From Psychromonas sp. B3M02 (lineage in GTDB: Bacteria; Pseudomonadota; Gammaproteobacteria; Enterobacterales; Psychromonadaceae), in NCBI RefSeq assembly GCF_003318165.1, contig NZ_QOCB01000110.1, positions 1-64,000 of the forward strand: a stretch of 64,000 nt of DNA, written 5' to 3'. The notes beneath the pieces were generated by a model. It was not told the origin of the DNA, did no database searches, and saw only the letters and a list, made by a program, of their open reading frames with translations. The position numbers were made by a program, and so were the translations under genes. This document shows, one piece after another, positions 1 through 64,000 of the stretch; position 1 is the first letter of the stretch, and each line of letters starts with the position of its first letter.

Positions 1-60
1 GCTTAATAAGTGTAGTAATAAAAGATCTTTAAAGATCTATATATAATACTAATACTATTC
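1..60. other. oriC: Probable left-edge fragment of oriC (DNA-unwinding element)
   Basis: The stretch just upstream of mnmG is very AT-rich and holds two AGATCT sites. Read from mnmG leftward (minus strand), positions 27-15 give GATCTTTTATTAC, which differs at two positions from the E. coli right 13-mer GATCTCTTATTAG and has the same orientation relative to mnmG. A second GATCT-led repeat overlaps it at 25-37. In E. coli and Vibrio the 13-mers are the mnmG-proximal part of oriC, with DnaA boxes beyond them, so those boxes should lie just outside the window to the left. Seen: repeats and GATC sites. Inferred: origin function. Confidence 0.6.
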
Positions 61-149
61 TTTTGCTATAAAATCAGCTTCTCGCTTTCCTTTATTTTTT
101 AAAAGGGTAAAATCCAGCTTTAATTTTATATAGCTGTATTTGGATTATT

Positions 150-2039
150 ATGATTTACCATGAACATTTTGACGTTATCGTAGTTGGCGGTGGCCATGCT
201 GGTACTGAAGCTGCTGCTGCACCTGCTCGAATGGGATTAAAAACCCTATTATTGACTCACAATATTGAGACGTTAGGTCAGATGTCATGTAACCCTGCCA
301 TTGGTGGTATTGGTAAAGGACATCTTGTAAAAGAGATTGATGCTTTAGGTGGTTTAATGGCTAACGCTATTGATCAGGGTGGTATTCAATTTAGAACGTT
401 GAACTCAAGTAAAGGTCCTGCTGTACGTGCAACACGAGCACAAGCAGATCGTTTATTATACAAAGCAGCTATACGAGAAAAACTAGAAAACCAAGAAAAT
501 TTGAAGATTTTCCAACAAGAAGTGGAAGATTTGATCATTGAAAATGATCGAGTGACTGGTGTCATTACCAAAATGGGTGTGCGCTTTTCTGCTAAAACAG
601 TGGTGTTAACTGTAGGTACATTCTTAAATGGTTTAATTCATATCGGAATGAAAAATTACAGTGGCGGTCGCGCTGGTGATCCAGCTTCTGTTACTTTATC
701 AGACCGTTTAAAAGAGATGCCTTTGAGAATGGGCCGTCTTAAAACGGGTACACCTGCACGTATTGATGCTCGTAGTATCGATTTTTCTGGTTTAGAAGTA
801 CAACATGGTGATAATCCAACACCTGTATTTTCTTTCTTAGGTAATCGAGAACAACATCCACGCCAAATTCCTTGTTATATCACTCATACCAATGAGAAAA
901 CTCACGATATCATTCGTGAAAACCTAGATAGAAGCCCTATGTATTCGGGTGTTATTGAAGGTGTAGGACCACGATACTGCCCTTCGATTGAAGATAAAAT
1001 CATGCGTTTTGCAGATAAAAATTCGCATCAAATTTTTGTTGAGCCAGAAGGTTTAACAACGCATGAAGTTTATCCAAATGGTATTTCTACTAGTTTACCT
1101 TTTGATGTTCAGCTTAAGTTTATCCAGTCGATGAAAGGTTTTGAAAATGCTTTTGTTACACGACCTGGTTATGCCATTGAGTATGATTACTTCGATCCTC
1201 GCGATCTTAAATCAACATTAGAAAGCAAATATATCGATGGTTTGTTCTTTGCTGGTCAAATCAATGGTACAACTGGTTATGAAGAAGCCGGTGCACAAGG
1301 TTTATTAGCTGGTATGAATGCTGGTTTACAAGTACAAGATAAAGAAGCATGGGCTCCGCGTCGTGACCAAGCATATATGGGTGTTTTAGTTGATGATCTA
1401 TCTACCTTAGGCACAAAAGAACCTTACCGTATGTTCACTAGCCGTGCTGAATACCGTTTATTGTTACGTGAAGATAATGCTGATACGCGTTTAACTGAAA
1501 AAGGCCGTGAATTAGGGCTGGTTGATGACGTTCGTTGGAAAGCATTCAGTGAAAAGCAAGAATCGGTAGAAAAAGAGTTACAACGTTTAAAAACTCATTG
1601 GGTAAACCCAGGTTCAACCAATGCAGAGCAGATTAACTCACTTTTGAAGACACCAATGCAACGTGAAAGTACGTTAGAAGCTATGATACGTCGTCCTGAA
1701 GTGGATTATGAAACATTAATGAAAGTAGAGGGTCTTGGTCCTGCTATCGAAGATCCAATCGCTGCTGAACAAGTTGAAATTAAGATCAAATATCAAGGTT
1801 ATATTGATCGCCAGTTAGATGAAATTGCTAAACTGAAGCGTCATGAAGATACGGTATTACCGCGCGATCTTGATTATTCAGAGATCAAAGGCTTATCGAA
1901 TGAAGTAACTACTAAGTTAAATGATATTAAACCTGAAAGTATCGGTCAGGCGTCACGAGTGTCAGGTATTACACCGGCTGCTATCTCAATACTCTTGATT
2001 CATTTGAAAAAGAGCGGCGTGCGTCGTAAGGCAGTTTAA
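150..2039 (+). CDS. mnmG: tRNA uridine-5-carboxymethylaminomethyl(34) synthesis enzyme MnmG (GidA)
   Basis: This FAD-dependent protein works with MnmE (28943-30310) to put the 5-carboxymethylaminomethyl group on the wobble uridine of certain tRNAs. The N-terminus has the FAD-binding glycine motif [12 protein letters not shown] (about residues 11-22), followed by the family signature around [14 protein letters not shown] and the conserved [17 protein letters not shown] segment in the second half. At 629 residues it matches the E. coli protein. It is the first gene beside the presumed origin and its stop overlaps the rsmG start by one base (TAATG), so the two are probably translationally coupled. 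An A-to-P change in the usual EAAAAAARMG stretch is a small oddity. Confidence 0.97.
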
Positions 2040-2665
2040 TGAGTTTACGTTCTGAATTAGATGCTTTATTAGCACAAACAAGTTTAAACATCACTGAGCA
2101 ACAAACAATACAATTAGTTGAACTCGTTGAGTTATTGACCAAGTGGAATAAGGCTTATAATCTAACGTCTGTACGTGATCCCTCACAAATGTTGGTGAAA
2201 CATATTATGGATAGCATTGTCGTATCTCCGCATTTATCGGGTAATAGTTTTATTGATGTTGGAACTGGCCCAGGTTTACCGGGTCTACCTTTGGCTATTT
2301 TAAATCCAGATAAACAGTTTGTGTTGTTAGATAGTTTAGGAAAAAGATTGCGTTTTATAAGACAAGCGATATTAAGCTTAGGTCTTAAAAATGTTGAGAT
2401 AGTGCAAAGTCGAGTTGAAGAGTTTCAACCTGAGCAAGGGTTTGACTGTGTGTTAAGTCGTGCTTTTGCATCATTAGAAGATATGTTGTCTTGGTGCCAT
2501 CATTTACCCAATGAAAATGGGCATTTTTTAGCGCTAAAAGGACAATACCCTGAATCTGAGATCACTCATTTAGATTCTAAATTTGAATTTATAGAGTCAG
2601 TTACCTTACAAGTCCCACAATTAGATGGTGAACGCTGTTTAGTGAAAGTTAAGCGTGTATCGTAG
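2039..2665 (+). CDS. rsmG: 16S rRNA (guanine-527-N7)-methyltransferase RsmG (GidB)
   Basis: RsmG methylates G527 of 16S rRNA using S-adenosylmethionine. The SAM-binding motif [17 protein letters not shown] is at about residues 66-82, followed by [13 protein letters not shown], which is typical of the family, and [12 protein letters not shown]. The length of 208 residues is normal. The ATG overlaps the mnmG stop by one base, the standard mnmG-rsmG operon arrangement. parA follows after 27 bases. Confidence 0.96.
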
Positions 2666-2692
2666 TGACTATAATTTTTTAGGTAGGTATTT

Positions 2693-3499
2693 GTGGGTAA
2701 AATAATTGCAATTGCAAATCAAAAAGGTGGCGTAGGTAAAACAACTACGTGCGTCAATTTAGCTGCCTCAATGGCGGCGACTAAACGTAAAGTATTGATT
2801 ATCGACCTAGACCCGCAAGGTAATGCAACCATGGGTAGTGGTATCGATAAATATGAAGTTGCCCATACTGCTTATGATCTATTGATCGACGAACTGCCTT
2901 TAGCTGATGTAGTTGAAACTGAAACCAGTGGTGGTTTTCACTTGGTAGCTGCAAATAGTGATGTAACGGCAGCTGAAGTTAAGTTAATGACTTTTTTCGC
3001 CCGTGAAACTCGTTTAAGAACCGCTTTAGAAGGTGCTAGAGACGTTTATGATTATATTTTCATAGACTGCCCTCCTTCGTTGAATATGTTAACAGTGAAT
3101 GCGATGACTGCCGCTGATTCAGTGTTAGTACCTATGCAATGTGAATACTACGCTTTAGAAGGTTTAACGGCGCTGATTGATACGATCAGTAAATTAACCG
3201 CCGTGGTTAATGCGGATCTTAAAGTAGAAGGGATCTTACGTACCATGTACGATCCTCGTAATCGCTTATCAAGTGATGTATCAGATCAGCTTAAGAAACA
3301 TTTTGGCGATAAAGTTTACAGAACAATCATCCCTCGTAATATTCGTCTTGCTGAAGCACCAAGTTTTAGTAAACCAGTGATGTTTTATGATAAAAGTTCA
3401 ACTGGAGCAAGAGCTTACCTATCTTTAGCAGGTGAAATATTAAGACGAGAAGAGCAATCTATTAGTACAGATCAGGAAGTCATTGAAGATGCTAAGTAA
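2693..3499 (+). CDS. parA: Chromosome-partition ATPase ParA (Soj)
   Basis: ParA is a deviant-Walker ATPase that binds DNA nonspecifically and drives segregation of ParB-parS complexes. The N-terminus shows the deviant Walker [13 protein letters not shown] (about residues 7-18), then [11 protein letters not shown] and the Walker B region [17 protein letters not shown]. At 268 residues it is a chromosomal ParA. The start is GTG at 2693 with an AGGTAGG ribosome-binding site about 7 bases upstream. parB begins inside the last codons, so the two are co-translated. Four matches to the parS consensus occur further into the window. Confidence 0.96.
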
Positions 3500-4397
3500 A
3501 AAAAGAGGCTTAGGTAAAGGATTAGATTCTTTGTTAAGTAGCAGTACTGTTACACGTAATAAACAAGTGTCACATGATATCCATGCCCAAAAAACACAAC
3601 AACTGGTAAGTGATGAACAAGGTGCGTTACAGGATCTTAATATCAATCAGTTACAAGTGGGCAAATACCAGCCTCGTCGTGATATGGCATCAGATGCATT
3701 ACAAGAACTTGCTAATTCGATTCATGCGCAAGGGATTATTCAACCTTTAGTAGTTCGTGAGACCGGTCATCAAAAATATGAGATTATTGCCGGTGAGAGA
3801 CGTTGGCGTGCAGCTAAAATTGTTGGCTTAACTTCAATCCCTTGTTTAATAAAAAACGTTGAAGATGATGCGGCTATTGCGATTGCATTAATTGAAAATA
3901 TTCAACGTGAAAACCTAAATGCCATGGAAGAAGCGATTGCTTTAAAGCGAATCGTTGATGAGTTTGAGCTGACCCATCAAGAAGTGGCGAAAGCGGTAGG
4001 TAAGTCTCGTACAGCAGTGAGTAACTTATTGCGCTTAAATCATCTTAATTCAGATGTACAGGTACTGTTAGAGCATGGTGACCTAGAAATGGGGCATGCC
4101 AGAGCATTATTAGCCTGTGAAGGTGAACTACAATCTGAGTTAGCCAGTATTGTTGTGAGCAAAGCATTAAGCGTTCGTGATACTGAAAAATTAGTGAAAC
4201 AAGCGCACAAGCCAGAAAAACAGAAAATATCTCCTCCAGTTTGTTCTAAAACTGAGTCATTAGTTACAACTTTAGAAAATAAATTTGGTCTCAAAGCTAC
4301 GGCTAAAAATAGTCAAAATGGACGTGGCAAGTTGGTTATAGATTACACTTCTATTACAGACTTAGATGCATTGATCACATTAATTGAAAAAAGTTAA
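3489..4397 (+). CDS. parB: Chromosome-partition protein ParB (Spo0J)
   Basis: ParB is the CTPase and DNA-binding protein that loads at parS. The N-terminus [13 protein letters not shown] is the usual ParA-contacting region. Next come the ParB/Srx core with [19 protein letters not shown] (CTP-binding arginine patch) and [14 protein letters not shown], then a helix-turn-helix ([21 protein letters not shown]) and a C-terminal dimerisation domain. I chose the ATG at 3489 (302 residues) over a TTG two codons upstream because the protein then starts [12 protein letters not shown] like its homologues. It overlaps parA by 11 bases. Confidence 0.95.
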
Positions 4398-4503
4398 TCG
4401 ATCTTAGCAACTATTAATCTGAATCAAACCCCGATTAAGCGTTTTATTACTAATATATGCCACTAAACTAGCAGACCTGTTGTCTTCTTCTTTAATGGTT
4501 ATA

Positions 4504-4531
4504 TTGCATTGAATAGCTTTGTCGGTATAAT
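4504..4531 (+). promoter_or_regulatory. Candidate sigma-70 promoter of the atp operon
   Basis: TTGCAT (4504-4509) and a perfect TATAAT (4526-4531) are separated by 16 bases, in the 219-base gap between parB and atpI. This is the only longer gap ahead of the ATP synthase genes, so an operon promoter is expected here. Assigned by eye only. Confidence 0.45.
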
Positions 4532-4616
4532 TTACGCAGGTTTTAGCTTGTAGGAAAAGTCTGGTCGAATAAACCATTTTTCTATACTTCAAGTTAGCTA
4601 GTAAAGGGAAATCAAA

Positions 4617-5811
<1,195 letters not shown>

Positions 5812-5850
5812 TTAATTTGGGTATAACATTAATATTTACTTTTTAAGTAA

Positions 5851-6156
<306 letters not shown>

Positions 6157-6195
6157 TAACGGATCCTAATTAACTTAATTAACTAAGGAGCTGTT

Positions 6196-6666
6196 ATGAA
6201 TATAAATGCAACCCTAATTGGCCAAGCAATCGCATTTGCGATATTTGTTTGGTTCTGCATGAAGTACGTGTGGCCACCACTTTTAGATGCGATTGAAGCG
6301 CGTCAAAAGAAAATTGCGGATGGTTTAACTCAAGCTGAGCGTGCAGGAAAAGATCTAGAACTTGCGCAAGCTAAAGCAGCTGAAAAGCTGAAAGAAGCTA
6401 AAGCACAAGCGGCAGAAATAATTGATCAAGCTAATAAGCGTCGTACACAAATTGTTGAAGAAGCTAAAAATGAAGGTGAAGCTGAGCGCAGTAAAATTAT
6501 TGCTCAAGGTGAAGCAGAAGTGGAAGCTGAACGTAACCGTGCTCGTGAAGAGTTACGTCAACAAGTTGCTACGTTAGCGATAGCTGGTGCTGAGAAAATC
6601 ATTAAGCGTTCTATCGATAAAGAAGCAAACAGCGACATTATTGATAAATTAGTTGCTGAACTATAA
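6196..6666 (+). CDS. atpF: ATP synthase Fo subunit b
   Basis: Subunit b forms the peripheral stalk dimer linking Fo to F1. It has one N-terminal membrane helix (about residues 5-25) followed by a long charged coiled coil rich in A, E, K and Q. The 156 residues match the E. coli protein. atpH follows after 11 bases. Confidence 0.97.
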
Positions 6667-6677
6667 GGAGCTCGCTT

Positions 6678-7211
6678 ATGTCTGAATTGACTACTGTAGC
6701 TCGTCCTTATGCAAGAGCCGCTTTTGAATTTGCTGTGAGTAATAACAACATTGAAGCCTGGTCTGCAATGCTGTTCTTTGCCTCTGAAGTTGCACAAGAT
6801 GCAACAATGGCAAATGTATTAACACGCGATAAAGCACCACAAGAGTTAGCTGAACTGTTTATTAATGTTTGTGGCGACCAACTCGATGAGAATGGTCAAA
6901 ACTTGATTAAAGTATTAGCTGAAAATGGACGTTTGAGTGTTTTGCCTCGCGTTGCACAACTTTTTGCTGATTTAGAAACTGAGTATAAAAAAGAGGTCGA
7001 CGCTGATGTCGTTTCTGCTTATGCCCTTTCTAAAGAACAACAAAAAGAATTAAGTGTTTCGCTAGAAAAACGTCTCGCACGAAAAGTAAACCTAAATTGT
7101 AGTATTGATAAGTCATTAATTGCCGGAATGGTAGTTACTGCTGGAGACTTAGTGATTGATAGCACAGCTAGCGGTCAACTAACTCGTTTATCACATACTT
7201 TACAATCTTAA
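6678..7211 (+). CDS. atpH: ATP synthase F1 subunit delta
   Basis: Delta caps the F1 head and binds the b stalk. The N-terminus TTVARPYARAAFEFA is the family hallmark, and the C-terminal part has the conserved block IDKSLIAGMVVTAGDLVIDSTASGQL (read in parts). The length of 177 residues equals the E. coli protein. It lies 12 bases ahead of atpA. Confidence 0.96.
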   Translation: MSELTTVARPYARAAFEFAVSNNNIEAWSAMLFFASEVAQDATMANVLTRDKAPQELAELFINVCGDQLDENGQNLIKVLAENGRLSVLPRVAQLFADLETEYKKEVDADVVSAYALSKEQQKELSVSLEKRLARKVNLNCSIDKSLIAGMVVTAGDLVIDSTASGQLTRLSHTLQS

Positions 7212-7223
7212 TGGGAAGTTAGC

Positions 7224-8765
7224 ATGCAACTGAATTCCACTGAAATTAGCGATCTTATCAAGCAACGAATTGGACAATTCGAAGCGGTAAGCGAAGCGCG
7301 AAATGAAGGTACAATCGTTTCTGTAAGCGATGGTATTATTCGCATCAACGGCCTTGCTGAGTGTATGCAAGGTGAGATGATCGAACTACCAAATGGTAGC
7401 TTTGCTATGGCACTTAACCTTGAGCGTGACTCGGTAGGTGCGGTAGTAATGGGACCTTACCGTGACCTTAAAGAAGGTGAAAAGGTAAAATCAACTGGTC
7501 GTATTCTTGAAGTACCAGTAGGTAAAGGTCTTCTTGGTCGTGTTGTAAACACAATGGGTGAGCCAATTGATGGAAAAGGACCAATCGAAAACGATGGTTA
7601 CTCTCCAATCGAAGTAATTGCACCAGGTGTAATCGATCGTAAATCAGTTGATCAACCAGTTCAAACGGGCTGGAAATCAATCGATTCAATGATTCCAATC
7701 GGTCGTGGTCAACGTGAGCTTATCATCGGTGACCGTCAAGTAGGTAAAACTGCTATTGCAATCGATGCAATCATTAACCAAAAATCAACAGGTTTATACT
7801 CAATCTATGTAGCGATTGGCCAAAAAGCGTCAACTATTGCTAACGTAGTACGTAAACTTGAAGAGCACGGCGCATTAGAAAACACTATCGTTGTTGTTGC
7901 ATCTGCTTCTGAAGCTGCTGCACTACAATACCTAGCACCATATGCTGGTTGTTCAATGGGTGAATACTTCCGTGACCGCGGTGAAGATGCACTGATTGTA
8001 TATGATGATCTTTCTAAGCAAGCTGTTGCTTACCGTCAAATTTCACTACTGCTTAAACGTCCACCTGGTCGTGAAGCATACCCTGGTGACGTTTTCTACC
8101 TTCACTCACGTCTACTTGAGCGTGCTTCTCGTGTAAGCGAGCACTACGTTGAAACATTTACTAAAGGCGCAGTGAAAGGTAAAACTGGTTCATTAACAGC
8201 ATTACCAATCATCGAAACGCAAGCGGGCGATGTATCTGCATTCGTACCGACTAACGTAATTTCTATTACCGATGGTCAGATCTTCTTAACAACTGAACTA
8301 TTTAATAATGGTGTTCGTCCAGCTGTTGATCCAGGTATCTCTGTATCGCGTGTTGGTGGTTCTGCTCAGTGTAAAGTCATTAAGAAACTTTCTGGTGGTA
8401 TCCGTACTGCACTAGCGCAATACCGTGAATTAGCGGCGTTTGCTCAGTTCGCATCTGATCTAGATGAAGCAACTCGTAAACAGCTTGACCATGGTAAAAA
8501 AGTAACTGAGTTAATGAAGCAGAAACAATATGCTCCAATGTCAGTTGTTGAACAAGCGTTGTCATTATTTGCTGCAGAGAAAGGCTTCTTAAATGATGTC
8601 GATGTTGAAAAAGTATTAGACTTTGAAGCATCTTTAATCTCTTACGCTAAAAATGAGCATGCTGAGTTCTATGCTCAAATTAATGAAACTGGCGCTTACA
8701 GCAAAGAAATCGAAGGACAATTCAAGGCTATCTTGGAATCTTTCGTTGCGACGCAAACCTGGTAA
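7224..8765 (+). CDS. atpA: ATP synthase F1 subunit alpha
   Basis: Alpha is the non-catalytic nucleotide-binding subunit of F1. The P-loop [11 protein letters not shown] is at about residues 169-179, with [14 protein letters not shown] and [20 protein letters not shown] further on. At 513 residues it is the same length as E. coli AtpA. Base composition matches its neighbours, and it sits in the normal operon position. Confidence 0.98.
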
Positions 8766-8813
8766 TTAATTAACAACAATAGTTGTTAATTAAGCATTAA
8801 TTAGGAGTAAGAA

Positions 8814-9680
8814 ATGGCCGGCGATAAAGAAATTAGAAATAAGATCGCGAGTGTTAAAAACACTCAAAAGATCACTGGTGCGATGGAAATGGTAGCTGCA
8901 TCTAAGATGCGTCGTGCGCAACAGCGCATGGAAAGCAGTCTTTCTTATGCATCTACTATGCGCAAAGTGATCGGTCATATCGCACTAGGTAACTTGGAAT
9001 ACCACCACCCTTATCTTCAAGAACGTGAAGTTAAGCGTGTTGGTTACATTGTCATTTCAAGTGATCGTGGTTTATGTGGTGGTTTAAACATTAATTTGTT
9101 TAAACCGGTTATCCAAGAAATGAAAAAACACAGCGAAGCTGGTGTTGAAGTTGATTTAGCCGTTATCGGTTCTAAAGCAGCTAGTTTCTTTGGTGGCTTA
9201 GGCGCTAATATTGTTGCACAAGCAACAAGCTTAGGTGATGCACCAACCGTTGATGATTTAATCGGTTCGGTAAAAATCATGTTAGACGCTTATGATGCAG
9301 GAAAACTTGATCGCTTGTACATAGTGAACAATAAATTCGTTAGTACCATGGTACAAGAACCTACTGTCAGTCAATTATTACCTCTGCCAAAAGCAGAAAA
9401 CGATGATGAAGTAGCTACCCATCACTGGGATTACATTTACGAAGGTGACGCTAAAGATATTTTAGACTCATTATTAGTTCGTTATGTTGAATCTCAAGTG
9501 TATCAAGCGGTAGTAGAAAACTTAGCGTGTGAACAAGTTTCACGTATGGTTGCAATGAAAGCTGCAACAGATAACGCAAGTGACTTGATTGATGATTTAC
9601 AACTTGTTGCCAATAAAGCACGTCAAGCTGCAATTACTCAGGAGCTTTCTGAGATTTGTGGTGGTGCGGCTGCGGTATAA
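8814..9680 (+). CDS. atpG: ATP synthase F1 subunit gamma
   Basis: Gamma is the central rotor shaft. The N-terminus [29 protein letters not shown] and the C-terminal [15 protein letters not shown] segment are family signatures that form the coiled coil inserted in the alpha3beta3 head. The length of 288 residues is normal. The gap to atpA is 48 bases and contains a short AT-rich inverted repeat (TTAATTAACAACAATAG.. / ..TTGTTAATTAA). Confidence 0.97.
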
Positions 9681-9686
9681 TTTTAA

Positions 9687-11108
<1,422 letters not shown>

Positions 11109-11123
11109 TAGCTGGAGGTAACT

Positions 11124-11543
11124 ATGGCTAAGGCAATGACCACACATTTAGATGTTGTAAGTGCAGAAAAATCACTGTTTACAGGATTAGTTTCGCATTT
11201 ATCAGTATCAGGTCAAGAAGGTGAACTAGGCATTATGCATGGTCACACACCATTATTGACGCCAATTAAACCAGGAATGGTTCAATTAGTGAAACAAGAT
11301 GGTGGCGAAGAAGTCATTTATATCTCAGGTGGTTTTCTTGAAGTACAGCCAGGTGGCGTTACTGTTTTAGCTGATACTGCAATTCGTGGTCAAGATCTTG
11401 ACCAAGCGAAAGCAGAAGAAGCTAAGCGTGCTGCTGAAGCGCAAATGTCTAGTCCTAATAAGGATATTGATTTTGCATTAGTAACGGCTCAACTTGCGCA
11501 AGCGGTTGCTCAGTTACGTGCTATTAAGTTAACACGTAAATAG
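11124..11543 (+). CDS. atpC: ATP synthase F1 subunit epsilon
   Basis: Epsilon sits at the foot of the rotor and inhibits ATP hydrolysis through its C-terminal helices. The N-terminal beta domain shows [32 protein letters not shown] and the usual [11 protein letters not shown]. The helical tail carries the alanine-rich stretch. It has 139 residues and is the last gene of the operon, followed directly by a terminator. Confidence 0.97.
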
Positions 11544-11560
11544 ATATTTACACTTTCATT

Positions 11561-11590
11561 AAAAAGGCGGCCTATAGGTCGCCTTTTTTT
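11561..11590 (+). terminator. Rho-independent terminator of the atp operon
   Basis: An AAAAAGGCG...CGCCTTTTTTT hairpin, with an inner CCTATAGG palindrome, starts 18 bases after the atpC stop and ends in a T-run. Confidence 0.9.
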
Positions 11591-11604
11591 GGCTATTTTT
11601 TGGG

Positions 11605-11710
11605 TTATACCAACTACATCAAATAATGTTATTTAAATTTCTCTCAGGGAAAATGACTTAGTTTAAGGCGTAATTTAAGCTTTGAAGTAGTCGAAAGTTG
11701 ATTGGTATTA
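11605..11710. repeat. Possible short inverted-repeat element (MITE-like relic)
   Basis: A segment of about 106 bases without coding capacity is bounded by TTATACCAAC (11605-11614) and TTGGTATTA (11702-11710), which are imperfect inverted repeats. A related pair, TAATACCAAT / ATTGGCATTA, occurs at 46862-46896. Terminal TATACCAA-type repeats suggest a dispersed non-coding element, but only genome-wide copy number can show that. The bases from 11711 to the lipoprotein gene hold nothing else I can name. Confidence 0.3.
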
Positions 11711-11839
11711 AGAGACTAAGAGTCGTTGATTAACTGGCTTGTTAATAGTGGTCAGGTTTAATGGGGGAGTTGAAGTTTAAAGCAGTCGAAGCGCACTCAA
11801 AGAGCCACGCTTCTTTTAATATCGGGGAGATATCAAATA

Positions 11840-11998
11840 TTATTCACCACATGCGCCAATAGCAGCAGGAATAGATAGTTGTGGAACTAGTAAGTAGTCC
11901 ATTGAACAGTCTTTAGCACTGTTGTAAGTAGTACCAGTACAACCAGCAAGAAGAACAACGGCAACAGCAGCAACTGCGAATTTAGCGATAGATTTCAT
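11840..11998 (-). CDS. Small YhfL-like (DUF4223) lipoprotein
   Basis: A 52-residue frame reads MKSIAKFAVAAVAVVLLAGC and continues to an acidic C-terminus. It has a lysine-bearing start, a hydrophobic core and a lipobox LLAGC with the lipidated cysteine at residue 20. The mature part KDCSMDYLLVPQLSIPAAIG resembles what I recall of E. coli YhfL (KNCSYDYLLHPAISISKIIG), including paired cysteines. The ribosome-binding site is AAGGACTC upstream of the ATG. It is convergent with atpC and its function is unknown. Confidence 0.75.
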   Translation of the reverse strand: MKSIAKFAVAAVAVVLLAGCTGTTYNSAKDCSMDYLLVPQLSIPAAIGACGE

Positions 11999-12105
11999 AA
12001 TGAGTCCTTATATTATATATGTATATTAACAATCAATGTATTGTCAACTGGACGCAAGATATCACAAAAAAAATTCCGATCAAATAATTAATTTATTTTT
12101 ATTAC

Positions 12106-12801
12106 TCATTTAATTGATTGTAATTTTTGTTTTTTCTGCCAATCGCTTAATTCTATTTTTCCCTTTTCAGATAAGCTATATAAACCTCGCTGTACTTTAT
12201 CAAACCAGCCATAATGATTGTTATAGAGAAACTGTGTCGCTTGTGGTTCATCAATGGCTTTATTGATTGAAGAGCCTGAATTTGGTGAGGATATTGATAG
12301 GTATTCTGCGATTCGAATTGCACGTTGTCTATATGCTGTTAATCCTGCATTACTATTCGTTGAACCACCCTTTTGAGTGTCGCCCTGGCGTGAATGGAAC
12401 TCTTTTAACAGGGCTTTTTGTTTGCGTGTATTCTTTTTTGGCGTGTAATATTTAGGGTCATTGATGACCTCTACATACTGTTGTGATTTTTGTATATCAA
12501 CCACAATTAAACCTAATCCTAGTCGTGCAATCAGTTTTTTAACCTGTTTTTGTTTCTTTTTAAAAATAGTCGCTTGTTTAGGGATCGCTATATACACATT
12601 ATCAGCTAAGGTAAAGCGCTCTACTGCTTGTAATAACAGTGTGATATTCAATGTTAGTTTTAACTCTATTATTAATAATTGATCATCTTGAATGGCAACA
12701 ATATCGCAATCTTTGATCTCCCCTTTCACCTGATAACCTAAATTTGTTAAATAGTGTTTAATCGGTAAATAAAGATCGGATTCTTGAAGTTTAGTGGGCA
12801 T
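12106..12801 (-). CDS. DUF2161-type protein with PD-(D/E)XK nuclease-like fold
   Basis: The N-terminal third shows the pattern of this family: SDLYLPIKHYLTNLGYQVKGEI, CDIVAIQDDQ, then IIELKL (about residues 44-49). That gives the E...D...ExK arrangement expected of a PD-(D/E)XK phosphodiesterase. The C-terminal part (about residues 165-231) looks like a small winged-helix-like domain (GWFDKVQRGLYSLSEKGKIEL). The middle is basic and polar (KKNTRKQKALLKEF). The substrate is unknown. It stands alone between the small lipoprotein and glyQ, opposite to both large operons, which suggests an accessory gene. The family call is from memory of the motif pattern. Confidence 0.7.
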   Translation of the reverse strand: MPTKLQESDLYLPIKHYLTNLGYQVKGEIKDCDIVAIQDDQLLIIELKLTLNITLLLQAVERFTLADNVYIAIPKQATIFKKKQKQVKKLIARLGLGLIVVDIQKSQQYVEVINDPKYYTPKKNTRKQKALLKEFHSRQGDTQKGGSTNSNAGLTAYRQRAIRIAEYLSISSPNSGSSINKAIDEPQATQFLYNNHYGWFDKVQRGLYSLSEKGKIELSDWQKKQKLQSIK

Positions 12802-12976
12802 GTTTATCGGCCAATTGGCTAAGATTGATGAGTTTAATAGTAAAAATATAACATAATAATTTATTGTTTTTGGCCTATTAGCATGTAAATGTTTAGTACA
12901 TCTCTCTTGGATATTTTATGACCTGGATTATTTTCTATATTGACTTACCAAGTTAAGCGATGTAATTGATTGTCAT

Positions 12977-12985
12977 TGGTATAAT
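12977..12985 (+). promoter_or_regulatory. Extended -10 promoter candidate for glyQS
   Basis: TGGTATAAT is a TGn-extended -10 box 58 bases upstream of the glyQ ATG, with no good -35 at the usual distance. It is the best promoter-like motif in the 241-base gap between the DUF2161 gene and glyQ. Confidence 0.4.
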
Positions 12986-13042
12986 TGTCGCCAAATGGGT
13001 ATAATAAATTTTATTTTTTCTAATTAACTCGAAGCCTAAATC

Positions 13043-13951
13043 ATGCAAAAATTCGATACAAAAACATTCCAAGGGCTAATTCTTGCTTTGCAAGACTTCT
13101 GGGCTCGTCAAGGTTGTGCCATTGTACAACCACTCGATATGGAAGTTGGGGCTGGCACATTCCACCCTCAAACATTCTTACGTTCAATTGGTCCTGAGCC
13201 AATGAGCAGTGCTTACGTTCAACCATGTCGTCGTCCTACAGATGGCCGTTACGGTGAAAACCCTAACCGCTTACAGCACTACTACCAGTTCCAGGTTGTG
13301 TTAAAACCATCTCCGAAAAATATTCAAGAATTATACTTACAATCACTAGAAGAGATTGGTGTCGATACGTCGATTCACGATATTCGCTTTGTAGAAGATA
13401 ACTGGGAATCACCAACGTTAGGTGCTTGGGGTTTAGGCTGGGAAATTTGGCTAAACGGTATGGAAGTAACACAGTTTACTTACTTCCAACAAGTAGGTGG
13501 ACTTGAATGTTCTCCTGTTACTGGTGAAATTACTTACGGTTTAGAGCGTTTAGCTATGTATATCCAAGGGGTTGATAGTATTTATGACCTAGTATGGACT
13601 GATGGCCCAATGGGCAAAGTGACTTACGGTGATATTTTCCACCAAAATGAAGTTGAACAATCAACTTATAACTTTGAACATGCCGATGTTGATGCGCTTT
13701 TTGTACAGTTTGATCAATGTGAAAAAGATAGCCAAAAGTTAATTGAAGCAGGTTTACCACTACCAGCTTATGAGCAAGTTATGAAAGCATCACATGTATT
13801 TAACTTGTTAGATGCACGCCATGCTATCTCTGTGACAGAACGCCAACGTTACATTCTACGTGTTCGTTCACTTTCAAAAGCAGTTGCAGAAGCTTATTAC
13901 AGTGCACGTGAAGCGCTTGGTTTCCCACTTTGTAAAAATTTAGATAAATAG
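13043..13951 (+). CDS. glyQ: Glycine--tRNA ligase alpha subunit
   Basis: This is the catalytic alpha subunit of the bacterial alpha2beta2 glycyl-tRNA synthetase. [17 protein letters not shown] at the N-terminus, [15 protein letters not shown] and [23 protein letters not shown] are class II synthetase core segments. The 302 residues match the E. coli protein. glyS follows 11 bases later, the conserved operon order. Confidence 0.98.
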
Positions 13952-13962
13952 AGGCAAGTTTA

Positions 13963-16029
13963 ATGTCACATGAAAATTTATTGATTGAGTTGGGTACTGA
14001 AGAGTTACCACCGAAATCACTTCGTAAACTTGCTGAATCATTTGCTAGTAATGTTGAAGCAGAATTAGTTAAAGCTGAACTGGCCTTTGATAAAGTTGAA
14101 TGGTTAGCTTCTCCAAGACGTTTGGCTGTAGTGGTTACTAACTTAATAGCGGCTCAAGCCGACAAAATCGTAGAAAAACGTGGTCCAGCAGTGAATGTTG
14201 CCTTTGACGATACTGGTGTAGCGACTAAAGCTGCACAGGGTTGGGCACGCTCTAACGGTATTAGCGTTGAACAAGCTGAACGTTTAGTGACTGATAAAGG
14301 TGAATGGTTATTGTTTAAATCATCGGTTAAAGGTCAAGAAATCAGCGAATTAATCCCTGGGATCGCTGCTACTGCTTTAAGTAAGTTGCCTATTCCTAAA
14401 CCAATGCGTTGGGGTAGTGAAAGCACGCAATTTATTCGTCCTGTACACACGGTAACTATGCTATTTGGTAGCAAACTAATCCAAGGTGAGCTGTTGGGTG
14501 TTGCGTCAGACAGAGTAATCAGAGGTCATCGTTTCCTAGGTGAAGCGGAGCTTACTTTAAACCATGCAGATAATTACCAATCACTACTAGATGATTCAGG
14601 TAAAGTGATCGTTGATTATGAGCGTCGTAAAGCTATTATCCGTGAGCAAGTAGAAGCCGTTGCTGCGCATGAAAATGGCGTCGCCGCGATAGATGAAGAG
14701 CTACTAGAAGAAGTAACATCATTAGTTGAATGGCCTGTTACACTGGTGGGTTCTTTTGAAGAGAAATTCTTAGACGTTCCTTCTGAAGCGCTTATCTACA
14801 CAATGAAAGACAACCAAAAATACTTCCCAGTATTAGATAAAGAAGGCAATTTATTACCTCGCTTTATCTTTGTTTCAAACATTGTTAGTCGTGATCCTAA
14901 ACAGGTTATTTCAGGTAATGAGAAAGTAGTTCGCCCTCGTTTAGCTGATGCTGAGTTCTTCTTTGAAACAGATAAAAAGAAAACATTAGAAAGCCGTTTA
15001 GACTCTCTATCAACTGTATTATTCCAAAAACAACTGGGTACATTGAAAGAGAAATCTGAACGTATTAGTAAAGTTGCTGCAAAAGTTGCGGCTAAAATTG
15101 ATGCTAATACTGAGCATGCACAACGTGCAGGTCTATTATCTAAAGCTGATTTAATGTCTGAAATGGTAATGGAATTCCCTGACGTTCAAGGTGTAATGGG
15201 AATGTATTACGCTCGTTTTGATGGTGAACATGAAGATGTTGCTGTTGCATTAAACGAACAATACTTACCACGTTTTGCTGGTGATAAACTACCAACTTCA
15301 TTAGTTGCTTGTGCCGTATCTTTAGCTGATAAACTAGATACATTAGTGGGTATCTTTGGTATTGGTCAAGCACCTAAAGGTGATAAAGACCCGTTTGCTT
15401 TACGTCGTGCAGCTATCGGTTTATTACGTATTATCACGGATAAAGGCTTAGATTTAGATATTGTCGATCTAGTTGAAATCGCTAAAGTACAATACGCTGA
15501 TAAATTAACTAACGATAATGTGGTTAACGATGTTGTTGATTTCTTATTCGCTCGTTTCCGTGCGACTTACCAAGCTGGTGGTTATTCAGTTGAGTTAATT
15601 CAATCTGTTTTAGAGCGTCGTCCTACTAAACCTGTAGACTTCGAAAAACGTATTAAAGCAGTAGCTAAGTTCCAAACTTTACCAGAAGCTGCACCTATTG
15701 CTGCTGCAAATAAGCGTATTAGTAATATTCTTGCTAAGGTAAATGATGAAATTAACAGTAAAGTTGATGCAAATTTACTCCAAGAAGACGCTGAAAAAGC
15801 ACTTTCTGAAATTTTAGAGGCTCTAGAAAGCAAGCTAAGCCCTTTATTTGAAGAAGGAGACTACGAGTCAGCCTTATTCGAGTTAGCTAGCTTAAAATCG
15901 CCTGTAGACGATTTTTTCGATAACGTGATGGTAATGGCGGACGATTTGGCTGTAAAAAATAACCGTTTAGCCCTTCTAAACCGTTTACGTAACTTGTTCT
16001 TACAAGTTGCTGATGTTTCTGTTTTGTAA
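13963..16029 (+). CDS. glyS: Glycine--tRNA ligase beta subunit
   Basis: The beta subunit supplies tRNA recognition. The N-terminus [15 protein letters not shown] is typical of the family, an HD-like region and the [19 protein letters not shown] segment lie at about residues 467-485, and the C-terminus has a DALR-type anticodon-binding domain ([21 protein letters not shown]). It has 688 residues, and a hairpin terminator follows. Confidence 0.97.
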
Positions 16030-16061
16030 TTTATCGCAATAAGAAAACATTAATATTAACT

Positions 16062-16092
16062 AAAAAAGCTCAGTTTTTACTGAGCTTTTTTG
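16062..16092 (+). terminator. Terminator of glyQS
   Basis: A hairpin, AAAAAAGCTCAG / CTGAGCTTTTTT with a TTTTTA loop, lies 32 bases after the glyS stop. Its T-run merges into the first parS site. Confidence 0.85.
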
Positions 16093-16106
16093 TTTCACGT
16101 GAAACA
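16091..16106. other. parS: parS site 1 (perfect)
   Basis: TGTTTCACGTGAAACA is the exact 16-bp palindromic parS consensus bound by chromosomal ParB. It abuts the glyS terminator. The rest of the 355-base glyS-avtA gap holds parS site 2 and otherwise AT-rich sequence in which I recognise nothing. Confidence 0.93.
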
Positions 16107-16319
16107 GCTCTAAGCCATTTTTTCTTTTATTTAAATTTTTGATGTGAGTGTTTATCTATTTTATAGCGTGACTTATCATTAAAAACCTTATTTATTCTCC
16201 TCTGTATTTATGAATATTTGCTCTGTTTATATTGATCAGTAGGATAAAATAAAGGGGTAAAAAATTTAAGGTGAAGCATTTTTATTGCTTATAAGATCAG
16301 CGGTAAAAATAGAAAACGA

Positions 16320-16335
16320 GGTTTCACGTGAAACA
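16320..16335. other. parS: parS site 2 (one mismatch)
   Basis: GGTTTCACGTGAAACA matches the parS consensus at 15 of 16 positions (first T is G). It lies 50 bases before the avtA start and could also influence avtA transcription when ParB is bound. Confidence 0.85.
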
Positions 16336-16384
16336 AATTCTTTTAAAACTGCATAATTAAAATTTATATTTAGGATTGTTATAA

Positions 16385-17632
16385 ATGCCCTATTCAATTT
16401 TTGGAAACAAATTTACACAGCATTCTGGCATCAATGAATTGATGGACGATTTAAATAAAGGTGTAAAAGGCGGCGATGATATTTTAATGTTAGGTGGCGG
16501 AAATCCTGCGACTATCCCATCAATTCATCAGCGACTAACTAACTTAATGCAGGAGTTATTAGACCAAGGGAAACTAATGGATACTCTTGGTAATTATGAT
16601 GGACCACAAGGTAAAGATGCATTTATTAATGCATTAGTAGAATTGTTCAATGATCTATACGATTGGGACTTATCTACAGACAATATCATGTTAACAAATG
16701 GTAGCCAAAATGCTTTTTTCTACCTATTTAATTTATTAGCAGGTGATTTTTCACAGGGTAAAAAACGTAAAATTTTATTCCCTCTTGCCCCAGAATATAT
16801 TGGTTATGCCGATGCCAGTGTCTCTGAAGATACTTTTGTTGCTGTTCGTCCTAAGATAACAGAACTACCAAACCAACAATTTAAGTACCACGTTGATTTT
16901 GATGCTTTGAATATAACCGATGATATTGGTGCTATTTGTGTTTCTAGACCCACTAACCCAACGGGTAATGTCTTAACTGATGCAGAGATTGAAAAGTTAG
17001 ATAAATTAGCTAAACAACATAATATTCCACTGATTATCGATAATGCGTATGGTACTCCTTTTCCAAATATTATCTTTGAAGAGGTAAAACCTCATTTTAA
17101 CCTTAATACTATTTTATGTTTAAGTTTATCTAAGTTTGGTTTGCCAGGTGCACGTTGTGGGATTGTTATTGCTAATCCAGAAGTGATTAAAGCGATGTCT
17201 AATCTGTCAGGTATTATGGCACTTTCTCCAGGTGGTATTGGTCCTGAAATTGTGTTGCCATTAGTTAAAAGCAAAGAGATTATAGAGTTAAGTGATCAGG
17301 TTATTCGTCCTTTTTACAAACATAAATCTGAAGTGGCCATTAAATTATTAACTGAAAAAATTAACAGTGAAAACTTTAGGATCCATAAATCAGAAGGTGC
17401 GTTATTTCTGTGGCTTTGGTTTAAAGACTTACCAATTACTTCACATGAACTTTATCAGCGATTAAAAGAGAAAGGGTTAATTGTTGTTTCAGGGCACTAT
17501 TTCTTCCCTGGTTTGGAGCAAGATTGGCAACATACTCACGAATGTATTCGACTTAACTACGCTCAAGATAGTGAAGTTGTAGAGCGTGGCATTACTATTT
17601 TAGCTGATTTAGTTAATGAACTTTATGCGTAA
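16385..17632 (+). CDS. avtA: Valine--pyruvate aminotransferase AvtA
   Basis: AvtA is a PLP enzyme that interconverts valine and pyruvate with 2-oxoisovalerate and alanine. The N-terminus MPYSIFGNKFTQHSGI and GGGNPATIPSI are characteristic. The PLP lysine is in LSLSKFGLPGARCG (about residue 247), and the cofactor arginine region is in the same block. ISRPTNPTG-type motif appears as VSRPTNPTGNV. The 415 residues match E. coli AvtA. parS sites lie directly before and after the gene. Confidence 0.94.
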   Translation: MPYSIFGNKFTQHSGINELMDDLNKGVKGGDDILMLGGGNPATIPSIHQRLTNLMQELLDQGKLMDTLGNYDGPQGKDAFINALVELFNDLYDWDLSTDNIMLTNGSQNAFFYLFNLLAGDFSQGKKRKILFPLAPEYIGYADASVSEDTFVAVRPKITELPNQQFKYHVDFDALNITDDIGAICVSRPTNPTGNVLTDAEIEKLDKLAKQHNIPLIIDNAYGTPFPNIIFEEVKPHFNLNTILCLSLSKFGLPGARCGIVIANPEVIKAMSNLSGIMALSPGGIGPEIVLPLVKSKEIIELSDQVIRPFYKHKSEVAIKLLTEKINSENFRIHKSEGALFLWLWFKDLPITSHELYQRLKEKGLIVVSGHYFFPGLEQDWQHTHECIRLNYAQDSEVVERGITILADLVNELYA

Positions 17633-17663
17633 ACTGTTTAGTTTTTAATTGGACATTGAAGTG

Positions 17664-17679
17664 TGTTTCACGTGAAACA
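17664..17679. other. parS: parS site 3 (perfect)
   Basis: TGTTTCACGTGAAACA, an exact consensus match, sits 32 bases after the avtA stop in the convergent gap between avtA and the chemoreceptor gene. Confidence 0.93.
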
Positions 17680-17724
17680 TACTTTATTTTAATCCTTCTT
17701 TTTGCTTTTTCTCTAAGACTTAGC

Positions 17725-19665
17725 TTAGCGTTTTAATTGCGTGATCAACTGATTTAATACTTCACTAATATCTTTAATCACTTCACTTGATTGGTTTATA
17801 TCTTGTAAATTAGCACTCACCTGTTGAGCATGCTGCTTTATTGTAGAGGTATTACCAACGACCTGTTCGATAGTGGTTGCTTGCTCTTCTGTAGTGGCAG
17901 CGATGGTATTATTAAACTGGTAAATATCGTTAATGATATTAGAAACCGATTTTAATTGTTGTTGAGCTTCTAAACTATGTTTTGCACAATCGATGGCCGC
18001 ATCGCTCTGTTGTAAAACAAACTCATTGGCTTGATTTGCTGTTTCTACTAATTGATTAATAATGCCCTGTATCTCTTCTGTTGAACTAGAGGTGCGAATT
18101 GCTAACGCTCTTACTTCATCTGCAACAACTGCAAAGCCCCTTCCTTGTTCTCCAGCTCGAGCAGCTTCAATAGCGGCATTAAGTGCGAGTAAATTAGTTT
18201 GGCTTGAGACATTATTAATAACTTCTAAGACGTTGTTGATTGAGTAGGTATCTGCAGTTAACTTTTTAACTATTTTACTCAGCGAAAGAATATTGTCTGA
18301 CAGTTGTTTGGTTTTTTGCACTTCACTGGCTAATGCAAGATCGGCTTGATTCATTAACTGAACGGCTTTATCTGTATGTTGACTGGTATCCGCTGCATTT
18401 TTAGTAATATCATTAAATGAATTGGATAAAGCAATAATAGAGGTATTCACCTGTTCTGTTTGTTGATGTTGCTGTTGGCTGCTCTGTTCCGCTTGTCTCG
18501 CACGTTTTTGTAATAAGTTACTAGCATTCAATGCTTGTTCAGATTGAGACTGTAGAGAGCCTGTGAGTTCTTTTAAATAAGCCTGTAAACTCAGACTACG
18601 CTTATTAACGATCATAAATTCTGAAAAACGACTTTTAATATTCAGCGCGCTGCCAAAGTCCCCTGCGGTTAATGCATCAAAGAAAGGCAACAATCTACGA
18701 ATAAATTGTAATGTTTTAAACTGTAAGCTGGCAGATAAGATCACCATTAATAAAAACAGTATTAAAGCGGAAGCACCAATCAAACGGACCTTATAAGTGA
18801 TTGCTTGTTTTTGTTGATCAACCACACTGGAATAGGCTGTAAAGGTATCGATTAAAATGCCTAGTTTAGTACTTAAGTTCACACGACTTTCAATAACCGA
18901 TGCAAGCATGACACTGGTATTGGTTAATTCTTTCGGGTAGCGTTTGGTTAAACTATTTAATTCATCGATCGATTCTTGAGTTAAGTCGATGGTTTCAGGC
19001 TCATCAAAACTAAATTCATCAACTGCTTCTGTATAAAACAAGTTAAGACTTGGTAACTGATTCAAAGTGGATAGTAGCGTTGAAATATGATCATTTTGTT
19101 CAACAAGGTTACTTTTAATGGTGTCACTTTTTTGTTCTAGATAACTTTGTCTTAATACTGCTATTTGATGTAAGTGCTGATTTATATCTAATAAAATTTG
19201 GTAGTAATCTTGTTTGATCGCTAAAGCAACGTCGGACTTTTCTACTAAACGTCTTAAGTCAGTAATATAACCTTGGCGTTCTGTTTCATTATTGATCAAC
19301 AAAATATCTGGGGTCGCTGCTAACTTACCTGCTTCCCTCGCTTCAATAATGGCTGTATCTAAATCATTAACTCCGAGATCAATGGCATTTTGTTGTGATG
19401 CATTAAGCCAAGTTATCTGTGTTTCTTTTAAAGCACCTAACTTATTTTCTGCGTTTAATAACTTTTGTGTATCACCTGTCCCTAGATATCGTTCTAAGGA
19501 AATAGCAATATCATCTTTTAATGCGGATTTGATGGCATGGTAAGACTGGTTAATTTGATAGGGTTTATCAACTTCCTGCCAAGCCCAAACAATAAATGTA
19601 GTGATCAGCATTAATAATGAAGCAATGCAGATAGATATGATTTTAGTAAGTAGATTAATAGACAT
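17725..19665 (-). CDS. Methyl-accepting chemotaxis protein
   Basis: This is a transmembrane chemoreceptor that signals to CheA. An N-terminal membrane helix (about residues 4-26) is followed by a periplasmic helical region of about 280 residues, a second helix ([15 protein letters not shown]), and a cytoplasmic coiled coil. The signalling hairpin tip [20 protein letters not shown]...[10 protein letters not shown] is intact. I do not see a clear HAMP domain. I chose the ATG at 19665 (646 residues), which has AAAGAG upstream, over a TTG six codons earlier. The ligand is unknown. No other chemotaxis gene is nearby. Confidence 0.93.
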
Positions 19666-19767
19666 ATTGCGCTCTTTAAACAATTCGACAGCGCATAGTA
19701 ATTAGAGAATGTGGCAGTAATATTTCTAGATATCTAAAATTAGGTATTATTTTCTAAATTTTAGTCA

Positions 19768-19797
19768 AAAAAATCCAGCTAAATAAGCTGGATTTTA
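19768..19797 (-). terminator. Terminator of gyrB
   Basis: A perfect 10-bp stem AAATCCAGCT / AGCTGGATTT with a 5-base loop lies 36 bases past the gyrB stop. In the minus direction the stem is followed by a T-run; it could also act in the plus direction. Confidence 0.85.
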
Positions 19798-19833
19798 TTA
19801 ATAACTTTTCATGAATGAATTATGTGTGGTTAT

Positions 19834-23350
<3,517 letters not shown>

Positions 23351-23432
23351 TAATCAATTCCTTTAGTCGGGTAGCAAACAGAAGCGGTTTGTAACATTTT
23401 GACTATTGCATAAATGGATAAGATATTATTGA

Positions 23433-24536
23433 CTATAAACGCATTGGCATGAGTACATAAAGTGAGTCATCACTATCTAGCGACTCAATTAAAGCACTAT
23501 GATCTGATGTGCTAAAAGTGATTTTTACTTGTTCGCTTTTAAGGGTGTTCAATACATCCAATACATAACTTACGTTAAACCCAATCTCTAACTCTGCTGA
23601 CTGGTAATCGACATCAATATACTCTTCTGCTTCTTCACGCTCAGGGTTGTTGGCAGTAATTTTTAATAGATTTTCCGATAAGGTTAAACGTACCCCACGG
23701 AATTTCTCATTTGATAAAATAGCTGCTCGACTAAATGCTTGTTTAAGTGTTTCACGACTAGAGATAAGCTCTTTATCACCATTACGTGGAATAACACGGC
23801 GGTAATCAGGGAAACGTCCATCAACAAGCTTAGTGGTAAACACAAAACCATCAATCACGGCACGTAAGTTGTTTTTACCTAATTGAATGGTCACATTCGC
23901 TTGGTCTTTATCAAGTAGCTTAACTAATTCCAACACACCTTTACGCGGTACGATCACAGATTGCTCTTCGATAGCCTGGTCAATATTAATGGCGCAAGAT
24001 GCTAAACGATGCCCATCGGTTGAAACACTACGTAAACTATTACCAGAAACTTCAAAGAACATACCATTTAGATAATAACGTACATCCTGGCTAGCCATTG
24101 CAAATTGAGTAAATTCAATAAGTTTTTTAAATTCATTCTGCGGCACAGTTAATTCAATCAGGCTCTGCCAAGATTCGATGTTTGGGAAGTCGACAGAGGG
24201 CAAGGTTGATAGTAAGTACCTACTACGCCCAGACCTAACTGTAGCTCGCTCATTTTTCACTTCGAAAGTCACTTCACAAGGATCTGACAAGCCTCGACAA
24301 ATATCTAAAAGTTTACGTGCAGGTACTGTAATTGCACCTTCTTCTGAAGCTTGCTCTAATGGAATTTGTGCCATTAATTCAACTTCTAAATCAGTACCCG
24401 TTAAGTTTAAAAAGTTATCTTTTACTTCAATCAGGATATTACCCATGATCGGTAAAGCTGGACGACCACCTGCTACTGAGCCTACAACGAGTTGTAATGG
24501 TCTTAATAAGATTTCACGGGAAATAGTAAACTTCAT
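23433..24536 (-). CDS. dnaN: DNA polymerase III subunit beta (sliding clamp)
   Basis: The clamp encircles DNA and tethers polymerase III. The protein starts MKFTISREILLRPLQLVVGSV and ends with the conserved VLMPMRL tail that borders the peptide-binding cleft. The 367 residues give the expected three repeated domains. It lies 14 bases downstream of dnaA; recF follows after 82 bases. Confidence 0.98.
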   Translation of the reverse strand: MKFTISREILLRPLQLVVGSVAGGRPALPIMGNILIEVKDNFLNLTGTDLEVELMAQIPLEQASEEGAITVPARKLLDICRGLSDPCEVTFEVKNERATVRSGRSRYLLSTLPSVDFPNIESWQSLIELTVPQNEFKKLIEFTQFAMASQDVRYYLNGMFFEVSGNSLRSVSTDGHRLASCAINIDQAIEEQSVIVPRKGVLELVKLLDKDQANVTIQLGKNNLRAVIDGFVFTTKLVDGRFPDYRRVIPRNGDKELISSRETLKQAFSRAAILSNEKFRGVRLTLSENLLKITANNPEREEAEEYIDVDYQSAELEIGFNVSYVLDVLNTLKSEQVKITFSTSDHSALIESLDSDDSLYVLMPMRL

Positions 24537-24550
24537 GAGATAAGCCTTTG

Positions 24551-25927
24551 TTACATCGATAAGGTGCGAATAAGAATTTTATAATCTTCTTGAATGTCGT
24601 TATTTTCACGACGTAACTCATCGACTTTACGACAAGCATGTAAAACAGTTGTATGGTCACGACCACCAAACGCTTCACCAATCTCAGGTAAGCTATGTTG
24701 GGTTAACTCTTTAGCAAGTGCCATCGCAATTTGGCGAGGACGAGCAACGGTTCGTGTACGTCGTTTTGATGACATATCAGAGATTTTAATACGGTAATGT
24801 TCAGCAACTACTTTTTGGATGTTATCTACAGTCGTTTGCTTAGTATGAACTGCTAACATATCACGTAATGCATCTTGTACTAGTGAGATAGTAATATCTT
24901 GACCAGTAAATTGCGCTTTTGCTGAAATATTAGCAATGGCACCTTCTAATACACGTACGTCGGTAATGGTTAAACGCTTAGCAATAAAGAAAGCAACATC
25001 ATCAGGTAATGTTAAACCACGCTCTTCTGCTTTACTGATTAAGATAGCAACACGCGTTTCTAATTCAGGTGGATCGATTGGAATAGATAAACCCCAACCA
25101 AAACGAGTTCGTAGTCGTTCATCAATTCCTTCAATCTCTTTAGGAAAACGGTCACTGGTTAAAATAACTTGCTGATGGCCATCTAACATAGAGTTGAATG
25201 TTTGGAATAATACTTCCTGTGAACGCTCTTTACCTGCGAAGAAGTGAATATCATCTATTAATAATGCATCTAGCGATGCGTAATATTCTTTAAACTGCTC
25301 AATGGTATTGTTACGAATGGCATTGATCATATCCTGTACAAAACGTTCAGAACGAATGTACACCACTTTGCTTTCTGGATTTTCTGAAACAATCGCATTA
25401 CCCACCGCATGTAATAAATGCGTTTTACCTAAACCTGGGTGAGCATATAAAAAGAGTGGGTTATAAACACCACCTGGATTTTCTGCAATTTGTTGAGTCG
25501 TCGCAATAGCAAAATTATTCGATTTACCTTCAACAAAGTTATCAAAGGTATATTTTTTTATTAAATTACTTTTGTGCGCGATATTTAAAGAAGGTGACTC
25601 ACCTTCCCAAGGTTGATTGGTATTTTGTACTGGTGCTGCTTTTGCGACTGTCGGATTATTAGTGGCAGCATTTGCTGTACCCACTAATAAACGTATTTTA
25701 ATGCTGAGATTAGGATCAACTTCATGTGCCAAGGTTTGCAATTTAGTTTCAATGATATCCATGTACTTTTCACGTACCCATTCACTAGTGTATTTATTTG
25801 GCGAATATAATGACAAGGTATTATTGTCGTATTCTGCCTGTAAAGGGCGTAACCAAGTACTAAAGTCTCCTGCTGATAGCTCGTCTTTTAATTGTGCTAA
25901 ACATTCTTGCCAAATAGCCAGGGACAT
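24551..25927 (-). CDS. dnaA: Chromosomal replication initiator DnaA
   Basis: DnaA binds the 9-mer boxes at oriC and opens the duplex. The order is domain I ([25 protein letters not shown]), a short linker, the AAA+ domain with Walker [15 protein letters not shown] and Walker [20 protein letters not shown], and domain IV with the DnaA-box signature [15 protein letters not shown]. It has 458 residues. It is divergent from rpmH; a DnaA box 168 bases upstream of the start suggests the usual autoregulation. Confidence 0.98.
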
Positions 25928-26094
25928 TGTGGAACTCCAGTAGATTCATTAGGGCGGATAATTCTACCGATAAGATCGTCATGATGCTATAAGATCAAGC
26001 AACAAAAAGAAAAAAAAGATCCTTGAAATTTATCTCATTCAATGGTTAAAGCATCCACAAGGATATAACTAGGTAACATCAAGGGCACAGAGCT

Positions 26095-26103
26095 TTATCC
26101 ACA
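26095..26103 (+). promoter_or_regulatory. DnaA box
   Basis: TTATCCACA is an exact high-affinity DnaA box, positioned between the divergent dnaA and rpmH genes. Confidence 0.8.
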
Positions 26104-26156
26104 ACATACATATTTAACTATTTACAAATCTTAATTTATAAGATCGCGGAAGATCC

Positions 26157-26184
26157 TTGCTAATTAGTGTCGCTTATATATAAT
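26157..26184 (+). promoter_or_regulatory. Sigma-70 promoter of the rpmH operon
   Basis: TTGCTA (26157-26162), a 16-base spacer and a perfect TATAAT (26179-26184) are followed by a GC-rich start region (CGCGCCACCC), which is typical of stable, growth-rate-controlled promoters. Confidence 0.6.
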
Positions 26185-26443
26185 CGCGCCACCCTAACTT
26201 TTGAGTTTGGCTCGTAGTGACTATTTATTTATTTCTTATTTAATTTTGAAAAAAATGAATTTAATCTACCAGAAAGAAGCATCTCTGATTGACTTTTAGT
26301 CGATCAATCAATAGAATTCGCTCTCTTTTTAATCGGCTGACGCTTTTGATTAATATTGTTTAGTGACTTTTCGAAGTGATTAAGCACTAACAGATTGAAA
26401 AAATTAGCTACTGTACAGTACTTAACAATAAGTGGAAAAGAGC

Positions 26444-26578
26444 ATGAAACGTACTTTTCAACCAAGCAACACAAAGCGTAAGCGTTCACACGGTTTTAGA
26501 ACTCGTATGGCGACTAAGAACGGTCGTGCCGTATTAGCTCGTCGTCGTGCTAAAGGCCGCGCTAGCTTAAGCGCATAA
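26444..26578 (+). CDS. rpmH: 50S ribosomal protein L34
   Basis: A 44-residue frame starts [19 protein letters not shown] and ends KGRASLSA, the unmistakable L34 sequence. It is highly basic and binds 23S rRNA. AGTGGAAAAGAGC supplies the ribosome-binding site. It heads the conserved rpmH-rnpA-yidD-yidC order, with rnpA starting 10 bases later. Confidence 0.98.
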
Positions 26579-26588
26579 TTTACCAGAC

Positions 26589-26945
26589 GTGGTGAATTAT
26601 TCGTTTTCTCGGGAGTTACGTCTGTTAACTCCCGAAGATTTTCAACCTGTATTTAAAAATGCTATTCCAGCAGTATCCCCGCATTTAACTCTTCTTGCTA
26701 GAAAAAATACTTTTGACCATCCTCGTATTGGTATGGCTATTCCTAAAAAGCATATAAAACTTGCTGTAGGTCGTAATCGTATCCGTCGCATAGTAAGAGA
26801 TCATTTCCGTCTTCAACAACATGAGCTTCCTAACATCGATATCGTCGTTGTTGCTAAAGCTGGTATTGCTGATTTATCAAATCAAGAACTTCATAAGGTA
26901 TTGGATAAGTTATGGCGAAAATTAGTGCAGCGTTGCAATGGATAG
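26589..26945 (+). CDS. rnpA: Ribonuclease P protein component
   Basis: RnpA is the protein cofactor of RNase P, which matures tRNA 5' ends. [17 protein letters not shown] is the N-terminal substrate-binding part, and the RNR motif appears as [16 protein letters not shown] (about residues 58-73). It has 118 residues. The start is one of two adjacent GTG codons (26589 or 26592). The last 34 bases overlap yidD. Confidence 0.95.
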
Positions 26946-27175
26946 CAATTAAATTCATTCGTGGTTATCAGCTAGTTATAAGTCCCATTCTTGGACCTCG
27001 TTGTCGTTTTACGCCAAGTTGTTCACATTATGCGATAGCAGCCATAAAGAGTCATGGTATGATAAAAGGATGTTGGCTAGCCGCTCGTCGTCTTGTAAAA
27101 TGCCATCCCTTTAATGAAGGAGGATATGATCCTGTACCTCCTTGTTGCGCAACTAAAAATAAACCTAAACCTTAG
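26912..27175 (+). CDS. yidD: Membrane protein insertion efficiency factor YidD
   Basis: This small, amphipathic inner-membrane-associated protein helps YidC-dependent insertion. The family core [30 protein letters not shown] is complete (read in parts), with the conserved cysteines and the [13 protein letters not shown] block. The length is 87 residues. It overlaps rnpA by 34 bases and ends 14 bases before yidC. Confidence 0.96.
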
Positions 27176-27189
27176 AGATCAAATACGTT

Positions 27190-28860
27190 ATGGAATCACA
27201 ACGCAATTTACTTTTCCTCGCACTTTTGTTTGTTAGCTTTTTGCTATATCAAGCATGGGTTACCGAGCAAAACCCTCAGCCAGTTGCTGCAGCGCAAACG
27301 ACTGAACAAAGCACTTCACAATCATCAGTACCATCGACTAGTAATCATAGCGCTGATATTCCAGCTTCTTCTGAAGATCACGCTTCAGCTGTCGCACAAG
27401 TACCAACACAAGCATCAACTAATGCAACAACTGTATTAGAAAATGACCAATTACGTTTAGAAATTACGTTAGTTGGCGGTGACGTTATTGTCGCAGACCT
27501 ACTTGACCATGACGACGAGTTAGATTCTGGTGTTCCATTCCGTTTATTAGAAAATGCAAATGGCTTTACCTACATTGCACAAAGTGGATTGATTGGCAAA
27601 CAAGGTCCAGATGCAAACCCTAAAGGTCGCCCTTACTATAGTACAGCTAACACAGAAAACATCTTAGCAGATGGTGAAGACTCTGTGTCTACAGCGCTAC
27701 GTTACGTAGACCAAGCTGGTAATGTATTTACTAAAACCTTCACTTTAAAACGTGGTGAATACAACGTAAGTGTTGATTACACCATTGAAAATAAGTCTGA
27801 TAGTGATGTAAATGTACAGCTATACGGTCAGTTAAAAGAGTCGTTAAAAGAGCACTCTACTAACCTAATGATGCCTGTTTACCGTGGTGGTGCATTCTCT
27901 ACAGATGATACTAAATACAGCAAATACACATTCGACGATATGGTTGAACGTAACCTAAATCAGAACACTCAAGGTGGTTGGGTAGCGATGCTACAACACT
28001 ACTTCGTGTCTGCTTGGGTACCTAATGCCGATGATAACAACGTGTTATACACTAATGTTATCCAAAACAAAGATGCAACCATCGGTTTTAAATCACCTAT
28101 CAAAACGATTGCACCTAACAGCACTGAAAAATACTCTACTAACTTATGGATTGGTCCTAAGTTACAAGATGAAATGTCACATGTTGGTGAAAACCTAGAC
28201 TTAACGGTTGATTACGGTTGGTTATGGTGGCTTGCACAACCATTATTTAAATTACTGTTATTCTTCCAAGGTATTGTGGGTAACTGGGGTGTTGCAATCA
28301 TCTTAATTACATTCACTGTAAAAGGTCTTTTATACCCACTGACAAAAGCACAATACACGTCAATGGCTAAAATGCGTTTATTACAACCTAAGATACAAGC
28401 ATTACGTGAGCGCTACGGAGAAGACCGTCAGAAAGTATCAAAAGCAATGATGGAAATGTACAAAGAAGAGAAAGTAAACCCATTAGGTGGTTGTTTCCCT
28501 ATCTTATTACAGATGCCTATCTTCATCGCTTTATACTGGTCGTTAATGGAAGCGGTAGAATTACGTCATGCACCATTTATGTTCTGGATCCAAGATTTAT
28601 CGGTACAAGACCCTTACTACATCCTACCTATCTTAATGGGTGTGAGTATGTTCTTTATCCAAAAAATGTCTCCAGCAACGGTACAAGATCCAATGCAACA
28701 GAAGATCATGAAGTTTATGCCTGTGGTATTTACCTTCTTCTTCCTATGGTTCCCAGCTGGTCTAGTACTTTACTGGTTAATGAGTAACATCGTGACACTA
28801 GTACAACAAACCGTTATTTATCGTCAATTCGAAAAGAACGGACTAAGTGCTAAGAAATAA
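27190..28860 (+). CDS. yidC: Membrane protein insertase YidC
   Basis: YidC inserts and folds inner-membrane proteins, alone or with SecYEG. It starts with the uncleaved N-terminal helix NLLFLALLFVSFLLYQAW. A serine/threonine-rich linker follows, then the large periplasmic beta-domain (about residues 80-330) and five core helices. GWGVAIILITFTVKGLLYPLT-like and MPIFIALYWSLMEAVELRHAPF segments are recognisable (given here in part). The 556 residues are close to E. coli. Confidence 0.97.
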   Translation: MESQRNLLFLALLFVSFLLYQAWVTEQNPQPVAAAQTTEQSTSQSSVPSTSNHSADIPASSEDHASAVAQVPTQASTNATTVLENDQLRLEITLVGGDVIVADLLDHDDELDSGVPFRLLENANGFTYIAQSGLIGKQGPDANPKGRPYYSTANTENILADGEDSVSTALRYVDQAGNVFTKTFTLKRGEYNVSVDYTIENKSDSDVNVQLYGQLKESLKEHSTNLMMPVYRGGAFSTDDTKYSKYTFDDMVERNLNQNTQGGWVAMLQHYFVSAWVPNADDNNVLYTNVIQNKDATIGFKSPIKTIAPNSTEKYSTNLWIGPKLQDEMSHVGENLDLTVDYGWLWWLAQPLFKLLLFFQGIVGNWGVAIILITFTVKGLLYPLTKAQYTSMAKMRLLQPKIQALRERYGEDRQKVSKAMMEMYKEEKVNPLGGCFPILLQMPIFIALYWSLMEAVELRHAPFMFWIQDLSVQDPYYILPILMGVSMFFIQKMSPATVQDPMQQKIMKFMPVVFTFFFLWFPAGLVLYWLMSNIVTLVQQTVIYRQFEKNGLSAKK

Positions 28861-28881
28861 TTCTAGTATTTAGTAATTGAT

Positions 28882-28911
28882 AAAAGGCGACTATAATAGT
28901 CGCCTTTTTTA
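28882..28911 (+). terminator. Terminator of the rpmH-yidC operon
   Basis: AAAAGGCGACTA / TAGTCGCCTTTTTT forms a strong hairpin with a T-run 21 bases past the yidC stop, so mnmE probably has its own promoter or depends on read-through. Confidence 0.88.
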
Positions 28912-28942
28912 TTGGCTTCACTTTTTAAGTTAGGAACAGAAC

Positions 28943-30310
28943 ATGATAAAAGCTACTGATACTATTGTTGCTCAAGCAACTGCGCCAGGGCGTGGTGGTG
29001 TGGGCATTGTGCGCGTTTCTGGTCCTGATGCAGAAGCCGTAGCAGAGATTATTTTAGGTAAAAAACCGAAAGTACGTTATGCCGAGTACTTACCTTTCTA
29101 TGACCAAGATAAACAAGTGTTAGACCAAGGTATTGCGTTACTCTTTAAAGGTCCTAACTCCTTTACCGGTGAAGATGTACTTGAACTACAAGGTCATGGT
29201 GGCCCTGTGGTGATGGATATGTTGATCAAAGCTATCCTGACCATTAAAAACTTGCGCAGCGCTAATCCAGGTGAGTTCTCTGAACGTGCATTTATGAATG
29301 ATAAGCTCGATTTAGCACAAGCTGAGGCAATTGCTGATTTAATTGAAGCAAGTTCTGAGCAAGCAGCTAAAAGCGCACTGCACTCGTTACAGGGTGAGTT
29401 TTCTCATAAAATTAATGACCTCGTTGAAAGCTTGATTTACTTACGTATTTACGTTGAAGCTTCCATTGATTTCCCTGAAGAGGAAGTAGACTTTTTAAGT
29501 GACGGTAAAATTGCCAAAGACTTATATCAGATTATTGATAACCTCAATGCAGTAAAAGAACAGGCCAAACAAGGTGCTATTTTGCGTGATGGCATGAAAG
29601 TGGTGATTGCAGGCCGCCCTAATGCCGGAAAATCAAGCTTACTTAATACGTTAGTCGGTAAAGAAAGCGCGATTGTAACCGATATTGCAGGCACCACACG
29701 CGATGTTATGCGCGAACATATCCATATTGATGGTATGCCTTTGCATATTATTGATACCGCTGGCTTACGTGAAGGGGCCGATGAAGTCGAACGTATTGGT
29801 ATTGAACGGGCTTGGACAGAAATAAAAAATGCTGATCGTATTTTATTTATGCTAGATGCAACTACTACCGATGCCGAAGATCCACATGATATTTGGCCTG
29901 ATTTTATTGAAAAATTACCGGCAGATGTTGGCTTAACTGTGGTACGTAATAAGGCTGATTTAACCGGTGAATCATTGCAAATGACTGAGCATGATAACCA
30001 CCCTGTTTACCGAATTTCAGCTAAAACAGGCTCAGGTGTTGAAGCATTAAAACAACATTTAAAAGATATAATGGGCTATCAAGGTAATGTTGAAGGTGGT
30101 TTTATGGCACGTCGTCGTCACTTGCAAGCGATTGATCAAGCTGAGAAACATCTTTTAGAAGGTAAGGTTCAATTAGAAGAGTATAAAGCCGGTGAGTTAC
30201 TTGCTGAAGAGTTACGTCTCACGCAGCAACACCTCAGTGAAATCACTGGAGAGTTTACCTCTGATGACTTATTAGGACGTATATTTTCTAGCTTCTGTAT
30301 TGGTAAATAA
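28943..30310 (+). CDS. mnmE: tRNA uridine-5-carboxymethylaminomethyl(34) synthesis GTPase MnmE
   Basis: MnmE is the GTPase partner of MnmG. It has an N-terminal tetrahydrofolate-binding domain ([23 protein letters not shown]), a helical domain, and an inserted G domain with G1 [11 protein letters not shown] (about residues 223-233), G2 GTTRD, G3 DTAG and NKAD. The C-terminus ends in the essential CIGK motif. It has 455 residues, a normal length. Confidence 0.97.
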
Positions 30311-30334
30311 AGTTATTATTTTCTATTCTATATT

Positions 30335-30358
30335 AAGCCGCTGTATTGCGGTTTTTTT
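30335..30358 (+). terminator. Weak terminator of mnmE
   Basis: A short CCGC / GCGG stem with a 6-base loop is followed by seven T residues. Confidence 0.6.
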
Positions 30359-30534
30359 GTTTCAACTCTACTATCGTAACGCTTATAAAATAAATTGAAC
30401 TTTTTTAAAATGTAATATATCCGCAATATTTTTGTCATATTCAATCCCTAGACTGCTTCTCCGTAAACAGCAATAAGCTGCAAAACAAAAATTTTATTCT
30501 TTAAATATTATTTTAAATTAAACACGGATGAATC

Positions 30535-31449
30535 ATGAAAAAAACACTATTAGCAACAGCAATTTTAGCGGGTCTTGTTTCTGCAACGGCTCAATCTGCA
30601 ACTGTATATGATCAAGACGGTACAACACTTAAAATTGGTGGTCGTGCTGAAGTACGTGCTGAGTTTAAAGAGACTGGTGATGGTTCTGTTGTCGATAAAA
30701 GCCGTGCTCGCATTAACTTTGGCGGCAAAACTCAAATTACTGACAACCTAACTGGTTTTGGTTTCATGGAATACCAAATCGAACCTGGTGAAACAGTTGA
30801 TAACCGTTACTTGTTTGCTGGTTTTGGTACATCAATTGGTGATTTCTCTTACGGTCGCCAAGATACTGCTAACGTACAAGTTTCTGATATGACAGATATT
30901 GCTTCTGTTCACTCTGGTTACCAACAAGTATTTGATGCTTCATCTGATAAAGAAAACACAACTTTCTTATATTCAGGTACATTTGCTGATTCAGTAACAG
31001 TGCAAGCTAACTTCACAGGTTCTGATGAAGATGATCAAGATTCTGTTGCTATCTCTGCTCTTTACTCTAGTGACTTCGGTTTAGACCTAGGTATCGCACA
31101 TACAGATGCACAAACAGATGAAACGCAAACTACGTTAGCGGCTGCTTACTCTGTTGGTGGTTTCTACGGTGCAGCTTCATACGCAACGGGTGATGCATTC
31201 AACGACGCAGACGAAATCTCTGACATGACCTCTATCGAGATTGCATTACAATACAAATTGACTAAGCAATTCCGTATGATCGGTATGATTGTTCAACAAG
31301 AGATTGACGATGTAGATACTGAAGACTTTTACGCTGTTGAAGGTCAATACCGTTTCAACAAATCAATCCGTACTTACGTAACTTACCAATTTAATCAAAT
31401 TGATGATGCAGAAGACTCTTTAGTAGCGGGTATCCGTTACAACTTCTAA
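30535..31449 (+). CDS. Gram-negative general porin (OmpU/OmpH-like)
   Basis: This is an outer-membrane beta-barrel. It has a classic signal peptide (MKKTLLATAILAGLVSATAQSA, cleaved after about residue 21) and a mature part with alternating amphipathic strands. An acidic composition rich in D and E is typical of marine bacteria, and the terminal residue is phenylalanine (AGIRYNF), as needed for BAM recognition. The 304 residues are slightly short for a 16-strand porin. Substrate specificity cannot be read. A long leader of about 220 bases separates it from mnmE. Confidence 0.88.
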   Translation: MKKTLLATAILAGLVSATAQSATVYDQDGTTLKIGGRAEVRAEFKETGDGSVVDKSRARINFGGKTQITDNLTGFGFMEYQIEPGETVDNRYLFAGFGTSIGDFSYGRQDTANVQVSDMTDIASVHSGYQQVFDASSDKENTTFLYSGTFADSVTVQANFTGSDEDDQDSVAISALYSSDFGLDLGIAHTDAQTDETQTTLAAAYSVGGFYGAASYATGDAFNDADEISDMTSIEIALQYKLTKQFRMIGMIVQQEIDDVDTEDFYAVEGQYRFNKSIRTYVTYQFNQIDDAEDSLVAGIRYNF

Positions 31450-31474
31450 TCAAACCATTCGTTCGGTTTTAAAA

Positions 31475-31506
31475 TAAAATCCTGGGTATTTACCTGGGAT
31501 TTTTTG
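31475..31506 (+). terminator. Terminator of the porin gene
   Basis: AAATCC and GGGTA pair with TACC and GGGATTTT around a small internal mismatch, followed by a T-rich tract, 26 bases past the stop. Confidence 0.7.
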
Positions 31507-31817
31507 TTTGCGCTTATTATTCATCACCTTTTTAGCTGCTAATTAACCACTCTCCACCAGCGAATAGTTGTCTTTTTATACTGTCATCCCTTTTGGTCTA
31601 GTAAATGCCCCATTCAGTGTTTTTAATTTGTGAGAGATCGACCATTGCCTATAGAGGTTATTGCATTATTTAAACTTAGTTTAATGCGCTTTAATCTGAT
31701 TTATTTTAGATTAAGTTATTGTTATTTAATGGTTTGTTTGTTTCTTGTTCTTCTCTGTAAGATAAAATCGTATTTTAAACACCATTATTCATTAGGAAAA
31801 GGTCGTATTATTTATCT
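31507..31817. other. Gap upstream of the CsrB-type RNA
   Basis: I see no protein gene here. The only open frame (31630-31854) has no good ribosome-binding site and runs into the RNA gene. A UvrY/GacA-type half-site lies at 31629-31646. TATTAT at 31806-31811 is a plausible -10 box without a good -35, as is common for activator-dependent promoters. Confidence 0.5.
31629..31646 (+). promoter_or_regulatory. Candidate UvrY/GacA (VarA) binding half-site
   Basis: TGTGAGAGATC at 31629-31639 matches the left half of the 18-bp E. coli UvrY palindrome TGTGAGAGATCTCTTACA exactly; the right half is degenerate. It lies about 180 bases before the predicted RNA start, similar to the distant UvrY site at E. 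coli csrB. Confidence 0.5.
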
Positions 31818-32202
31818 CGCAAAGGGGAAATGCTTTACAGGATGTAAACAATGACCCGATGTATTGCTAGGATGGCAATTAGGACCTCTCAGGATGAGAG
31901 TTTATAAAACAGGATGTTTTATAATTAGGGAAAGCAGGACACTTCAGGATGAAGTTATTAGTGACTACTAGGATTGTGGTTATTAAGCCAGGATGGCAAA
32001 GAAGGACACCTCCTAAGGAAAGGGAGATGACGGGTAAACAGGATGTTTATCTAATAAGGATATAAACAAGGATGAGCCCAAAGGATTTGGGAAGTGGACG
32101 CCTAGTATGGCATTAGTCAAAAGGATGTAACGCAGGGAGCATCAACTATCACGGACTAGATAGATAAGACTAAAATAAGGGCAGCTTCGGCTGCCCTTTC
32201 CT
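31818..32202 (+). ncRNA. csrB: CsrB-type regulatory RNA that sequesters CsrA
   Basis: About 385 bases contain 22 GGA motifs from 31840 on, mostly as AGGA or CAGGATG. At least eight sit in the loops of short perfect hairpins: TTTACAGGATGTAAA (31834-31848), ATTGCTAGGATGGCAAT (31863-31879), CTCTCAGGATGAGAG (31886-31900), AAAACAGGATGTTTT (31906-31920), CTTCAGGATGAAG (31942-31954), GCCAGGATGGC (31987-31997), TAAACAGGATGTTTA (32035-32049) and CCCAAAGGATTTGGG (32077-32091). This is the architecture of CsrB/CsrC/RsmZ RNAs that titrate the translational regulator CsrA. E. coli CsrB is about the same length. The 3' end is a strong intrinsic terminator. The 5' end is estimated from a TATTAT box at 31806 and may be off by 10-20 bases. 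Confidence 0.92.
32177..32202 (+). terminator. Terminator of the CsrB-type RNA
   Basis: AAGGGCAGC-TTCG-GCTGCCCTT is a stable UUCG-capped 9-bp stem followed by TCCTGTTTCTG. Confidence 0.93.
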
Positions 32203-32256
32203 GTTTCTGTAACATTCAAAATTCCAATCGAATAAACTTCAATGCTCAAATACCTA

Positions 32257-33174
32257 TTATTTTCTCTGTAATTGATGCTTTAAACTTGCTTCTAGTAACT
32301 CATATTGAAAGGTAAACCCAGCCTCTAATAGCTTAGTTGGACGTACATTAGTACTTGAAAGCAATAACGCCTTACCCATTTCAGCAAACAACAATTCAAC
32401 CATAAATGCTGGTAAGGGTAAGATACAAGGCCGGTTTAATATATTGGCTAAAATCACAGAGAAATTACGGTTAGTTACTGGGTTAGGGGAAACGAGGTTA
32501 ACTGGGCCTGATAACTCCGCATTACGCATAATAAATAAAATAGCATTAACCTGATCGGTTAAGTCTATCCAACTCATGATTTGCTTACCTTGCCCTATTT
32601 TACCTCCTACACCCATCCTAAAAGCAGGTAGCATTTTAGCTAATGCACCCTCTTGTTTATCTAATACAATGCCAGTACGTAAGTTAACTACCCTAGTCTT
32701 ATTGGTGTTGACTTTATGGCTGGTTTGCTCCCATTGCGCTGCTAATTGGCTAACAAATTCATCTCCCTGTGACGAACTCTCATCAACAGGTTGTTGGCCA
32801 CTATTACCATAAAAACCAATGGCAGAAGCACAAATAAACAAACTCGGTGGTGTCTCGCTGTTATTAATGAAATCAACGATCAATTGTGTTGACTGAATGC
32901 GACTATCGGTTATTTTCTGTTTAACTGTTTCAGTCCAACGTGCATTAGCTATGTTTTCACCAGCTAAGTGAATTATGATGTCCGGTTGAGGCGCTGAGTT
33001 GAGGTATATCTCTTGTTGGTCAATCAACCAATAAGGTTCTGTTTCACTGACAGTACGTTGTAATTTATAAACTTGGTATCCCTGTGAGGTTAATAAAGGC
33101 ACTAAAGATCGACCGATTAACCCTGTTGCCCCAGTAATCAATACTTTTTGTTTTGTTTCAGCTTGTTGACTCAT
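32257..33174 (-). CDS. yfcH: TIGR01777-type sugar-nucleotide epimerase-like protein (YfcH)
   Basis: This is an extended short-chain dehydrogenase fold protein of unknown substrate. The NAD(P)-binding motif VLITGATGLIGRSLVPLL is at about residues 11-28, with DIIIHLAGENIANARWTE and SAIGFYGN (catalytic tyrosine) following. A C-terminal block with NLVSPNPVTNRNF and the DUF1731-like end (STNVRPTKLLEAGFTFQY) is typical. It has 305 residues. The gene is divergent from pabA. Confidence 0.88.
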   Translation of the reverse strand: MSQQAETKQKVLITGATGLIGRSLVPLLTSQGYQVYKLQRTVSETEPYWLIDQQEIYLNSAPQPDIIIHLAGENIANARWTETVKQKITDSRIQSTQLIVDFINNSETPPSLFICASAIGFYGNSGQQPVDESSSQGDEFVSQLAAQWEQTSHKVNTNKTRVVNLRTGIVLDKQEGALAKMLPAFRMGVGGKIGQGKQIMSWIDLTDQVNAILFIMRNAELSGPVNLVSPNPVTNRNFSVILANILNRPCILPLPAFMVELLFAEMGKALLLSSTNVRPTKLLEAGFTFQYELLEASLKHQLQRK

Positions 33175-33253
33175 TAATGCCCCTTAATGTTATTAGGATT
33201 AGATACGAGACTAATGTTAAAATAGATCTTTATGTTTTAGATGGCCCCTATTT

Positions 33254-33838
33254 ATGCTGTTAATGATTGATAATTATGATTCCTTTACTTACAACTTAGT
33301 TCAGTACTTCGGAGAACTAAAGCAACAAGTAGTAATAAAGCGAAACGATCAAATTAACTTACAAGAGATCGCAGATTTAAAGCCGGATCATATCGTTATT
33401 TCACCTGGGCCTTGTACACCTAATGAAGCGGGTGTGTCTTTAGCTACAATAGAGCGTTTTGCAGGGGAAATTCCAATCTTAGGGGTTTGCCTTGGCCATC
33501 AAAGTATCGCTCAAGTCTTTGGAGCAAAAGTCGTACGAGCTAATAAAGTGATGCACGGCAAAAATTCTTTAATCGAACACGATAATCGCGGTGTATTTAC
33601 CGGATTAGCGAACCCATTAAATGTAACTCGTTACCATAGTTTGATTGTGCAGGAAGATACTTTACCTAATTGCTTTGATATTTCAGCCAGAGTGATAGAA
33701 AGCCAAGAAATAATGGCGATTCGTCATAAACATATGGCATTAGAAGGGGTACAATTTCATCCTGAAAGTATCCGCTCTGAACAAGGACTGACGCTCCTTA
33801 ATAATTTTATTGAGCAATCTATTGGATTGTTAAAATAA
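33254..33838 (+). CDS. pabA: Aminodeoxychorismate/anthranilate synthase glutaminase component
   Basis: This class I glutamine amidotransferase supplies ammonia for aminodeoxychorismate (folate) or anthranilate synthesis. The nucleophile cysteine is in [14 protein letters not shown] (about residue 79), and the catalytic His-Glu pair is in [27 protein letters not shown] and [14 protein letters not shown] are typical. It has 194 residues. Its position immediately ahead of argD, as in E. coli, favours PabA over TrpG. Confidence 0.9.
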
Positions 33839-33902
33839 GTGCGTATATTAAGCTTTTAAACCCCTATTTTATGACTGTTTCAACTTATTAAAGGAATGCT
33901 TT

Positions 33903-35123
33903 ATGTCAAACACTCACATCACCCGTCCGTTATTTGATCAAATTATGGTGCCAAACTATGCTCCGTTAGAAATGATCCCTGTGCGCGGTGAAGGTTCTCG
34001 AGTGTGGGACCAACAAGATAATGAGTTCCTTGATTTGACTGGTGGTATCGCTGTTAATGCTTTAGGTCACGCACATCCTGAATTAGTGACGGCATTAACT
34101 GAGCAAGCGCAAAAGTTATGGCATGTTAGTAATATCTACACGAATGAACCAGCGTTAAGCTTGGCACAAAAATTAGTGGATAATACCTTTGCAGAAAAAG
34201 TGTTTTTTGCAAATTCTGGTGCGGAAGCTAATGAAGCGGCGTTAAAACTTGCACGTCGTGTTGCTTTTGATCAAGCAGGAACAGATAAAACTGAAATTAT
34301 CGCTTTCTATCAAGGTTTTCATGGGCGTACTTTCTTTACCGTGACAGCTGGTGGACAATCTGCTTACTCTGATGGTTTTGGTCCAAAACCAGCGGATATT
34401 ACCCACCTTGAATACAATGATTTAGCGGCGCTTGAAAAAGCAATATCAGATAAAACCTGTGCGGTGATTTTAGAGCCATTACAAGGTGAAGGTGGTGTGT
34501 TACCTATTTCACCTGAATTTGCACAAGGTGTGCGTGCGTTATGTGATAAACACAATGCCTTGATGATTTTTGATGAAGTACAAACAGGTATGGGCAGAAC
34601 AGGTGAATTGTTTGCTTATATGGCATTAGGTATTACACCTGATATCGTGACTTCTGCAAAAGCATTAGGTGCGGGTTTTCCAATTGCGGCAATGTTGACA
34701 AAAAGTCACCTAGCTGAGCACTTTAAAGTAGGCACACACGGCACTACATTTGGTGGTAACCCTTTAGCTTGTGCAGTAGCAGGTAAAGCATTCGATTTAA
34801 TTAACACCCCAGAAATGTTGGAGGGTGTTAAGCGTAAAGAACAGCTTATCCGTCAGCACTTACAGGAAATCAACCAAGAGTTTTCTGTGTTTAAAGAGGT
34901 TCGTGGTGCGGGTTTGTTGTTAGGTGCCGTGTTAAATGAACAATATCAAGACCAGGCAAAAACCTTTTTCTTAGGGGCGGCTGAACAAGGTCTATTAATC
35001 TTAGTCGCAGGAGCTAACGTATTACGTTTTGCACCTGCCTTGAATATTTCAGATGAGCTAATCGAACAAGCAATGCTGAAACTGAAACAAGCTATACAAA
35101 TTATCGTTAATAAAGATGCATAA
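33903..35123 (+). CDS. argD: Acetylornithine/succinyldiaminopimelate aminotransferase
   Basis: This class III PLP aminotransferase serves arginine and lysine synthesis. [18 protein letters not shown] and [18 protein letters not shown] are the cofactor and substrate regions, [18 protein letters not shown] contains the PLP-contacting aspartate, and the lysine is in [16 protein letters not shown] (about residue 255). The 406 residues match E. coli ArgD. AstC or GabT-like roles cannot be fully excluded by sequence alone, but the pabA neighbour supports ArgD. Confidence 0.9.
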
Positions 35124-35200
35124 GAGCGAGGTCTGTTATTAATGTTTTATTGTTAATAACACTTTGTTTTAATTAGATTTAAAAATTGGGAGCTCATACA

Positions 35201-36211
35201 ATGAGACGCGAACTAGCAATAGAATTTTCTCGAGTAACAGAAGCAGCTGCATTAGCTGGATACAAATGGTTAGGCCGAGGTGATAAAAACACGGCAGATG
35301 GTGCAGCTGTAGAAGCAATGCGCTTGATCTTCAACCAAATTGATATCGATGGCGAAATCGTTATTGGTGAAGGCGAGATTGATGAAGCACCTATGTTATA
35401 CATTGGTGAGCATGTAGGTACAGGGACTGGTGATGCTGTGGATATCGCCGTTGACCCAATCGAAGGTACGCGCATGACGGCTATGGGCCAATCTAACGCT
35501 CTAGCTGTATTAGCAGTAGGTGAAAAAGGCAGTTTCTTACGTGCACCTGATATGTACATGGAAAAACTAATTGTTGGTCCAAATGCTAAAGATGCTATCG
35601 ACTTAGAACGCTCTCTTGAGCAAAACCTAAAAGCCATCGCTTTTGCATTAGGTAAATCTCTTTCGGAGTTAACGGTTGCAACATTAGCTAAACCTCGCCA
35701 TGACCGTATCATTAAAGATATGCAAGGCATGGGTATTCGTGTATTTGCGATTCCAGATGGTGACGTTGCTATCTCCGTGTTAGCTTGTATGCCTGATAAC
35801 CAAGTAGATGTACTGTACTGTATTGGCGGTGCACCAGAGGGGGTTATCTCGGCTGCAGTTGTACGTGCATTAGACGGTAACATGCAAGCGCGTTTGATTC
35901 CTCGTCCAATGGTGAAAGAGCCATCGGAAGAGAACATTAAAATCGGTAAAGAAGAAGTCGCTCGTTGTGAAGCTGCTGGCATTGAAGTAAATAAAGTATT
36001 AAAACTAGAAGACCTAGTGAAAAACGATAACGTTATCTTCTCTGCAACTGGTATTACTAAAGGTGACTTAGTAGAAGGCGTATCAATTGATGGTCGTCTA
36101 GCGACTACCGAGACACTATTAGTACGTGGTAAGTCGCGTACAGTACGTCGTATTAAGTCTACGCATTACCTAGACCGTAAAGATCCAAATTTAAAAGATA
36201 TTATTCTTTAA
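35201..36211 (+). CDS. glpX: Class II fructose-1,6-bisphosphatase GlpX
   Basis: GlpX dephosphorylates fructose 1,6-bisphosphate in gluconeogenesis and needs Mn2+. Metal and phosphate motifs GEGEIDEAPMLYIGE and DIAVDPIEGTRMTAMG are intact, followed by GGAPEGVISAAVVRAL. I chose the ATG at 35201 (336 residues, starting MRRELAIEFSRVTEAAAL, the same length as E. coli GlpX). An in-frame TTG at 35186 precedes it, but the GGGAG ribosome-binding site lies 8 bases before the ATG. It is monocistronic, with its own terminator. Confidence 0.95.
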   Translation: MRRELAIEFSRVTEAAALAGYKWLGRGDKNTADGAAVEAMRLIFNQIDIDGEIVIGEGEIDEAPMLYIGEHVGTGTGDAVDIAVDPIEGTRMTAMGQSNALAVLAVGEKGSFLRAPDMYMEKLIVGPNAKDAIDLERSLEQNLKAIAFALGKSLSELTVATLAKPRHDRIIKDMQGMGIRVFAIPDGDVAISVLACMPDNQVDVLYCIGGAPEGVISAAVVRALDGNMQARLIPRPMVKEPSEENIKIGKEEVARCEAAGIEVNKVLKLEDLVKNDNVIFSATGITKGDLVEGVSIDGRLATTETLLVRGKSRTVRRIKSTHYLDRKDPNLKDIIL

Positions 36212-36232
36212 ACCTATTGGACTTTAGAGACG

Positions 36233-36258
36233 GAAAAGGCGCTATTAGCGCCTTTTTT
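36233..36258. terminator. Bidirectional terminator between glpX and coaA
   Basis: AAAAGGCGCTA / TAGCGCCTTTTTT is a strong hairpin in the convergent gap of glpX and coaA. Confidence 0.88.
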
Positions 36259-36266
36259 ATTACCTT

Positions 36267-37232
36267 CTATTTACGTAACTGAACTTGGCTAACCTGATGA
36301 TTGATGGATTTTTTCAGGATTAAATTTGCCCTATCTCGTGTTGGGCGGATATTTTCTTCTAAGTTTACCCCGTTAATCTCATCCCAAATTTTTGATGCTA
36401 TTCCGACGGCTTCTCGTTTACTCATTTTCGAATAACTATGAAAATAAGCATTAGGATCAGTGAAAGCACCCTCTCTAAACTTCAAAAAACGTTGAATATA
36501 CCAGGTTTTTAATAGGTCAGTTTCAGCATCAACAAAAATAGAAAAATCTACAAAATCAGAAACAAAGGTACGGTGTGATTGATCACCTTCAGTTGAGGCT
36601 GCTGTTTGTAATACATTTAGCCCTTCTAGTATCACAATATCTGGCTGCTCAATCTGCAAGGATTGGTCAGTCATAATGTCATAGGTTAAATGTGAGTAAA
36701 CAGGTGCAGTCACCTTCTTTTGACCGGACTTTATTGCAGAAACAAAGTCGATCAAGGCTTTAATATCAAAACTTTCAGGAAAGCCTTTCTTATGCATTAA
36801 ATTACGCGCGACAAGCTCTTTATTCGGACGTAAGAAACCATCTGTTGTTACTAAGGCAACCTTAGGATGTTCCGGCCAGCGTGACAATAATGCTTGTAGG
36901 ATACGTGCAGAAGTACTTTTACCTACGGCAACACTGCCCGCAATACCAATGATATAAGGGACTTTCTCGTTATGAGAGTTAAGGAATTTATCACGTACCG
37001 TATGACGATATTGTCGTGCACCTACGTATAAATTAAGTAAACGCGACAAAGGCAGGTAAATATCAATCACTTCCTGCATGGATAAGGATTCATTAATCCC
37101 CTGTAATTGCTTTATATCTTGTTCAGACAAGGTTAGCTTTACATTGTCGCGTAACTCAGCCCATTCATCGCGTTTGAACTGTATGTAAGCGCTATGGCGG
37201 TTCTCTGGGTCAAACGCTGAATGACTATTCAT
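36267..37232 (-). CDS. coaA: Pantothenate kinase type I
   Basis: CoaA phosphorylates pantothenate, the first and regulated step of coenzyme A synthesis. The P-loop [17 protein letters not shown] is at about residues 95-111, with [10 protein letters not shown] and [13 protein letters not shown] following, and [12 protein letters not shown]. The 321 residues are typical (E. coli 316). Its start overlaps the end of the upstream kinase-like gene by 8 bases, so the two are probably translationally coupled. Confidence 0.95.
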
Positions 37233-37875
37233 TGTCGAGCTGCGCTTCTTCTAGGTAAATTGAGCGACTATTACCGATTGGGTCATCTGCATAAAGGTGA
37301 TATTGGCCAGCCGGTTTAATTAATAATTCAAATAGATTAACCAAAGCTTCTTGTGACTCTTCAATATTCACTTGTTCATGAAGGCGTTTGCGTGCAGTTT
37401 CGAAGTTACTTTTTACCCAGCAGCTGTAATCATATAAATCGAGGTAGGATTCTTGTAATAGATACACCCCTTCGATCAGGATTATATCGATATTATTAAA
37501 ATGGTAATCAACGGTACGAGGTGACTCTGCGTCATCTAAGTTAACAGAGGTTTTAATGCTCCCAAAAAGTTTAAGCGGTAGAATTAACTCTTCAAACATC
37601 TCATCAAAGCGATAAGCATTAAGGTAATACTCTTCAGGGCTGTTCATTATATTAAAGCGAACGTCTTTGCTGGCTTCCCAGTCATCGGTATGAATTACGG
37701 CTACATTTAGCCCATCCAACCTTAAAGCGGCTGCAATTTTTTCGGTTAGTTCACGTTTACCACTACCCTCAATCCCACTAATAGCAACGATCTGTGCCTT
37801 AGTCGACTCTTTGTTGTTGTGTAATTCTTTAATCGCACTTTTCATTTGTGCTGAATTATTAAACATGGTTTTCAA
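37225..37875 (-). CDS. Uridine-kinase-like P-loop protein with altered Walker A
   Basis: This 216-residue protein has the outline of the uridine kinase/phosphoribulokinase fold: a P-loop [18 protein letters not shown] (about residues 31-48), [14 protein letters not shown] (substrate-binding DD), and [13 protein letters not shown] (Walker B-like). The P-loop reads GxxxxGK-R instead of GxxxxGK-S/T, which would remove the magnesium-coordinating hydroxyl. The start is taken as TTG at 37875 because GGGGAG lies 7 bases upstream; the ATG at 37866 is too far from it. It overlaps coaA and probably forms an operon with it. Function unknown; a role linked to CoA or nucleoside metabolism is inference. 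Confidence 0.7.
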
Positions 37876-37919
37876 CGGTCATCTCCCCTTTTGGACGCCG
37901 CTATTATGCCATAAAAATG

Positions 37920-37947
37920 AAAAAAGCCACTAATGTGGCTTTTTATT
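37920..37947 (-). terminator. Terminator of dsbA
   Basis: AAAAAAGCCAC / GTGGCTTTTT with a TAAT loop lies about 28 bases past the dsbA stop on the minus strand. It can also act in the plus direction. Confidence 0.82.
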
Positions 37948-37974
37948 TTAAATTGGGTTTTTTACAGCAGGCGT

Positions 37975-38583
37975 TTAGTCTGTTTTTTTAGTTAAAAACT
38001 TAACTAATTCAACGAACTCTTTAGTGCTTTTAACTGAACCAGTATTTACTTTGTATTTACCGTTCACAATCAGTGTTGGTACGCCACGAACTTTGAATGT
38101 TTCAGTATTACGTTTCATTTGAGCTGCCATACCGTTTACTGGGAAGCTCGCTAAAGCGCCCTGTGCTTCTTTTTCAGATACACCTGCTTTAGCAAAGATA
38201 TCAAGGATGTCTTGTTCATTGTTGATTGCTTTACGTTGTACGTGGATTTGATCGAAGATAATGCTAGTCACTTCTTCTTTTACACCCAGAATGTCTGCAG
38301 CAGCATAAGCTTTTGTCACTTCATCGGCCATTGCGCCGCCTAAGAAGTTTACGTGGCTCTTTTTAACTGTCACGTCATCTGGTAACTCTTGTTCAAGGTT
38401 TTTCATCAGTGGTTCAAACTTGAAGCAATGTGGGCAATAGAAAGAGAAAAACTCTAAAACTTCAGGTTTATCAGTAGCCGTTTGTTTAATAACGTCATAG
38501 TGAGTGCCTTCTTCAAAATCTGCAGCTTGTACGCTTAATGGCAGTAAAAACAAACCGATTAATAGAGCAAAAACCTTTTTCAT
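37975..38583 (-). CDS. dsbA: Periplasmic thiol:disulfide oxidoreductase DsbA
   Basis: DsbA introduces disulfide bonds into secreted proteins. The signal peptide is MKKVFALLIGLFLLPLSVQA. The active site CPHC is in FFSFYCPHCFKFEP, and the cis-proline loop is in RGVPTLIVNGKY. I chose the ATG at 38583 (202 residues), which has AAGGATC upstream and gives a proper signal peptide, over an upstream in-frame codon at 38604. It lies directly downstream of srkA, as in E. coli. Confidence 0.96.
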   Translation of the reverse strand: MKKVFALLIGLFLLPLSVQAADFEEGTHYDVIKQTATDKPEVLEFFSFYCPHCFKFEPLMKNLEQELPDDVTVKKSHVNFLGGAMADEVTKAYAAADILGVKEEVTSIIFDQIHVQRKAINNEQDILDIFAKAGVSEKEAQGALASFPVNGMAAQMKRNTETFKVRGVPTLIVNGKYKVNTGSVKSTKEFVELVKFLTKKTD

Positions 38584-38628
38584 TATGTGATCCTTTATTA
38601 TCATTGTTGTGATTTTATGATGTAAAAA

Positions 38629-39612
38629 TTAATAGTGTGGCTGAAGCATCAGAGGAGCTTCATCTAATAATACTAACTGTTGTTGTAACGATTGTAACCA
38701 CTCTTTCCAATATTGTTCTGTTATAAACCATGGAAAGTTGCTTGAAAATGCAGGATCTTGCCAACGGTTATGTATCCAAGCTGCGTAATTGATCATACGC
38801 AGAGTGCGTAAGACCTCTATGTAGGCTAATTGTTCCGGTTCAAACTCATATTCTTCTTGATAACCTTCTAAAATCATAGATATTTGTAATAATTGCTCAT
38901 TTCGGTCACCATTTAATAACATCCAGATGTCTTGTATTGCAGGCCCCATTTTACAATCATCGAAATCTACCCAGTACGGCTGCCCTTCTTTTAATAATAT
39001 ATTGCTAGCATGTGCATCTCCGTGGATGGCGATCATGTTTGCTTTAGGCAATTTCTTGGTGGTGATTTTGTAATATAAGGATTGTAAGGTTTCAAACACC
39101 TGAGAATGAATGCTGTCAGGGATATGTTCACAGCTTTTTAACTGTTCAATGGCTGTCTGAATGGTCTCGTTGACCTGCAAACTTGGACGTGCTTTAAATT
39201 GATGCTGCGCACCTGCTTTATGTAACTTACCTAGTGCAATACCTACTTCATATAAGCTGTCCACGTCATCAACAGCAAGGGTGCGTGCAGATAGATTCTC
39301 GAATAATGCAAAATAATACCCTGCAAAAGAGTGTAAGGTTTTACCTTCAATATTTAATGGTGATGAAAGTTGTAAGTCTGCTTCGCTCAAATATTGGCAA
39401 AAAGCATGATCTTCTAATAATTGCTGTTCGCTCCAGCGTTCAGGTCGATAAAACTTCACTACATAGCGTTGTTGATGCTCATCGGTGAAAGAAAAGACTC
39501 TATTTTCGTAAGAATTAAGCGCTAACAAGCCTGTATCTGGGTAAATACCAATACTGGCAAGTGCATCTAGTTGGCACTCAGGCGTTAATTGTTGATAGCT
39601 TGTATTTGACAT
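38629..39612 (-). CDS. srkA: Stress response kinase A (YihE/RdoA)
   Basis: This is a Ser/Thr protein kinase of the aminoglycoside phosphotransferase fold, linked in E. coli to envelope stress and survival. The catalytic loop MIAIHGDAHASNILL (about residues 193-207) and the metal-binding WVDFDDCKMGPAIQD are intact. YVVKFYRPERWSEQQLLEDHAFCQ carries the ATP-binding lysine. The 327 residues match E. coli (328). It forms a pair with dsbA. Confidence 0.94.
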   Translation of the reverse strand: MSNTSYQQLTPECQLDALASIGIYPDTGLLALNSYENRVFSFTDEHQQRYVVKFYRPERWSEQQLLEDHAFCQYLSEADLQLSSPLNIEGKTLHSFAGYYFALFENLSARTLAVDDVDSLYEVGIALGKLHKAGAQHQFKARPSLQVNETIQTAIEQLKSCEHIPDSIHSQVFETLQSLYYKITTKKLPKANMIAIHGDAHASNILLKEGQPYWVDFDDCKMGPAIQDIWMLLNGDRNEQLLQISMILEGYQEEYEFEPEQLAYIEVLRTLRMINYAAWIHNRWQDPAFSSNFPWFITEQYWKEWLQSLQQQLVLLDEAPLMLQPHY

Positions 39613-39808
39613 TCTATTTCTCCAATAAAAAAGGCGCTGCCAATGTATTAGCGCGCCCCTGTAAAATATTTATTTTGTTATACGTAAAATGTTAATACGG
39701 TCTATATAAGATAACAAATTCATGAGTGATTGATAGGGCTGAACGGAAATAATTTACTGAGTTTTGGAATGGCTTCGAGAAAGGGGTTAGTTATTTTTTG
39801 AGGAAGAT

Positions 39809-39835
39809 AAAAGTACTCAAATATTGAGTACTTTT
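39809..39835 (-). terminator. Terminator of the Ser/Thr-rich lipoprotein gene
   Basis: A perfect 12-bp stem AAAAGTACTCAA / TTGAGTACTTTT with a 3-base loop lies 15 bases past the lipoprotein stop. The rest of the gap to srkA (39613-39808) shows no gene. Confidence 0.85.
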
Positions 39836-39849
39836 ATCTAGGGAAAACC

Positions 39850-40197
39850 TTATAGCGTTTCAGTACAACCTTTAGCTGTCATTACTGGTGTTGCTATCTC
39901 TTTAGCTGTGTCGTAACTTGTTTGCATTTTTTCTGTTGCTGTTGCAGTACTAATACCTGCCGTTGTTAACAGGCTAGAGCCATTTTCTACACTAGTCATT
40001 TTAGCTTCGTAATCAACAAAAGTTTGTTTGATCTCTGCACAAGTTAAACTTGGAAAATTAGTTTCTAAAAGGTTATTGGTTAAGCTAGCTACAGTGCTTG
40101 ATGTGCTTGTTGAAGTACTCTCTGTTGTATCCGTATTTGTCGCTTGGCAACCAGCAAGTAATACACCACCTAATAAGATTAACGCTGTTTTTTTCAT
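39850..40197 (-). CDS. Putative lipoprotein, Ser/Thr-rich N-terminus, unknown function
   Basis: The protein starts MKKTALILLGGVLLAGC, a lipoprotein signal peptide with lipobox LLAGC and the lipidated cysteine at about residue 17. A low-complexity threonine/serine linker follows (DTTESTSTSTSSTVAS), then a helical domain with two cysteines (LTCAEIKQ and AKGCTETL) that could pair. It has 115 residues from the ATG at 40197; an upstream TTG is less likely. It is divergent from the metal ABC operon and shares its upstream region, including the Fur box. I do not recognise a family. Confidence 0.75.
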   Translation of the reverse strand: MKKTALILLGGVLLAGCQATNTDTTESTSTSTSSTVASLTNNLLETNFPSLTCAEIKQTFVDYEAKMTSVENGSSLLTTAGISTATATEKMQTSYDTAKEIATPVMTAKGCTETL

Positions 40198-40277
40198 TTT
40201 CAATCCATTTGTTATTGATAGATAAACCAGTGTATTTTTTTATACAAAAACAATCAATCCATAACGCCTATCAAAGT

Positions 40278-40296
40278 GATAATGAATATCATTTGC
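40278..40296. promoter_or_regulatory. Fur box ahead of the sit operon
   Basis: GATAATGAATATCATTTGC matches the 19-bp Fur consensus at 15 positions. It lies 63 bases before the sitA start, in the divergent gap with the lipoprotein gene, so iron-dependent repression is likely. Confidence 0.75.
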
Positions 40297-40358
40297 GATA
40301 AAAGGGGTGGACTGCTATCTTTGGCTTACTTATTAAACTAATTGGGTAGGCGGATTGT

Positions 40359-41255
40359 ATGTTAAGAACTTTATTTGTTGTACTGATACTTATTTTTCAG
40401 GCCCAAGCAGGGTATGCAGCATCGAATGACAGATTTAAAGTGGTGACCACTTTTACTGTAATAGCTGATATGGCGAAAAATGTTGCAGGTGATGCAGCCA
40501 TTGTCGAATCTATTACTAAAGCTAATGCAGAAATCCATAATTATCAAGCGACACCTGGAGATTTACGTCGAGCACAGGGCGCAGATATGATCCTTTATAA
40601 CGGATTAAACCTAGAACTATGGTTCGATAAATTTTTTAATAATTTAAAAGGTGTGCCAAGAGTGATCGTTTCTGACGGTATTAAACCAATGGGGATCACC
40701 CAAGGGGCTTATTCAGGTAAACCGAATCCTCACGCTTGGATGTCAGAACCTAATGCATTGATTTATATTGATAATATTAGAGCTGCATTAGTAGAACATG
40801 ATCCAAGCCATGCAACAACCTACAACACCAACGCAAAAAAATACAGTGAACAGATTGTTGCAGCAGTAGCGCCTTTCAAAGCCAAAATTGCGGCAGTGCC
40901 AGAGCAACAACGTTGGTTAGTAACCAGTGAAGGTGCATTCAGTTACTTAGCCCGAGATTATGGTTTAAAAGAGTTATATTTATGGCCTATGAATTCAGAT
41001 GCACAGGGCACTCCACAACAAGTTAGAGCGGTAATCGATACCGTACGTTCAAATAATATTAATGCAGTGTTTAGTGAAAGTACGGTATCCGCTAAACCTG
41101 CACAACAGGTAGCAAGAGAAACAGGTGCGCTATACGCGGGTGTGCTTTATGTTGATTCTTTGAGTAATGCAGATGGTCCTGTCCCTACTTATATTGACTT
41201 GTTAACGACGACCTTGAGTCGAATTGCAGCGGGGGTAAATCAAGATGCTAAATAA
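40359..41255 (+). CDS. sitA: Manganese/iron ABC transporter, periplasmic binding protein (SitA/YfeA-like)
   Basis: This cluster A-I metal-binding protein feeds the ABC importer encoded downstream. The signal peptide is [20 protein letters not shown]. The likely metal ligands are His in [12 protein letters not shown] (residue 60), His in [12 protein letters not shown], Glu in [14 protein letters not shown] and Asp in [12 protein letters not shown]. The His-His-Glu-Asp set is that of Mn/Fe binders; zinc binders normally have three histidines and a His-rich loop, which is absent here. Its 298 residues are normal. It overlaps sitB by 11 bases. Confidence 0.88.
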
Positions 41256-42114
41256 ACAAACAACAAACGAAATAAAAGTCAATGATATTACAGTGACTTA
41301 CCGAAATGGCTTTACCGCTATTCATGATGCCAGTTTTACTTTACCTAAAGGCTCTATTACAGCTTTAGTAGGTATTAACGGCAGCGGTAAATCAACTATC
41401 TTTAAATCCATTATGGGGTTAGTTAGTTTAAAAACTGGCTCAGTAAACATTTTAGGATTAACAGTAAAACAAGCACTAAAAAGCAACATTGTCGCTTATG
41501 TACCTCAATCAGAAGAGATTGATTGGGATTTCCCTATCTTAGTGGAAGATGTGGTGATGATGGGACGTTACGGGCATATGAATATGTTGCGTATGAGTTC
41601 AGCCAAAGACCGTGAAATGGTTGATCAAGCGTTACGCCGTGTGAATATGCAAGACTACCGTCACCGTCAAATTGGCGAATTATCGGGTGGTCAGAAAAAA
41701 CGTATCTTCTTAGCACGTGCATTAGCACAGGAGAGTCAGGTCATTTTACTCGATGAACCTTTTACTGGTGTTGATGTAAAAACTGAAGAGCACATTATGC
41801 AATTACTAAAAGTATTGCGTGAAGAGGGTAAAGTGATTTTAGTCTCAACGCATAACCTAGGGAGCATTCCTGAATTTTGCGATAGAACCGTTTTTATTAA
41901 TCGAACTGTATTAGATGAAGGTCCAACTGAGAGGGTATTCACACCCGATAATATACAAAAAGCCTTTGGTGGTGCGCTACGTCACTTTGTTTTAAGTGGT
42001 GACTTATTGCATAACGATGATGATAAACGCCAAGTTACTGTGATCAGTGACGATGAGCGTCCAGTTGTTCTTTACGGAGAGCAACATACTAATACCGTGC
42101 TTAATCAGCAGTAG
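41245..42114 (+). CDS. sitB: Manganese/iron ABC transporter, ATPase (SitB/YfeB-like)
   Basis: This is the nucleotide-binding subunit. The Walker [19 protein letters not shown] is at about residues 41-58, the Q-loop in [13 protein letters not shown], the ABC signature [20 protein letters not shown], Walker [13 protein letters not shown], and the H-loop in LVSTHNLG. It has 289 residues including an acidic C-terminal extension. The spacing to the permease is 8 bases. Confidence 0.93.
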
Positions 42115-42122
42115 GAGGGGAA

Positions 42123-43004
42123 ATGTTAGAATATTTATTAGAACCCTTTAGCTACGATTACATGGTTAATGCGATTTTTGTGAGTGCGCTGGTGGGCGGT
42201 GTTTGTGCCTTTTTAGCCGTGTACTTGATGTTAAAGGGGTGGTCACTGATTGGTGATGCGCTTTCACATTCCATTGTACCTGGTGTCGCAGGAGCTTACA
42301 TGTTGGGGTTGCCATTTGCAGTTGGCGCGTTTTTTTCAGGTGGTTTAGCGGCAACAGTGATGTTGTTTCTAAACCAAGCCTCTAGATTAAAAGAAGATGC
42401 CATTATCGGTATTATTTTCACCTCATTTTTTGGTTTGGGGTTGTTCATGGTCTCTTTGAGTCCAACGTCAGTAAATATTCAAACCATAGTCATGGGTAAT
42501 ATTTTGGCAATCACACCTTACGATACATTGCAGTTAGTGATCATTAGTATGGTTACCTTAGTTGTATTAACGGTGAAGTGGCGTGATTTTATGGTGCTGT
42601 TTTTTGATGAACAGCATGCAAGAAGCATTGGTTTAAATGCTAATGCCTTAAAAATTATCTTTTTCACCTTATTGAGTGCATCAACGGTTGCGGCGTTACA
42701 AACAGTAGGGGCTTTTCTAGTGATTGCGATGGTAGTGATCCCCGGTGCGACAGCTTATTTACTAAGTGATAAATTTAGTAATGTTATTTTTATCAGTATT
42801 AGCGTCGGTACATTGAGCTCATTAATTGGGGCCTACCTCAGTTACTTCATTAACGGAGCAACAGGCGGAATTATTGTTCTATTACAAACCTTTATATTCT
42901 TATCTGCTTTCTTCTTCTCGCCTAAATATGGCTTGATCAGTAATAGAAAAAAGCAACGCGCATTAACCGTTAAACAAGGAGAATTACATGACAGCACTAT
43001 TTGA
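42123..43004 (+). CDS. sitC: Manganese/iron ABC transporter, permease (SitC/YfeC-like)
   Basis: This is an ABC-3 family permease with about eight hydrophobic segments. Conserved parts include LMLKGWSLIGDALSHSIVPGVAGAY and LQTVGAFLVIAMVVIPGATAYLL, the coupling region with the ATPase. It has 293 residues. It overlaps sitD by 17 bases, so the two permeases are made in equal amounts and likely form a heterodimer. Confidence 0.92.
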   Translation: MLEYLLEPFSYDYMVNAIFVSALVGGVCAFLAVYLMLKGWSLIGDALSHSIVPGVAGAYMLGLPFAVGAFFSGGLAATVMLFLNQASRLKEDAIIGIIFTSFFGLGLFMVSLSPTSVNIQTIVMGNILAITPYDTLQLVIISMVTLVVLTVKWRDFMVLFFDEQHARSIGLNANALKIIFFTLLSASTVAALQTVGAFLVIAMVVIPGATAYLLSDKFSNVIFISISVGTLSSLIGAYLSYFINGATGGIIVLLQTFIFLSAFFFSPKYGLISNRKKQRALTVKQGELHDSTI

Positions 43005-43902
43005 AAATTTAACTTCTCCATTTGTTTTTGATTTCATGCGACAAGCATTTGTGATGGTACTTATTTTAGCGGTACCGACGGCAATACTGTCTTGCTTTTT
43101 AGTTTTAAAAGGGTGGTCATTGATGGGAGATGCTATCTCTCACTCTGTTTTACCAGGTATCGTGATCGCTTACGTGTTGGCTATTCCTTTTGCTGTTGGT
43201 GCTTTTGTTGCAGGTATCAGCTGTGCTGTTTTTACAGGATTCATTAAAGAACATAGTCGCCTAAAAGAAGATACAGTGATGGGGATTGTCTTCTCTGCGA
43301 TGTTTGCTTTGGGTCTGTTATTAATCACTAAAATAGAAACAGATGTTCACCTTGACCAAATATTGTATGGCGATCTATTAGGTAGTAGCTGGAACGGCAT
43401 TATGGAAGTGGCGATCGTGAGTTTAGTAGTGTGTACTTTCTTGTTTGTACAAGGCAAAAACCTATTGTTATATGTGTTTGATAAACAGCATGCACAGGCG
43501 ATAGGGTTATCTGTTAGATTTTTGCATTACGCTTTGTTATCAGTGTTATCGATTACTATTGTGTTTGCGTTAAAGTCGGTGGGTATGATTTTAGTGATTG
43601 CTATGTTAATCACTCCAGGCGCGATTGCTTTTTTATTAACTCGTAACTTTTACAAGATGTTAGTGATCAGTGTCGGTGTGTCATGTAGTTGTGCTGTATT
43701 GGGTATCTACCTAAGCTTCTTCATTGATAGTGCACCAGCACCAACTATTATTATGTTGCTTGCAGCATTATTTATTGGCGTGTTCACTTACAGCAGCTTA
43801 AAAGTTAAAAAACTTACTCAGCAAAGGGTTAAACACGAAAAAAAACATTCAGCTAAAGGAGCATGGTTAGGTTACCCATGCCGTCTTCGGACTCATTGTT
43901 GA
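42988..43902 (+). CDS. sitD: Manganese/iron ABC transporter, permease (SitD/YfeD-like)
   Basis: The second ABC-3 permease is a paralogue of sitC, with LVLKGWSLMGDAISHSVLPGIVIAY and LKSVGMILVIAMLITPGAIAFLL. It has 304 residues. The C-terminal tail after the last helix (HSAKGAWLGYPCRLRTHC) is unlike the usual charged end and is encoded over small inverted repeats, so the natural stop may once have been elsewhere. Confidence 0.9.
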   Translation: MTALFENLTSPFVFDFMRQAFVMVLILAVPTAILSCFLVLKGWSLMGDAISHSVLPGIVIAYVLAIPFAVGAFVAGISCAVFTGFIKEHSRLKEDTVMGIVFSAMFALGLLLITKIETDVHLDQILYGDLLGSSWNGIMEVAIVSLVVCTFLFVQGKNLLLYVFDKQHAQAIGLSVRFLHYALLSVLSITIVFALKSVGMILVIAMLITPGAIAFLLTRNFYKMLVISVGVSCSCAVLGIYLSFFIDSAPAPTIIMLLAALFIGVFTYSSLKVKKLTQQRVKHEKKHSAKGAWLGYPCRLRTHC

Positions 43903-43910
43903 CAAACTAA

Positions 43911-43947
43911 AGCAGGGCATCTATAGCACGCTAGTAGGTGCTCTGCT
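43911..43947. terminator. Hairpin between sitD and the DUF4250 gene
   Basis: AGCAGGGCA(TC)... pairs with ...(AGG)TGCTCTGCT over about 12 bases, with one or two mismatches. It overlaps the last codons of the convergent DUF4250 gene and could end transcription of the sit operon. Confidence 0.5.
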
Positions 43948-44128
43948 TAAATTGATGATTACTTAAATCATAGATAAAACCTGCTCCAGCAAGACGCTCC
44001 TTTAACAGTGATTTATCCATTTCGTAAGTTGCACATAGGTCATCTAATGTTTTTTGCTCATTTCTTAATTTCATATTAACAATGCTTAGTAACATATTAA
44101 CATCCATTGTTTTATAGCTCTCTAACAT
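43931..44128 (-). CDS. DUF4250 family small protein
   Basis: The 65 residues include MLLSIVNMKLRNEQKTLDDLC, the pattern of DUF4250, followed by a short helical part (KSLLKERLAGAGFIYD). This is probably a small soluble DNA- or protein-binding helical protein of unknown role. GGGAGAGC upstream of the ATG is a good ribosome-binding site. The family call is from memory. Confidence 0.7.
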   Translation of the reverse strand: MLESYKTMDVNMLLSIVNMKLRNEQKTLDDLCATYEMDKSLLKERLAGAGFIYDLSNHQFKQSTY

Positions 44129-44196
44129 AGTGCTCTCCCTGTTTAGTGATTACCCAAACTACATTAAATTAGCTAACTTCTTTTAATGTATCGGTA

Positions 44197-44460
44197 TTAT
44201 AATAAACCTCTTGCCTTTAATAATGCACTTTGAAAGTCATCTTCGCAATCTTTTGCAATCCCTGGAATCATTTCGTCTTTCTCTGTTTGGTCCATTTTTA
44301 AGTGATAAATGATCACTTCATCAGTTAGTTGACTGATGGGACCATCAAAACCTGACTCACTAGCGATACGTTCTAATAGTGCTAATAAATCCAGATCTTG
44401 GTGTTTTAACCAGTAGGGTTTGATTAGCTCTAACATCTCATTAATACGGTGACTTTGCAT
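44197..44460 (-). CDS. yihD: YihD family protein (DUF1040)
   Basis: The 87 residues align along their length with E. coli YihD: RINEMLELIKPYWLKHQDLDLL, SGFDGPISQLTDEVIIYHLKM, and the DFQSALLKARGLL end. The function is unknown; in E. coli it lies beside the srkA-dsbA pair, whereas here that pair is about 5 kb away. Confidence 0.9.
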   Translation of the reverse strand: MQSHRINEMLELIKPYWLKHQDLDLLALLERIASESGFDGPISQLTDEVIIYHLKMDQTEKDEMIPGIAKDCEDDFQSALLKARGLL

Positions 44461-44518
44461 ATATTAGTATCCTTTTAAATAGTACTTATTACCTGTACAC
44501 AGCGAGATAATTGCTAAC

Positions 44519-44800
44519 TTAATCAAAAGCGAGGTATATCTTTCCATCCTCATTAAAGTCTTGTTGATTAATTAGCTCTTCAGCGAGATCTTCAATATCA
44601 AAACGAGCATTATCAAAGCGTGTTAAGGCAGACTTTTCATTCGCCTGTGCATCACTGTCGTTTTGCTGATCAAGCGAACTTAATGCAATCCATGAGATAA
44701 CACACTGTATTAAGCGTCCTTGGCATTGAGCTTGAAACTCTACTTGCTGTAAATCAGAGTTATAGTATTCGTTATCAGAAAATATAATGCTTTGATTCAT
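44519..44800 (-). CDS. DUF1488 family protein
   Basis: This 93-residue soluble protein has the N-terminal pattern SIIFSDNEYYNSDLQQVEFQA and a central CVISWIALSSL. Proteins of this family are often found directly downstream of aroE, as here (6 bases between them). No catalytic motif is seen; the role is unknown. Confidence 0.75.
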   Translation of the reverse strand: MNQSIIFSDNEYYNSDLQQVEFQAQCQGRLIQCVISWIALSSLDQQNDSDAQANEKSALTRFDNARFDIEDLAEELINQQDFNEDGKIYLAFD

Positions 44801-44806
44801 ATTAAG

Positions 44807-45625
44807 TTAACCAGCTAAATTATGACGTAATTCGTTTAATACTTGTTTTGCACCGGGTTTTACACCACGCCACAGTGCAAAGCTTTCTGCTGCTTGCCCA
44901 ACTAACATACCTAAACCATCAATAGTTAAACGTGCGCCACTATCCTTTGCCCACGCATTAAATGCCGTGACCTGAGCGTTATAGGTCATGTCATAGATAG
45001 CAGTTTCAGGGTTAATTAAGTCACTGGAAATAGCAGGTAAACTGCCATGTAACCCTGCAGAGGTTGAATTGATAATAAGATCAAAAGGCCCTTGTAATTG
45101 ATCAAAAGGTTGCGCATCAATACTGCCTAGTTGTTCAAAAATAGACACTAAATTTTGTGCTTTTTCAAAGGTACGGTTAGCGATCGTTAACTGTGCAGGG
45201 TTCTCTGCTAGTAAAGAACTACATACACCACGAGCAGCACCACCAGCTCCTAACAATAAGATACGAGCCCCAGCGAGGTCGACATGATTATTTTTTAAAT
45301 CTAAAACTAAACCTGCCCCATCAGTATTATCACCAATGATTAAGCCGTCATCGGTTTTTTTCAAGGTATTTACAGCACCTGCTAAACGTGCGCGGTCTGT
45401 TAATGATTGTGCAAACTGAAAAGCTTCCTCTTTGAAAGGAGCGGTAATATTGCAGCCTTTAGCGTTATCATTGAAAAAGCGTTGTACAGATGCAGTAAAT
45501 CCATCAACAGGCGCCTCAACAATGCCATAGGTCATCTTTTGCTGAGTTTGACTAGCAAATAGGGTATGAATAAAAGGTGATTTGCTATGTTTAATAGGAT
45601 TGCCAAAAACAGCGTACTGATCCAT
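44807..45625 (-). CDS. aroE: Shikimate dehydrogenase (NADP+)
   Basis: AroE reduces 3-dehydroshikimate in aromatic amino-acid synthesis. The N-terminus [21 protein letters not shown] binds shikimate. The catalytic lysine is in [14 protein letters not shown] (about residue 65), the aspartate in NTDGAGLV (about residue 102), and the NADP motif is [12 protein letters not shown]. The 272 residues are normal. Confidence 0.96.
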
Positions 45626-45850
45626 GTTATCTCCAATTTCAATAAGTTTAGTCTGCCTTTAATTTAGCATGTCTGGTTTATACAGGGTATCTCAGTGAGA
45701 TAATTATTTTTTAGTGTTCTATTATTAAATTCTCCTATTAAAAAATCACTGTTTGTTTTGTTAACGCTTACTATGTTGTTAATATAGCCTTTCATTATCT
45801 GGCATACATATGTTGCTGAATAGCTATCTTCCTTTACTGAGTTTTTGATT

Positions 45851-46864
45851 ATGCCAATAACTGCTTTATTAAACGCTGCTTTAGCGAAGCGTGAATCCCT
45901 TCTGAATAACCTGTCTATTGAAGATCAACCTAAAACAGATTGTTTTCGTGTATTTCATGGCACAGTAGAAGGCGTTAATGGGCTTAATATCGATCGTTAC
46001 GGTGATGCATGGTTAATTCAAACCTTTCATGAAACCTTATCTGAAGCACAGTTAGATGAGATTAAAACGGTATTGTTAAATGTGGCGGATTTGCCTCTGG
46101 TTTATAACGACAGATCAAACAAAAACTCTCGTATTATTAATCAATTAGATGAAAGTACTGATGCTTTTGCACAAAGCGATCAAGTGATGTCTGAAAATGG
46201 CGTATTGTTTACCAGTAAATTGCGTCATGAAGGACAAGACCCACTGCTGTTTTTAGATATGCGTGTTGGCCGTGAATATATGAAAAAGCACAGTCATAAA
46301 AAAAGTGTATTAAATCTTTTCTCTTATACCTGTGGTATTGGTATTGCTGCAGGTGTGGGCGGTGCAAAGCGGGTTGTTAATGTCGATTTTTCTTCTTTTG
46401 CATTAGCCGCAGGACGTAAAAATGCGCAACTCAATGACGTCGAATCTGTTTGTCAGTTTATTCAAAGTGATGCATTTCCTGCTTTACGTCAGTTAGCAGG
46501 GCTTAAAGTCACCAGTCGTAATAACAAAAAACTACCTAGTTATCCTAAAATGTCTGCTTCGCAGTTTGATTTAGTCTTTTTAGATCCACCACGCTTTGCT
46601 AAAAGTGCTTTTGGCACGGTTGATCTCGTGAATGATTATCAAAGCCTGTTTAAGCCTGCGCTATTAACGACTAAACCCGGTGGTACTATTGTGTGTTGTA
46701 ACAATGTAGCTAAGGTTGATAAGGAAGTGTGGTTTAAAAGTTTAGTCCGTTGTGTAGAAAAGCAGGGCAGAGAAGTAACTGCGGTTGAATGGTTAGATTG
46801 CCACAACGATTTCCCTTCTTTTGATGATAACCACCCTTTAAAAATCGTAGCATTAACACTGTAA
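45851..46864 (+). CDS. Class I SAM-dependent methyltransferase, RlmI/RlmK-like
   Basis: The SAM-binding region is VLNLFSYTCGIGIAAGVGGAKRV (read in parts), with the acidic VVNVDFS after it, and the catalytic-type motif is VFLDPPRFAKS, typical of the RlmI/YccW group of 23S rRNA cytosine methyltransferases. The N-terminal part (NGLNIDRYGDAWLIQTFHETL) matches their second domain, but the PUA domain of RlmI is missing. It has 338 residues from the ATG at 45851; an in-frame TTG two codons upstream is not preferred. The substrate is not known. Confidence 0.78.
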   Translation: MPITALLNAALAKRESLLNNLSIEDQPKTDCFRVFHGTVEGVNGLNIDRYGDAWLIQTFHETLSEAQLDEIKTVLLNVADLPLVYNDRSNKNSRIINQLDESTDAFAQSDQVMSENGVLFTSKLRHEGQDPLLFLDMRVGREYMKKHSHKKSVLNLFSYTCGIGIAAGVGGAKRVVNVDFSSFALAAGRKNAQLNDVESVCQFIQSDAFPALRQLAGLKVTSRNNKKLPSYPKMSASQFDLVFLDPPRFAKSAFGTVDLVNDYQSLFKPALLTTKPGGTIVCCNNVAKVDKEVWFKSLVRCVEKQGREVTAVEWLDCHNDFPSFDDNHPLKIVALTL

Positions 46865-46896
46865 TACCAATTGCATTAAGTAAGTGATTGGCATTA
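46862..46896. repeat. Short inverted repeat related to the 11605-11710 element
   Basis: TAATACCAAT and ATTGGCATTA are inverted repeats with one mismatch around a 15-base spacer, overlapping the stop of the methyltransferase gene. The ends resemble those of the element at 11605-11710. Confidence 0.3.
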
Positions 46897-46903
46897 CAGA
46901 TAT

Positions 46904-46931
46904 AAAAAAGCCGAGTCTTCAACTCGGCTAG
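46904..46931 (-). terminator. Terminator of purEK
   Basis: AGCCGAGT / ACTCGGCT with a 5-base loop and a T-run in the minus direction, 21 bases past the purK stop. Confidence 0.85.
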
Positions 46932-46951
46932 TATTGATGCATTTGCAGTGA

Positions 46952-48100
46952 TTATTTTTCTAATAAACGCTGTGCAGTGCTTTTAACACCTGGGTAATTT
47001 TCCTCAGGTAATATTTCAGCTAGTTTTAATAACTTTTCCGCTAAAGCTGCATTTGATTCCGCTGACACATTGATATGCCCCATCTTACGGCCTGCACGTT
47101 GTGCTTTACCGTACCAGTGGCTTTTTACATCACTGATGCTAAGTACTTGCTCACTGATATCTGCTTGACCTAATACATTGATCATCGCACTCACTTTTTG
47201 CAGATTAGTATCACCTAATGGTAAACCTGCTACAGCACGCATATGGTTTTCAAATTGACTACATGCAGTACCTTGTTGTGTCCAGTGACCAGAGTTATGT
47301 ACACGCGGTGCAATTTCATTAACCATTAATTGACCGTCTACATCAAAGAATTCAATGGCTAATACACCCACGTAATCCATATCTGCAGATAGTTTGTTAA
47401 ATGCATCAATCGCTTGCTGTTGAACGCTAAGCTCAATTTCAGTGGCTAATGATAGCGTTAATACACCATCAGTATGTTGATTTTCAGTCACTGGGTAGAT
47501 AGCAATGTTACCTGCTTTATCGCGGGCTCCAATTACTGATACTTCGCGGTTAAATGGGATCATTTTCTCTGCGATAATACTGTGTGGGAAACTTTCAGTA
47601 CCCGCAGCAATAAACTCAGCCATTTCAGACCAAATAGTCTCTAATTGATCAATTGATTTTAAGCGCCATTGGCCTTTACCATCATAACCCGCTTGGCAGG
47701 TTTTAATCACTAATGGTAAACCTAACAGTGACACAGAATCGACTAGGTGTTGCTTTTCAGTGATCAATTTATACGGTGCAGAAGGTACGCCAGTTTTATC
47801 CAGCAGTGCTTTTTCAATGCTACGGTCACCGCCAGCTTTGATTGCTGCTTTACCTGGGTAAAACTTTCCACTGTCATGGCATAACGCCAGTACATCATCA
47901 GGAATATGTTCAAACTCACAGGTGATCACATCAACCAAGGTAATTGCGTCTTCAAGTGATTGCTCATATGACTGTAACGTCAGTGGGTGAATAACTTGCT
48001 TTGAACCTACGTCATAGGCGCGCACATTTAGATTTAACGGCGCCGCTTCTAAACTCATCATGCGTGCAAGTTGCCCTGCACCTAAAACTAGAATATTCAT
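46952..48100 (-). CDS. purK: N5-carboxyaminoimidazole ribonucleotide synthase
   Basis: PurK is an ATP-grasp enzyme that makes N5-CAIR from AIR, ATP and bicarbonate in purine synthesis. The N-terminus ILVLGAGQLARMMSLEA and the ATP-grasp segments TCQAGYDGKGQWR and VGVLAIEFFDVDGQLMVNEIAPRVHNSGHWTQ (read in parts) are intact. It has 382 residues. The upstream purE stop lies 1 base before its start. Confidence 0.96.
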   Translation of the reverse strand: MNILVLGAGQLARMMSLEAAPLNLNVRAYDVGSKQVIHPLTLQSYEQSLEDAITLVDVITCEFEHIPDDVLALCHDSGKFYPGKAAIKAGGDRSIEKALLDKTGVPSAPYKLITEKQHLVDSVSLLGLPLVIKTCQAGYDGKGQWRLKSIDQLETIWSEMAEFIAAGTESFPHSIIAEKMIPFNREVSVIGARDKAGNIAIYPVTENQHTDGVLTLSLATEIELSVQQQAIDAFNKLSADMDYVGVLAIEFFDVDGQLMVNEIAPRVHNSGHWTQQGTACSQFENHMRAVAGLPLGDTNLQKVSAMINVLGQADISEQVLSISDVKSHWYGKAQRAGRKMGHINVSAESNAALAEKLLKLAEILPEENYPGVKSTAQRLLEK

Positions 48101-48101
48101 A

Positions 48102-48584
48102 TTAAACCGCTGGATCTGGGTTAGCTAATACGGTGTCTGTTTGCTTTTGGCGGAACTCATCCACTTTAGCAAGCAGTTCAGGTTGTTGGCATGCAAGAAT
48201 TTGCGTTGCTAATAGGCCTGCATTTGCAGCACCGGCTTCGCCGATTGCCAATGTACCTACAGCAACACCTTTAGGCATTTGGCAAATTGATAATAATGAA
48301 TCAACGCCTTTTAATGCTTTAGATTGAACTGGTACACCTAATACAGGTAAGCTGGTGAAAGCCGCTGCCATGCCTGGTAAGTGTGCAGCACCACCAGCAC
48401 CAGCAATAATTACTTTAATGCCACGTTCAGCAGCACTAGAAGCGTAATCAGCTAATAGTTGTGGGGTACGGTGTGCAGAAACCACTCGTGTTTCATATTC
48501 AACACCAAAAGAATCTAACATGTTTGCCGCGTGTTCCATGGTCGGCCAGTCAGACTTAGAGCCCATTATAATACCAACTTTCAT
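48102..48584 (-). CDS. purE: N5-carboxyaminoimidazole ribonucleotide mutase
   Basis: PurE converts N5-CAIR to [26 protein letters not shown] and [18 protein letters not shown] are family signatures around the active-site serine and histidine. The 160 residues are typical of class I PurE. It forms the purEK pair. Confidence 0.97.
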
Positions 48585-48697
48585 ACATACTCCTGTAATA
48601 GGGGGATAATTTATAATCCGCGCGATTATACCCGTTAGGCTATAAGATGCAAAGTTCGGTTGGTTAATTAGTAGGGGGGATTTTGGGGCTTAAATTT

Positions 48698-48731
48698 TAA
48701 AAAACCTCCGCGTTTAATAGCGAAGGTTTTG
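48698..48731 (-). terminator. Terminator of the dprA-smg-yrdD-tsaC group
   Basis: On the minus strand AAACCTTCGC / GCGGAGGTTTTTT forms a stem with one mismatch ending in a T-run, 28 bases past the tsaC stop. Confidence 0.8.
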
Positions 48732-48758
48732 ATTCAATTAATGATGACTAGAATAGGT

Positions 48759-49328
48759 TTAACGTAAACGCTTGCCGGTGACAGCATCATGGATTTGTGA
48801 GGGATTTTCTAAACCTGTAACAGGGTAGTTAACCACATAATTAAGCAATGAATGGTTAACAAACATCTGCTCCACTTGTTCTGCAGTTATACAGGATGGT
48901 TCGCCAGATAAGTTAGCGCTGGTGGAAATAATAGGCTTGCCAAACTCATTACATATTGCTTGCACAGTAGGGTGTTCGGTAACACGTACGGCAATGCTAT
49001 CAAAGTCACCACTAACGAGCTTAGAGAGTGAGGCTTGTACAGGAACAACCCAAGTGAAAGGGCCTGGCCAAGTGGCTTTAATATTATCTAACTGTTCAAC
49101 GCTTAGTGATGAAAAGTCTGCATAACCTTGTAGCTGTTCGATATTAGCGGCAATTAAAATTAAACCTTTATGCGCTGGGCGTTGTTTTAAGTCGAGAATT
49201 TTTTGAATGGCAACTTCGCTATCCGGATCGCAACCTAATCCAAATACCGATTCTGTTGGGTAAGCAATAACACCCTCTGATTTTAAAGCTAACAGTGCTT
49301 GAGAAAGCGTATTTTTATCCATTGTCAT
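48759..49328 (-). CDS. tsaC: Threonylcarbamoyl-AMP synthase TsaC (YrdC)
   Basis: TsaC makes threonylcarbamoyl-AMP for the t6A37 tRNA modification. AYPTESVFGLGCDPDSE, LKQRPAHKGLILIAAN and PGPFTWVVP are the conserved ATP and threonine sites. It has 189 residues. The start ATG at 49328 has GGAGC 7 bases upstream. The yrdD neighbour is typical. Confidence 0.95.
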   Translation of the reverse strand: MTMDKNTLSQALLALKSEGVIAYPTESVFGLGCDPDSEVAIQKILDLKQRPAHKGLILIAANIEQLQGYADFSSLSVEQLDNIKATWPGPFTWVVPVQASLSKLVSGDFDSIAVRVTEHPTVQAICNEFGKPIISTSANLSGEPSCITAEQVEQMFVNHSLLNYVVNYPVTGLENPSQIHDAVTGKRLR

Positions 49329-49375
49329 TTATTGCTCCACTAATTTTTAACGTGTTTACTACAAACAGCCAATAA

Positions 49376-49930
49376 TTATATAGGTTTACTGCGGTAACCA
49401 CATCCTTTTTTAGGGCAGATCATACGCGTTGCAGTGGCTGTTTTGCGCTCGACTAAGATAGGCCATTTGCAATCTGGGCAGAACTCATTCACTGGCTTAT
49501 CATTCACTGCATATTTGCAGTCAGGGTAGTTATCACAAGCATAAAAGGTTTTACCAAAACGTGATTGACGGGCAACTAGGTGACCATTTTTACAACTAGG
49601 GCAAGCAACATCAGCTTCGGTTTTTTCTGGTTGAGCAGCTTGCTCAGAGAGTTGTGCCGTATGCTCACAGGTTGGATAGTCACTACAACCAATAAATAGA
49701 CCAAAGCGACCTTGTTTAAGAACCAATTCATGCTGACATAAAGGGCAACTTGTCCCAGTGAGCACTTTTTTGATATCACTTTTTTCATGCAGTGGACGTA
49801 AGTAGTCACATTCAGGGTAAGCACTACAGCCTAAGAAAGGACCTTGTTTACCATTTCTAATATGTAATGCTGAACCACACTTAGGGCATGGCTCAGTGAC
49901 TTTTTTATGGTGTGTGGTCAGGCTGCTCAT
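49376..49930 (-). CDS. yrdD: Topoisomerase-type zinc-finger protein YrdD
   Basis: The protein contains four Cys4 zinc ribbons of the kind found at the C-terminus of topoisomerase I: CPKCGSALHIRNGKQGPFL...C, CPLCQHELVLKQGRFGLFI...C, CPSCKNGHLVARQSRFGKT...C, and CPDCKWPILVERKTATATR...C. The 184 residues hold no catalytic domain, so it is presumably a nucleic-acid-binding protein. Its start meets the smg stop directly. Confidence 0.92.
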   Translation of the reverse strand: MSSLTTHHKKVTEPCPKCGSALHIRNGKQGPFLGCSAYPECDYLRPLHEKSDIKKVLTGTSCPLCQHELVLKQGRFGLFIGCSDYPTCEHTAQLSEQAAQPEKTEADVACPSCKNGHLVARQSRFGKTFYACDNYPDCKYAVNDKPVNEFCPDCKWPILVERKTATATRMICPKKGCGYRSKPI

Positions 49931-50404
49931 TTAATGAATCAGCCCCTCTTCAAAGTCCATGACCATAGATTCTAATTGTAGGAATGCATCGTCACTCACA
50001 GGGTCATTGAATAACACCATTAGGATTAACCATTTAACATCTTCTAGAATTAACTCACCGCTGTCTAATGCCATGATGCAATCGATCACCATTTCGCGGG
50101 TATGTGTAGTTAGGATTTTAGCTTCTTCTAGGTAGTTAATGTAATTACGACAGGTCAAAGAGATTTGACGTTGTTCTTGTTTATTATAAATACGGTGAGA
50201 AGTTTTCTTCTCTGCGGTAGCGCGGCTTTGAGGCTCTTGATTATGCATGTTAGCTAAATTGTCTAACCAAGCTAATGCTTTGGTTATATCAGACTTTTGA
50301 AAGCCTTCTTGCATTAATTCATCGGTCACCTCTTGTGTATCAAGCTCCATAGTTTGGTCAACTTGTATATAACTTTCAAAGAGATACATGATAATTTCGA
50401 ACAT
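49931..50404 (-). CDS. smg: Smg family protein (DUF494)
   Basis: This 157-residue conserved protein starts MFEIIMYLFESYIQVDQTME and ends VMDFEEGLIH, the recognisable DUF494 pattern. It is predicted to be helical. Its function is unknown; it always lies by dprA in gammaproteobacteria. Confidence 0.93.
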   Translation of the reverse strand: MFEIIMYLFESYIQVDQTMELDTQEVTDELMQEGFQKSDITKALAWLDNLANMHNQEPQSRATAEKKTSHRIYNKQEQRQISLTCRNYINYLEEAKILTTHTREMVIDCIMALDSGELILEDVKWLILMVLFNDPVSDDAFLQLESMVMDFEEGLIH

Positions 50405-50406
50405 AG

Positions 50407-51519
50407 CTAGCCTTTTAACTTAGTATAACCTTGCGGTTGGACGGTAATTATACCATTTATCTCTAATTCTATTAACTGATTTTGTAAGCTGACAACATCT
50501 AATCCACTTCGTGCTAGCAAGGTCTCAAAACTGGTTAGATTATAATCGATTAATGCGACTAAAGGTGATTGTTTACTTACTGGCGGAGTACTGTCTTCTG
50601 TGGCTATTTGGGGTAATTGCAAAGCAGGAAACTCATTAATAATATCATTACAATCTAACACTAGTTTCGCACCTTGCTGGATTAACTTTAAACAACCACA
50701 GGCTTGTGGATTATCAATTGAGCCAGGTAAAGCAAATACTTCTCTATTTTGCTCGTTAGCATAACGGGCTGTAATTAATGAACCACTTTTGAGAGATGCC
50801 TCGATAACCAGCGTACCTAAACTTAATCCAGAAACAATGCGATTACGCCTAGGAAAGTTGCTCGGGTAAGCAGGAGTATCTGGCCAAAACTCAGAGATTA
50901 ATAGCCCTTGTTCAGATACCTGTTGAGCAAGCTCAAAGTGACGTTTTGGGTAAATGTTATTTAAGCCGGTGCCTAACACCGCAATGGTTGAACCTCTACG
51001 TTTTAACGCGCCACGATGTGCCATGCCATCGACACCAATAGCTAAACCGCTGGTGACCGTTATGCCACTATCAGATAACTGTTGTGCAAGGTCGTGAGCT
51101 TTCTCTTGCCCATAGGGTGTACAACTCCTACTACCAACTATGGCTACCTGAGGCGCATTAAGTAGCTTGATATTACCTTTTACAAATAGCAACAAAGGAG
51201 CACTACTGATCTGTTTTAATAGTGCAGGATATTCTGGGTCATCATAACTAATAATATATTGATTCAGTGTCGGTTGATGCCAAGATAAGCATTGTTGAAT
51301 ATGTTTTTGGTTAGGGTGTAGAAAGGCATCTATTTGTTGTTCGTTGAGCTTTAACGCAGCAAGTTGCTTAGCGTTGAGTTGAAATAGGGATTGAATTGAA
51401 TAATGACTTAGTAGGGTAAATATTTTGCGTTTTTGTAAAGCTGGAATAGCATCAAGTGCTATCCAGCAATACAGAGGGTTGTTGGTTAACTCGTTGTCAA
51501 ATAATGAACCTTGAATAAT
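50407..51519 (-). CDS. dprA: DNA-processing protein DprA (Smf), non-canonical start
   Basis: DprA loads RecA on incoming single-stranded DNA in transformation. The Rossmann-like core has VAIVGSRSCTPYGQEKAHDLA, TSGLAIGVDGMAHRGAL, IAVLGTGLN, YPSNFPRRNRIVSGLS and SGSLITARYANEQNREVFALPG (read in parts). The frame is open and homologous far upstream of the first TTG at 51195: it encodes a SAM-like N-terminal domain and SYDDPEYPALLKQISSAPL. An in-frame stop lies at 51523-51525, and no ATG, GTG or TTG occurs between. The best start is ATT at 51519, with AAGG 6 bases upstream, giving 370 residues (E. coli 374). CTG at about 51470 is an alternative. A C-terminal winged helix is present. Confidence 0.85.
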   Translation of the reverse strand: MIQGSLFDNELTNNPLYCWIALDAIPALQKRKIFTLLSHYSIQSLFQLNAKQLAALKLNEQQIDAFLHPNQKHIQQCLSWHQPTLNQYIISYDDPEYPALLKQISSAPLLLFVKGNIKLLNAPQVAIVGSRSCTPYGQEKAHDLAQQLSDSGITVTSGLAIGVDGMAHRGALKRRGSTIAVLGTGLNNIYPKRHFELAQQVSEQGLLISEFWPDTPAYPSNFPRRNRIVSGLSLGTLVIEASLKSGSLITARYANEQNREVFALPGSIDNPQACGCLKLIQQGAKLVLDCNDIINEFPALQLPQIATEDSTPPVSKQSPLVALIDYNLTSFETLLARSGLDVVSLQNQLIELEINGIITVQPQGYTKLKG

Positions 51520-51540
51520 AACCTACCTTAATTAAAAGGT

Positions 51541-52617
51541 TTAAAACGATAACCCTTCAATTTTATATGTTGAACCGATAACATCTTTACCGCGCATTAA
51601 GATTGCGATGCTAAGGTTTTCATAGACCTTAAATACCATCAACTCACCAACACGTTCCGCTGGTAGTGTGATATCTGGATCACCAATTTGATCAAAGGCA
51701 TCACCATCTTCTTGATAGATAACATCATCATTCACTAAGATTGCTTGGCCTGAGCGTAAGATAGAGAACATTGAACCTATTTGTATTCCATCCATTTTGC
51801 CTTTATCAATCACTACAACATCCCATTTACCGATAGCAGATGGACCATTAAGTGATGATAATATTTGACCTTTAACCGATTTACTTACAGGCTTAGGAAT
51901 AAAGTAAGCAGGTAAGCTTTCGTATTCAGGAATCGGCAAGATTAAATCACCTTGACGCGCCTCTCTTGAGCTTCTGAGTAAATCAAGAGGCGTTGCTTCA
52001 GCTGTAGTATCAACATTAGGACTTTTAGATACCTGAGCTTGACCGATAAAGAGTAGTTCAGAGCCAAGATTTTCGCTATATTTCCCTTTGAAGTTTTCAC
52101 CTAGGCGGTAAATGCCGTAAAGCTTATTCTCATCAAATTGACCTTGACCGTAAAAAATATCACCCTCAAAGAAACGTGGAGAACCTACCGCATCACCTAA
52201 TACTTTTGGTGTTCCTTCTAATAAATCAGGTGAGATGATGTGATCTTTAGTTAGGAAAGCAGAGAGTCTGTTTAATGGAATAATTGGAATCGCTTGGTCT
52301 TTCTCTTGAATACGTGGTGTAGGAGAAAGCTTTTTAAGGCGTTTACGGGTTAACCTTGGTTCACCATCAACCCAAATAAGGTTAAGTACATCACCAGGAT
52401 AAATAAGGTGTGGGTTGGCTATTTGGCTGTTGTTTTCCCATAAGCGGGGCCATAACCATGGGCTATTTAAAAATAGCGCTGATATATCCCATAGTGTGTC
52501 TCCCTTTTTCACTATGTATGTTTCTGGATGATCTGCTCGTAGTTTTAGTGTGTCAGCGAATGCTGTGATCGACAACACAACCCCAACTAGGAGCGATGCA
52601 ATAAGTTTTAATTTCAT
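51541..52617 (-). CDS. LysM-domain peptidoglycan-associated protein
   Basis: A signal peptide (MKLKLIASLLVGVVLSITAFA) is followed by one LysM domain (YIVKKGDTLWDISALFLNSPWLWPRLW...NPHLIYPGDVLNL, about residues 33-82) that binds peptidoglycan. A large C-terminal part (about residues 100-358) of unknown function follows and contains no enzymatic motif that I recognise. Homologues are found between dprA and def in Vibrio and relatives. The stop lies 15 bases before the dprA stop region on the other side of a short gap, in the same direction as dprA. Confidence 0.88.
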   Translation of the reverse strand: MKLKLIASLLVGVVLSITAFADTLKLRADHPETYIVKKGDTLWDISALFLNSPWLWPRLWENNSQIANPHLIYPGDVLNLIWVDGEPRLTRKRLKKLSPTPRIQEKDQAIPIIPLNRLSAFLTKDHIISPDLLEGTPKVLGDAVGSPRFFEGDIFYGQGQFDENKLYGIYRLGENFKGKYSENLGSELLFIGQAQVSKSPNVDTTAEATPLDLLRSSREARQGDLILPIPEYESLPAYFIPKPVSKSVKGQILSSLNGPSAIGKWDVVVIDKGKMDGIQIGSMFSILRSGQAILVNDDVIYQEDGDAFDQIGDPDITLPAERVGELMVFKVYENLSIAILMRGKDVIGSTYKIEGLSF

Positions 52618-52712
52618 AACAATCCTTGCCCTGTGATTAATAAAACTGTTTTTTATAATAGGAAATGACTAGAATTAACTTTTTTATTATTAATAATGAG
52701 AGCGATAATACC

Positions 52713-53225
52713 ATGGCTTTACTTGAAGTATTACATTTTCCAGATGATCGTTTAAGAACGGTTGCTAAACCTGTCGAAGAGATCACCCCTGAAATCAAGC
52801 AATTCGCTGCAGATATGATTGAAACCATGTATGACGAAGATGGTGTTGGTCTTGCTGCAACGCAAGTAAACGTACATCAACGTATAGTGGTTATTGATGT
52901 ATCAGCTGAACGCAATCAACCTCTAGTATTGATCAACCCAACCATTTTAGAAAGTGATGGTGTTGAAATTTCTGAAGAAGGTTGTTTGTCAGTACCTGAA
53001 ACCAATGCTGAAGTGCAACGTGCTGAATTTGTTACCTTACAATACCAAGACTTAGACGGCGACACACAAGTGGTTAAAGCTGACGGTTTATTTGCGGTAT
53101 GTATCCAACATGAATTAGATCATCTAAAAGGTAAGTTATTCATTGATTACTTATCACCATTCAAACAAAAGCGCGTTAAAGCAAAATTAGAAAAGTTAAA
53201 ACGTCAGCAGAAAAAATTCTCATAA
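52713..53225 (+). CDS. def: Peptide deformylase
   Basis: Def removes the formyl group from nascent proteins. The three metal-site motifs are present: [18 protein letters not shown] (metal cysteine) and QHELDHLKG (HExxH). I chose the ATG at 52713 (170 residues; E. coli 169), where the protein starts [20 protein letters not shown], rather than an upstream in-frame ATG at 52665. It is divergent from the lysM-dprA-smg group and first in the def-fmt-rsmB-trkA operon. Confidence 0.96.
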
Positions 53226-53254
53226 GTATACATTCATCAGTTTAAGGTTATTTT

Positions 53255-54208
53255 GTGGAAAAACTAAAAATCATTTTTGCAGGCACTCCAGATTTTGCTG
53301 CTAATCATTTACAGGCATTAATTGATACTGAATTTAACGTGGTAGGTGTTTACAGTCAGCCTGATCGTCCTGCTGGACGAGGTAAAAAACTGACTGCCAG
53401 TGCAGTAAAAGAGGTGGCATTAGCCAATGATATTGCGGTTTATCAACCAGAAAACTTTAAACAAGCTGAAAGTGTTGAGCAATTAGCTTCATTAGATGCT
53501 GATTTAATGATTGTGGTTGCCTATGGCCTCATTTTGCCAAAAAGCGTGTTAACCACACCGCGTTTAGGTTGTTTGAACGTGCATGGTTCATTATTACCAA
53601 GATGGCGAGGTGCTGCACCTTTCCAACGTGCTATTTGGGCTGGTGATAAAGAAACGGGCGTAACCATCATGCAAATGGATGAAGGTTTAGACACCGGTGA
53701 TATGCTAAAAAAAGTCAGCTGCCCAATTGATGCCGATGAAACTAGCGCGTCTTTATACGCTAAAGTAGCAGAGCAAGCACCATCAGTGCTGATTGATACT
53801 ATTCAACAGTTACAGGCAGGTGAGCTAGTTGCAGAAAAGCAAGATGAAAGCGCAGCGACCTACGCTAAAAAATTAAGCAAAGCAGAAGCGCAAATCGACT
53901 GGAAGGATGATGCAGAATTCATCGACCGTTGTATTCGTGCTTTCAATCCTTGGCCTATTAGCCATTTTCAATGGGTAGGACAAGTGATCAAAGTACATCA
54001 AGCCAAAATAGTGGATACAGAGACAACAGCAACACCAGGTGCCGTGTTGAAAGTAGATAAACAAGGTATCCAGGTAGCCACTGGTAAAGGTGTGTTAAAT
54101 TTAGAAATCATCCAATTGGCAGGTAAAAAAGCGATGCCGGTCGCGGATGTTTTAAACTCTCGTCATGACCTATTTACTACATCAAGCAACTTACTCGAAC
54201 AAGGTTAA
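53255..54208 (+). CDS. fmt: Methionyl-tRNA formyltransferase
   Basis: Fmt formylates initiator Met-tRNA using 10-formyltetrahydrofolate. [17 protein letters not shown] and the active-site [22 protein letters not shown] are intact, with a C-terminal OB-like domain. The GTG start at 53255 has AAGG about 7 bases upstream. It has 317 residues. rsmB follows after 5 bases. Confidence 0.97.
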
Positions 54209-54213
54209 CAACA

Positions 54214-55512
54214 ATGAATGTACGTGCGATTGCCGCTAAAGTATTAAATCAAGTGGTAGAGAAGGGGCAGTCGTTATCACAAGCATTGCCAGCCATACAG
54301 CAGGAACTCACTCCTAAAGATAAAGCGCTAGTACAAATGCTCTGTTACGGAGTATTACGTACTTTGCCTCGTTTAGATTTCTTCTGTCGTTCGTTAATGA
54401 AAAAACCATTAACGGGCAAACAGCGTGATTTACACTTTCTAATTCTAGTTGGCATGTATCAACTCTTATATACCCGTATCCCAAGCCATGCCGCCGTTGG
54501 CGAAACGGTAAATGGTGCCAAAGCCCTAAAGAAACCAGCTTTAAAAGGCATGATTAACGGCGTATTAAGAAGCTTTTTACGTGAACAAGAAAGCTTGATC
54601 GAACAGGCAGATCAACAACCTGCTTTATTATATTGTCACCCAAGTTGGTTAGTGAAGCGTTTACAAGCAGCTTACGGTGAGCAGAAAGCTGCGCAAATCA
54701 TGACTGAGAATAACCAACAAGCACCAATGTGGTTACGTGTTAATGCACGCTTTCATGATCGTGAGCAATATCTTGCGCTGTTAACAGAGCAAGATAAGCA
54801 AGCGGAAGGTATTGATAATAATGATAATGCGCTATGTTTAGAAAATGCTTGTGATGTTTACCAATTACCTGGTTTTGAACAAGGTTGGGTATCTGTACAA
54901 GATGGTGCAGCACAGTTAGCAGCCCATTATTTACAAGCACAACCCAATGAACTTATCTTAGATGCATGTTCAGCACCAGGCGGTAAAACGGTTCATACTT
55001 TAGAGTTACAGCCAGAGCTTAAACAGATGGTGGCGGTGGATTTTGATGAAAAGCGTTTATTACGTGTACAGGAAAACTTGGAACGATTGAATCTGCAAGC
55101 GACTGTGATCCATGGTGATGCCTCTAAACCTGAACAGTGGTGGTCAGGTGAGCAATTCGATCGTATCTTATGTGACGCTCCTTGTAGTGCCACGGGTGTG
55201 ATTCGTCGTCACCCAGATATTCGTTGGTTACGCCGTGATAGTGATATCAATGAGCTAGTGGCATTACAGCAAGATATCCTGCAGGCTTTATGGCAAAAAC
55301 TAAAACCGGGTGGGGTGCTGTTATATGCAACATGCTCTATTTTACCCGATGAAAATGATCTGCAGATTGAGCGATTTTTAGCAGCAACTAGCGATGCATC
55401 ATTAATTCCACTAGACAGTAAAGTCAGTGACAGTGTTTGCCAGCGTCAAATCTTGCCGAATGAGCAAAAAATGGATGGTTTCTATTACGCAAAATTGCAA
55501 AAAGCGTTATAA
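54214..55512 (+). CDS. rsmB: 16S rRNA (cytosine-967-C5)-methyltransferase RsmB
   Basis: RsmB methylates C967 of 16S rRNA. An N-terminal NusB-like helical domain (about residues 1-140) precedes the SAM domain with [35 protein letters not shown] (motif IV PC) and [11 protein letters not shown] (motif VI TC, the catalytic cysteine). The 432 residues are normal. Confidence 0.96.
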
Positions 55513-55556
55513 AACGATAACAACAATAAGAGTCAATCGATAACTAGTGAGACGAA

Positions 55557-56933
55557 ATGAAAATTATTATTTTAGGTGCAGGACAAGTGGGCGCTTCTTT
55601 AGCTGAAAACTTAGTTGGCGAAAATAACGATATCACTGTGGTTGATGAAAACCATGAAGCCTTACAAGAGTTACAAGATCGTTTTGACTTACGTGTAATA
55701 CAAGGTAGTGCCTCATGCCCAACTACCTTGGGTAATGCAGGTGCCGTAGATGCAGACATGTTAATCGCGGTGACCAACAGCGATGAAATTAACATGGTTG
55801 CCTGCCAAATTGCCTTTACCCTGTTTAATGTGCCTAAAAAAATAGCGCGTATTCGTTCACAAACCGTGGTGATGCATGAACAAGAGTTATTTCATAAAGA
55901 TGCCTTCCCTATTGACCATATTATTGCTCCTGAGAAGTTAGTAAGTGATTACATTACTCAGCTAATTGAATACCCGGGTGCGCTGCAAGTAGCCAACTTT
56001 GCCAATGGTAAAGTGGGGCTAGTTGCCATTCGTGCTTATTACGGTGGTTCGCTGGTGGGTAACGCTATTTCCGCGTTAAAAGAGCATATGCCTAATATCG
56101 AAGCGCGTGTGGCTGCAATATTTAGACGTGGTAAAGCAATTCGTCCACAGGGCACAACAATTATTGAAGCCGATGATGAGGTGTTTTTTATCACGGCTAG
56201 CCCAAATATCCGTGCGATCATGGGCGAGATGCAGAAGTTAGAGCACCCTTATAAACGCATCATGATTGTTGGTGGTGGCTATATTGGTGAAAGCCTTGCT
56301 AAGCGTTTAGAAAAAGAAAACTCAGTTAAATTGATTGAGAAAAATTACCGTCGTGCTGAACATCTTTCTGAGACGCTATCTAACACCATAGTGTTCTGTG
56401 GTGACTCATCAGATCAAGACTTACTGCTAGAAGAGCATATTGATCAAACCGACCTATTTATCACCGTCACCAATGATGATGAAGCGAATATCATGTCTGC
56501 GATGTTAGCCAAGCGTTTAGGTGCGCGTAAAGCCATGGTTCTGATTCAACGTACTGCTTATGTTGATTTGATCCAAGGTAACATTCTCGATATTGCTATC
56601 TCTCCGCAACAAGCGACCTTATCTGCATTGTTAACCCATGTACGTAAAGCCGATCTAAAACACGTTTATTCATTACGTGAAGGGTTAGCAGAAGCCATTG
56701 AGATTGTTGCCCGTGGCGATAACATGACCTCTAAAGTAGTGGGTAAAGAGATTTCACAATTAAAACTACCAAAAGGAACCAGTGTTGGCGCGATAGTACG
56801 TGAAGAGCAAGTGTTAATTGCGCACGATGATACCGTGATAGAAACTGATGACCACGTTATCTTGTTCTTAGTGAATAAGAAGTACATCAACGATATCGAA
56901 AAACTATTCCAACCAAGTCCATTCTTCCTGTAA
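55557..56933 (+). CDS. trkA: Trk potassium uptake system NAD-binding regulator TrkA
   Basis: TrkA is the cytoplasmic gating subunit of the Trk K+ transporter. Two RCK repeats each start with a Rossmann motif: [18 protein letters not shown] (residue 2 on) and [18 protein letters not shown] (about residue 233 on). Each is followed by a TrkA-C domain. It has 458 residues. It is downstream of rsmB as in E. coli, and is followed 10 bases later by trkH. Confidence 0.97.
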
Positions 56934-56943
56934 GCAATAACAG

Positions 56944-58389
56944 ATGAATTACCGTCCACTGTTCTTTATTACTGGGCTAGTGCTGTCGAAAATGGCAGTG
57001 TTTATGTACTTCCCTATGATATTGGCTTTCTATACCGGCACTTTTGGTGGAATGGAGTTTTTATTATCGATAGTGATCACTCACCTTGCTTCTATTGCTT
57101 TCTTATACTTTGGCGGAGAGAAACAACGTTCCCATTTAGGCGTTAGGGAGATGTTTCTATTAACCACTGGGGTATGGATTCTAGCCAGTTTATTTGCCGC
57201 GTTACCTTTTGTATTTATACAGCATATTAGTTATAGCGATGCTTTTTTTGAAACTATGTCTGGCATTACCACAACTGGAAGTACGGTGTTACATGGTTTA
57301 GATTCCATGCATCATAGTATTCTGCTTTGGCGTTCAATATTACAATGGCTAGGCGGTGTTGGCTTTATTGTAATGGGTGTGGCTATTTTACCTTTTTTAA
57401 ATGTGGGGGGGATGCGATTATTCCAAACAGAATCCTCTGACTGGTCCGATAAATCAGCGGCAAAAACCCGACAGGTGGCTTTAGATATTCTGTTAGTTTA
57501 TATCACACTCAGTATTGCTTGTTATATTGGTTATCGCTTTTCTGGGATGGATAATTTTGAAGCGATCAACCATGCAATGACCACTATCTCTACAGGGGGA
57601 TATTCAACCTCCGATAGCTCGATGGGGCACTTTACTGTCTTTGCACATTGGAATGCCATTATCTTTATGTTTTTAGGCGGACTCCCTTTCTTGTTAATGA
57701 TTAGAGGGTTGCATGAAAAATCACTAACACCACTTTGGCAAGATGCGCAAATTCAAGGATTCCTGAAGCTCATTTTAGTATGTACTTTGAGTTTAACTAT
57801 CTATTTAGTAAATTCTGGCCAGTTCATGTGGTTAGATGCCTTACGTCTCAGCATGTTTAATGTTGTATCGGTTATCACTACCACTGGTTTTGGTCTAGAC
57901 GACTTCTTAACTTGGGGTGATTTTAGTGTTATTGTTTTTGCTGGCTTATTATTTACTGGTGCCTGTTCAGGTTCAACATCCGGTGGTATTAAAATTTTTC
58001 GATTCCAAATAGCCTTTAGTTTGTTGCAACGCCAGCTGATGTTACTTATGCATCCACATGCGTTATTCCCTCAAAAATATAATAATCGTAAAGTCAGTGA
58101 TGAGATATTGCGTTCTTTAGTGGCGTTTATTCTCGCTTATATGGCGACTATTGCTGTGTCTACATTATTGCTGACTGCATTTGGATCTGAAGCAATGATT
58201 TCATTAACGGCTTCAATTACCGCCGTATCGAATGTTGGACCTGGTTTAGTCCCTTCCATTGGTCCATCAGGTAATTTTGCTGACTTCCCTAATGCATCAA
58301 AATGGGTATTATCAATTGGCATGTTAATGGGACGTTTAGAGATATTAACGGTGGCAGTAATGTTGACTCGACACTTTTGGCGTCGTTAA
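56944..58389 (+). CDS. trkH: Trk potassium transporter channel subunit TrkH
   Basis: TrkH is the K+-translocating membrane protein. The four pore-loop filters are visible in order: GITTTGSTVL, TISTGGYSTS, VITTTGFGLDD and AVSNVGPGLVP. It has 481 residues with about ten transmembrane segments. Its proximity to trkA gives a two-gene Trk system; E. coli keeps trkH elsewhere. Confidence 0.96.
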   Translation: MNYRPLFFITGLVLSKMAVFMYFPMILAFYTGTFGGMEFLLSIVITHLASIAFLYFGGEKQRSHLGVREMFLLTTGVWILASLFAALPFVFIQHISYSDAFFETMSGITTTGSTVLHGLDSMHHSILLWRSILQWLGGVGFIVMGVAILPFLNVGGMRLFQTESSDWSDKSAAKTRQVALDILLVYITLSIACYIGYRFSGMDNFEAINHAMTTISTGGYSTSDSSMGHFTVFAHWNAIIFMFLGGLPFLLMIRGLHEKSLTPLWQDAQIQGFLKLILVCTLSLTIYLVNSGQFMWLDALRLSMFNVVSVITTTGFGLDDFLTWGDFSVIVFAGLLFTGACSGSTSGGIKIFRFQIAFSLLQRQLMLLMHPHALFPQKYNNRKVSDEILRSLVAFILAYMATIAVSTLLLTAFGSEAMISLTASITAVSNVGPGLVPSIGPSGNFADFPNASKWVLSIGMLMGRLEILTVAVMLTRHFWRR

Positions 58390-58437
58390 GTCACTACTTA
58401 ATACTTCGAAGTTAAGCGCTCGCTGCAAAGGTAAATC

Positions 58438-59325
58438 ATGATCAATCAAAAACATTTAAATACATTTATAACATTAGCAGAAACTGGACACTTCACCCAA
58501 ACCGCAGAGCGTTTATTTATGACGCAACCTGGGGTGACGCAGCATATAAAAAAGCTAGAAAAGCACTTTAATACCTTGTTATTAGAGCGTTATGGTAAGC
58601 AATTTGAATTAACTTTAGCGGGTGAAAAACTCTATCAAACTGCATTAACCATGCGTGATTTAGAAACACAGTTAAATGAACAAATTAACCATGATGAAAT
58701 GACTAAGGGAATATGTTCAATTGCTTGCTCAGGTGCATTAGCGAACCTGTTATACCCTCACTTTGTACAACAACAGACGGTTCATCCAGAGTTAAGTGTA
58801 TTCGTTGAAGCTGCCCCGAATAAGAATATTATTGCTGATTTACTGAGTAACAAAGTTGACCTAGGTATCGTCACTATTGAAAGTTCTCATGAACAACTTA
58901 AGCAAACCTTAGTAGGAGTTGAAGAGTTACAGCTTGTATTGCCAGCCAGTATAAAATTTGATGGCGTATGCCGCTTTGAGGATTTGAATGAAATTGGCTT
59001 TATCAATCATCCAGACGGATTACATTTTGCTGAAAAGGTATTGTCAGTCAACTTTAAAGCGGACTATAAAGGGCCAAATAGCTTAACAATTAAAGGCTAT
59101 GTTAATCAGCTACAACAGATTCTGTTACCGGTAGCGAAAGGGGTTGGTTATACGGTGTTGGCAAAAAGTACCGTGGAGCAATTTCAACAACCAGCCTTAT
59201 TACAGGTCTTACCATTAGAGCATGTTATTCAAGATTCATTGTATTTAACGCAGAAACGTTATCGTCAGATACCTGCGCGTTATCAATGGTTTGAAGATAC
59301 GATCAAAACCCTATTAAGTGAGTGA
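58438..59325 (+). CDS. LysR family transcriptional regulator
   Basis: The N-terminal winged helix-turn-helix is clear (HLNTFITLAETGHFTQTAERLFMTQPGVTQHIKKLE, read in parts), followed by a LysR substrate-binding domain from about residue 90. It has 295 residues. Its last 12 bases overlap the end of the convergent rmuC gene. The inducer and target are not evident from the neighbours. Confidence 0.9.
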   Translation: MINQKHLNTFITLAETGHFTQTAERLFMTQPGVTQHIKKLEKHFNTLLLERYGKQFELTLAGEKLYQTALTMRDLETQLNEQINHDEMTKGICSIACSGALANLLYPHFVQQQTVHPELSVFVEAAPNKNIIADLLSNKVDLGIVTIESSHEQLKQTLVGVEELQLVLPASIKFDGVCRFEDLNEIGFINHPDGLHFAEKVLSVNFKADYKGPNSLTIKGYVNQLQQILLPVAKGVGYTVLAKSTVEQFQQPALLQVLPLEHVIQDSLYLTQKRYRQIPARYQWFEDTIKTLLSE

Positions 59326-60693
59326 GTTATTGTTGTTATTAGCGTGGTCACTTATCTGATTATTTTCTGCTGTTAACTTATCTGCAATAGGGCGCTTAAT
59401 AGGAACACCAAGCCCTTTTAATTGCTCTGCTTGTTGAATCACATTCCCACGTCCATCACTAAGCTGTTTTAACGCACTTTGGTAAGTTTTCTGGGCTTTA
59501 TCAAGCTGTGAACCAACTTCTAAAAAGTTATCGCTGAATAGGCGTAATTTGTCGTATAGTTTACTGGCTTGTTGTGCGATCAATTGACCATTCTTCTCTT
59601 GCCGCTCAAAGCGCCATAGATTTTCGATAGTGCGTAGGGCAATCATCAAGTTACTTGGACTAGCCAATAGAATGTTATTATCCAGTGCTAATTGTACTAA
59701 GCTAGGGTCGTGCTCTAAAGCCACAATAAAAGCAGGTTCAACGGCCACAAACAGCAATACGTAATCCAAAGTATTTGCGCCAATTAAGTCTTGATAATCT
59801 TTTTTACCTAAGCCTTTAATATGTTGTCTTATCGATAGGCAGTGCGCATCTATCGCTTGTTTCTGCTCACCGACATCTTGGCTATTAAAGTAACGTTCAT
59901 AAGCTACTAATGACACTTTTGAATCGATAATGATATTGCGGTTTTGTGGTAAGTTAACAATCACATCGGGTAAAAAGCGTTGCCCTTTATTGTCTTTTAA
60001 ATTGACCTGAGTTTGGTATTCATGCCCTTCGCGTAACCCTGAGCTCTCTAAAATGCGCTGTAAAACCACTTCACCCCAATTGCCTTGCTGTTTGTTATCA
60101 CCTTTTAAAGCATTGGTGAGATTTTGTGTTTCTTGGTGCATTAAGCTATTTAAATTAGCAAGCTGATCAATTTCTCGCTTTAAGTTGTAGCGCTCTTTAC
60201 TCTCGTTAATATAACAATCGCTAACTTGTTTTTTAAAGCCTTCTAACTGAGTGCTTAATGGATCAAGTAGTTGTTTAATTGATTGTTCATTTAATTGCTT
60301 AAATTGCGATGATTTATCATTAAAAATACGTTGTGATAATACTTCAAACTGCTGACTTAATTTGGCTTCTGTTGCTTGTTGATCGCGCAGACGTTGCTCA
60401 CCAGCTTGTAAACGAATATCTGACTCTCTGACACGGGTTGTTAGCTTATTCGCCTGCATTTGTAAGCTTTCATTGTGTAATGATAAATCGCGCGCTTTAT
60501 CTTCCAATATTTGGTTTTGCTGCTCTTGCTGCGCTAAATGCTGTTCGGTGAGCTTTAAGGTGAGGTGTTGTTCTGCCAGCTGGCTTTTAACATTCGATAA
60601 TCTGTTAAATACTAGTACCAGTAGTACAATAAAGAAAATGCTTACAATTGCTAATAGAGTAAAGATATTGTCGGAAAATAGCTCCACAGACAT
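59314..60693 (-). CDS. rmuC: DNA recombination protein RmuC
   Basis: RmuC limits certain DNA inversions and is predicted to be a membrane-anchored nuclease-like protein. An N-terminal helix (LLAIVSIFFIVLLVLVFN) precedes a long coiled coil (about residues 30-130), then the RmuC domain with LPDVIVNLPQNRNIIIDSKVSLVAYERYF and LLFVAVEPAFIVAL. It has 459 residues. Confidence 0.93.
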   Translation of the reverse strand: MSVELFSDNIFTLLAIVSIFFIVLLVLVFNRLSNVKSQLAEQHLTLKLTEQHLAQQEQQNQILEDKARDLSLHNESLQMQANKLTTRVRESDIRLQAGEQRLRDQQATEAKLSQQFEVLSQRIFNDKSSQFKQLNEQSIKQLLDPLSTQLEGFKKQVSDCYINESKERYNLKREIDQLANLNSLMHQETQNLTNALKGDNKQQGNWGEVVLQRILESSGLREGHEYQTQVNLKDNKGQRFLPDVIVNLPQNRNIIIDSKVSLVAYERYFNSQDVGEQKQAIDAHCLSIRQHIKGLGKKDYQDLIGANTLDYVLLFVAVEPAFIVALEHDPSLVQLALDNNILLASPSNLMIALRTIENLWRFERQEKNGQLIAQQASKLYDKLRLFSDNFLEVGSQLDKAQKTYQSALKQLSDGRGNVIQQAEQLKGLGVPIKRPIADKLTAENNQISDHANNNNNSLT

Positions 60694-60694
60694 A

Positions 60695-60946
60695 CTAATA
60701 TTCCATTTTTTTCAATGCACTAATTACGTGAGGATTAAGCCTATTCCAACACAGTAAAAAAGTGAGATAAATACCAATAATGCCCCACTTATGTAAATTC
60801 TTACCTTGGTCTAAATCAGAAAAAACAAAGGGACCGAAGTAGCTGTCTACCACTTCAACATAAATAACCATAATAATAGGCAAGATCAATACCGTTAATA
60901 ACTTCCAAACTAAAGATAAGGCTTTGGTGAGTGGATGATTGAGCAT
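60695..60946 (-). CDS. Small membrane protein of unknown function
   Basis: The 83 residues start MLNHPLTKALSLVWKLLTV. Two hydrophobic helices (about residues 12-32 and 56-75) flank a polar loop (SYFGPFVFSDLDQGKN). A GGAA ribosome-binding site lies 8 bases before the ATG at 60946. It ends 1 base before the rmuC start, so the two are probably co-translated. I do not recognise a family. Confidence 0.65.
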   Translation of the reverse strand: MLNHPLTKALSLVWKLLTVLILPIIMVIYVEVVDSYFGPFVFSDLDQGKNLHKWGIIGIYLTFLLCWNRLNPHVISALKKMEY

Positions 60947-61223
60947 GATATTTCCAACTAAGAACAACTGACCTGTAACTTTAAACAGTAAACTTAGAGA
61001 AGGGAATAGCTAGGCTGAAAAATAGCGATATTGGTAAAAGTCCAAAGTAGATGATGTAATTAACAATTTTACTGCTATTTGCAGGTTTTAAGTGTTTTTG
61101 CGCATAAAATGCTGCCGTTAATCTTTAGTGTTGCATGTTTTAGCAGTTTTTATGATGATCTTTTATAATAAATGCTCTAAAGTATGTTTAAATTAATTTC
61201 TAACTAACTATCTGGGGAAATGT

Positions 61224-63056
61224 ATGTGCGGTATCGTTGGTGCAATTGCGCAAAGAGAAGTATCTGAAATCCTAATCGAAGGTCTAAAAAAATTAGAATA
61301 TCGTGGTTACGATTCTGCCGGCGTTGCTGTTGTTGATAGCGAAGGCAAATTAACTCGTGTACGTCGTTTAGGTAAAGTGAAAGAGCTAGCCGATGCCGTT
61401 GATGAAATGCATACAATGGGTGGTACTGGTATTGCACATACTCGTTGGGCTACACACGGTGAACCATCAGAAGCGAATGCACACCCACATGTTTCTGCCA
61501 ACATCTCTATCGTACATAACGGTATTATTGAAAATCACGAACCATTACGTGCACTATTGCAAGAACGTGGTTACATCTTCAATTCACAAACCGATACAGA
61601 GGTCATTGCACACTTAGTTGAATGGGAATTAAGAAGTTCTGCATCATTACGTGAAGCTGTGCAAAAAACCGTATTACAGCTTGAAGGTGCTTACGGCATG
61701 GTTGCGCTTGATAGCCATGACCCATCTCGTTTAGTCGTTGCTCGTTCAGGTAGCCCATTAGTTATTGGTCACGGCATTGGTGAAAACTTCCTAGCCTCTG
61801 ATCAGTTAGCGTTATTAAACGTAACACGTCGTTTCACTTACCTTGAAGAAGGTGATGTCGCTGAAATTACACGTCGAGAAGTGGCTATTTTTGATAAAAC
61901 AGGTAATGCCATTGAACGTGAAATGGTTGAATCAAATGTTGAACAAGATGCGGGTAGCAAAGGTAAATACCGTCATTTCATGCAAAAAGAGATTTTTGAA
62001 CAGCCAAGCGCACTAATCAGTGCTTTAGAAGGCCGTATTAATGACGATAGTATTGTTGTTGAAAGCATTGGCAATGGCGCAAAAGAAATCCTAGCGAAAG
62101 TACAACATGTGCAAATCATCGCCTGTGGTACTTCATACAATTCAGGTATGGCGGCTCGTTACTGGTTTGAGTCATTAGCTGGTGTCAGTTGTGATGTTGA
62201 AATCGCTTCTGAGTTCCGTTACCGCGACTTTGTAGTACGTCCAAACAGCTTATTATTAACCCTTTCTCAATCAGGTGAAACCGCTGATACGTTAGCAGCT
62301 TTACGTTTAGCGAAAGAAAAAGGTTACATGTCAGCAATGTCTATTTGTAACGTATCAGGTTCTTCATTGGTACGTGAGTCTGACCTTGCATTCATGACCC
62401 GTGCTGGCACAGAGATTGGCGTAGCATCAACCAAAGCCTTTACTACACAACTTGCTGCAATGTTGATTCTAGTTACTGCGATCGGTAAAGAGCAGGGCAC
62501 AATCAAACCAGAGAAAGAAGCTGAAATTGTTAAATCACTTCACTCATTACCAGCACAAATAGAAAAAGCCCTAGAGTTTGATAAAAAAATTGAAGCACTA
62601 GCAGCAGATTTTGCTGATAAACATCACACACTCTTCCTAGGTCGCGGTGAATACTACCCAATTGCAATGGAGGCCGCGCTTAAAGTAAAAGAGATCTCTT
62701 ACATCCACGCAGAAGCCTATGCAGCAGGTGAATTAAAACATGGCCCGTTAGCGTTAGTAGATGCGGATATGCCAGTTGTTGTGGTAGCACCGAATAACGA
62801 CTTATTAGAGAAACTAAAATCAAACGTAGAAGAAGTGCGAGCGCGTGGTGGTTTACTGTATGTATTTGCTGATGAGAATTCAGGTTTTGAACCTTGCGAT
62901 GGAATGAAAATCATCTCATTACCGCATGTAGACCCAATTATTGCACCGATTTTCCATACCGTGCCAATGCAATTATTGTCATACCACATTGCCCTAATCA
63001 AAGGTACTGACGTAGACCAACCACGCAACTTGGCTAAGGCTGTTACGGTTGAATAA
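61224..63056 (+). CDS. glmS: Glutamine--fructose-6-phosphate aminotransferase (isomerizing)
   Basis: GlmS makes glucosamine-6-phosphate, the entry to peptidoglycan and LPS precursors. The N-terminal glutaminase starts with the catalytic Cys ([20 protein letters not shown]; the initiator Met is removed). Two SIS sugar-isomerase domains follow ([38 protein letters not shown]), and the end is [13 protein letters not shown]. It has 610 residues. It stands alone, without glmU. Confidence 0.97.
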
Positions 63057-63089
63057 TACTTAAAGGGTAAACCTTTATTAAGATGCATT

Positions 63090-63118
63090 AAAAAAACCGA
63101 CGAAAGTCGGTTTTTTTG
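63090..63118. terminator. Terminator between glmS and purA-like gene
   Basis: AAAAAACCGAC-GAAA-GTCGGTTTTTTT is a GNRA-looped hairpin with T-runs in both directions. Confidence 0.9.
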
Positions 63119-63161
63119 TTTTTAAGTTGTTTCAAGTAGAAATGGGAACGATAATCCGCGC

Positions 63162-64000
63162 TTATCGAATAATCATCTGCTCGCGTTCAGGGCCAACGGA
63201 TACCATACTCACTGGCACACCCATCAGTTCTTCAATGCGTGTTACGTAGTTTTGTGCTGCGATTGGTAGGCTATCAAAGGTACGACAACCGCTGATATCT
63301 TCATTCCAGCTTTGCATTTGTTCATAAACGGGGGTTAATGATGCTGTTTGTGGCCAAATTGGGTTTTCTGGATGTTGTCCTTCATAAGCGACACAGATTT
63401 TTAAATCCGTCATGCCTGATAAACAGTCGATTTTTGTTAATGCAATTTCTGTTGCTGCTTGTAACTCAACGCCATTACGGGTAGCAACCGCATCAAAAAA
63501 ACCCATATCACGAGGGCGACCTGTTACTGCACCATATTCATTGGCACTTTCACGGAAGTTATCTTGATGCTCCATTGCTGTTACTAGTGTGCCGGTACCT
63601 ACTGATGAGCTAAATGATTTGGCTACTGCAACAACACGCTCAGGGTATAGCGCTGGTAAACCACTGCCGATACCTGCATAAGCAGCGGTTACATTCGATG
63701 ATGTTGTCCATGGGTATTCGCCGTAGACTAAGTCTCTGCCTGCACCTAGTTGTGCTTCAAATACTAGATTCGCTTTCTCTTTTTGTAACGCTTTTAGTGG
63801 TTCTGTTACGTTACAAATAAATTGACGCCAAGGTGCGGTGACTTCTAATAACCAGTTTGTCATCTCTTCTGCTGTTTGGTTAAATTCGCAGTCAGGGTAA
63901 AGCGCTTTTAATTGAGGTAATTTCCAATCTAGTAGGAATTGAATGCGTTGTTGTAATACTTCAGGTTGTTTTAACCAGCCAACGAGAATCCCTTTTTTCA
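63162..64000 (-). CDS. Divergent adenylosuccinate synthetase, partial (5' end beyond window)
   Basis: The frame runs off the right edge of the window; 279 codons plus the stop are present. PurA joins IMP and aspartate to give adenylosuccinate. The C-terminal half shows the family layout: VYGEYPWTTSSNVTAAYAGIGSG, YGAVTGRPRDMGFFDAVATRNG, LTKIDCLSGMTDLKICVAYEG and IEELMGVPVSMVSVGPEREQMI (read in parts). It differs from ordinary PurA at normally constant places: AQLGAGRDLVYGEYPWTTSSN where E. coli has an EGAQG...D...GTFPFVTSSN block, and GRPRDMGFFDA where E. coli has GRRRRCGWFDA. It is therefore either a second purA paralogue or a relative with another substrate. Confidence 0.72.
   Translation of the reverse strand, partial: KKGILVGWLKQPEVLQQRIQFLLDWKLPQLKALYPDCEFNQTAEEMTNWLLEVTAPWRQFICNVTEPLKALQKEKANLVFEAQLGAGRDLVYGEYPWTTSSNVTAAYAGIGSGLPALYPERVVAVAKSFSSSVGTGTLVTAMEHQDNFRESANEYGAVTGRPRDMGFFDAVATRNGVELQAATEIALTKIDCLSGMTDLKICVAYEGQHPENPIWPQTASLTPVYEQMQSWNEDISGCRTFDSLPIAAQNYVTRIEELMGVPVSMVSVGPEREQMIIR

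Follow-up and report, generated by a model that had tools for sequence, protein, structure and literature searches.

A well-supported CsrB-family small RNA gene conserved in the genus Psychromonas

RNAs of the CsrB family carry GGA motifs at which numerous CsrA dimers are bound, which relieves CsrA control of mRNAs; they are switched on by the BarA/UvrY system. In E. coli, decay of CsrB is under the control of CsrD and RNase E, and csrB occupies another location than the slot between a porin gene and yfcH, near mnmE, that is described here for Psychromonas. Boxes of the UvrY type were published for E. coli csrB (TGTGAGAGATCTCTTACA, centred at -183/-182) and for Salmonella csrC (TGTGAGACATTGACCATT) (PMC4682653). 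Multiple copies preceded by such boxes occur in Shewanella oneidensis (CsrB1/CsrB2, PMC3171408), and Vibrio carries several sibling RNAs per genome (CsrB1-4, PMC6262261), some of them adjacent; Psychromonas resembles both in these respects.

The window analysed here comprised 64,000 nucleotides of Psychromonas sp. B3M02 (NZ_QOCB01000110.1, positions 1 to 64,000). Its stretch 31818-32202 (+) is almost certainly a csrB gene, an ordinary and well-supported addition to a known RNA family, recognizable by its anatomy, its family match and its conservation in the genus. An Rfam scan of the whole window returned a single above-threshold match, RF00018 (CsrB) at 31845-32208 (E 4.2e-17), which took in the entire model (positions 1-356). 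One argument against the assignment is that the score barely exceeded the gathering score (71.6 versus 71 bits), a difference from other members of the family. The initial annotation had proposed a CsrB at 31818-32202 and a covariance search as its check; the full-length match bears out the identity and the coordinates were accurate, 31818 lying 7 nt past the -10 hexamer. It had also spoken of "its CsrB", which was right as to family but not as to number: since the genome holds a second copy (see below), this is a CsrB and not the CsrB. No ORF of at least 60 codons inside the RNA appeared in the ORF list of the window, and a literature search found no paper describing a Psychromonas CsrB. The gene and its neighbours are as follows.

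30535..31449, + strand: OmpC/OmpF-like porin gene, flanking, outside the RNA (NCBIfam OmpC/OmpF, 62 bits, far under the cut-offs of 484 and 583)
31818..32202, + strand: CsrB-family small RNA, ~380-385 nt, 23 GGA motifs (RF00018 match, GGA and hairpin counts, fold z, identity versus flanks)
32257..33174, - strand: yfcH, TIGR01777 oxidoreductase, convergent neighbour (TIGR01777, 324 bits)

The porin gene displayed a terminator-like hairpin of its own (31476-31503), upstream of the csrB promoter, so that the porin and csrB transcripts look separate.

Richness in GGA was the most conspicuous trait of the locus. The 385 nt contained 23 GGA triplets on the + strand, against a mean of 2.6 per 385 nt on the + strand of the window and at most nine in any other stretch of that length on either strand; among 1000 dinucleotide shuffles of the locus the count averaged 13.2 and never exceeded 22. 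Of the 23 triplets, 12 fell within hairpins of four or more pairs or at their edges (shuffles: mean 3.0, maximum 9), and nine of the 12 sat in the loop of a well-defined stem with five pairs or more. The fold as a whole was likewise stable (minimum free energy -113.1 kcal/mol, z -5.5), none of the shuffles being as stable. The initial annotation had recognized the GGA richness, with a count of 22 that falls one short, and had noted at least eight short hairpins with GGA in the loop. Several GGA hairpins are also a property of E. coli and Salmonella csrB, as of RF00018 in general. Those of the present RNA, taken from the hairpin count and the fold, are:

31835..31849, + strand: GGA-loop hairpin TTTACAGGATGTAAA
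31863..31879, + strand: GGA-loop hairpin ATTGCTAGGATGGCAAT
31886..31900, + strand: GGA-loop hairpin CTCTCAGGATGAGAG
31902..31924, + strand: GGA-loop hairpin TTATAAAACAGGATGTTTTATAA
31941..31955, + strand: GGA-loop hairpin ACTTCAGGATGAAGT
31958..31986, + strand: GGA-loop hairpin TTAGTGACTACTAGGATTGTGGTTATTAA
32010..32026, + strand: GGA-loop hairpin CTCCTAAGGAAAGGGAG
32032..32052, + strand: GGA-loop hairpin GGGTAAACAGGATGTTTATCT
32078..32092, + strand: GGA-loop hairpin CCCAAAGGATTTGGG

A search of the genome with RF00018 uncovered the second csrB copy (G000:C142:44850-45227), which scored 56.7 bits, under the Rfam cut-off, and displayed the same promoter box, GGA hairpins, 3' domain and terminator. 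It sits between an antiporter-like frame and a protein of ~217 residues (L002:1235-1870). Since this neighbourhood is common to several relatives, both csrB loci look old. The surroundings of the two Psychromonas loci (mnmE/porin/yfcH and the antiporter-like gene) differ from those in Vibrio and Shewanella as far as they were compared.

Alignment of these two copies served to locate the upstream box, and the signals bounding the RNA are:

31629..31646, + strand: predicted UvrY/SirA/GacA-type box TGTGAGAGATCGACCATT (comparison of the two csrB copies)
31806..31811, + strand: putative -10 hexamer TATTAT (from the sequence)
32177..32198, + strand: intrinsic terminator AAGGGCAGC-TTCG-GCTGCCCTT, followed by TCCTGTTTCT (terminator scan)

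The block TGTGAGAGATCGACCATTGCCTA (31629-31651) was identical upstream of both copies; the leading 18 bases of this block are the counterpart of the UvrY/SirA inverted repeat. Relative to the putative start at 31818, which was placed seven bases after TATTAT, the box is centred at -181/-180, in keeping with the published geometry of ~180 bp upstream in E. coli and Salmonella (PMC4682653). Among 27 Psychromonas csrB copies in which the distance was measured, 24 had a value of -176 to -180; the automatic measurement gave -153 to -165 for the other three, in at least one of which the wrong -10 was probably picked. The right half of the box is poorly palindromic, a point against the csrB assignment, although Salmonella csrC displays nearly the same sequence. 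A search for TGTAAGN6CTTACA, the strict palindrome, in which three mismatches at most were allowed, missed this box and yielded sites no commoner than expected by chance. Elsewhere in the window, a near-perfect UvrY-like palindrome (TAAAAGAGATCTCTTACA, 62686-62703) occurred inside a 610-residue frame reading as glmS; it was set aside as probably a coding coincidence.

Closer to the RNA, the element CGTATTATTTATCTCGCAAA at the -10 region was conserved across csrB loci. Inspection of the sequence upstream of TATTAT revealed no good -35, which would fit an activator-dependent promoter. Between box and promoter, the best IHF-like site had one mismatch and the DNA is AT-rich; no claim is therefore made for IHF. 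At the other end, the UUCG-capped terminator pointed out by the initial annotation was indeed present and was kept in Psychromonas copies; like the 3' motif GCAGGGAGCA, an intrinsic terminator is shared with E. coli and Salmonella csrB.

Conservation followed the RNA closely. The order mnmE - porin - csrB - yfcH - pabA - argD recurred in another Psychromonas sp. (NZ_JAPNXS010000014.1), with identities of 98% for MnmE, 97% for the porin and 90% for YfcH, which supports the initial annotation's guess at a Psychromonas relative. Compared with the matching genome G018, the nearest relative, identity was 97.3% in the RNA body and 95.8% in the 3' domain, versus 75.8% for the leader, 64.4% for the stretch before the box and 80.4% for that after the terminator. 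This bears on two other readings of the region. According to the first, it would belong to a protein-coding gene, as its leader or 5' part; one candidate is a 74-codon frame beginning with GTG, which does exist at 31630-31854. That frame runs over the promoter but ends no more than 37 nt into the RNA; the conservation peak coincides with the RNA and not with the frame; and several stops interrupt it in the nearest relative despite well-aligning DNA, which we take as refuting. The frame is thus not a gene, and the leader reading retains practically no probability. The initial annotation was right to call it false but had laid it over the RNA, whereas it mostly covers the promoter.

According to the second reading, the locus would be a GGA-rich look-alike devoid of sponge function, for instance a decaying copy backed by the other csrB locus. 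A second copy does exist, at G000:C142:44850-45227, and copy redundancy is known in Vibrio (PMC6262261). Decay is difficult to reconcile with 97% identity in the RNA body and 96% in the 3' domain against 64-80% in the flanks, with an intact box, -10 and terminator, and with a slot maintained across much of the genus; we consider this reading highly improbable and retain a csrB gene.

The 3' part of the RNA displayed a distinct organization:

32114..32172, + strand: 3' multibranch domain (RNAalifold, covariation)
32114-32118 / 32168-32172, + strand: outer helix TAGTC/GACTA (RNAalifold: four pairs)
32132-32140, + strand: GC-AGGGA-GC hairpin, inside the outer helix (RNAalifold)
32146-32163, + strand: hairpin CTATC-ACGGACTA-GATAG, inside the outer helix (RNAalifold)

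When supplied with 29 copies from Psychromonas and related families and no structure, RNAalifold recovered the outer helix (AGUC/GACU, four pairs), the GC-AGGGA-GC hairpin and the GGA hairpin. With the structure named, 96.0% of cells were paired and 26 double changes were counted, versus 6.0 in shuffles. Covariation was mostly found in the inner GGA hairpin, which is present in some form in the Rfam model. The outer helix showed double changes at two pairs only, so that its support is moderate; this UAGUC/GACUA closing helix is missing from the RF00018 structure line and is the second difference from that family. The junction domain (UAGUC/GACUA around GC-AGGGA-GC and the covarying GGA hairpin), would lack a counterpart in the Rfam model and be common to CsrB of Psychromonas and some related marine families; that its role might go beyond providing further CsrA sites, for example by taking part in decay or by capping the structure, is a tentative and rather doubtful suggestion.

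The 3' domain was also useful in surveying the genus. Applied with the stricter filter settings of a run over more than 40 genomes, the Rfam model found no csrB match in five of the 23 other genus genomes. A covariance model restricted to the 3' 96 positions and trained on 20 Psychromonas copies matched all 24 genus genomes; since many of these had also supplied training copies, the fair test is provided by the five missed with Rfam. All five displayed a match in the yfcH-pabA slot, lying between a porin and yfcH-pabA in four (G001, G005, G006 and G021) and with mnmE, yfcH and pabA nearby in the fifth (G017). The loci of G005, G006 and G021, which were read fully, contained 20-22 GGA in 410 nt together with a UvrY-type box. 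The initial annotation had made conservation of the GGA motifs in related genomes a test of its proposal; the GGA-rich RNA proved conserved throughout the genus, and often occupies the same mnmE/porin - yfcH-pabA slot.

Like the genomes of E. coli and Salmonella, that of Psychromonas sp. B3M02 encodes the partners of a Csr system, with CsrA (TIGR00202, 99.6 bits), UvrY (NF007018, 399 bits) and BarA (NF008318, 1208 bits) all over the curated cut-offs; a CsrD-like protein matched over its full length at 520 bits, short of its cut-off of 663. The locus 31818-32202 has the sequence elements that CsrA sequestration requires. By analogy with the family, a long noncoding RNA under BarA/UvrY control would start at about 31818, run rightwards and end at the terminator near 32200; through its abundant AGGA/GGA motifs, some nine of which sit in short hairpin loops, it would bind several CsrA dimers and so draw CsrA off its mRNA targets.

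These data place the Csr switch, with CsrA, BarA, UvrY and two csrB genes, in Psychromonas-type marine bacteria. They further indicate that the Rfam cut-off is marginal for this genus, one copy passing by 0.6 bits, its sibling falling below and several relatives being missed. The conserved position, together with the promoter box and the 3' domain, provides annotators with handles for finding missed csrB copies.

Adjacent tandem csrB copies, spaced ~700-850 nt, were encountered in several relatives: five consecutive ones at G032:C1:4533806-4536939, three at G010:C4:38734-40688 and two at G034:C19:21563-22609. The sole tandem repeat found in the window itself, a 12-bp unit in 3.2 copies at 15069-15107, lies within a long open frame.
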